A stretch of 35,509 nt of DNA from contig MNXM01000233.1 of the NCBI GenBank assembly GCA_001872605.1, forward strand, positions 1 through 35,509, given 5' to 3'. The notes below the pieces were generated by a model that made no database searches, was not told the origin of the DNA, and saw only the letters and a program-made list of their open reading frames with translations. Position numbers and translations under genes: made by a program. Below, piece by piece: positions 1 to 35,509 of the stretch (its first letter is position 1; each line of letters begins with the position of its first letter). This DNA comes from Armatimonadetes bacterium CG2_30_59_28. Lineage in GTDB: Bacteria > Armatimonadota > Abditibacteriia > CG2-30-59-28.

Positions 1-252
1 CAGAGGGACGGTGGGGAGAGATTCAGCTTGCACACAACGGCACACGAGCACGTGCCGCGCTCCGGGCTTTGGGTCAGTTTGCTGCATGACGCGAGGAAAG
101 GCGTTCGCCGTCTGTTTCTTATGACTGGATCTCAACTTGATAGGGCAGAGGGACATCAAAAAAGCCCCTCATGCCCCTGAAGGCACCGATTTTACCGAAG
201 GTTTGGGAAACTTTTGATATTAGCCGGATCATTCACTGGGGAGTTGGCAAAA
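1..252. other. Left-edge non-coding stretch
   Basis: No reading frame that looks like a gene and no RNA gene is recognisable here. The stretch holds an A-run followed by C-rich sequence around 159-178 and the ribosome-binding region of the next gene (GGGGAG near 238-243). It may include the 3' end or untranslated region of a gene outside the window. Confidence 0.4.
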
Positions 253-741
253 GTGAAAACGCTGATGGTTCTTCGACACGCAAAATCGAGCTGGAACAAG
301 CCGGTAGCGGATGACCAGCGGCCTTTGAACAAGCGCGGCAAAGCCGCGGCGACGAGGATGGGCGAGGTCATCCGTGAGCGCGGACTGATGCCCGACCTCA
401 TTATCACTTCCACTGCCAAGCGCGCGCGGTCCACGGTGAAACGGCTGGTGGAGTCATCCGGTTACAGAGGAGAGTCCCTCGAGAGCATGTGCCTTTACCT
501 CGAGGGAGTGCCACAACACCTTGCAACCATCATGGCGGTGGATGACGCCGTCGATTGCCTCTTGGTTGTGGGGCATAATCCCGACCTCGAGAGTCTGGTG
601 ATGGAGTTGACCGGAAAGCATGAGGTGATGTCCACCGCCACTCTCGCTGTGATTGACTTCGTCGTGGACTCGTGGGCGGACATCATTAGACGGCGCGGCC
701 GGCTGAGATTCATTCTGAAGCCACGCGAGTTGATGGAGTAA
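253..741 (+). CDS. SixA-type histidine phosphatase family protein
   Basis: This is a histidine phosphatase (phosphoglycerate mutase-like) superfamily protein of 162 residues, the usual length for SixA-like phosphohistidine phosphatases. The N-terminal catalytic motif is visible as LMVLRHAKSSW (RHA box), with LNKRGKAAA after it. The second catalytic histidine lies in LLVVGHNPDLE in the second half. The GTG at 253 is preferred because GGGGAG lies about 9 bases upstream and the protein then begins just before the beta strand carrying RHA. A TTG at 214 is open but has no ribosome-binding site. SixA proteins dephosphorylate phosphohistidine on phosphorelay or PTS proteins in the cytoplasm; the substrate here is not known. 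The gene is convergent with the isomerase-like gene at 848-1591, with an imperfect inverted repeat between them. Confidence 0.85.
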   Translation: MKTLMVLRHAKSSWNKPVADDQRPLNKRGKAAATRMGEVIRERGLMPDLIITSTAKRARSTVKRLVESSGYRGESLESMCLYLEGVPQHLATIMAVDDAVDCLLVVGHNPDLESLVMELTGKHEVMSTATLAVIDFVVDSWADIIRRRGRLRFILKPRELME

Positions 742-749
742 TGACAGTG

Positions 750-835
750 AGCCACGGAAGCACACAGAATCACACGGAAAGGACCTGGCAACCACACTCC
801 CGATTTCTGTGTGTCTCCGTGTGTCTTCTGTGGCT
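750..835. repeat. Imperfect inverted repeat between convergent genes
   Basis: The left arm (750-780) and right arm (804-835) are near-complementary over about 30 bases, with a few mismatches and one small bulge, around a ~23-base loop. The arms are rich in CACACGGA-type sequence. The position between two convergent stop codons suits a bidirectional terminator, but no clear T-run follows, so a dispersed palindromic repeat is equally possible. Confidence 0.6.
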
Positions 836-847
836 TGGTATTTCGAC

Positions 848-1591
848 TCAGAACCCCGCGTTGTGCAGGTACTCTCGACTGATGGCGAGGTCTTTGAGCG
901 GATCCTGTAGGTGGGTGTCGTGCTCCACGAAAACCCAGCCATCGAATCCGACATTCACCAGAACCTGCATCACCGCGGCGTTGTCCAGGCCGATGTTGCC
1001 CCCGCCCAGTTCGCAGAACCGCCCCCGCTCAAACCATCGGTCAAGACCGATCTCGGGATGGGTGACCAACCAGTCTTTCAGATGCATCGCAACCAATCGG
1101 TCAGCGTACTTGCGGGCGATTTCCACGGCGTCTCCGTCCGCCGCGGCCAGGTGCGCGGTATCCAGGATCAGTCCGCAGTCGGGACACCGCTTCAAGAACT
1201 CCTCCAACTCCTCCTGTGATTCCACCAGGGAACCAAGATGGTTGTGCAGCCCGACCCGAATCCCCCACAGGCTACAGACCTCGACCTGCTTGTTGACTTG
1301 TCGACAGAAGGTGTCGAAGTCCTTTCCTGTGACATTGGTCCAGACATAGGATTTGCCAAGACCCGCGGTCCAGCGGAGCGTCGCTTGCGCGTTAGGGCCC
1401 CGGCAGGTGGCGAAATCCATTCCGAGGCGATAGTACCGCGCCGCCTTCGTTACGGCATCCTCGCCGCTGGCCGCCTCAATCCTTTCGAGCCCCTGATACC
1501 CGATCCCCTTCAGAGACAGCAGACGTTCCTCGACATCAAAGCATCCGCCGTCCCAGACGTTCATGCCGTAGTCGGCCACGCCAATTTTCAC
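848..1591 (-). CDS. Sugar phosphate isomerase/epimerase family protein (xylose isomerase-like TIM barrel)
   Basis: The 247-residue protein matches the AP endonuclease 2 / xylose isomerase-like TIM barrel family. Visible signatures are KIGVADYGMN at the first strand, VGLHNHLGSLVES with a metal-ligand-type histidine, LILDTAHLAAADGD with the typical strand-end Asp and His, LVAMHLKDW, and a late FVEHDTH glutamate/histidine. These supply the metal site used by isomerases and epimerases acting on sugars or inositol derivatives; the substrate cannot be told from sequence. The start is GTG at 1591 with a strong GAGGAGG about 7 bases upstream. It is cytoplasmic, with no signal peptide. It diverges from the MFS transporter at 1750, so a shared sugar-related role is possible but only inferred. 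Confidence 0.85.
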   Translation of the reverse strand: MKIGVADYGMNVWDGGCFDVEERLLSLKGIGYQGLERIEAASGEDAVTKAARYYRLGMDFATCRGPNAQATLRWTAGLGKSYVWTNVTGKDFDTFCRQVNKQVEVCSLWGIRVGLHNHLGSLVESQEELEEFLKRCPDCGLILDTAHLAAADGDAVEIARKYADRLVAMHLKDWLVTHPEIGLDRWFERGRFCELGGGNIGLDNAAVMQVLVNVGFDGWVFVEHDTHLQDPLKDLAISREYLHNAGF

Positions 1592-1644
1592 TTTGATTCC
1601 TCCTCATTGTTGATGCAGTTTCCTGAGTAGACTCCCGCATTGAC

Positions 1645-1674
1645 TTGACCAATGAGCGGTGGGGTTGTGATAAT
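1645..1674 (+). promoter_or_regulatory. Sigma70-type promoter of the MFS-HEAT gene
   Basis: TTGACC at 1645-1650 is followed by an 18-base spacer and GATAAT at 1669-1674. A TG dinucleotide one base before the -10 makes it an extended -10. Transcription would begin near 1681, leaving a ~70-base leader before the GTG at 1750. This argues against translation from the TTG at 1645. Confidence 0.65.
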
Positions 1675-1749
1675 GGCGACCGTTATGATAGACGAGCAAA
1701 GCGCGCACCCATCCCGATCACGCGCAGACGCATCCATCGCAGGTTCACG

Positions 1750-3579
1750 GTGACAGCGCCTCCCGTAACTCATGTGGCCCCCTCCCTGACTCCCGCGCAG
1801 TTCCGTCGCCACTGGCGCGTCGTGACCTTCGCGGGGATGTTGGGGATGACCTACTTCATGTGCATTACCGGCGCGCCGCTGACGAAGTACCTCGTCGATC
1901 TACAGGCGACTCCCTTCGACTTCGGGGTCATCTCCAGCCTCAGCGCGGTGGCGCTTGTATTCCAGATTATCTCCGGGATGTGGACGAATCGCATACGGCG
2001 CCGCAAAGTCCCTTGGATAGTTCTGTGTGTCGTTCAGCGACTCATCTTCATCGGGGTCCTGATCGCTCCGACACTGTTCGGAGTGGATCGGGCCCGGCTT
2101 GTGTGGATCATTTTCGTCATGTCGCTGAACAGCGCGCTGATGAACCTGAGCACCCCCATCTGGTTTTCGTGGATGACCGATCTTGTCCCGCACGAATCAC
2201 TGAATATTCATTGGGCCATTCGCCAACGATTCATCAGCGCGGGCACGATTGTCGCTCAGGTTGTGGTGGCGCTGGTCTTCAACCATTTCGAGACGCACGG
2301 ACAGGTAGTGCGCGGGTTCTCCGTTATCGCCATTGCGGGAATCGTTCTCGGAGTCACCGACATTCTGCTGTTCTCCAGCGTACCCGAACCTCCGCATGAG
2401 GGAGTGCCGGGGGTACGGTTGTGGGCGTCCATTGTCGAGCCTTTGCAGGATCTGGAATTCCGCCCGTATCTGTTCTTCCGAGCATACTGGAACTTCGCGC
2501 TCTTCGTGTCGGCGCCATTCTTCGCAGTGTACCTCATTAAAGAGTTGCAGTTGAGCACCATGACGGTACAGCTTGTTTTCCTGACGTCATCGCTGGGGAT
2601 GGCAATGGCCTCCGGGGTGTGGGGGATGCTGTGCGACACCTACGGCCACCGCCCCGCCATTCGTATCGCATCCCTTCTAAAACCACTGGTGCCTTTGACA
2701 TATATCGTGGTGCCTCCCATCGCCGCCGTTGCTGTTCCACTGTTGGCGCTCTTGTCCTTCGTCGACGGCATGACGAACGCGGGGATGCAGATTGCGACGC
2801 AGGGAGTCATGCTCAAGAACACGCCACGCCGCAATCGGGCCATGTACATCGCCACAACCAATTTCCTGGCGATGGGAATCGCGGGCGGTCTGGCTCCCTT
2901 CATTTCCGGGGCGTTGATCGATCCCTTGACCAGCGTCTTCTCTGTCCATGTCGGGCTGTACCATTTCACGGGATACCACATCATCTTCTTCATCAGCCTT
3001 ATTCTTCGCGCCGGGGCGTTCCCCCTGACGCGTTTCCTGCGCGAGCCAGACAGTCAGCCCGCCCGACGAGTCATTTCACACTTTCAACGGTCGGACTCAT
3101 TGCGTGTCGTTCGAGAAGTGGGGCGATTGCGGGACAAGGACGAGCCCCGAGACCGAATGCGAGCAGCCCTGCAACTGGGTAAGCAACAGAACCCGATGGC
3201 TGTTTACGAACTAACTCGCGCCCTCGACGATGCGTCCCCTCGTGTACGGTCCGCCGCGGCGGACGCCCTGGGCCGTATCGGTGATCCGGAAGCGTACGAA
3301 GCGCTCTCCCACGCTCTCGAGGATTCAGACAGCGTCGTGCAGTTCCGCGCGGCGCGTTCACTGGGACGCCTCAACTCCGAACAATCGACGATGGCTCTGA
3401 CGGAGCATCTACCGTCACTGGACGAGAAGGCCTTTGTTGAGGCCGTTCGCGTATTGGTACGCGATGGCGGAGCGGAGATGACCGCTCAATTGCAGCAACT
3501 TGCTGAGGCGGAGGAAGACGATGCTTTCAGGGAGCGATTGCGGAAGGCAATAGTGGATATCGGGGCTAAGGGTCGTTGA
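1750..3579 (+). CDS. MFS transporter with C-terminal HEAT repeats
   Basis: This 609-residue protein has about twelve hydrophobic segments in an MFS arrangement over roughly residues 20-440, with a basic loop (TNRIRRRKVPW) after the second segment as in MFS proteins. The last ~130 residues are soluble and carry HEAT/PBS-lyase-type repeats, for example ASPRVRSAAADALGRIGD followed by DSVVQFRAARSLGRL. Ordinary MFS carriers are ~400-450 residues, so the tail is an added cytoplasmic module, probably for protein-protein contacts. The substrate is unknown. The GTG at 1750 is chosen because a promoter at 1645-1674 covers the earlier TTG start; its ribosome-binding site is weak, so the exact start is moderately sure. 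The divergent neighbour is a sugar isomerase-like gene. Confidence 0.85.
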   Translation: MTAPPVTHVAPSLTPAQFRRHWRVVTFAGMLGMTYFMCITGAPLTKYLVDLQATPFDFGVISSLSAVALVFQIISGMWTNRIRRRKVPWIVLCVVQRLIFIGVLIAPTLFGVDRARLVWIIFVMSLNSALMNLSTPIWFSWMTDLVPHESLNIHWAIRQRFISAGTIVAQVVVALVFNHFETHGQVVRGFSVIAIAGIVLGVTDILLFSSVPEPPHEGVPGVRLWASIVEPLQDLEFRPYLFFRAYWNFALFVSAPFFAVYLIKELQLSTMTVQLVFLTSSLGMAMASGVWGMLCDTYGHRPAIRIASLLKPLVPLTYIVVPPIAAVAVPLLALLSFVDGMTNAGMQIATQGVMLKNTPRRNRAMYIATTNFLAMGIAGGLAPFISGALIDPLTSVFSVHVGLYHFTGYHIIFFISLILRAGAFPLTRFLREPDSQPARRVISHFQRSDSLRVVREVGRLRDKDEPRDRMRAALQLGKQQNPMAVYELTRALDDASPRVRSAAADALGRIGDPEAYEALSHALEDSDSVVQFRAARSLGRLNSEQSTMALTEHLPSLDEKAFVEAVRVLVRDGGAEMTAQLQQLAEAEEDDAFRERLRKAIVDIGAKGR

Positions 3580-4009
3580 GCAAATCCATGGCTATGGCGC
3601 CAGCGGAGAAGGCAGTTTGCCCCCGAGCACAGGAATCCATAGGTGATGTTCTTGAGAAAACAGCGCTGCGGTACGACTGCTTGGAAGCCCTCGAGCCCCA
3701 GTCCTGTCGAAGGCCGTCCGATGGACGAACGTAGCGCGGTCTTAACGATCCCCCGGAATGAATCCGGGGGAATTCGACGATTGGTCGCCAGGCGTAGCGC
3801 AAACCGAACAATCCCCCGAAGCGAGTTCGGGGGGATTCCAATCCACAGTCTTCGGAGCTAAGGGCATAAGCAGGTTTTATAAATGGTTGCGCGTCCCTGG
3901 TGGATTGCCCCCCCTACCCTCCCACAAGACTATCGAGGTCCTGAGCCTTCCCGGCCGCAATTCGGGTCAAATCTCGCTTGGACGGTCTCTTAACGTTTTC
4001 GCGTGAGCG
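3580..4009. other. 430-base non-coding stretch with hairpin repeats
   Basis: This lies between the end of the MFS gene and the end of serC (minus strand). Short open frames on both strands simply translate the repeat at 3731-3837 and lack ribosome-binding sites. Apart from that repeat I see no gene or RNA. Confidence 0.6.
3731..3837. repeat. 63-bp tandem repeat carrying GC-rich hairpins
   Basis: Two copies of a unit offset by exactly 63 bases each hold GTAGCGC (3731 and 3794) followed 17 bases later by a hairpin. The first hairpin, 3749-3771, has a 9-bp stem (TCCCCCGGA arm) and loop ATGAA. The second, 3812-3834, has an 8-bp stem extended by one wobble pair (CCCCCGAA arm) and loop GCGAG. The stems differ at matching positions on both arms, so base pairing is preserved while sequence changed. 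Confidence 0.7.
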
Positions 4010-5095
4010 CTATCCCCTCCTTACCGCGAACTCACCCATGAATTCAGCCAACGCCTTTGCGCCCTCGATGGGCATGGCGTTGTAGAGCGAGGCGCGGCAG
4101 CCGCCCACGCTGCGGTGGCCTTTGAGGCCCACCATGCCGTAGTCCGCCGCCTCTTTAATGAACTGTTTCTCCAAATCTTCCGTGGGCAGACGAAAAACAA
4201 TGTTCATCTTCGACCGGCAGTGGGCCTGTATCGGACAGAAGTAGAAACTGCCACTGTCTGCAATGGCGCTGTAAATGATGCTTGACCGTTTTCCCGCCCA
4301 TATCTCAGCCGTCTCCAGTCCGCCTGCCTCTTTGAGGTTTTCCAGCACCAGCTTCATCAGGTAGATGGCGAACACCGGCGGGGTGTTGTAGAGGGAATCG
4401 CCCTCGGCGTGCGTTCGGTAGTTCAGGTACACGGGCAATGTGTTAGGACTGTGTGCAAGCATGTCGTCACGAATGACGACCACCGTCACTCCCGCAGGAC
4501 CGACATTCTTCTGAGCGCCTGCGTAGATGAGCCCAAACTTCCCGATGGGAAACCTGCGGCTGAGAAAATCGGAAGACATGTCGCAAACGATGGGAACTTC
4601 TTCCGTATCAGGGAACGATTGCCATTGCACCCCACCGATGGTTTCATTGGAGGTGATATGCAGGTAGGCCGCGTCGCAGTCAACGGTCAGGCTGGTCGGG
4701 TCCGGCAGGTTGAGGTAGTTGTTCGGCTTGCCGTCGTAAATAATGTTGACGCCACCAATTTTCTGCGCGTCCTGGCACGCCTTTTTCGACCAGGCGCCCG
4801 TCAAAGTAAAGTCACAGCTTCTTCCTGCGGGGAGGAGATTCATCGGGACCATGGCGAACTGCAGAGTCGCACCGCCTCCGAGAAAGAGTACTTTGTATGT
4901 CTCCGGTAGCCCGAGAAGCTCGCGTATCAGATTCGTCGCCCCGAAGTGGAGTTCCTCATAGTCTTTCGCGCGGTGGCTCATTTCCAGAATGGACATGCCT
5001 TTGTCTTTGAATTCGACAAGCTCTTCCTGCGCTTGCTCCAATATGGGCAGCGGCAGTGTAGACGGGCCGGCATTGAAGTTGTAGACTCGGTGCAT
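4010..5095 (-). CDS. serC: Phosphoserine aminotransferase
   Basis: SerC is a class V PLP-dependent aminotransferase that converts 3-phosphohydroxypyruvate and glutamate to phosphoserine in serine biosynthesis (also acting in pyridoxine synthesis in some bacteria). The protein is 361 residues, the normal SerC length. It opens with the diagnostic VYNFNAGPSTLP; EMSHRAKDYEE, LFLGGGATLQFAMVPMNL and the PLP lysine in YAGAQKNVGPAG follow, and GHRSVGGCRASLYNAMP lies near the C terminus. ATG at 5095 is chosen over the in-frame start at 5140 because it matches the family N terminus and has AAAGGGA just upstream. It is cytoplasmic. No serA or serB is nearby. It diverges from the secreted DUF4838 gene across 224 bases. 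Confidence 0.97.
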   Translation of the reverse strand: MHRVYNFNAGPSTLPLPILEQAQEELVEFKDKGMSILEMSHRAKDYEELHFGATNLIRELLGLPETYKVLFLGGGATLQFAMVPMNLLPAGRSCDFTLTGAWSKKACQDAQKIGGVNIIYDGKPNNYLNLPDPTSLTVDCDAAYLHITSNETIGGVQWQSFPDTEEVPIVCDMSSDFLSRRFPIGKFGLIYAGAQKNVGPAGVTVVVIRDDMLAHSPNTLPVYLNYRTHAEGDSLYNTPPVFAIYLMKLVLENLKEAGGLETAEIWAGKRSSIIYSAIADSGSFYFCPIQAHCRSKMNIVFRLPTEDLEKQFIKEAADYGMVGLKGHRSVGGCRASLYNAMPIEGAKALAEFMGEFAVRRG

Positions 5096-5319
5096 GGTTT
5101 TCCCTTTCAGGTGATGCGATGACCTCAATACTTGGATCATGGCAGTGATGTTGGGTCGCGCGACCGGCTCATGTCAGCCGGGCAGGTGTCCGAAGGGCGT
5201 GTGTCAGGGAGTGCAGGTCACCACGGTCATCCGCCCCCACGACGCGCGCTGTGGTGCCGGCAAGAAGGTTGCCACAGGTCCATCTCACGCTTGTTTGGGT
5301 CAAAAGGAGCGATCAATTC

Positions 5320-8300
5320 ATGAATCAGTTCTCAAGGGCTGCCTTCACGGCCACGCTTGCCATCGCCGCGACCGTTCCGGTCAGTTCGGCCCCGTTGACT
5401 CTCGTCAAAGATGGTAGGCCGGCGGCATCGATTGTGATCGCGGAACGCCCGACGGTTGTTGCGCGTTTTGCCGCAGACGAATTGCAGACCCACCTGCGGC
5501 CGATCACGGGCGCGGGTGTTCCCATCGTCGATGACGCTGCGCCTGTTGGCGGCGTAAGGATACTCGTGGGGGAAAGTAAAGCGACGCGCAAAATCAATCT
5601 GAGGTCGGACAGCTTCAGGCCGCAGGAGTATCTCATCCAATTCTCCCCCAACACCCTGGTCCTGATGGGGAAGGATGGAACGGGAGAAGCGCCCACCAAC
5701 GTTTCCGTGCACGGGACGTTGAAGCGAGTTCCCGGAAAGTACGGAGGCGCGTTTGAGTTTGGTGGAAGCAGCGCCATCTCTGTGGCCCAATGTCCCTTCT
5801 CCGATGACTCCGGATGCATGGAGGCGTGGGTTCAAATGCTGCCGACCACGCAGGACGCGCCGGGCACAATCCTGCGACTCGACGGCAACAACCCGTGGAC
5901 GTACCAGATCATCCAACGCGTTCCCAAGTCTAACCGAGTCAGCTATGTTACGTACGACGGCAAGCAGGGATACACTGTCACATCCGGGGAGTTGTCCGAT
6001 GGCTGGCACCATCTCTTCGCCACGTACCAGGCATCCGAAGGCCAAGCAGAGCTTTTTGTTGATGGGGTGAAGGTGGGCGCGACGAAGTACGTGGCCACCA
6101 CCTGCGAAGGCGCGAACCTGCGGATTGGAGGCATCCCGCGCGACGACCAGACCTCTAATCCCTTTGTTGGTTTGATCGACGGCGTGAGAATCAGCGGGAC
6201 AGTCAAGTCAGTGGCTGAGAGTGGCTTCAACAAGTCGCCCGAGACAACTGTTGACAGCATCGTCCTGCTGCAATGTGACGAGAGGGAAGGACTCCCTGCC
6301 GACACCAGCGGCTCAGTCCCTCGCGTCGTCCCTCCCGATATCTGGGAGGACCAGGGAACCTGCTATGCCGTGTACGATTTCCTCGAACGTTTCTGCGGGG
6401 TCCGCTGGCTGAATCCCACAGACTACGGAACGATCATTCCGGAAACCAAGACGCTAACAGTTGCGGGCAAGACCGTTCGACGCTCACCCGCCTTCGCGTT
6501 GCGCTATGGTAGCATGTGCTACCGCATCGACGACCACGATGTCTCCATCCAGACTTACTGGCCGAAGGACAGCGCCGAGTTCAAAGCATATGACGCGGCC
6601 GCTTACGCCCAGCTTAACGAACAGCATCCGCAGCCGAGCCAGTACATGGTCGCCAAGAGAGACCGTATCCAGCGCTTCCTCCGACGTATGCGTGTCGGCG
6701 GCGAGCGCAACCTCTGCAACCACTCCTTCTACGGATATTATGACCGCTTCTGGAGGGAAGGCTCCAAGCAGTTCGAGCAGAAGCGCCTCGAGTTCTTCGC
6801 CAAAGGGTACGAGGGCGCCGAGCCTCCTCAGTTGTGCTACACGAGCAAAGCCCTCGTGCAGCAAGTCGCTCAGGATGCGCGAGACTACTACGACCGAAAG
6901 AAGACCGGCGCGCAGCTCGGGATCTTCTGGGATCCGCGGTTACCCAACCTCTTCCCCGTCGAGCCGATGGACAACGCGCAGTTCTGCAAATGCGACGAGT
7001 GCGCAAAGTGGATCAACAAGAACGACGAGGAATCCATCTTCTTTTCCAACGGCAGGGATAGCGATTACTTCTTCAACTTCATCAACGAGGTGGCGAAGGA
7101 ACTGAAGAAGACCCATCCCGACAAGGGCATCATCACCCTGGCGTACCATACACACACCGCGCCGCCGACGCGTGTCAAGCTGGCTCCCAGCGTGGCGGTG
7201 CAGTATTGCTTTGCCTGCAACCGGCTGGTCTACGACAGGCCCTCCTACGAACGCGAATTGGAGTACCTCAAGGAGTGGGGGAAAGAATCGAAGAAGCGCC
7301 GGATGTACCTCTGGCTGTACTACACCTTCCCATACGAAGTCTCCGTGGGCGGGCGCTTCCACTGTTTCCCCGGCTACTTCGCTCATGCGATTGGGGAGCA
7401 GTTCAAGCTCTTCCACAAGTACGGCTACCGCGGTTTCTTCCACTGCGGCTACGGACAGGAAGTGGAAGCGTACATCACGTACAAGTTGATGGTAGATCCT
7501 ACGCTCGACGTGGACCAACTGCTGGACGAGTACTTCGGCAACCTGTACGGCGCAGCAGCCACGCCCATGAAGCAGATCTACCTGGAGATCGAGAAGACCT
7601 ATTGCGACCCGCAGAGCTATCCCCCCAACATCGCCTCTGGCAGGCTGGAGACGCACCACCACCAAACCGAAGACCTCGCTTGGGGGTGGCTTGGCACGCC
7701 TGAGCGAATGGAGCGCTGGGGAGGACTGCTGGAGCAGGCGAAGGCCTCCGCACGCACCGACCGCGAACGGAAGTGTATCGAGCTGTTCGAGAAGGGAACC
7801 TGGAGCTACATGGTGGAGGGGCAACAGAAATACGTGATTCGCAAGGCGCTCAAAGCCGAACCGGTTCCCAAAGCCCAGGCTCCGCGCGTCGATCCGGCAG
7901 GTGGAGACCACAACAAGGTCGACTGGGGCCGCGCCGGAGTTCTCGGACGATGGCGGGGGATCGCCGGCGATGCGACGCAACGGCATATTGACGCGCGCAT
8001 TGCGCACGATGGCGAGTTCCTGTATCTCCGCCTCAGCGAGAAGGGCGACCTCGCTTCACCGGGAAGTTCCCCGCTGATCTACGACGCTGACGACTGGGAG
8101 GTCTTCATCGCTGGCCAGAATGGCGGACCGGCATATCGTCAGATCAGCACGAACCCCGAGGGCAAGTGGCAGGCGCTGAAGTACGAATCATTGCGCAACG
8201 GCAAACCGTGGAAGGTGGATGCAAAGGTTATCTCGAAAGTCACGGATGAGCGGGACGAATGGACGGCGTGGTTTGTTCTCCCTCTATCGCATGTCACTGA

Positions 8301-8436
8301 CAGCGGGGCGACCTCCGGCTCGACTCTCTACGTGAATGTCTTTCGCGGCAACCGCGCCGACCCTCTCGCCTGGAGCCCCACCTTCGAAGCCAGCTTCCAC
8401 GTGTTGGAGAGGTTGGGAGAGGTGAGGTTGGAGTGA
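5320..8436 (+). CDS. Secreted DUF4838 glycoside-hydrolase-like protein with inserted LamG module
   Basis: The 1038-residue protein begins with a signal peptide of ~23 residues ending near VSSA. Residues ~24-122 form a GH67/GH20-type N-terminal alpha/beta domain (FAADELQTHLRPITG). This domain is interrupted at ~126-310 by a LamG/concanavalin-like module (GGAFEFGG, DGWHHLFATY, ELFVDGVKVG, GLIDGVRISG) and resumes at ~340 with YAVYDFLERFCGVRWLNP. DUF4838 follows over ~400-800, with NHSFYGYYDRFW, a possible metal-binding CKCDECAKW and HCGYGQEVEAYI. The C-terminal ~180 residues resemble a CBM9-like beta-sandwich (ADDWEVFIAG). The likely role is extracellular polysaccharide or glycoside breakdown; catalytic residues are not established. 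ATG at 5320 has AAGGAG 10 bases upstream. Confidence 0.85.
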   Translation: MNQFSRAAFTATLAIAATVPVSSAPLTLVKDGRPAASIVIAERPTVVARFAADELQTHLRPITGAGVPIVDDAAPVGGVRILVGESKATRKINLRSDSFRPQEYLIQFSPNTLVLMGKDGTGEAPTNVSVHGTLKRVPGKYGGAFEFGGSSAISVAQCPFSDDSGCMEAWVQMLPTTQDAPGTILRLDGNNPWTYQIIQRVPKSNRVSYVTYDGKQGYTVTSGELSDGWHHLFATYQASEGQAELFVDGVKVGATKYVATTCEGANLRIGGIPRDDQTSNPFVGLIDGVRISGTVKSVAESGFNKSPETTVDSIVLLQCDEREGLPADTSGSVPRVVPPDIWEDQGTCYAVYDFLERFCGVRWLNPTDYGTIIPETKTLTVAGKTVRRSPAFALRYGSMCYRIDDHDVSIQTYWPKDSAEFKAYDAAAYAQLNEQHPQPSQYMVAKRDRIQRFLRRMRVGGERNLCNHSFYGYYDRFWREGSKQFEQKRLEFFAKGYEGAEPPQLCYTSKALVQQVAQDARDYYDRKKTGAQLGIFWDPRLPNLFPVEPMDNAQFCKCDECAKWINKNDEESIFFSNGRDSDYFFNFINEVAKELKKTHPDKGIITLAYHTHTAPPTRVKLAPSVAVQYCFACNRLVYDRPSYERELEYLKEWGKESKKRRMYLWLYYTFPYEVSVGGRFHCFPGYFAHAIGEQFKLFHKYGYRGFFHCGYGQEVEAYITYKLMVDPTLDVDQLLDEYFGNLYGAAATPMKQIYLEIEKTYCDPQSYPPNIASGRLETHHHQTEDLAWGWLGTPERMERWGGLLEQAKASARTDRERKCIELFEKGTWSYMVEGQQKYVIRKALKAEPVPKAQAPRVDPAGGDHNKVDWGRAGVLGRWRGIAGDATQRHIDARIAHDGEFLYLRLSEKGDLASPGSSPLIYDADDWEVFIAGQNGGPAYRQISTNPEGKWQALKYESLRNGKPWKVDAKVISKVTDERDEWTAWFVLPLSHVTDSGATSGSTLYVNVFRGNRADPLAWSPTFEASFHVLERLGEVRLE

Positions 8437-8448
8437 CGACTCGTCCGG

Positions 8449-8477
8449 TTGTTACACAGTGTGCGCTGTGAGATAAT
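8449..8477 (+). promoter_or_regulatory. Promoter with palindromic spacer upstream of the HEPN-MNT pair
   Basis: TTGTTA (8449-8454), a 17-base spacer and GATAAT (8472-8477) precede the HEPN gene start by 17 bases. The spacer contains an imperfect palindrome, CACAGTGTGCGCTGTG (8455-8470), with CACAG/CTGTG arms, placed where a repressor would block RNA polymerase. Autoregulation by the encoded pair is an inference. Confidence 0.5.
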
Positions 8478-8494
8478 GGCTTCGAGTGGGCGCG

Positions 8495-8872
8495 ATGAAC
8501 ACAGACGAGAAAATTCAGTTCTGGATGGATGAGTCGGCGCGCGCTCGGCAAGTAGCGGATACGCTGTTTGAGTCGGCGAAATACGTCGAGGCGCTTTTCT
8601 TCGGTCATCTGGCTCTGGAAAAATTCCTCAAAGCGAAGACCATCGAGGTCACGAAGGAAGAGCCTGCCTACTCCCATGATCTCGTTATTCTCGCGAAGCA
8701 CGCGCAGATCGACCTTACGGACGACCAGCGAAGCATATTGGCCAGGGTAAATGTCTACAACGTTCGGGCACGATATCCGGACTACAGGCGCTCCCTGCAC
8801 AGGAAGGCCTCGCGAGACTTCACCAAGAGCGAGCTCGAGGCCATCTGCAAGCTGATTGAGGAACTCGCATGA
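8495..8872 (+). CDS. HEPN domain protein (probable partner of an MNT nucleotidyltransferase)
   Basis: This 125-residue, mostly helical protein fits the HEPN family: ALFFGHLALEKFLKA matches the conserved 'A-x-E-K-x-L-K-A' helix, YSHDLVILAKHA the SHDL segment and NVRARYPDYRR the ARYPD segment. Active HEPN toxins carry an R-x4-6-H RNase motif; here R and H occur (YRRSLH) but not at that spacing, so catalytic activity is uncertain. The stop overlaps the next gene's start (ATGA), a tightly coupled order typical of HEPN-MNT toxin-antitoxin or stress modules. ATG at 8495 is preferred to GTG at 8486, though neither has a strong ribosome-binding site. Confidence 0.85.
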   Translation: MNTDEKIQFWMDESARARQVADTLFESAKYVEALFFGHLALEKFLKAKTIEVTKEEPAYSHDLVILAKHAQIDLTDDQRSILARVNVYNVRARYPDYRRSLHRKASRDFTKSELEAICKLIEELA

Positions 8873-9183
8873 CGGCAACCGAAATCACAACAGTGGCGCA
8901 GCGCTTTAGGGACGCTCTCACTGAAAACGGCATCTCCGTGAGCGCCATCTATCTGTTTGGATCGCACCTCAACGGCGTGCCACACCGAGGAAGCGATATT
9001 GACCTGTGTGTTGTCTCAAAGTGCCTCGGCGATGACGATTTTGAGGACATGGTGATAATCAATCAGATTGGGAAGAAGGTTGCGGCTGAGATCGAGGCTT
9101 TCCCTGTGTCAGAGGAAGAGTCCAAAGCTCCTTTAGATCCCTTCATCGCTCACGCGCTCTCGAAGGGCAAGAGAATTCTGTAG
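8869..9183 (+). CDS. MNT-type minimal nucleotidyltransferase
   Basis: The protein has 104 residues. It carries the nucleotidyltransferase signature YLFGSHLNGVPHRGSDIDL, an exact GS-x10-D-x-D motif that binds two metal ions, and a further acidic stretch (AEIEAFPVSEEE) in the second half. MNT proteins paired with HEPN proteins act as antitoxins, in characterised cases by transferring AMP to a tyrosine of the HEPN toxin. The start overlaps the HEPN stop by four bases, so the two are almost surely co-translated. The pair is isolated from the neighbouring minus-strand genes and looks like a small accessory module. Confidence 0.9.
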   Translation: MTATEITTVAQRFRDALTENGISVSAIYLFGSHLNGVPHRGSDIDLCVVSKCLGDDDFEDMVIINQIGKKVAAEIEAFPVSEEESKAPLDPFIAHALSKGKRIL

Positions 9184-9246
9184 CGGTTATCACCCCTCGC
9201 CTCTGTTCCTTACCTCCCGTCGACACCCCCAAGGACCTCGCATGAG

Positions 9247-9654
9247 TCAAGCGACTTCCAGACAGAATTGGTCGGTTCGACCGCAATTACCGTAGTGAAA
9301 CGCGTTGAGGAACGAGCATCCCGCGATCCCATCAAGCCCTGGAGGGGACCCGTCGGCAGGAACCGAGACTGCAACAACGATGCGCGAGAAGCGCAACTGT
9401 GGAATGGCGGCGCGCACCAGATACGTTGGGAAATTGCCGACAAAAGCACCCCCCAAACGAACTGGCGGAGTCTCCCGGAATCTGAAGCGCCGACAGTCTT
9501 CTTCGCTCGGCACGATATGCCAGGCGGAGTTCCGCGTGCCTGCTCCCGTGTCTGCGAGCAGAACGCGGGGAGCTTCACGTCCGTTCCCGGGAGGAATGAA
9601 CGATACTTCAACAACCGGGCGACCTTCAGACAGTGGCCAGCAGACACGAGGCAT
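9247..9654 (-). CDS. Retropepsin-like (clan AA) aspartic protease
   Basis: This 135-residue protein holds the aspartic protease hallmark VLLADTGAGT (D35-T36-G37) and the family's downstream hydrophobic-glycine element LDGIAGCSFLNAFHYGN. It is the size of a single retropepsin lobe, so it should act as a homodimer. The N-terminal GRPVVEVSF is the strand that precedes DTG in the family. ATG at 9654 overlaps the previous gene's stop as TGATG, which implies translational coupling to the DUF5678 protein. There is no signal peptide or membrane segment, so it is probably cytoplasmic. An overlapping plus-strand frame at 9268-9687 is a shadow. Confidence 0.8.
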   Translation of the reverse strand: MPRVCWPLSEGRPVVEVSFIPPGNGREAPRVLLADTGAGTRNSAWHIVPSEEDCRRFRFRETPPVRLGGAFVGNFPTYLVRAAIPQLRFSRIVVAVSVPADGSPPGLDGIAGCSFLNAFHYGNCGRTDQFCLEVA

Positions 9655-9908
9655 CACGCACTCCAGATGAAGTCGGTTGTATCGTAATCACCATTGCCAA
9701 AGAAGACCAGCCCACTTGTGGGATCGGGAGCAATGCCCCGAAGCTTGGCAAGGGTTTCCTCCGCGTCGTCCGCTATTGCCACGATCTCTCCACCCAACAT
9801 GCCGATCCATTTTCCTGCATACGGAGAGTGCGGGTTCGACCTTGCCTCACGGTTGATATCGCGCAACCGGGTTTCGTTTTCCTTGAAGGCTTCACCGACA
9901 GCGTTCAT
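9654..9908 (-). CDS. DUF5678 domain protein
   Basis: This small 84-residue protein has the DUF5678 pattern: YAGKWIGMLGGEIVAIADD followed by a short helix (AEETLAKLRG) and a terminal strand region (GLVFFGNGDYDTTDFIW). ATG at 9908 has GAGGTG 8 bases upstream. The reading frame remains open far upstream, but that part overlaps the permease gene and is a shadow. The stop is fused to the protease start (TGATG), so the two are made together. The function of DUF5678 is not established; being a substrate, inhibitor or regulator of the protease is an inference from the coupling. It lies 53 bases downstream of the ABC permease on the same strand. Confidence 0.75.
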   Translation of the reverse strand: MNAVGEAFKENETRLRDINREARSNPHSPYAGKWIGMLGGEIVAIADDAEETLAKLRGIAPDPTSGLVFFGNGDYDTTDFIWSA

Positions 9909-9961
9909 CGCAGTTTCACCTCGAAGACTATGGTGCCACGTTACGTCATGAGTGTCAACGT

Positions 9962-10909
9962 TTACTCCTCCCTCCGATGCCGCAACTGATCCAGCGTCAC
10001 CGCGGCGATGATGATGCCGCCGGTGACGATCTCCTGCACCCAGTTCGGGAACTCCATCTTGGTGCAGCCGTTGGCGACGACGGTCATGATGAGAGCGCCG
10101 ATGAGGCTTCCAAGCACGGAGCCTTCCCCGCCTGCGAGGCTTCCTCCGCCGATCACCACCGCGGCGATCACGTCCAGCTCGAGTCCGGTCGCGGTGGTCG
10201 GATCGCCAACGGTGAGGTACGAGAATTGCAGGATGCCCGCCACCGCGGTGAAGGCGCCGCCCAGCATGTAGACGATCATCTTCGTCCACTCCACCGGCAC
10301 ACCGCACAGGCGCGCGGTCTGCTCGTTGGAGCCCACGGCGAAGATATGCCGACCGCGTCGCGTGTAGCGCAGGAATCCTCCCACCAGCAGCGCGAGGATC
10401 AGCGTCATCCACACGCCGACGGGAACCAGCATCCATTTCTGCTCTGCGGACAGCGTGTTCAGCAGTCGGTTCAGCCATGTCTCCGGCGCCGTCACCATCT
10501 GCTCGTCGGCGAGTCCCTTCGCCGCGCCCCGCAGCGCGCCCCACAGCCCCAGCGTCACAACGAACGGCGCCAGCCGCAGCCGGGTGATGAGGGTGCCCAT
10601 CAACGCGCCGCACACCAGGCCCACCGCAATCGCCCCCAGAGCCGCCACGAGTGGGGCCGCGCCGCGGCTCAGGAAAAGCGCGATGCACACGGTATACAGT
10701 GCAATCTGCGAACCAACGGAGAGATCGATGCCTCCGCTGATGATAATCAGTGTCATCCCCAGCGCCGCGGTGCCCACCACCGCGGTTTGCAGTAACATGA
10801 TCTCGATGTTGTCGTGCTTCGGGAACTTCTGAGGCTGTAGGACCGAAAAGAGACCGAACACAAAGATGAGTCCCATCAGGGGACCGAGTTTCTTAATCCA
10901 GATGGTCAT
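9962..10909 (-). CDS. Ribose-type ABC transporter permease
   Basis: This 315-residue integral membrane protein of the RbsC/XylH/AraH family (BPD_transp_2 fold) has roughly eight to ten hydrophobic segments. The family motif IISGGIDLSVGS follows the second segment, GRHIFAVGSNEQTARLCGV is the cytoplasmic coupling region, and AAVVIGGGSLAGGEGSVLGS lies near the C terminus. It forms the channel for monosaccharide or related solute uptake with the ATPase encoded just upstream. Its start overlaps that gene's stop (ATGA). No periplasmic binding protein gene is visible nearby, so the substrate is unknown. Confidence 0.93.
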   Translation of the reverse strand: MTIWIKKLGPLMGLIFVFGLFSVLQPQKFPKHDNIEIMLLQTAVVGTAALGMTLIIISGGIDLSVGSQIALYTVCIALFLSRGAAPLVAALGAIAVGLVCGALMGTLITRLRLAPFVVTLGLWGALRGAAKGLADEQMVTAPETWLNRLLNTLSAEQKWMLVPVGVWMTLILALLVGGFLRYTRRGRHIFAVGSNEQTARLCGVPVEWTKMIVYMLGGAFTAVAGILQFSYLTVGDPTTATGLELDVIAAVVIGGGSLAGGEGSVLGSLIGALIMTVVANGCTKMEFPNWVQEIVTGGIIIAAVTLDQLRHRREE

Positions 10910-12414
10910 GCGCTTCCCGTTGCCTCCTGCATGATCGTGTGTTGGTCAAGTTCCTCCACCGGTCGCGCTTCGCCGACTCGCCCGCGACACATGACAGCGA
11001 CGCGGTCGCAGACGCCCAGCAGCTCCGGCAGATAGCTGCTGACCATCAGGATCGCCTTCCCCTTCGTTGCCAGTTCGTCGATGATCTGATAGATCTGCGC
11101 CTTCGATCCCACGTCGATGCCGCGGGTCGGTTCATCCAGTAGGAAGATGTCCACGTCGTGCTGCAGCAGTCGAGCGATGGCAACCTTTTGCTGATTCCCG
11201 CCGGAGAGCTGGCCAACCGCCTGCTGCGGGCCGTGACAGCGGATACCCAACCGGTCGATCCATCGTTGCGCCGTGGTGTTTTGCCGTGAGGGAAGCACCA
11301 GTCCTCCCGGGCCGAGATTGACCAGCTTCGACAGAGTCATGTTGTCGGCAAGCGACAGCGAAAGTGCCAGTCCCTCTACCTTCCGGTCTTCGCTGAGGAA
11401 ACCGACGTTCTGCTGCCAGCGTCGCGCGGGTGACGCCGGACCCACGTAAGCCTCGACTCGGATTGCTCCGTGCCGAACGGGTTCCAGTCCAAACAGCGCG
11501 CGCAGGAATTCGGTACGGCCTGCTCCAACGAGTCCGGCCAGTCCCACGACCTCGCCACGCCGCAGGGACAGGGAAGCGGACACGGGTTTGGCGACTCCGG
11601 CGAGGTCACGGACTTCCAGAACGACTTCTCCCGCCGTCCGCGATGAACGCGGGTATAGGTCTGCCACCGCGCGCCCGACCATCAGCGCGATTAGCTGGTC
11701 GGTGGTCGCAGTCGGGGTGTCTCCTTCGCCTACGCTCACGCCGTCGCGCAGCACCGCCCAATGGTCGGAAATCTCCATGGCCTCTTCAAGCACGTGGGAG
11801 ATGTAGATGACAGCGATGCCCTGTTCCCGCAGACGCCGGAGCAAGTCGAACAGACGGTGCGTGTCTCCAGCGGAGAGGCTGCTGGTAGGTTCGTCGAGCA
11901 CCAGCACGCGGCACCCGACGGTGATTGCGCGAGCGATCTCTACGAGTTGCCGCGCCGCCAGGGGCAGGCGGTCGACGCGGGTCTCGGGCGAGATGTCGGC
12001 GTGCCCAAGTTGCCGCAATGCTTCCTGCGTCCGCCGCGTCATCTCGGCGCGCTGGTTGAACCCGAAGCGAACCGGTTCCATACCGAGAAGCACATTCTCG
12101 GCAACGGACAGGTGGGGAGCGAGAGAAAGCTCCTGGTAGATCATGGCAACGCCGGCGAGGCGGGCATCGTGAGCGTTCCGCGGTCGGTACGGTTTGCCTT
12201 CCAGCCACATCTCGCCCGCGTCCGGTTGGTGCGCGCCGGACAGCACCTTCATCAGTGTGCTCTTACCCGCGCCGTTCTCACCGACCAGCGCGAGAACCCT
12301 TCCGCTCTCAGCGGCCAGGTTGACTCCGCTCAGGGCGCGAGTCGCGCCGAAACGTTTCTCGATACCGCGCATCTCCAGCCGCGGGATGGAACAATGGAAA
12401 TTGTCTTCAGTCAT
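10906..12414 (-). CDS. Ribose-type sugar ABC transporter ATP-binding protein
   Basis: The 502-residue protein holds two fused ABC domains, as in RbsA, MglA and XylG. The first has Walker A GENGAGKST (near residue 46), a degenerate signature LPLAARQLVEIARA and Walker B VLVLDEP. The second has the degenerate Walker A GLVGAGRTEF typical of this family, a full signature LSGGNQQKVAIARLL and FLLDEPTRGID. It energises uptake through the permease encoded next, with which it overlaps by 4 bases. ATG at 12414 has no clear ribosome-binding site, so the exact N terminus is less certain. A binding-protein gene normally precedes this gene in such operons and is absent here; upstream is radA on the same strand. 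Confidence 0.94.
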   Translation of the reverse strand: MTEDNFHCSIPRLEMRGIEKRFGATRALSGVNLAAESGRVLALVGENGAGKSTLMKVLSGAHQPDAGEMWLEGKPYRPRNAHDARLAGVAMIYQELSLAPHLSVAENVLLGMEPVRFGFNQRAEMTRRTQEALRQLGHADISPETRVDRLPLAARQLVEIARAITVGCRVLVLDEPTSSLSAGDTHRLFDLLRRLREQGIAVIYISHVLEEAMEISDHWAVLRDGVSVGEGDTPTATTDQLIALMVGRAVADLYPRSSRTAGEVVLEVRDLAGVAKPVSASLSLRRGEVVGLAGLVGAGRTEFLRALFGLEPVRHGAIRVEAYVGPASPARRWQQNVGFLSEDRKVEGLALSLSLADNMTLSKLVNLGPGGLVLPSRQNTTAQRWIDRLGIRCHGPQQAVGQLSGGNQQKVAIARLLQHDVDIFLLDEPTRGIDVGSKAQIYQIIDELATKGKAILMVSSYLPELLGVCDRVAVMCRGRVGEARPVEELDQHTIMQEATGSA

Positions 12415-12639
12415 GGCTTGCAGGCGTGATGCGTGTGCAAATTAGCCGCAGTGACACAAAGGATGCTGAGTGTTCTCAGGAAGACTCCAGCTCGTGTGCC
12501 TGTGCACCAAACGGAAGTGGTCGCCCATGCGCGAAGTCGATCGCCGTCTTGTAATTTGAGATCAATTCCCTCCTGCCGGCGCGCTGTCGGGCTATCCGTT
12601 ACCGGTCGCGCGCGGCAAGACGCGCATTCGGCAAATGGC

Positions 12640-14034
12640 TCAGATACCTTCGCTCAGTCCTAACTGGATGGCCTCCTGGAGCGTTTTGACGCTGAGACAC
12701 TCCATGTCCCCGTGCCTGATTTTTTCGGAAGAGCGAGGCAGGATGCAGCGGGAGAATCCGAGACGTGCGGCTTCTTCCGCCCTGCGAGACGCGTGCGGCA
12801 CACCACGAATCTCTCCCGCGAGGCCGACCTCGCCGAAGCAGACCGTTCCCTCGCTCAGCGGTTGGTCTCTAAAGCTCGAGGCGCATGACATCGCCACGGC
12901 GAGGTCTGCCGCCGGTTCCGTCAAGCGCAGCCCTCCGACGACGTTGACATGGATGTCCTGCGCCCCCAGATGAAGCCCCAGACGCTTTTCCAGCACCGCC
13001 AGAATGACGCAGCAGCGGTTGTAGTCTACGCCGGTTGTCACACGACGGGGTGTCCCAAAGTAGCTTGAAGTCACCAGCGCCTGCACCTCGGCCAGAAGGG
13101 GTCGAGTGCCTTCCATGCACGCGGTGACGCAGATGCCGGAAACGCCGGACCCGAGCGAACCGGAGTTCTCCAGGAAAAGCTGGGAGGGATTGACGACGGG
13201 GGCGAGTCCATCGGAATGCATCTCGAAGATCCCTGCCTCGTGCGTTCCTCCAAACCGGTTCTTTGCCGCGCGGAGGATACGGAAAGCGTGATGCGGATCT
13301 CCCTCAAAAGTCAGGACGCAATCGACCATGTGCTCGACGGCCTTCGGGCCAGCGAGCATGCCGTCCTTGGTGACATGGCCAACCAGGAGAATAGCGGTGC
13401 CCGTCTCCTTGGCCAGGCGCACGAATGCCGCGGTGGATTCGCGAATCTGCCCGATCGTGCCGGCGGCAGAAGCGAGGTCGGGATTGCTGATCGTTTGAAT
13501 GGAGTCAATCACAGCAACTCTCGGGCTGCACGCCTGGAATGCTGCCTGGACGGAGTCGAGGCCGGTCTCTCCGGCAACGAACAGCTTGTCAGTTGCGCAT
13601 CCCAGTCTCGCGGCCCGCAGACCAACCTGGTCAGGCGATTCTTCTCCGGACACGTATAGCGTGGGAATGTCCCGAGAGGCCAGAGCAGCGAGAAGCTGAA
13701 GCAACAGGGTCGATTTGCCGATCCCAGGCTCTCCTCCGAGGAGAAGCACGCTCCCGGGCACAAGACCGCCACCCACAACGCGGTCGAACTCATCTCCCAG
13801 CGAGTTGTCAGTGCCATTCCCACTTTGCATCCGTTCAATGCCGGAGCGTTCAATGGAACTCAGCGGAAGAACTCGCGGGGGTCCTGGGGGAGGGCGGCTT
13901 TGGGCGTCTTCCTTGTGGGCGACGACCTCTTCTACGAGGGTGCCATACTCTCCGCACGCGTGGCACCGGCCCAACCACCGCGGGCTTTCATATCCGCAAG
14001 ATTGGCAGACAAAGTGGGTCTGGAGTCGGCTCAT
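12640..14034 (-). CDS. radA: DNA repair protein RadA (Sms)
   Basis: RadA is a RecA-like ATPase that promotes branch migration in recombinational repair. The 464-residue length is normal. An N-terminal zinc ribbon (CQSCGYESPRWLGRCHACG) is followed by Walker A GGEPGIGKSTLLLQL, the RadA-specific AKNRFGGTHEAGIFEM motif and a C-terminal Lon-protease-like domain (VGGLRLTEPAADLAVAMSCA, GEVGLAGEIRGV). ATG at 14034 is chosen because it sits just before the zinc ribbon; the frame is open further upstream without homology. It lies 99 bases after clpC on the same strand, a pairing known in many Gram-positive-type genomes (clpC-radA). Confidence 0.97.
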   Translation of the reverse strand: MSRLQTHFVCQSCGYESPRWLGRCHACGEYGTLVEEVVAHKEDAQSRPPPGPPRVLPLSSIERSGIERMQSGNGTDNSLGDEFDRVVGGGLVPGSVLLLGGEPGIGKSTLLLQLLAALASRDIPTLYVSGEESPDQVGLRAARLGCATDKLFVAGETGLDSVQAAFQACSPRVAVIDSIQTISNPDLASAAGTIGQIRESTAAFVRLAKETGTAILLVGHVTKDGMLAGPKAVEHMVDCVLTFEGDPHHAFRILRAAKNRFGGTHEAGIFEMHSDGLAPVVNPSQLFLENSGSLGSGVSGICVTACMEGTRPLLAEVQALVTSSYFGTPRRVTTGVDYNRCCVILAVLEKRLGLHLGAQDIHVNVVGGLRLTEPAADLAVAMSCASSFRDQPLSEGTVCFGEVGLAGEIRGVPHASRRAEEAARLGFSRCILPRSSEKIRHGDMECLSVKTLQEAIQLGLSEGI

Positions 14035-14133
14035 AGCGCAACCCGCAGGCGGAAGATTCCCGAAAGAAGCAAGTAGCAGTTGCCGGCACGGTGGTCTCCG
14101 GTATACCGGTGGCCCGCACACCGGTGGCCGCCA

Positions 14134-16608
<2,475 letters not shown>

Positions 16609-16883
16609 AACACAGTACCCTCCTCCGACCACTCATGACTGAGCGTCGGAACCTGATTTCGACAGCCGATAAAGTTCAGATCGTTCTGGTTTCAGTTACC
16701 GGCGACACACCCATCCGTACTGGCTCACAGACGCCTCGCCCGATGCAGTGCATAACTCACTGTGACGCCGATCCTCTCCGTTGTTAGGACTCTCAATCAC
16801 GTTGCGGGGTCGCGCCACGTATCCGCAAGGTCGGCCCCGGTGCTCCCTCAGCGATTCTGCAATACTGAGCTTGGGGACACAGA

Positions 16884-17786
16884 TCACTCGATGGGGACAC
16901 CTGCCTCCTGGGTCAGTTCGCGGAAACGCTGGATGAGCTGCTCGGTGACCGCTCCGGGGACACCGGCGCCGATCGCTCGTTCGTCCAGTTTGATGACAGG
17001 AACAATCTCCGCGCCCGTCCCCGTCAGAAAGCACTCGTCCGCGCCGTAGACGTCGAGCAGCGTCAACACTCGTTCATGTACCGAGATGCCCATCTTTGTT
17101 GCGATCTCGATCACAACGCCTCGGGTGATTCCCTCGAGGATGCCCGCGTAGACAGGCGTGGTCATCAGTTCACCGCCGCGAAGGATGAAGATATTGTCCC
17201 CCGTCCCCTCGGCCACATACCCCTCCGAGTTGAGCATCAGCCCCTCGAACTTCCCTGCCTGAATGACCTCGATTTTTGCGATGATGTTGTTCAGGTAGTT
17301 GAGGGACTTGATGTTGGGATTCAGCGCATCCGGACGATTGCGCCGGGTGCTGACCGTGATGATTTCCATCCCCTTCTTGTACAGGTCCGGGGGATATAAA
17401 TCGATGGTGTCTGCAATGCACACGATCGTGGGGACCGGACACTTCCTTGGGTCGAGACCCAGGTCGCCTTTCCCTCGCGAGACAACCAACCGAACATAGC
17501 CGTCCCTGATTTGGTTGATACGACAGGCGGATACGACAACCTGCGCCATTTCTTCCTCGTCCATCGGTATCTTCAGGCAGATTGCGTGTGCGGACCGGTA
17601 CAGTCTCTCAATGTGTTCGGACAGCCGAAAGACTCTTCCGTGATAGGCGCGGATGCCCTCGAAAACTCCATCTCCATAAAGATAGCCATGGTCGAATACT
17701 GAAACATTGGCTTCTCTCTCCGGGACGAATCCCTGTCTTATGCCATCGCGTAAATAGATCTGAAGTCCTCCGGGCGCGTCGCCCAT
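16884..17786 (-). CDS. ilvE: Branched-chain amino acid aminotransferase
   Basis: This class IV PLP-dependent aminotransferase has 300 residues. Characteristic segments are VSVFDHGYLYGDGVFEGIRA at the N terminus, NPNIKSLNYLNNIIAKIE with the PLP lysine, EGYVAEGTGDNIFI with the conserved glutamate and glycine loop, and FLTGTGAEIVPV near the end. These fit IlvE, which carries out the last step of valine, leucine and isoleucine synthesis. D-amino-acid transaminases share the fold, so specificity is probable rather than certain. ATG at 17786 has GGTGGAG close upstream; GTG at 17795 is an alternative. It sits 85 bases downstream of the parvulin foldase gene, on the same strand. Confidence 0.92.
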   Translation of the reverse strand: MGDAPGGLQIYLRDGIRQGFVPEREANVSVFDHGYLYGDGVFEGIRAYHGRVFRLSEHIERLYRSAHAICLKIPMDEEEMAQVVVSACRINQIRDGYVRLVVSRGKGDLGLDPRKCPVPTIVCIADTIDLYPPDLYKKGMEIITVSTRRNRPDALNPNIKSLNYLNNIIAKIEVIQAGKFEGLMLNSEGYVAEGTGDNIFILRGGELMTTPVYAGILEGITRGVVIEIATKMGISVHERVLTLLDVYGADECFLTGTGAEIVPVIKLDERAIGAGVPGAVTEQLIQRFRELTQEAGVPIE

Positions 17787-17871
17787 TTGCTCCACCTCAC
17801 CTCATCATCGGGCTGTCACACAACTTCGACACGACACTGACTTCTTCTACGTCGCCCCAGAGCGGCGCTGG

Positions 17872-18879
17872 TTACCGGTCAAACGCGGGAGCCTTCTCCA
17901 CCCGAGCTTTTTCTTTCAGGAGGTTGAGCTTCCGGTTCATCTCTCCCTGAATCCGCTCTTCGACCAGCATCTCCCTTGCTCGCTCCCGCGCTTCTTTCTT
18001 GCTCATTCGCTTTCCGGCTCGCACCTCGGTGATCCTGAAGATGCGGTATCCCTCGGCTGTTTGTATAAGGCCGCTGGTCTCGCCCTTCCGCAAAGGGAAC
18101 TCGGGGGCATTGATCTGTTTGAGCGTCGCGAGGAAGTTCTCCATCTCGCCTACATCACGCCACCCAAAGTCTCCACCAATCTCGGCGGACGCGTCCTCCG
18201 AATATTGTCGCGCAACCGCGGCAAAATCGGTGCCCTGTCGGAGCAATTCCATTACCTTGACAGACTTCGCCTGGTCTTTGACAAAAATGGCGCTCACCCG
18301 GTACTGATCCGGATCGGTGTAGTACGCGATGAAGGCCAGCAACTGTTGGTAGCGTTTGTCGACGTCTTCCGCTGTCGGTTGAACGTTCTCCGCCACCATC
18401 TTCTTTAGCCGCAGGGCAGTAATCAACTGCTCCCTCAATCCTGTGCGTCCGATGCCTTCCCCGGCCAAAGCTTGATCCACGGACGTTCCAATTTGGAGAT
18501 TCTTAAGGTACTCCTGGAACTCGGACTCGATTTCCTGTTCCGCGACCTGAATGCCCAGTGAGTCGGCTTCCTGCTGCACCGTGAGTTGAAGCACCATCCT
18601 GTCCAGGACGGCGGGACCGAAGTCGTGCAAGAGCCTCTTCGTCAGGTCTGACAGTTGGATGGGTTGTCCATTCACCCTGGCCACCACGTCCTCGGTTCCC
18701 CCTTCAGGGAAACCGAGGTGGACCTGCGCTATGGAGAACACCGCGAAGATCAGCATTGCGATATTGCGGCAGGACACGCGGAGGGATGCTCTCGTTGCGG
18801 GAAACAGCAGATAGTTCTTCGTGCTCAAAATGCCCACCCGAGCCAATTGTGAGTGCGCGGAAAATCGACGCAAGCTCAA
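17872..18879 (-). CDS. SurA/PrsA-like peptidyl-prolyl isomerase
   Basis: This is an exported foldase with an N-terminal hydrophobic segment (IAMLIFAVFSIAQVHLGF), a SurA_N-like chaperone region (VVARVNGQPIQLSDLTKRLL onward) and a parvulin-type rotamase domain. The latter shows YRVSAIFVKDQ, DFAAVARQYSEDASAEIGGD and FGWRDVGEM, then PLRKGETSGLIQTAEGYRIF. It should help fold secreted or outer-envelope proteins. The frame begins at a TTG (18879) about 13 bases after the predicted transcription start; it lacks a ribosome-binding site, so an internal start upstream of the hydrophobic segment (for example near 18828-18837) is possible. The basic residues before that segment make the internal ATG at 18756 unlikely. 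Confidence 0.85.
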   Translation of the reverse strand: MSLRRFSAHSQLARVGILSTKNYLLFPATRASLRVSCRNIAMLIFAVFSIAQVHLGFPEGGTEDVVARVNGQPIQLSDLTKRLLHDFGPAVLDRMVLQLTVQQEADSLGIQVAEQEIESEFQEYLKNLQIGTSVDQALAGEGIGRTGLREQLITALRLKKMVAENVQPTAEDVDKRYQQLLAFIAYYTDPDQYRVSAIFVKDQAKSVKVMELLRQGTDFAAVARQYSEDASAEIGGDFGWRDVGEMENFLATLKQINAPEFPLRKGETSGLIQTAEGYRIFRITEVRAGKRMSKKEARERAREMLVEERIQGEMNRKLNLLKEKARVEKAPAFDR

Positions 18880-18898
18880 CCCGATTCAACCAAAAACT

Positions 18899-18928
18899 AT
18901 CATACAAGAAAGCGCAAATCCGCGTCAA
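18899..18928 (-). promoter_or_regulatory. Sigma70-type promoter of the foldase-ilvE run
   Basis: On the minus strand, TTGACG (18928-18923) is followed by an 18-base spacer and TATGAT (18904-18899). Transcription would begin near 18892. It lies between the methyltransferase-like gene and the foldase gene, so the foldase and ilvE probably have their own promoter. Confidence 0.65.
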
Positions 18929-18970
18929 GGAAACCAGCGGACGCGCGGATGAGGCTGCATGGCCCAATGG

Positions 18971-19978
18971 TTACCGACCGCGCGCTACCTCAACGATCCG
19001 TTTCAACCACTTGGATTCCATGTTGAGTGGAACGGCGCACTCGGGTGCGACGATCGGCACCCCCGCCTCGATGGCCGCATTTACCTCAGCAACGAGCCGT
19101 TTTTCGTTTCCGTTGAGCAGCGTTTCAGGATTGTTGACGTTACCGATCAGGACGATGCGATCCCCGGCAATCTCCACAGCTTTCTTGGCGTTGTTCTTGG
19201 AGTCAAAGTGGAAGGCGGCGAAGCCGGAGTGCGCGATGTAGTCCAGCCGGTCCAGTGTGTACCCGCAGATGTGGAGCAGAACGGGACACGGAATCCGCCG
19301 CGCCAGTTCCTGATGGATGGGAAGAAGGAAGTCCCGATAGGTTTCCGGGCGACACAAGTCGCCGGTGAGGTGGTCTCCGAGAGTAATGGCGTCTGCCCCC
19401 GCTTCAATTTGCGCCTCTGCAAAGGCAACGGTGATTTTGCTGAGTCGATCCAGAAACCGATGGACTCTATCTGGCTCATCGAGGATGGAAACAAGGAAAC
19501 TCTCGATGCCTACCGTGTGGTACGCCAGCGTCCATCCGCCAAAGACTTTGCCCACGATGGCCACGGAGTCGCCATAGCGGCGACGCAGGATACGAATTGC
19601 GTCGAGAATCGTGCGGGTCGGTTGGCGCTGGAGGAAATCGTCCGGCGCGCCGACTTCGTCGGGATCATGGAAGAGATGACCTCGCACGGTTGGCATGTGG
19701 CTTGCGTCGCCCCAATCAACTTTGCATCCCAGTGCTGCGGCTTCATTGATAACGGAGAAGTAGGGGGCCACCGTGTCGTATCCCAACAGACCATGACCCG
19801 CGGCCGCGAGCGTGGCCATTTTGTCGGCGTCGAGATGGACGTCCGGGAAGAAACACCCTGTCTGCTCCATGAGGTCCAGGGTTGCGAGCGACGTGGGGTT
19901 TGCCACGCAGACGGTGTCGGTTGGCTGACGATTCAGTGCAGACAGAAATCGCTCACGCGGTGTCATGTTCGCTGCCAT
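18971..19978 (-). CDS. UroD-superfamily protein, MtaA-type corrinoid methyltransferase-like
   Basis: The 335-residue protein begins MTPRERFLSALNRQPTD, the usual UroD-superfamily opening. It lacks the MRQAGR motif of true HemE. It has CPVLLHICGYT and IVAPECAVPLNME, giving the H-x-C-x(n)-C zinc signature of methylcobamide:thiol methyltransferases such as MtaA and MtbA; GADAITLGDHLTGDLCRPETY is a third family segment. A methyl transfer role with a thiol or corrinoid partner is inferred; no corrinoid protein gene is seen in the window. It is 15 bases downstream of a second family member, so the two are co-transcribed. ATG at 19978 has AAGGG close upstream. Confidence 0.85.
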   Translation of the reverse strand: MAANMTPRERFLSALNRQPTDTVCVANPTSLATLDLMEQTGCFFPDVHLDADKMATLAAAGHGLLGYDTVAPYFSVINEAAALGCKVDWGDASHMPTVRGHLFHDPDEVGAPDDFLQRQPTRTILDAIRILRRRYGDSVAIVGKVFGGWTLAYHTVGIESFLVSILDEPDRVHRFLDRLSKITVAFAEAQIEAGADAITLGDHLTGDLCRPETYRDFLLPIHQELARRIPCPVLLHICGYTLDRLDYIAHSGFAAFHFDSKNNAKKAVEIAGDRIVLIGNVNNPETLLNGNEKRLVAEVNAAIEAGVPIVAPECAVPLNMESKWLKRIVEVARGR

Positions 19979-19993
19979 GTTCCCTTCTTCCCG

Positions 19994-21169
19994 TTATTTC
20001 GCCGGCCCAAATTCCTCGCTTGCTTCGGCAAGAGCTCCCAGATTCTCCGGTGGTGTTCGTGGCGACACGGAGCAGGCGCTGCTCAGGATGAAACCGCTCC
20101 CAACGCTGCCGACCTGCAAGCGCCACAGAGCGTCTTGTCGAACATCCTCCCGCGACTTCGAAAGCAAGGTATTCACGGGGTCGATGTTGCCCTTGAAGAA
20201 TACTCTTTCGCCCACGCGCTTCTTCGCTTCGACGAGGTTTACTGTTCCGAGTGGAGGAGGGTCGAGGGTATCGATTCCATCCAGTCCGGTGAGGGTCATC
20301 GCCTCGAGTCGGTCGCCGATTTCGCCACAGGTGTGAGTATACACCGGAATTCCGGTTTCCTTGATTTGTGAGTTCACCTCAAACTCCCAGGGAACGACGA
20401 ACTCCTCGTACTGATGTGGTGAGATGAACCCTCCTCCCGCGAAGGCGGATGACATGAGAATCGCGTCTACGCCATGCTCAATCTGTCGCCGGGCGTAAGT
20501 GATGCACCCACGCGTGTAACCTGCGAGGATGGCCTTGCACTTGTCGGGGTGAGTGATGAGGTTGATAAGCCCTTCCTCGTAGCTGAACAACTCCATCAAC
20601 TGGGTGAACGGAGAGAAGATTTCGCCATGCACGGAAACCGTATCCCCGACTTCCAGCACCACCCTATCGATGGTGCGGAACAAGTAGTCGGGAAAATAAT
20701 CACCCAAGTCGGGAGTGCAGGGATGCAGTCCGTAGTAGAAAGGGTACTTCAATCCCCCAACGCAGTGAGGATCATTGTAGTAGCATTTGTCCGGGTCCAC
20801 GTCCTCGATGTCGGGCCTGTCCAAATTCTTCGAGCGTATGTGGTGCACGTTGTCATCATGGGGACACCACGCCTGATCTCCATTCTTCCAGTAGATCGTC
20901 TCATCCCCTTTTTCGTCCCTCTCGATGCGCTCCACATCGGCGCGCCACTCCGGGGAGCTTCCCGGCAGGTTGATGAGAATGCCATCGAACCGGTAGCGCC
21001 TCTGCAACTCGATCAGCGCCGTCGCAAATCCCTCCGAAGTATACCAGAGTTCGCTCGGCGATATCGCGGTGCTGAGCAGGTAATGCCCGATGGATAGCTG
21101 ACACATCACCGGAACCCGGTCGACGGGCTGATGTTTCATCGCGTGCGCAATGCGATGCTTGCTGTTCAA
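19994..21169 (-). CDS. UroD-superfamily protein with methyltransferase-type zinc motif
   Basis: The 391-residue protein aligns at its N terminus with family starts: LNSKHRIAHAMKHQPVDRVP, so TTG at 21169 is taken as the start; GTG at 21211 is the in-frame alternative, and neither has a convincing ribosome-binding site. GIPVYTHTCGEIGDRLE and ILSSACSVSP give the H-x-C...C zinc signature seen in the next gene, and HemE's MRQAGR motif is missing. Long insertions around residues 90-170 (ERDEKGDETIYWKNGDQAW) separate it from its partner. It probably acts in methyl-group or aromatic/corrinoid metabolism; the substrate is unknown. It shares a transcript with the neighbouring gene (15-base gap). Confidence 0.82.
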   Translation of the reverse strand: MNSKHRIAHAMKHQPVDRVPVMCQLSIGHYLLSTAISPSELWYTSEGFATALIELQRRYRFDGILINLPGSSPEWRADVERIERDEKGDETIYWKNGDQAWCPHDDNVHHIRSKNLDRPDIEDVDPDKCYYNDPHCVGGLKYPFYYGLHPCTPDLGDYFPDYLFRTIDRVVLEVGDTVSVHGEIFSPFTQLMELFSYEEGLINLITHPDKCKAILAGYTRGCITYARRQIEHGVDAILMSSAFAGGGFISPHQYEEFVVPWEFEVNSQIKETGIPVYTHTCGEIGDRLEAMTLTGLDGIDTLDPPPLGTVNLVEAKKRVGERVFFKGNIDPVNTLLSKSREDVRQDALWRLQVGSVGSGFILSSACSVSPRTPPENLGALAEASEEFGPAK

Positions 21170-21260
21170 CTTAGTTGCCCCCCAACGGTGGTCTGTCCGG
21201 CCATGATTCACGATTCGACACCGAGGCCGTGCAACAGCTTAACTAATCTTGCGCAGAAGC

Positions 21261-22613
21261 TCAACCCCTGGCGCCGCGGTGCAGTGTCGGCTCGCACACC
21301 GCGACATGGGGGATTGACCAGCGAACCTCACCCGTGGTGGCATCGGTGTATGGTTCTGATTTGGCCAGGAGGATCAGCGTGCGAGCTCCGGTGATGTCCA
21401 CGTGCATTGACTGCACTGGCGCGCCGGGTCTCAGTTGGCGCTCAGCAATCCGCGTCGCGCGGTACTCGATTTCCTCTGAATAGACGTTGTTGAGGCCGCT
21501 GTCAACCTCAACGGCAAAGCGAGTGTCCGTGTGCGCGTCCTGTCCTTCGGTCTGGCGGCTGGGAAGACCGACGCGACAAGTAAAGCGGTTGTATACGTCA
21601 CCATTCACGAAGAACTTGACACCCATGTAACCACCCATACCAAAGCCACGAGCGACTTCCCTTTCCACCTTTGCACCATTCGGGTTGGCGTCCCAGACAT
21701 GGATGGGTATCTTCGTGTGCTCCTGCACGAGGCGCCCCGGGAGTAGCTCGAAGTACTGGCAGGTGTGCCAGAAGTAGGGAATCATCTGCGTCATGTCCAG
21801 CTTCGCAAGCGCCTCCACTTCCACGGAATCGAATCGCTCAAAAGCAATGCAAAGCGCCGTGTGCCAGGCGCAACTGGTGATCCAAGTCGCCTTCTGCGAT
21901 TGGGGAGCGAGGATTGCCTGCCGCGCCTCTGCAGGTTCTCCAGCGTACACAGACTCGATGACAGGCCGAATATACTGCTTCCCCTCGCGAATGCCCCGGT
22001 CGAGCTCAATCTGAAGTCGGAAGGAGGCTTCCGGGATCGAGGTTCCCATCAACTTCACGGGCAACGGCTCGAATCGATCGGTGGCACAGTCGAAGGCATA
22101 GTGCAGCCGAATGTGGCGCTCCGGGTCGGGATCGGGGAAGAGCTCGTGGAAAAGGTTGTTGTCCACCGCGTGCCCGGGTGTGAACGGCTCCTGCAGGTAG
22201 TGCGCCAGCGCGCCGCCGTGGTGGACGGCGACCTCCCAATCGTTGGCGCGGATTGCATCCACCATCCGCGCCATCAGCAACTCGGTAACCTGGGTGGAGG
22301 CGAGAGGGGAGGTTTTCGCGCCGGTGCTGGAGGCCGCCTGGCCCATCTCGTCCGGCGGACAGTGTGGAATCCAGCGACCATCGGGCAGCGTGGCATACGG
22401 ACGACACTCGTCATAATAAACCAAGTCCATCACGTGGCACAGGTAGCCGACCTTGTCCCGCACCCCCTCGATGCACGAAGGCAGATAAGATTTGCCCAAG
22501 CACTCCGGCGACATGTCCGGCTGAATGACTTCCTTCTCCCACTCTGGGAGCATGTCGTAGGCGATGCGGCCAAACAGACCGTGGCCGGACCAATGGTATT
22601 CGGTTCGTGGCAT
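21261..22613 (-). CDS. Zinc-dependent phospholipase C/P1-nuclease-like protein with NPCBM-like tail
   Basis: In this 450-residue protein, HWSGHGLFGRIAYDMLPEWE near the N terminus and HHGGALAHYLQEPFTPGH with following AVDNNLFHE around residues 130-155 reproduce the His/Asp zinc-ligand layout of the phospholipase C/S1-P1 nuclease fold. The last ~140 residues resemble an NPCBM carbohydrate-binding beta-sandwich (FGMGGYMGVKFFVNG, YNRFTCRVGLPSR, VDITGARTLILLAKS). No clear signal peptide is present, which is unusual for this fold. ATG at 22613 has GAGGTGA upstream. A diverged paralogue lies at 24066-25364. The substrate (phosphoester of a lipid, nucleic acid or glycan) is unknown. Confidence 0.7.
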   Translation of the reverse strand: MPRTEYHWSGHGLFGRIAYDMLPEWEKEVIQPDMSPECLGKSYLPSCIEGVRDKVGYLCHVMDLVYYDECRPYATLPDGRWIPHCPPDEMGQAASSTGAKTSPLASTQVTELLMARMVDAIRANDWEVAVHHGGALAHYLQEPFTPGHAVDNNLFHELFPDPDPERHIRLHYAFDCATDRFEPLPVKLMGTSIPEASFRLQIELDRGIREGKQYIRPVIESVYAGEPAEARQAILAPQSQKATWITSCAWHTALCIAFERFDSVEVEALAKLDMTQMIPYFWHTCQYFELLPGRLVQEHTKIPIHVWDANPNGAKVEREVARGFGMGGYMGVKFFVNGDVYNRFTCRVGLPSRQTEGQDAHTDTRFAVEVDSGLNNVYSEEIEYRATRIAERQLRPGAPVQSMHVDITGARTLILLAKSEPYTDATTGEVRWSIPHVAVCEPTLHRGARG

Positions 22614-22647
22614 GATGCAAGTTCACCTCACAGGTTGCGACTGCGTC

Positions 22648-22676
22648 TTGACTGCGCTTCATCATCCTGCTAAATT
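22648..22676 (+). promoter_or_regulatory. Promoter of the DUF4143 ATPase gene
   Basis: TTGACT (22648-22653), a 17-base spacer and TAAATT (22671-22676) end only nine bases before the ATG at 22686. Transcription would start about three bases before the ATG, giving a nearly leaderless mRNA. A perfect TATAAT lies on the opposite strand (22679-22674), where it could serve the divergent gene, though no good -35 is seen for it. Confidence 0.5.
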
Positions 22677-22685
22677 ATACACGCC

Positions 22686-23936
22686 ATGAATGATAATCAT
22701 ACACGCAACGCATTGATTTACCGGCAGCGTTGGCTTGCCAACTCAATCCTTACGGCGACCGACGACCATCCGGCCGTCGTGCTGACTGGGCCGCGACAGG
22801 TGGGCAAGAGCACGATTCTGCTGCGAGAGCCCTCCCTGTCTGATTGGCAGTACCGGTCGCTGGACGACTTCAACACCCTTGCAGCAGCTCGCGATCAGCC
22901 CTACAGTGTATGGCAGGGAAGCCGCAGGATTATCATTGATGAAGTACAGAGGGTACCGCACTTGCTGACATCCATCAAGAAGGCCATCGACGAAGACAGA
23001 GCCCGCCGTTTCCTGCTGTCGGGATCAGCGAACCTGCTGCTGATGGCGAAGGTCAGCGAGAGCCTTAGCGGAAGGGCCGTGTACTTCAATCTGCTTCCCA
23101 TGTCATTCTCCGAGATGGTTCAGAAACCTCCCTCAAACCTTCTTGCCCGACTATTGAATGGCGAGTTCCCTGCGATGGGCGTCGCGTCAGAGAAGGTCGC
23201 AGACCCTATACCGCTCATGCTGCAAGGGTTCATGCCCCCTCTCATGTCCCTCGCACGCTCTGAGAGCTATCTTCGGTGGTGGGAGGGATACATTGCCACG
23301 TACCTCGAGCGGGACCTGAGGCAGTTATCCCAGATCGAGTCTCTGGTCGAGTTCCGACGTGTTATGGAAGCGGTAGGACTCCGAACCGGACAGGTACTGA
23401 ACCAGACGGAAGTTGCCCGTGACGTGGGTGTGAACCAACCTCGTGTTCACCGCTACCTGAACCTCCTTGAGTCTACGTGCATTCTGAAGAGAATTCCATC
23501 CTTCCATCGCAACCGAACGAGTCGGCTTATCAAGAGTCCCAAGTTCTATTTTGTCGATCCTGCTCTGGCGATTTACCTCTCCGGCTATCACACTCTCGCG
23601 TTGCTCAAAACCGCAAGAGAACTGGGTGGTTTTTTCGAGTCCCTCATTCTCTTACACCTGAATATCCACAGTGATCTGTTGATCCCCGCCGGGCGGATCT
23701 ACTACTGGCGCACGACGACGGGCAATGAAGTTGACTTCGTAGTTGAACAGGGAAGGAACCTGATCGCAGTCGAGGTGAAGCTATCCCATGCCCCGGGCTA
23801 CGATGATACGCGGAATCTTCAGGCGTTTCTCAAGGAGTTCCCCGAAACGCGAGCTGGAATTGTGGTGCATTCCGGGACTCAGACCAAATTCCTGGCGGAC
23901 AACATCATCGCTCTCCCTTGGACGCTGCTGGCTTGA
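22686..23936 (+). CDS. AAA ATPase with DUF4143 C-terminal domain
   Basis: The 416-residue protein carries Walker A VVLTGPRQVGKST (residues ~31-43), Walker B RRIIIDEVQRVP and sensor-like FLLSGSANLLLM, then a winged-helix-like stretch (RTGQVLNQTEVARDVGVNQP). The DUF4143 domain ends in TTTGNEVDFVVEQGRNLIAV plus EVKLS, a PD-(D/E)xK nuclease-like pattern. These ATPases are common single-gene accessory loci, often found near mobile or defence genes; their role is unproven. There is no ribosome-binding site, consistent with the near-leaderless promoter. It is inserted between two minus-strand phospholipase-C-like paralogues and has its own promoter, which suggests acquisition as a unit. Confidence 0.93.
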   Translation: MNDNHTRNALIYRQRWLANSILTATDDHPAVVLTGPRQVGKSTILLREPSLSDWQYRSLDDFNTLAAARDQPYSVWQGSRRIIIDEVQRVPHLLTSIKKAIDEDRARRFLLSGSANLLLMAKVSESLSGRAVYFNLLPMSFSEMVQKPPSNLLARLLNGEFPAMGVASEKVADPIPLMLQGFMPPLMSLARSESYLRWWEGYIATYLERDLRQLSQIESLVEFRRVMEAVGLRTGQVLNQTEVARDVGVNQPRVHRYLNLLESTCILKRIPSFHRNRTSRLIKSPKFYFVDPALAIYLSGYHTLALLKTARELGGFFESLILLHLNIHSDLLIPAGRIYYWRTTTGNEVDFVVEQGRNLIAVEVKLSHAPGYDDTRNLQAFLKEFPETRAGIVVHSGTQTKFLADNIIALPWTLLA

Positions 23937-24005
23937 CCGCTTATGCCGCTTTTGTTGTCTGAATACTGGCATCTGTAGTTTCGCAAATCTCTCCTGACAG
24001 CAAAT

Positions 24006-24069
24006 GTAGGAGGCGTCTCCAGACGGCGCTGGTTACTCACACATCCATGTCGCTGGAGACGCCTCCTAC
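24006..24069. repeat. 17-bp perfect inverted repeat with 30-base loop
   Basis: GTAGGAGGCGTCTCCAG (24006-24022) is exactly repeated in inverted orientation at 24053-24069. The right arm covers the stop codon and last base positions of the minus-strand gene. It lies between convergent genes and could end transcription both ways, although no T-run follows either arm; a dispersed palindromic element is the alternative. Confidence 0.75.
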
Positions 24070-25364
24070 TTCCTCAGCAGCAATTCTCCCCACACAACAT
24101 GCGTGTGCGGATTGCCGTAGCCGTCGTTGGACAAGTCCCTTGCCATCAGCTCAAGATAGCCGCCTGTGTCCACGGGAAAAGCAATCTCCTCTCCCATGCC
24201 TCCACTACCCATAAGTTCAGATTCCCAGCAGACTCTTCCGTCAAACCGAACTGCCAAACGGGCGGCGCTCTGTTCCGTCGACAGGTCGGCGTGCAGTCCG
24301 GCACGACAGGAGAAAGTCGCATAGGTGTCTCTTGGCACCGGATAGACAATCCGGTAACCCATCGCGTGGCAGCCGGTCCCGAGTCCCGTTGCCAGTTCTG
24401 ACACGTCTCCTCCATTCCTCACCCTCAGACGCAGCGGAACCTTCTCTCCAGACAACGACGGACAGTACCCTTGGGCAACGGGCGCGAAGCGGTACGGTGC
24501 CGACAACAGCGCCGGCGCGTCGACCGGAGGATATGCGGATAGGTCAACGGTCTGTAATCGGTCGGTGTCGAGCTCGCTGAATCTCTGCGATGCAATCGAC
24601 AGAGACGTAAAGAGAATGTCGGCGGAAACTCTCGCCGTCTCTTCTTCCGTGCCCCGCAGCAGCGCCTCGGCTTTTGCTTTCGCTCCCCGGCGGGCGCGCT
24701 GAATGACAGGAATGATGCGTGACCGCGCAAAGAAACTCAACTCAACGTGTCTTCGGAACAAGTGGAAAGCCGCCTCGGCCGGTTGCTTTCCGAGCAGCTT
24801 CGGCTGGTATCCTTTGATGGAGATTCCGTTGGCGCAACGTGCTACGCCCAGATAGTCACTCATGGCAGAGTTCAGCGGACCGAAGGGCTGATCGGAGCAA
24901 AAGAACAGCGACTCAACCGCACGCCAGTCCAGACCGAACCGGCCCTCGAGGCAGTGAATATTGGTTCCGGGGTCCTGATGCGCATGGAGAAGGCTGCCAG
25001 CGTATTTCGCTGCGTCTTCCATCTCTCCTCGCGTGACGCAGGATGCCACCGCCTCGAAGAAGAAGTCTGCGCCGCGGCTAAAGAAACCGTAGTACTCGAG
25101 GGGGTCAATTTCATAACAGCGCACAAGGTTCTTTCCTGGGTGTGCCGATTCCCGGGCCCAGTAGTGGTACTGCCAGCCTTCTTCGTAGTACTGGTAGGGC
25201 GCAGCTTCGGCTTTCTGCTCCCCTTCGGGACTCCAAGGGTATGCCCAGTCGGGATAGCAGCAGTAACGATCGATCAGAGATTCCGCCTGATCTCTCAGGA
25301 GCGCTTTTTGCCATTCAGGAAGAACCTGCACGGCAGCGTGTGTAATGTCGTTATGATCTCCCAC
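24066..25364 (-). CDS. Second phospholipase C/P1-nuclease-like protein with NPCBM-like tail
   Basis: This 432-residue paralogue of the 21261-22613 protein has GDHNDITHAAVQVLPEWQ at its N terminus matching the paralogue's HGLFGRIAYDMLPEWE, and AGSLLHAHQDPGTNIH matching the H-x5-H..D..P..H zinc-ligand helix. The C-terminal ~130 residues are NPCBM-like (TYATFSCRAGLHADLS, RLAVRFDGRVCWESELMG, YLELMARDLSNDGYGN). No signal peptide is evident. The start is GTG at 25364, which places GDHND at the very N terminus as an N-terminal metal-ligand region; the ribosome-binding site is weak. It lies 67 bases downstream of hemD-hemE on the same strand. The substrate is unknown. Confidence 0.7.
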   Translation of the reverse strand: MGDHNDITHAAVQVLPEWQKALLRDQAESLIDRYCCYPDWAYPWSPEGEQKAEAAPYQYYEEGWQYHYWARESAHPGKNLVRCYEIDPLEYYGFFSRGADFFFEAVASCVTRGEMEDAAKYAGSLLHAHQDPGTNIHCLEGRFGLDWRAVESLFFCSDQPFGPLNSAMSDYLGVARCANGISIKGYQPKLLGKQPAEAAFHLFRRHVELSFFARSRIIPVIQRARRGAKAKAEALLRGTEEETARVSADILFTSLSIASQRFSELDTDRLQTVDLSAYPPVDAPALLSAPYRFAPVAQGYCPSLSGEKVPLRLRVRNGGDVSELATGLGTGCHAMGYRIVYPVPRDTYATFSCRAGLHADLSTEQSAARLAVRFDGRVCWESELMGSGGMGEEIAFPVDTGGYLELMARDLSNDGYGNPHTHVVWGELLLRK

Positions 25365-25431
25365 GAGGACCCCAAAAGTATGGATGGCTGGAAGCAGGTG
25401 CGCTCAAACAGGCGCTCCATTCTGACGCGTC

Positions 25432-27387
25432 TCACTTCCGGGAAAGTTCATGCACGGCATCCACCAGTTCCAGCACATGGTCTACTGGTGTGCCTGGCAG
25501 AATCCCGTGTCCGAGATTGAATATGTGTCCGGGCCGCCCTTCTGCTTTTTCAAGGATACTCTTGGCTCTCTTTCGGATCTCACGGGGAGGTGCGAAGAGG
25601 GCGACCGGATCGAGGTTGCCCTGAACCCCCAGGTCGTACCCGAGTTTCTCCCACTCTTGCGCGAGGTCGACGCGCCAATCCAGTCCGATGACATTCCCGC
25701 CTGCTTCCTTCTGCAACGGCAGCAGGGCCGGGTTTCCCGTCCCGAAATGAATGACTGGCGTTGAGTCGTTAATACCCCCGATCAGTGTTCGCATGTGCGG
25801 CAGGACGAACTCCCGATAGTCCTCGGGCGACAGACAGCCGACCCAACTGTCGAAAAGCTGCAAAGCGTCCGCTCCAGCGTCGATCTGTCTGTTGAGATAG
25901 GCCGTCGTGGCAGAAACGAGTCGTTCCATGAGCGCATGCCACGCCCCCGGATCTCGATAGATCAAGCTTTTGGTGTTCTGGTAGTTTCGCGATCCGCCGC
26001 CCTCGACCGCGTAGGAGGCCACCGTGAAGGGCGCTCCGGCAAATCCAATAAGGGCCACTTCGGGCGCGAGCGCCCTACGGGTCATCTGCACTGCATCGTA
26101 CACGAACTGCAGCGACCCGGGATTGAGATCCCGCAGTCGGTCAATTTCGCGGGCGTTCCGCACCGGATTCCCGATGCGCGGCCCCTCTCCCTTGTCGAAG
26201 GAAATGTCGACACCAATGGGCTCCAGAATCAATAGAATATCCGCAAAGATAATAGCCGCATCGACTGCCAGAGTCTCGACGGCCATCAAGGTTACCTCGG
26301 CGGACAGCTCCGGTGTCTTGCACAGCTCCAAAAACGATACCTTTGACCGCAGTTGCCGGTACGCCCGTTGAAACCGGCCCGCCTGTCGCATTAGCCAGAT
26401 GGGTGTGTAGTCGGTCGCTTCGCCGCGGCAAGCCTTAAGAAAAGTGGAACGGCGAGCGTCTGGTGACGGATCACGGATTGGGCGCGACTGGTCACCGGGC
26501 CAGCGCATGTCGACGCGTTGCCAGTGGTTCGTATCTACACCGTTCTCCACAGCCGTGCGCTTTCTGCGGAGCAGGAAAGCAGAGAGCCGCGCCGCGTCCC
26601 CCACGAGGTTTCCCATGCGGGTTGTATCCGGCTCGTGGTCAACGGCAAGTCCACACTCGTGAATGGCATCGGAACAGGCCGGCCCTATGGAAGCGATGAC
26701 GATCCGCCGGAAAGCGTTACGCAATTTTTCCTCGAGTCCCATCTCGTTGGCCACCTGTAGAAGGTTGCGGATCTGTGGGGCGCTGGTGAAAAGGGAAATA
26801 TCAACACGTCCGTTAACGATCTCTTGGATGGCGGTGCGGAGAGGCGTCAGATCGTCCGGCAGCGTCCATCGGTAAGTGGGCACCGGTGTGACGTTTGCGC
26901 CGCGCTGCTGGAGGCTCTTCAGCAGCTCTTTGTTCGGCGCTCCGTATTCCTGGATGGCAATTCTCTTCCCCTCGAGGGATTGCTTGCCATCCATCGCCGT
27001 GAGTAGCGCGCGGGAGGTGTTAGGTTCGCCTGCAACGAGGTGAGGTTCAACTCCCATCTTTCTGAGAGCAGAGGCTGCCTTCGGACCCCGCGCTACAACG
27101 GTGGTCTTGTTAAGAGCCTCGATGAACTGGGCTGCAGGAAGTTGTGTCGCCACTGCGTCCTTCAGGGAGTTCGCCCCCACGCCGGTAAGAAACACGACGA
27201 TGTCGAACTCACCGGTTATGAGTTGCCTGGCAAAGGCAATGGCTTCCCCGGCTTCCGAAAGCGGAGTCTCCGCCATCGAAGGAGCGACGAGAGGAAGACC
27301 TCCGTAGCGCTCGATCAATTTCTCCATCTCATCTGCGCGACGACTCTCGAAAGAGACAACGCGCAGTCCGTCGAAGTTGTTTGTCAT
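25432..27387 (-). CDS. Fused uroporphyrinogen-III synthase / uroporphyrinogen decarboxylase (HemD-HemE)
   Basis: This 651-residue protein joins two consecutive tetrapyrrole enzymes. Residues ~1-275 are a HemD domain (FDIVVFLTGVGANSL, VVARGPKAASALRKMGVEP, DISLFTSAPQIRNLLQVA, IASIGPACSDAI), which closes hydroxymethylbilane to uroporphyrinogen III. A ~35-residue linker follows. Residues ~313-651 are HemE, with WLMRQAGRFQRAYR, catalytic-type Asp383 in FADILLILEPIGVD, GFAGAPFTVASYAVEGG, GLDWRVDL and the histidine of FNLGHGILPGTPVDHV; it decarboxylates to coproporphyrinogen III. ATG at 27387 is chosen because the promoter at 27426-27453 begins transcription downstream of the earlier in-frame start at 27525. 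No other heme gene is in the window. Confidence 0.93.
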   Translation of the reverse strand: MTNNFDGLRVVSFESRRADEMEKLIERYGGLPLVAPSMAETPLSEAGEAIAFARQLITGEFDIVVFLTGVGANSLKDAVATQLPAAQFIEALNKTTVVARGPKAASALRKMGVEPHLVAGEPNTSRALLTAMDGKQSLEGKRIAIQEYGAPNKELLKSLQQRGANVTPVPTYRWTLPDDLTPLRTAIQEIVNGRVDISLFTSAPQIRNLLQVANEMGLEEKLRNAFRRIVIASIGPACSDAIHECGLAVDHEPDTTRMGNLVGDAARLSAFLLRRKRTAVENGVDTNHWQRVDMRWPGDQSRPIRDPSPDARRSTFLKACRGEATDYTPIWLMRQAGRFQRAYRQLRSKVSFLELCKTPELSAEVTLMAVETLAVDAAIIFADILLILEPIGVDISFDKGEGPRIGNPVRNAREIDRLRDLNPGSLQFVYDAVQMTRRALAPEVALIGFAGAPFTVASYAVEGGGSRNYQNTKSLIYRDPGAWHALMERLVSATTAYLNRQIDAGADALQLFDSWVGCLSPEDYREFVLPHMRTLIGGINDSTPVIHFGTGNPALLPLQKEAGGNVIGLDWRVDLAQEWEKLGYDLGVQGNLDPVALFAPPREIRKRAKSILEKAEGRPGHIFNLGHGILPGTPVDHVLELVDAVHELSRK

Positions 27388-27425
27388 ATCAGGTGTGTCT
27401 ACCCGTGGATTCCAGAACGTCTTTG

Positions 27426-27453
27426 AGTATACCAACAATGGCCCGTTCGTCAA
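27426..27453 (-). promoter_or_regulatory. Extended -10 promoter of hemD-hemE
   Basis: On the minus strand TTGACG (27453-27448) is followed by a 16-base spacer ending in TGG and TATACT (27431-27426), giving a TGn extended -10. Transcription should start near 27419, leaving a ~32-base leader to the ATG at 27387. Confidence 0.7.
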
Positions 27454-27597
27454 CTCCCCCAAGGGCGCTGGATGAGAAATGTCCGGGAACCAATTGCACG
27501 GTTTCCTCAGGTTCACGGAAAACATGGAGCCTGTTTAACGAGAGAACGTCAGAGAAGTCACAATCAAGCACAAAGGCTGGGAAAGGAGGATTGGCAG

Positions 27598-28383
27598 ATG
27601 AGATGGTCACAAAGAGCCAGAGCATGGGGGGGCACGGTGGTTGCCGTGTTGGTGTCACTTGCCTGCGGCATCCTGTTTCGTTCCATGCTGCACACTGGCA
27701 GTCCGTCGGTGGTCTTCGCCGACAAGTCCGCGGAGGCGAAGACCGATCCCGTAGAAGTTAAGGCGATGACAGTGGATGGGAAAGAAGTGGGTGTGATCAC
27801 CGTCAACGACAGAGAAGTGCTCCGGCTGACCACCACCCTTGCAGGGCTGAGCCCTCTGGAGCGAGCGAATATCGTGGCCCGCCGGGTCAACACCGCTGTC
27901 GCGGGAGGGATTGCCCCCGCAGACATCCAGGCAAAGCAGATGAATGGGATGTGGTCGGTGACAGCCGCAAACAAGGTTCTGGTCACCGCCGACCCTGAAG
28001 AGGCGCGGCGCGGAGGGACAACGCCGGCGGCCCAGGCGCGGACATGGGCAGACAGCCTGTCGAAGAGCCTTGAGAAACAACACGTCAGCAGCGACCAGGC
28101 GGGGAGCCAACATGCTGCCACCGTTTGGAAGCCGGAGGAGCCGTACGACGACAAATGGGTTCCCATCGTCAGTGCCCTCGAGGGGCTGAAGTTGGGTGTC
28201 GCGCGCGTGAACGGGCCTCGCTCGAAGGTGAAGCTCGTACAGGCGGTGGCCCAGATCGAGACCCACTTCAAAGACTTTGTCGAGATCGACGTCTATCTTC
28301 CCATTTCCACGAACGTGCCGGGCGAGAAACTCGACATAGTGAAAGGCGCAGCGGTTACTGGTCTCGGAGACATTGAGTTGTAA
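27598..28383 (+). CDS. Exported protein with a C-terminal domain shared with the next gene
   Basis: I do not recognise this 261-residue protein as a named family. An N-terminal membrane segment or signal anchor (TVVAVLVSLACGILF) precedes a region (residues ~55-135) with VDGKEVGVITVN and LSPLERANIVARRVNTAV, a pattern reminiscent of periplasmic parts of some mechanosensitive channels. A polar linker follows. Residues ~187-261 (WVPIVSALEG, GVARVNGPRSKVKLVQAVAQ, AAVTGLGDI) align clearly with residues 76-151 of the next protein. ATG at 27598 has AAGGAGG 8 bases upstream. The two genes are 14 bases apart and the next ribosome-binding site overlaps this stop codon, so they are co-expressed. It is probably displayed outside the cytoplasmic membrane. 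Confidence 0.8.
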   Translation: MRWSQRARAWGGTVVAVLVSLACGILFRSMLHTGSPSVVFADKSAEAKTDPVEVKAMTVDGKEVGVITVNDREVLRLTTTLAGLSPLERANIVARRVNTAVAGGIAPADIQAKQMNGMWSVTAANKVLVTADPEEARRGGTTPAAQARTWADSLSKSLEKQHVSSDQAGSQHAATVWKPEEPYDDKWVPIVSALEGLKLGVARVNGPRSKVKLVQAVAQIETHFKDFVEIDVYLPISTNVPGEKLDIVKGAAVTGLGDIEL

Positions 28384-28397
28384 GGAGGCGAAAGACC

Positions 28398-28853
28398 ATG
28401 AAAGTGGTACGTAGGCATCACCAAAGGACCGCCCTGATTTGCATGGCGGCGTTTCTGACGGGCGTTGCCCTTGGTCCGTCGCCCTCGCGAGCGATCGATC
28501 TTGGTGACATCATCAAGGCGGGAGGCATTGGGTTCCTCGTCACCCAGTTTGGACAAGAGATCGATGGATTTGTCAACAAGGTGATGGGCCAGCGCGGGAT
28601 CGAGCGGGAAGGCATGACAAAGGTAGTTCCGGTCGTGCGCGTGGGTAGCGGAACGGCCGTCGGTGCCGTGCAGGTGGTCGGGCCGGAGTCTCAGGTTAAA
28701 CAGGTGCAGGCTGTTGCTGAGTTGGAGCTGAAGATCGGTAACCGCGTGCGAGCTCGGGGACTGATTCCAGTGACCACCAAGAAGGTGGCCACCAGCGCCA
28801 TCAAGGGCGTTGGCGGTGTCGGCGTTTCGGCGAATATCAAGTTCCCGCTGTAG
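28398..28853 (+). CDS. Small exported protein, partner of 27598-28383
   Basis: This 151-residue protein has a signal peptide (TALICMAAFLTGVALG, cleavage near SRA). After it come IDLGDIIKAGGIGFLVTQFG and a helix EIDGFVNKVMG, then a domain (residues 76-151): KVVPVVRVGSGTAVGAVQVV, GPESQVKQVQAVAELELKI, GVGGVGVSANIKF. That domain is homologous to the end of the preceding protein. I have an unverified impression of similar hypothetical proteins in Clostridia. No function can be assigned. A strong AAGGAGG (28382-28388) overlaps the upstream stop and lies 9 bases before the ATG. Confidence 0.8.
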   Translation: MKVVRRHHQRTALICMAAFLTGVALGPSPSRAIDLGDIIKAGGIGFLVTQFGQEIDGFVNKVMGQRGIEREGMTKVVPVVRVGSGTAVGAVQVVGPESQVKQVQAVAELELKIGNRVRARGLIPVTTKKVATSAIKGVGGVGVSANIKFPL

Positions 28854-29019
28854 AGACTGCCAACCGCATGACCAATGGAGAGACCGCCACGACGGTTCGC
28901 CGAGCATTGTCGCGGGTCGTCCCTCCCTGTCCGCCTCCACTGCATGGCGCTCTGTGTCCTTGTCGCATCGTCCTTGCTCTGATAAACTTCTGTGCAGTTT
29001 GGATGGAAGGAACACGACA

Positions 29020-30381
29020 ATGAGATTTCGCGCGTGGTTTGGCTGCACTACCCCGGGCTGTGATGAAACCTACGAACTGAACGAGATCGTTTACAAGTGC
29101 CGAAAATGCGGAAGGGGCGACAAGCGGTCTGGGCTCCTCGAAGTTACACACGACATCGAGAAACTTCGAGAGAGTCGCACGCCAGACCAGTGGAAGAAAC
29201 TGTTTGAGCGTAGGTATCTTCGAACCGCCTATCCCTATGGCAGCGGGGTCTGGGGAAAGAAGGAACTGGTGTGCCCCAACGTGGACGATGGGAACGTTGT
29301 TTCCATTTACGAGGGGGGAAGCAATCTCTTCTGGGCAGATCGCCTTGGGAGAGATATCGGCCTGACCGACCTCTGGGTCAAACTATGCGGCAACAGTCAC
29401 TCCGGTTCCTTCAAAGACCTTGGCATGACTGTGCTGGTGAGCATGGTCAACCAGATGATCCATGAAGGGCAGAAGATCCGCGCCGTTGTCTGCGCGTCAA
29501 CGGGGGACACCTCGGCCTCTCTGGCTGCCTATTGTGCGACAGCGGGAATTCCTGCGGTGGTTATCCTGCCGAGAGATAAGATATCAATTCCGCAGCTCAT
29601 TCAGCCTCTGGCCAACGGCGCCTTGACGCTTGCTCTGGACACCGACTTCGATGGTTGCATGGATATCGTTGCCCACTTGTCACAGGACACACGCTACTAT
29701 ATCGCCAACTCTTTCAATTCACTGCGCCTGGAAGGTCAGAAGACGATCGCCATCGAGATGGTGCAGCAGTTCGACTGGGAGCCTATCGACTGGGTGATTG
29801 TTCCCGGTGGCAATCTGGGGAATGTGAGTGCCATCGGCAAGGGATTCCTGATGATGAAGGAATTGGGACTCATTGAGAAACTGCCGCGCCTTGTCTGCGC
29901 GCAGGCGCACAACGCAAACCCACTCTACAGACTCTATCAACGGGGATTGCCGGAAGGCAGATTTCGCCCGATGCAGGCAAAAGAGACTCAGGCGAACGCA
30001 ATCCGCATCGGTGACCCGGTGAATCTAAACAAGGCGATTAGCACCATCAAGGCGGTGCCCGGGAGCATGGTGCTGGAAGCCACGGAAAACGAATTGGCGA
30101 ATGCCGCAGCCTACGCCGACCGCTTCGGCCTCTTCAACTGCCCTCATACCGCGGTAGCCCTTTCTGTGCTGCTGAAGTTGGTGGACAGAGGGGAAATCAA
30201 TGGGAGCGACCGGGTGATTGTCATCTCAACCGCCAACGGGTTGAAATTCCCCGACTTCAAGATTGGGTATCACACGCGCGAGATGCAGGCGGTGTCTACA
30301 CGCCACGCAAACGAAGCGGTCCCGCTGGAGGCGAAGATCGAGCAAGTTGTGGACACTCTGGAAAAGCGCCTGCCGGCATGA
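29020..30381 (+). CDS. thrC: Threonine synthase
   Basis: ThrC converts O-phosphohomoserine to threonine using PLP. The 453-residue protein has an N-terminal Cys4 ribbon (GCTTPGC and CRKCG, C9, C14, C27, C30), as in the shorter threonine synthase class. The PLP lysine is K132 in GNSHSGSFKDLGM, the phosphate-binding loop is CASTGDTSASLAAYC, and PGGNLGNVSAIGKGF and a C-terminal VVDTLEKRL follow. ATG at 29020 has GGAAGGAA upstream; the frame is open further upstream without homology. It follows the exported pair by 166 bases and is convergent with the oxidoreductase genes. Confidence 0.95.
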   Translation: MRFRAWFGCTTPGCDETYELNEIVYKCRKCGRGDKRSGLLEVTHDIEKLRESRTPDQWKKLFERRYLRTAYPYGSGVWGKKELVCPNVDDGNVVSIYEGGSNLFWADRLGRDIGLTDLWVKLCGNSHSGSFKDLGMTVLVSMVNQMIHEGQKIRAVVCASTGDTSASLAAYCATAGIPAVVILPRDKISIPQLIQPLANGALTLALDTDFDGCMDIVAHLSQDTRYYIANSFNSLRLEGQKTIAIEMVQQFDWEPIDWVIVPGGNLGNVSAIGKGFLMMKELGLIEKLPRLVCAQAHNANPLYRLYQRGLPEGRFRPMQAKETQANAIRIGDPVNLNKAISTIKAVPGSMVLEATENELANAAAYADRFGLFNCPHTAVALSVLLKLVDRGEINGSDRVIVISTANGLKFPDFKIGYHTREMQAVSTRHANEAVPLEAKIEQVVDTLEKRLPA

Positions 30382-30450
30382 TAACAGTCCATGGGCGCTT
30401 CGTCGCGGAAAGGGGGGCCGGGTCATCGGCGACATGGACACAAAGGGTGG

Positions 30451-31419
30451 CTACAGACCTCGACGGGAGGCGGCGGACTTCGCTCGAATCACCACGCGCG
30501 TCGGGTGAAGCTCCTCCTCAAGGGTCAGGGGCATGTCGGTTCCAGTGGTCAGGTGATTGATGAAAAGTTCGAAGTAGTCTTGAGCCGGTCCGGAAGCGTC
30601 AATTTCTCCACGGTCTTCATCGCCGACGACGAGGCGCGTTTGGGTGCCGCCATCGACGGATTCCAGCATCCCCTCGGTTCCGAAGATTCGTAGGTGTTCG
30701 TTGCCCCATCGCCTCATTCCCGGCTGATTCAGATAATTGGCGACGATACTGGCAACTCCACCATTCTCCAGTTGCATCATGTACGCCGCGGCCATCCGAA
30801 GACCTCCCTGCTTTGGATTGCCAAGCCGGGTCTCGATCGCCTCGACCTCGCCGATGCGCTGTCCCGCAACGTGTTCGACATAGCGAGCAGCGTGGACACC
30901 TGCTTGCATGACGAGTCCGCCGTCGATCTCCTCATCCTGCGGTCGGCGGTCGTGATAGGGGTATGACTTCTGTGCAAAGACCTGCACAACGGTTCCCAGC
31001 ACACCGGAAGCTACGGTCTGTCGCATCGCAAGATACGGCTGGTCGAACGCGGTGCCGGCCATCTCGTGAAACTCTTTCACGGATACCTGCGCAGCGGTGA
31101 GAATCGCGTCCAGTGCGGGTTCCGTCATGGCGCAGGGCTTTTCGGCGTACACGTGCTTCCCTGACATCAGGGATACAATCGCGTCCTCCGCCTGGTCGCT
31201 GCGTCGAGGGGAGCAAAGTGAAACGAGTTGCACCCGGTCATCATTGAGCATGTCCGTAAGATACTCGTAGTGGCGAACCGCGCCATCCCCACGGAAACTT
31301 TCCGGAAGCTGATCGAGGTTGACTCCCGCAGTTGCCACCAGGCTTGCGTTTGGGTGACGCGCAAGTTGTCCGAGTATCTGATGCCCATTCAGACCGTAAA
31401 TTGCAACTCCGATTTCCAT
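30451..31419 (-). CDS. Gfo/Idh/MocA family oxidoreductase
   Basis: This 322-residue NAD(P)-dependent sugar dehydrogenase-like protein has an N-terminal Rossmann domain beginning IGVAIYGLNGHQILGQL, where the usual GxGxxG is degenerate. VQLVSLCSPRRS is followed by HVYAEKPCAMTEPALDAIL with the family EKP lysine, and the C-terminal domain includes DGGLVMQAGVHAARYVEHV, in which a conserved aspartate/histidine region helps catalysis. ATG at 31419 has AAGGAGAG 7 bases upstream. It lies 33 bases after a second family member, so the two form an operon. The substrate is an unknown sugar, inositol or derivative. Confidence 0.9.
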   Translation of the reverse strand: MEIGVAIYGLNGHQILGQLARHPNASLVATAGVNLDQLPESFRGDGAVRHYEYLTDMLNDDRVQLVSLCSPRRSDQAEDAIVSLMSGKHVYAEKPCAMTEPALDAILTAAQVSVKEFHEMAGTAFDQPYLAMRQTVASGVLGTVVQVFAQKSYPYHDRRPQDEEIDGGLVMQAGVHAARYVEHVAGQRIGEVEAIETRLGNPKQGGLRMAAAYMMQLENGGVASIVANYLNQPGMRRWGNEHLRIFGTEGMLESVDGGTQTRLVVGDEDRGEIDASGPAQDYFELFINHLTTGTDMPLTLEEELHPTRVVIRAKSAASRRGL

Positions 31420-31452
31420 TTTCTTCTCTCCTTCGGACGGCGCGGACATGAG

Positions 31453-32484
31453 TCAGACTTTTTCTGCGTGCCCCGATTCCTGAGAGGCGACCATCGCCTC
31501 GATGACACGAATCCCTGCCACGATCTCTTCCGGAGAGACCTCGTCCACCAGCGCCTCCCCCTCAACGGCGCGATAAAGGGCTTCCCACTGGTAATTCCCG
31601 CTCCGATCCTCCACCAGAGCGCTTATCTGCACTGGATCGTCGCCGTCCTTACCGATCAATTGCAGATGGCTCATCCCGTGAGCATACTCCAGAGGCGGTG
31701 GGCCCACATTGCGGTAGATGGTTGCATTTTCAAAGTTGAGCGTGAGAGAGCTACGGTACGCCTGCCCATCACCCACGCAGAATGATGAGAAGATGCTGGC
31801 GATTGCTCCGTTCTTGAAGAGGATACTCAACTGTGCGTTGTCAGAAGTAGGTCGCTTCGTGAAAAGTCGCGTCTGCATCACATGAACCTCTTCGGCGTCA
31901 CCAAAGATCCTCACGAGGTCGTTAATGAGATAGACTCCAAGCCGGAAGATGGGGGGGGCCGGGCACTTCTGCGGGTCGTCGTACCAACTCCCGTCTGCCT
32001 GTTCTCGATAGCAACACCATACATCTGCGCGACAGGCAACGGGTCGGCCGACATTGAATTCGCTCCGCCATTTCTTGATCTGGAGCATGTCCGCTGACAG
32101 TTCGGGGGAGGGTGAGTTCATGTGTACCACCCGCTCCATCCACTTGGCTTCCGTCAGAATGCGCATGGCCGCGTCTGCGTTCAGCTCGAACGGCTTTGTT
32201 GTCAGGACATGTTTGCCGGCATGGATGATCTCACGAATGAGTTCGGCCCGATCCACCGGCCCGGTGAACAGCCCGATCACTGGAATGTCCTTGTTCTCGA
32301 GCAGGGACTCCAGCGTGTGATACGCCGACGCCCTGTATTCTGTCGCGACCTTCTTTGCCAGCACTCCATTGGCGTCACAGACGCCGAGGAGTCTGAAATA
32401 TCTCTTGCCCGGACCACTGACGATCTGCTCAACAATGTAGCGACCGAAATTGAGCCCGACAATCCCGATGTTTATCTTCCTCAT
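31453..32484 (-). CDS. Gfo/Idh/MocA family oxidoreductase, second member
   Basis: The 343-residue protein starts INIGIVGLNFGRYIVEQI (Rossmann fold with GLNFGR in place of GxGxxG), has VIGLFTGPVDRAELI and the lysine motif as HVLTTKPFELNADAAMRIL (TKP rather than EKP). Its C-terminal domain includes PPIFRLGVYLINDLVRIFGD, where the family often has a D/H catalytic pair, and ends in a region involved in dimerisation. Sequence identity to its partner is low, so they likely act on successive or different intermediates. It follows the MarR gene by 76 bases and could be transcribed with it. Confidence 0.9.
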   Translation of the reverse strand: MRKINIGIVGLNFGRYIVEQIVSGPGKRYFRLLGVCDANGVLAKKVATEYRASAYHTLESLLENKDIPVIGLFTGPVDRAELIREIIHAGKHVLTTKPFELNADAAMRILTEAKWMERVVHMNSPSPELSADMLQIKKWRSEFNVGRPVACRADVWCCYREQADGSWYDDPQKCPAPPIFRLGVYLINDLVRIFGDAEEVHVMQTRLFTKRPTSDNAQLSILFKNGAIASIFSSFCVGDGQAYRSSLTLNFENATIYRNVGPPPLEYAHGMSHLQLIGKDGDDPVQISALVEDRSGNYQWEALYRAVEGEALVDEVSPEEIVAGIRVIEAMVASQESGHAEKV

Positions 32485-32560
32485 CGTTCACTCGCCCTGA
32501 GCCGGTTTGTTGTCCTTCCACAGCTACCCAATATTGTTCGGGCATCCTCAAACACCAAGT

Positions 32561-33217
32561 TCAAGAAGCACCCGACACGGTCAGCCCTCGCGGGAACGCG
32601 CTTACAGTGTGTTCCGGGCATTGCTTCAGTGCATCCACAGGCGAAAGGCCAATATCAAGCAGGTTGCACCAGTGCGGAGTTTCCGGGTTGGGCCCCTGAT
32701 GGAGGCGACAGAATCCACAGGTACAACACACCTCGGGCACCGTCAACAGCTCCGCGTACCGCAAGTCTGCGGTCAGTCCCTCAAGCCCTTTTGAAAGGCG
32801 ACCAATGTCTGCTGGTTGCATGGCGCGCAAGAGATTGATGACCGGATCTGCCCATGTCTGTAATTGACCACAATACTCTTGCCCTTTGCCGGTCAGATGA
32901 AGCCTCTTGATCCGCAGGTCTTCAGCACTTGGAATTTTATATAGGAGTCCTTTCTTTATTAGAGATTCAACAGCTCCGCTCACAGTCGCCTGTGACACAC
33001 CGAGCTCTTTGGTGAGGTAGAATATGGTACAGGCTCCCGTCCTGCTGTGCCTCAGGAAGAGCAAACAACGTCCCTGCAGGGGAGTAAGTCCAATACTTGT
33101 CGCAGCCGTTTGCTGAATCTGGTTTAGCAGTTGCGTCAATTGGTAAAGTCGGTAAACGATTTGAAGGACTTCGTCGTCGCTGCGAAGGACTGGATCAAAT
33201 GGATGCTTGGTTGGCAT
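32561..33217 (-). CDS. MarR-family regulator with cysteine-rich C-terminal tail
   Basis: This 218-residue protein has a winged helix-turn-helix (residues ~35-125): IGLTPLQGRCLLFLRHS, ELGVSQATVSGAVESLIKKG and LRIKRLHLTGKGQEY. After ~155, beyond the normal MarR length, a tail carries CCTCGFC (C164, C165, C167, C170), H173, H182, C184 and CPEH (C200, H203), consistent with a metal or iron-sulfur site. It probably senses redox state or metal, by inference. It heads the run with the two Gfo/Idh/MocA genes and diverges from mnmG. ATG at 33217 lies ~15 bases below the predicted transcription start, with no strong ribosome-binding site. Confidence 0.9.
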   Translation of the reverse strand: MPTKHPFDPVLRSDDEVLQIVYRLYQLTQLLNQIQQTAATSIGLTPLQGRCLLFLRHSRTGACTIFYLTKELGVSQATVSGAVESLIKKGLLYKIPSAEDLRIKRLHLTGKGQEYCGQLQTWADPVINLLRAMQPADIGRLSKGLEGLTADLRYAELLTVPEVCCTCGFCRLHQGPNPETPHWCNLLDIGLSPVDALKQCPEHTVSAFPRGLTVSGAS

Positions 33218-33223
33218 GTGAAA

Positions 33224-33252
33224 AGTATATCGGAATCCTATAAGTAATTCAA
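33224..33252 (-). promoter_or_regulatory. Promoter of the MarR gene with palindromic spacer
   Basis: On the minus strand TTGAAT (33252-33247), a 17-base spacer and TATACT (33229-33224) form a good sigma70 promoter. A palindrome at 33228-33242 (7-base arms, one mismatch, centred on 33235) fills the spacer and touches the -10. That is a natural site for MarR autorepression. Confidence 0.6.
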
Positions 33253-33461
33253 GTGGCCGAGAATAATGGTGTCCACGGGGTGTTCTGCTGACTTTCGGAA
33301 ATGGTGCAACGTGTGGGTCCGAGATCCTGACTGTCGGGTGCCACTTCCTGCCCTACCCATTCAGCAAGGGCTGCTGAAAAGAAGCCGAGGCACCCAATTG
33401 ACACGTGGAAGGCATAGTGATAGACTTCGGCGAATCAGTCTACACGGTTGCAGGCGGAGCA

Positions 33462-35339
33462 ATGAAGAAGGCAGATTTTGAGGTGATCGTGGTTGGGGGC
33501 GGACATGCGGGTGTGGAGGCCGCTCTGGCCGCGGCGCGCATGGGTTGCCAAACGGCCCTCTTAACCATGGACCCCGACAAGGTTGCACTCATGCCCTGTA
33601 ACTGTAGCATAGGCGGGCCCGCCAAGGCGCACATTGCTAGGGAGATTGACGCTCTGGGCGGCGAGATGGGCAGAAACATCGACAGGAGCTATACGCACAT
33701 TCGCTTGCTCAACACAAGCAAAGGCCCGGCTGTCTGGGCACTGCGGGCGCAGGCGGATAAGCAATTGTACCAGCGTGAGATGAGTAAGGTGCTTCTCAGC
33801 CAGCCCAACCTCACCCTGATGGGCGGAAAGGTTGGAGCTCTTTCATCCACGGGTCGTAGGGTCACCGGAGTTGTCTGTGCCTCCGGTGACACCTACAAAT
33901 CCCTCTCTGTCGTGGTGACCACCGGCACATTCCTGAGTGGGCTGATACACATGGGGGAAACCTGCTACTCGGCTGGTCGGGCGGGCGAACCCGCATCCCT
34001 TGGACTTTCGGACAGCCTTCGGTCGCTCGGGCTTGAACTTCAGAGACTCAAGACGGGAACCGTTCCGAGGATTGACAAGGACTCGTTGAGTTTTGAGGAA
34101 CTTGAGGTTCAGCCATCCTCGACGGACCCGCTTTGGTTCTCGTTTGGGAACGAGGGCGCGCCCAGACAAGGATTACTCCCGTGCTGGGTGACGCGAACAA
34201 CTGAAGAAACCAGAGCGATTATTGAGCGGAACCTGCACCTTTCTGCGTTGTACGCAGGACGCATCGACGGAGCTGGTCCACGGTACTGTCCTTCCATCGA
34301 AGACAAGATGGTCAAGTTCCCTGACAAACCCAGCCATATTGTCTTTCTTGAGCAGGAAGGTTGGACCAGCCGGGAGATTTACGTGCAAGGCACGTCCAAC
34401 AGCTTGCCGGTGGGCATCCAGACAGCGATGCTTCGGTCAATGCCAGGAATGCAGAACGTTAAGATGCTTCGTCCCGGGTATGCCGTCGAGTATGACTTCG
34501 TGCCGGCCACTCAATTGCGTCCAAGCCTCGAAGCGAAGCCGATCGAGGGTCTTTTCCTGGCAGGACAGATTAATGGCACGTCGGGGTACGAAGAGGCGGC
34601 GGCTCAGGGGCTCATTGCCGGCATCAATGCCGCCCAACATGTTCACAGGGGCGAGCCTCTCGTCATTGCGCGTTCGGAAGCGTATATGGGCGTTCTTGTT
34701 GATGATCTGATTACCAAGTGCCCGTTGGAACCCTATCGGATGCTGACTGCTCGCGCGGAGTTCCGCCTGTTGCTTCGTCAGGATAATGCCGATCTGCGCC
34801 TCACAGAGGTCGGGCGCAAGCTGGGGTTGGTTGACAACGACTCCTATAACCGCTTCTGCAACAAGCGCGACACCATCGAGAGGGAGAAGGAGTGGCTCTC
34901 CAACAATTTGATTCACCCCTCGGTTGGGGTGAACCAGCTCCTGCTGGGACTTGGCGCAGCCCCGTTAAGGGAGGCGGTCCGGGCGGAGGAGTTGCTTCGA
35001 CGACCGGAAGTGGCGTTCATAGATGTCTGCAGCATGTGTGGAGAATCGTTGCGCGCCTCCCCGGAGGTTGCCAGAGAGGTCGAAACTCAGATTAAGTTTG
35101 AGGGCTACATTCGACGACAGCGCGAGCAGGTCGCACGATCCGAGCGCGCGGAGTGTCAGCTAATTCCCGATGGTCTGGATTACTGCACCGTTCGTGGTCT
35201 GAGAAAGGAGGGGCGCGACAAGCTGAGCTTGATCCGCCCCTCAACGGTCGGGCAGGCAGGGCGCATCACAGGCGTCACTCCGGCCGATGTGTCGGTACTG
35301 TCAATTCATCTGAAGAAGATCAAGATGGCAAACCCGTAA
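33462..35339 (+). CDS. mnmG: tRNA uridine-5-carboxymethylaminomethyl modification enzyme MnmG (GidA)
   Basis: MnmG works with MnmE to place the carboxymethylaminomethyl group on wobble uridine 34 of certain tRNAs, using FAD and NADH. The 625-residue length is typical. Visible are the FAD-binding VIVVGGGHAGVEAALAAARM, MPCNCSIGGPAKAHIAREID, the GTFLSGLIHMGE segment, PRYCPSIEDKMVKFPDK, GTSGYEEAAAQGLIAGINAA and a C-terminal GRITGVTPADVSVLSIHLK that contacts MnmE and tRNA. ATG at 33462 lies just after GGCGGAG; an earlier in-frame start at 33405 has no family match. MnmG genes usually sit beside rsmG, parA and parB near the replication origin, and a parS-like site follows here. Confidence 0.97.
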   Translation: MKKADFEVIVVGGGHAGVEAALAAARMGCQTALLTMDPDKVALMPCNCSIGGPAKAHIAREIDALGGEMGRNIDRSYTHIRLLNTSKGPAVWALRAQADKQLYQREMSKVLLSQPNLTLMGGKVGALSSTGRRVTGVVCASGDTYKSLSVVVTTGTFLSGLIHMGETCYSAGRAGEPASLGLSDSLRSLGLELQRLKTGTVPRIDKDSLSFEELEVQPSSTDPLWFSFGNEGAPRQGLLPCWVTRTTEETRAIIERNLHLSALYAGRIDGAGPRYCPSIEDKMVKFPDKPSHIVFLEQEGWTSREIYVQGTSNSLPVGIQTAMLRSMPGMQNVKMLRPGYAVEYDFVPATQLRPSLEAKPIEGLFLAGQINGTSGYEEAAAQGLIAGINAAQHVHRGEPLVIARSEAYMGVLVDDLITKCPLEPYRMLTARAEFRLLLRQDNADLRLTEVGRKLGLVDNDSYNRFCNKRDTIEREKEWLSNNLIHPSVGVNQLLLGLGAAPLREAVRAEELLRRPEVAFIDVCSMCGESLRASPEVAREVETQIKFEGYIRRQREQVARSERAECQLIPDGLDYCTVRGLRKEGRDKLSLIRPSTVGQAGRITGVTPADVSVLSIHLKKIKMANP

Positions 35340-35340
35340 T

Positions 35341-35488
35341 TAAGTAGGTCGTCAGAAATACTGTCCCTTCGAGCCCTCCGCCAAACTGTCATTCTGAGGA
35401 GGAACGACGAAGAATCTCCTTTGCGGCAGAGATTCTTCACACCGTTCAGAATGACAGAGGGCGGACAGTATTTCTGACGACCTACTTA
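35341..35488. mobile_element. MITE-like palindromic element with 26-bp terminal inverted repeats
   Basis: The first 26 bases (35341-35366) are a perfect inverted copy of the last 26 (35463-35488), beginning TAAGTAGGTCGTCAG. Inside, CTGTCATTCTGA and GAAGAATCTC also recur in inverted order, so most of the 148 bases can fold into one hairpin. Both ends read TA/AGTAGG with TA outermost and pairing stops there, as expected for TA target-site duplication by Tc1/mariner-IS630-type transposases. No coding sequence is present. The element begins two bases after the mnmG stop codon and could also act as its terminator. Confidence 0.75.
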
Positions 35489-35495
35489 TATCGAG

Positions 35496-35509
35496 TGTTT
35501 CACGTGAAA
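35496..35509. promoter_or_regulatory. parS-like ParB-binding site, truncated at the window end
   Basis: TGTTTCACGTGAAA equals the first 14 of 16 bases of the conserved parS sequence (TGTTTCACGTGAAACA). ParB/Spo0J binds parS to organise chromosome segregation, and sites cluster near oriC. The last two bases lie outside the window. Confidence 0.8.

Follow-up and report, generated by a model that had tools for sequence, protein, structure and literature searches.

Diderm Terrabacteria build their outer membranes without BamB-E, LptE and Lpp/Pal, the helper lipoproteins used by Proteobacteria, and how they do so is a question that has been described as fundamental (PMC10665443). In Veillonella parvula, where LptE is reported missing (PMC10665443), the lptD cluster (CP001820.1:780878-784136) carries Vpar_0645 and Vpar_0646 upstream of LptD, and these two proteins were proposed as LptE equivalents (Poppleton 2017, PMC5491611). 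Both were present in outer-membrane and surface-exposed fractions, and they had no conserved domains or clear homologs (PMC5491611); such proteomic fractions may hold periplasmic contaminants, and Vpar_0645 received the localisation prediction "unclear". A text search of the literature returned no paper naming Vpar_0645 or Vpar_0646 other than Poppleton 2017. A second described component of the diderm Terrabacteria envelope is OmpM, which serves as a tether (PMC10628300).

The window considered here is a stretch of 35,509 nucleotides (contig MNXM01000233.1) from the 5.49 Mb draft genome of Armatimonadetes bacterium CG2_30_59_28, phylum Armatimonadota. It contains two neighbouring genes, P1 and P2, whose features all lie on the + strand. 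P1 (27598..28383) encodes a protein of 261 aa and is preceded by the Shine-Dalgarno sequence AAAGGAGG (27582..27589); the reading frame agrees with orthologs in alignments and has dN far below dS. Its N-terminal hydrophobic segment (residues 1-41; 27598..27720), which ends in VVFA|DK and is modelled by AlphaFold2 (AF2) as a helix at residues 3-31, is a probable signal peptide or signal anchor. An alpha/beta N-terminal domain follows (residues 50-167; 27745..28098), matched by our profile A5 and predicted with pLDDT of about 95-98 at residues 51-160. The last part is a P2-type C-terminal domain (residues 182-261; 28141..28380), whose homology to that of P2 is indicated by hhalign, a tree and AF2.

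P2 (28398..28853) encodes 151 aa, and its Shine-Dalgarno sequence TAAGGAGG (28381..28388) overlaps the TAA stop of P1; the two proteins are probably co-translated. A probable signal peptide (residues 1-32; 28398..28493) ends in PSRA|ID and includes a predicted helix at residues 6-24. The mature protein would begin with a hydrophobic, Gly-containing helix (residues 35-65; 28500..28592), seen in hydropathy and, at modest confidence, in the AF2 model; G43, V48, I55 and N60 are conserved in this region of the P2 family alignment. The C-terminal domain (residues 69-151; 28602..28850), delimited by alignment, AF2 and hhalign, has conserved TKVVP and GVGVSA-type motifs. Against Armatimonadota orthologs, corrected dN for P1 and P2 is 0.21-0.49 and dS is 1.5-2.2, near saturation, indicating purifying selection. 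Export of both proteins is probable, judging from the N-terminal hydrophobic segments and signal-peptidase-like sites. The initial annotation of this DNA had described two exported proteins with near-perfect ribosome-binding sites, that of the second gene overlapping the stop codon of the first, and its genes are real, with correct boundaries and Shine-Dalgarno sites.

On one side of the pair lies a HemD-HemE fusion gene, on the other a threonine-synthase-like gene. The fusion is a single ORF (25432-27525, -) with matches to uroporphyrinogen-III synthase HemD (E=4e-37) and uroporphyrinogen decarboxylase HemE (E=6e-128). A second, stand-alone paralog of P2, 38% identical, is encoded elsewhere in the same genome (contig C289, L187 8348-8821); it begins within the end of an alpha/beta-hydrolase gene, and further upstream, on the same strand, is a gene for an RND-type efflux pump.

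Similarity between the C-terminal domains of P1 and P2 was detected at several levels. In blastp, P1 residues 186-239 and P2 residues 75-128 are 39% identical over 54 residues (E=1e-8), and the local alignment score of the two proteins was 96, where the best of 5000 shuffles reached 57. Profiles of the two domains were built from 50 (P1) and 40 (P2) sequences from many genomes. Because hhalign matched these profiles over 78 columns with E=1e-32, the similarity is beyond chance and reaches both C-termini. AF2 models (mean pLDDT 86 for P1 and a modest 69 for P2, with its C-terminal domain mostly at 67-89) have the same order of elements in both domains, namely two strands, a short helix and three strands; the P1 strands are at residues 183-192, 199-207, 216-224, 228-237 and 252-258. 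In a tree of 90 domains, a supported branch (99/96) separates all P1-type from all P2-type sequences, which argues for one old split and not for repeated duplication. Two tandem P2-type stretches were also observed in open frames of about 350-510 aa in several Armatimonadota genera (G075:C89:6043-6819, G082:C57:230585-231385, G027:C379:5509-6285 and G047:C3:167655-168428).

The shared domain is unnamed in the libraries searched. Pfam and NCBIfam scans with single proteins and alignments, together with PDB sequence searches, gave no significant relative of P1 or P2, and Foldseek against PDB returned nothing at E<=0.001 for either model, that of P2 being of modest confidence. Sub-threshold matches, each confined to one or a few members, were rejected. 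Of 49 N-terminal domains of the P1 type, five weakly matched COP23 (PF14218; best E=0.0074, significant for no member), and the window protein gave no such match; Spore_YtfJ (PF09579) matched one of 31 P2 proteins (E=0.053, not significant); and DUF1206 and TPP_enzyme_N gave scattered matches. The initial annotation had proposed a common C-terminal domain that it could not name. Profile search, alignment and predicted strand order all bear this out, the motifs it picked out are conserved across the family, and the models give the two C-termini the same element order and not the unrelated folds that would have spoken against it.

Profile A3, which defines the Vpar_0645-like family here, matches the V. 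parvula gene at 780878 with E=1.4e-53. In the V. parvula genome (G350) this P2 relative occupies 780878-781324, and 784136 is the last position of the LptD gene. Since the start of the first and the end of the second coincide exactly with the ends of the published cluster, P2 is a member of the Vpar_0645 family. The LptD_N domain of the V. parvula LptD gene scores just under the Pfam cut-off (20.0 vs 20.4 bits); its V. atypica ortholog passes, and the published cluster has the V. parvula gene as LptD. The window P2 and the V. parvula protein both match A3 over their full length, including TKVVP...GAAQV.G...GVGVSA, and they share size, a signal-peptide-like start, the helix and the C-terminal domain. 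They differ in setting: Vpar_0645 has no P1 and lies beside Vpar_0646 and lptD, whereas the window P2 is paired with P1 between metabolic genes. The domain belongs to a phylum-spanning family with a Veillonella member beside lptD.

The P2 family spans at least three diderm groups: Armatimonadota (87 of 101 genomes), Negativicutes, the class of Veillonella (85 of 121), and Synergistota (69 of 121). When about 85,000 species genomes were scanned with a pattern, 217 places matched, and among the best 80 of these, all informatively named records were Armatimonadota (including WS1, Zipacnadia and Hebobacteria MAGs), Negativicutes, Synergistota or unresolved Bacillota MAGs. The closest P2 relative in a named genome within those 80 is in Armatimonadetes bacterium NC_groundwater_1070 (L038). 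The outer-membrane assembly protein Omp85 was found in 98 of 101 Armatimonadota genomes and LptD_N-type domains in 75 of 101, in both cases including the genome of the window. When 150 Bacillota genomes were sampled, P2 occurred in six, all among the 37 with Omp85, and in none of the 113 that lack it (hypergeometric test ignoring relatedness: 1.6e-4, and 6.6e-4 once the seed genome is removed). We considered P2 as a marker of every outer-membrane genome and rejected this, as 31 of the 37 Omp85-bearing Bacillota do not have it. Because it is absent from these, from 36 of 121 Negativicutes and from 52 of 121 Synergistota, P2 is not a universal outer-membrane part; and since many Omp85-bearing genomes do without it, it is not essential for having an outer membrane.

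The N-terminal domain of P1 is found in 92 of 101 Armatimonadota genomes, where it is common in exported proteins. Outside this phylum, its profile matched in only 13 of 121 Synergistota genomes, mostly weakly and partially. The genome of the window encodes an exported 615-aa protein that bears this domain (E=1.6e-11) and has no Pfam match; its gene starts 11 bases after the stop of lpxD. The order in that outer-membrane gene cluster, which is on contig C228 of this genome (L211 311-13031), is tamB, a sigma factor, bamA, skp(ompH), an unknown gene (391 aa), lpxD and the 615-aa protein. Nine other genomes likewise encode a protein with the P1 N-terminal domain at a distance of 3-5 kb from Omp85. 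In some P1 relatives the N-terminal domain is tandemly duplicated (L010 299-1471, L039 1463-2701 and L040 1207-2403).

P2 adjoins P1 in 28 of the 30 strongest P1 matches, so the tight coupling of the two genes that the initial annotation inferred from one locus extends across genomes. Gene order inside the pair varies between genomes, and Negativicutes, Synergistota and many Armatimonadota have a P2 but no P1. We did not find a conserved wider operon around P1-P2, the commonest neighbour cluster being present at 6 of 32 pair loci.

Neighbours of P2 in the other phyla point to lipopolysaccharide transport. In Veillonella (including V. atypica), Negativicoccus and Allisonella, P2 is followed by an exported "VYG"-repeat protein of the Vpar_0646 type and then by an LptD-type protein. 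In Negativicutes, a Vpar_0646-like gene is present at 18 of 30 P2 loci. In Synergistota it adjoins P2 at 30 of 30 loci, an LptC relative lies within 1.5 kb at 19 of 30, and the gene order is (Vpar_0646-like)-P2-LptC-LptD; in Thermovirga, P2 adjoins lptC (Pfam 1.3e-6), followed by an LptD-like gene. Vpar_0646-like proteins from Negativicutes and Synergistota match each other (e.g., 3e-29 and 6e-29). These proteins form a family of their own that is unnamed and exported and carries repeated VYG-type motifs, with no Pfam match (L210 1922-3046 in V. parvula; L095 2938-3975).

We favor the reading that P2 belongs to an unnamed family of periplasm-side, outer-membrane-associated accessory factors that help to build or maintain the outer membrane, and that P1 is an Armatimonadota paralog that is probably made together with P2 and would form a complex with it. 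We put this at roughly 55%. It is supported by the finding that the same domain makes up a Veillonella protein detected in the outer membrane and encoded beside lptD, which makes the P1-P2 pair probably part of outer-membrane building or maintenance in a diderm branch that has received little study. Also in its favor are the lpt-type neighbours of P2 in Synergistota and Negativicutes, the SLH-porin relatives beside P2 where P1 is lacking, the confinement of P2 to Omp85-bearing genomes in the Bacillota sample, the P1 N-terminal domain in the protein encoded after lpxD, the conserved pairing of P1 with P2, and the supported branch that divides the two domain types. By analogy with the published proteomics of Vpar_0645, the window P1 and P2 are themselves probably located at the outer membrane. 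Counting against an outer-membrane role, no outer-membrane gene adjoins the pair in the window, P2 is missing from many Omp85-bearing genomes and is not consistently close to lpt genes, the Vpar_0645 fractions may be contaminated, and the searches gave no sequence or structure relative whose function is known. The initial annotation had suggested a secreted, two-component envelope complex. An envelope role has good support in the comparative evidence and, for the P2 family, in the Vpar_0645 proteomics, and "secreted" is better replaced by "probably outer-membrane-associated".

A narrower proposal would have P2 replace LptE, or a different Lpt accessory, functionally at the LptD translocon in diderm Terrabacteria, with P1 modulating P2 in Armatimonadota. 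The gene orders in Negativicutes and Synergistota described above, the reported lack of LptE in V. parvula (PMC10665443) and the earlier suggestion that Vpar_0645 and Vpar_0646 are its equivalents (PMC5491611) speak for it. A functional analogy with LptE is possible: P2 is small, is probably associated with the outer membrane and, in some members of its family, shares a locus with LptD. However, P2 and LptE have no sequence or fold match (Pfam, NCBIfam, PDB, Foldseek), and P2 has no canonical conserved lipobox: its signal region ends in a PSRA|ID site, and the cysteines of the hydrophobic stretch are not conserved. The link to lptD is also inconstant. The P2 genes of Armatimonadota and of many Negativicutes lie away from lptD (P2 does not adjoin lptD in Megasphaera, Acidaminococcus or Pectinatus), and many outer-membrane-bearing genomes lack P2 altogether. 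Because Vpar_0646 is reported to be conserved with lptD in all Negativicutes, the Vpar_0646-like family may be a better LptE candidate than P2. On balance, we regard this narrower proposal as unlikely.

The neighbours of P2 in Armatimonadota suggest a different partner. Relatives of SLH-domain porins lie beside P2 at 12 of 21 distinct Armatimonadota or unlabelled P2-only loci, where query genes had SLH domains by Pfam and neighbours were scored as relatives of those genes. One MAG labelled Chthonomonas calidirosea has its P2 next to an SLH porin gene (L106). P2 and P1 might then partner SLH-type porins (OmpM-like tethers) or assist in their assembly, and act in attaching the outer membrane to the cell wall. 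Neither protein has an SLH match, and their connection to OmpM and other SLH porins is confined to being neighbours of such genes in other genomes. In the flanks examined, SLH-porin neighbours are absent from P2 loci in Negativicutes and Synergistota and from P1-P2 pairs, and we consider this role for the pair quite improbable. Least probable of all is that P1 and P2 make up a secreted or periplasmic module with no part in outer-membrane biogenesis (e.g., in stress or metabolite binding) and that their neighbourhoods are incidental, as the metabolic neighbours in the window and the unconserved surroundings of the pair would allow. This is hard to reconcile with the links to lpt genes in two phyla and to SLH porins in a third, with the outer-membrane proteomics, and with the restriction of P2 to Omp85-bearing genomes in the Bacillota sample.

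Under the favored reading of P2 as an outer-membrane accessory factor with P1 as its paralog, P2 most likely acts with the lipopolysaccharide translocon or with neighbouring SLH-type porins, and the pair would have a role in lipopolysaccharide or porin handling. The hydrophobic Gly-containing helix of P2 would hold the protein at the outer membrane, leaving the beta domain of P2 to contact a partner. Gene neighbours suggest that this partner would be the LptD/LptC system in Negativicutes and Synergistota, and SLH porins or P1 in Armatimonadota. P1 would have arisen by an ancient single duplication of the P2-type C-terminal domain, which was joined to an N-terminal domain of other Armatimonadota envelope proteins. 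We propose that the homologous beta domains of P1 and P2, which are natural candidates for pairing, hold the two proteins together in one complex at the outer membrane; in the periplasm this would link P2 with the N-terminal domain of P1. A broader scenario is more tentative, and we hold it to be rather doubtful. It would place an ancestral P2 family in the lipopolysaccharide-transport or outer-membrane machinery of diderm Terrabacteria, partly replacing the missing LptE, with Armatimonadota evolving a two-protein complex by duplicating the beta domain and joining it to the domain of the lpxD-linked protein.

Outer-membrane accessory factors are, as a general kind of protein, already known, but this family, with its two-protein form, had not been described as a unit before. 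An orphan outer-membrane protein of V. parvula is now tied to a family across three phyla, with its domain and its lpt linkage defined, and Armatimonadota supply a two-protein version of this Vpar_0645-like family. V. parvula is genetically tractable, and the role of the family is therefore directly testable.
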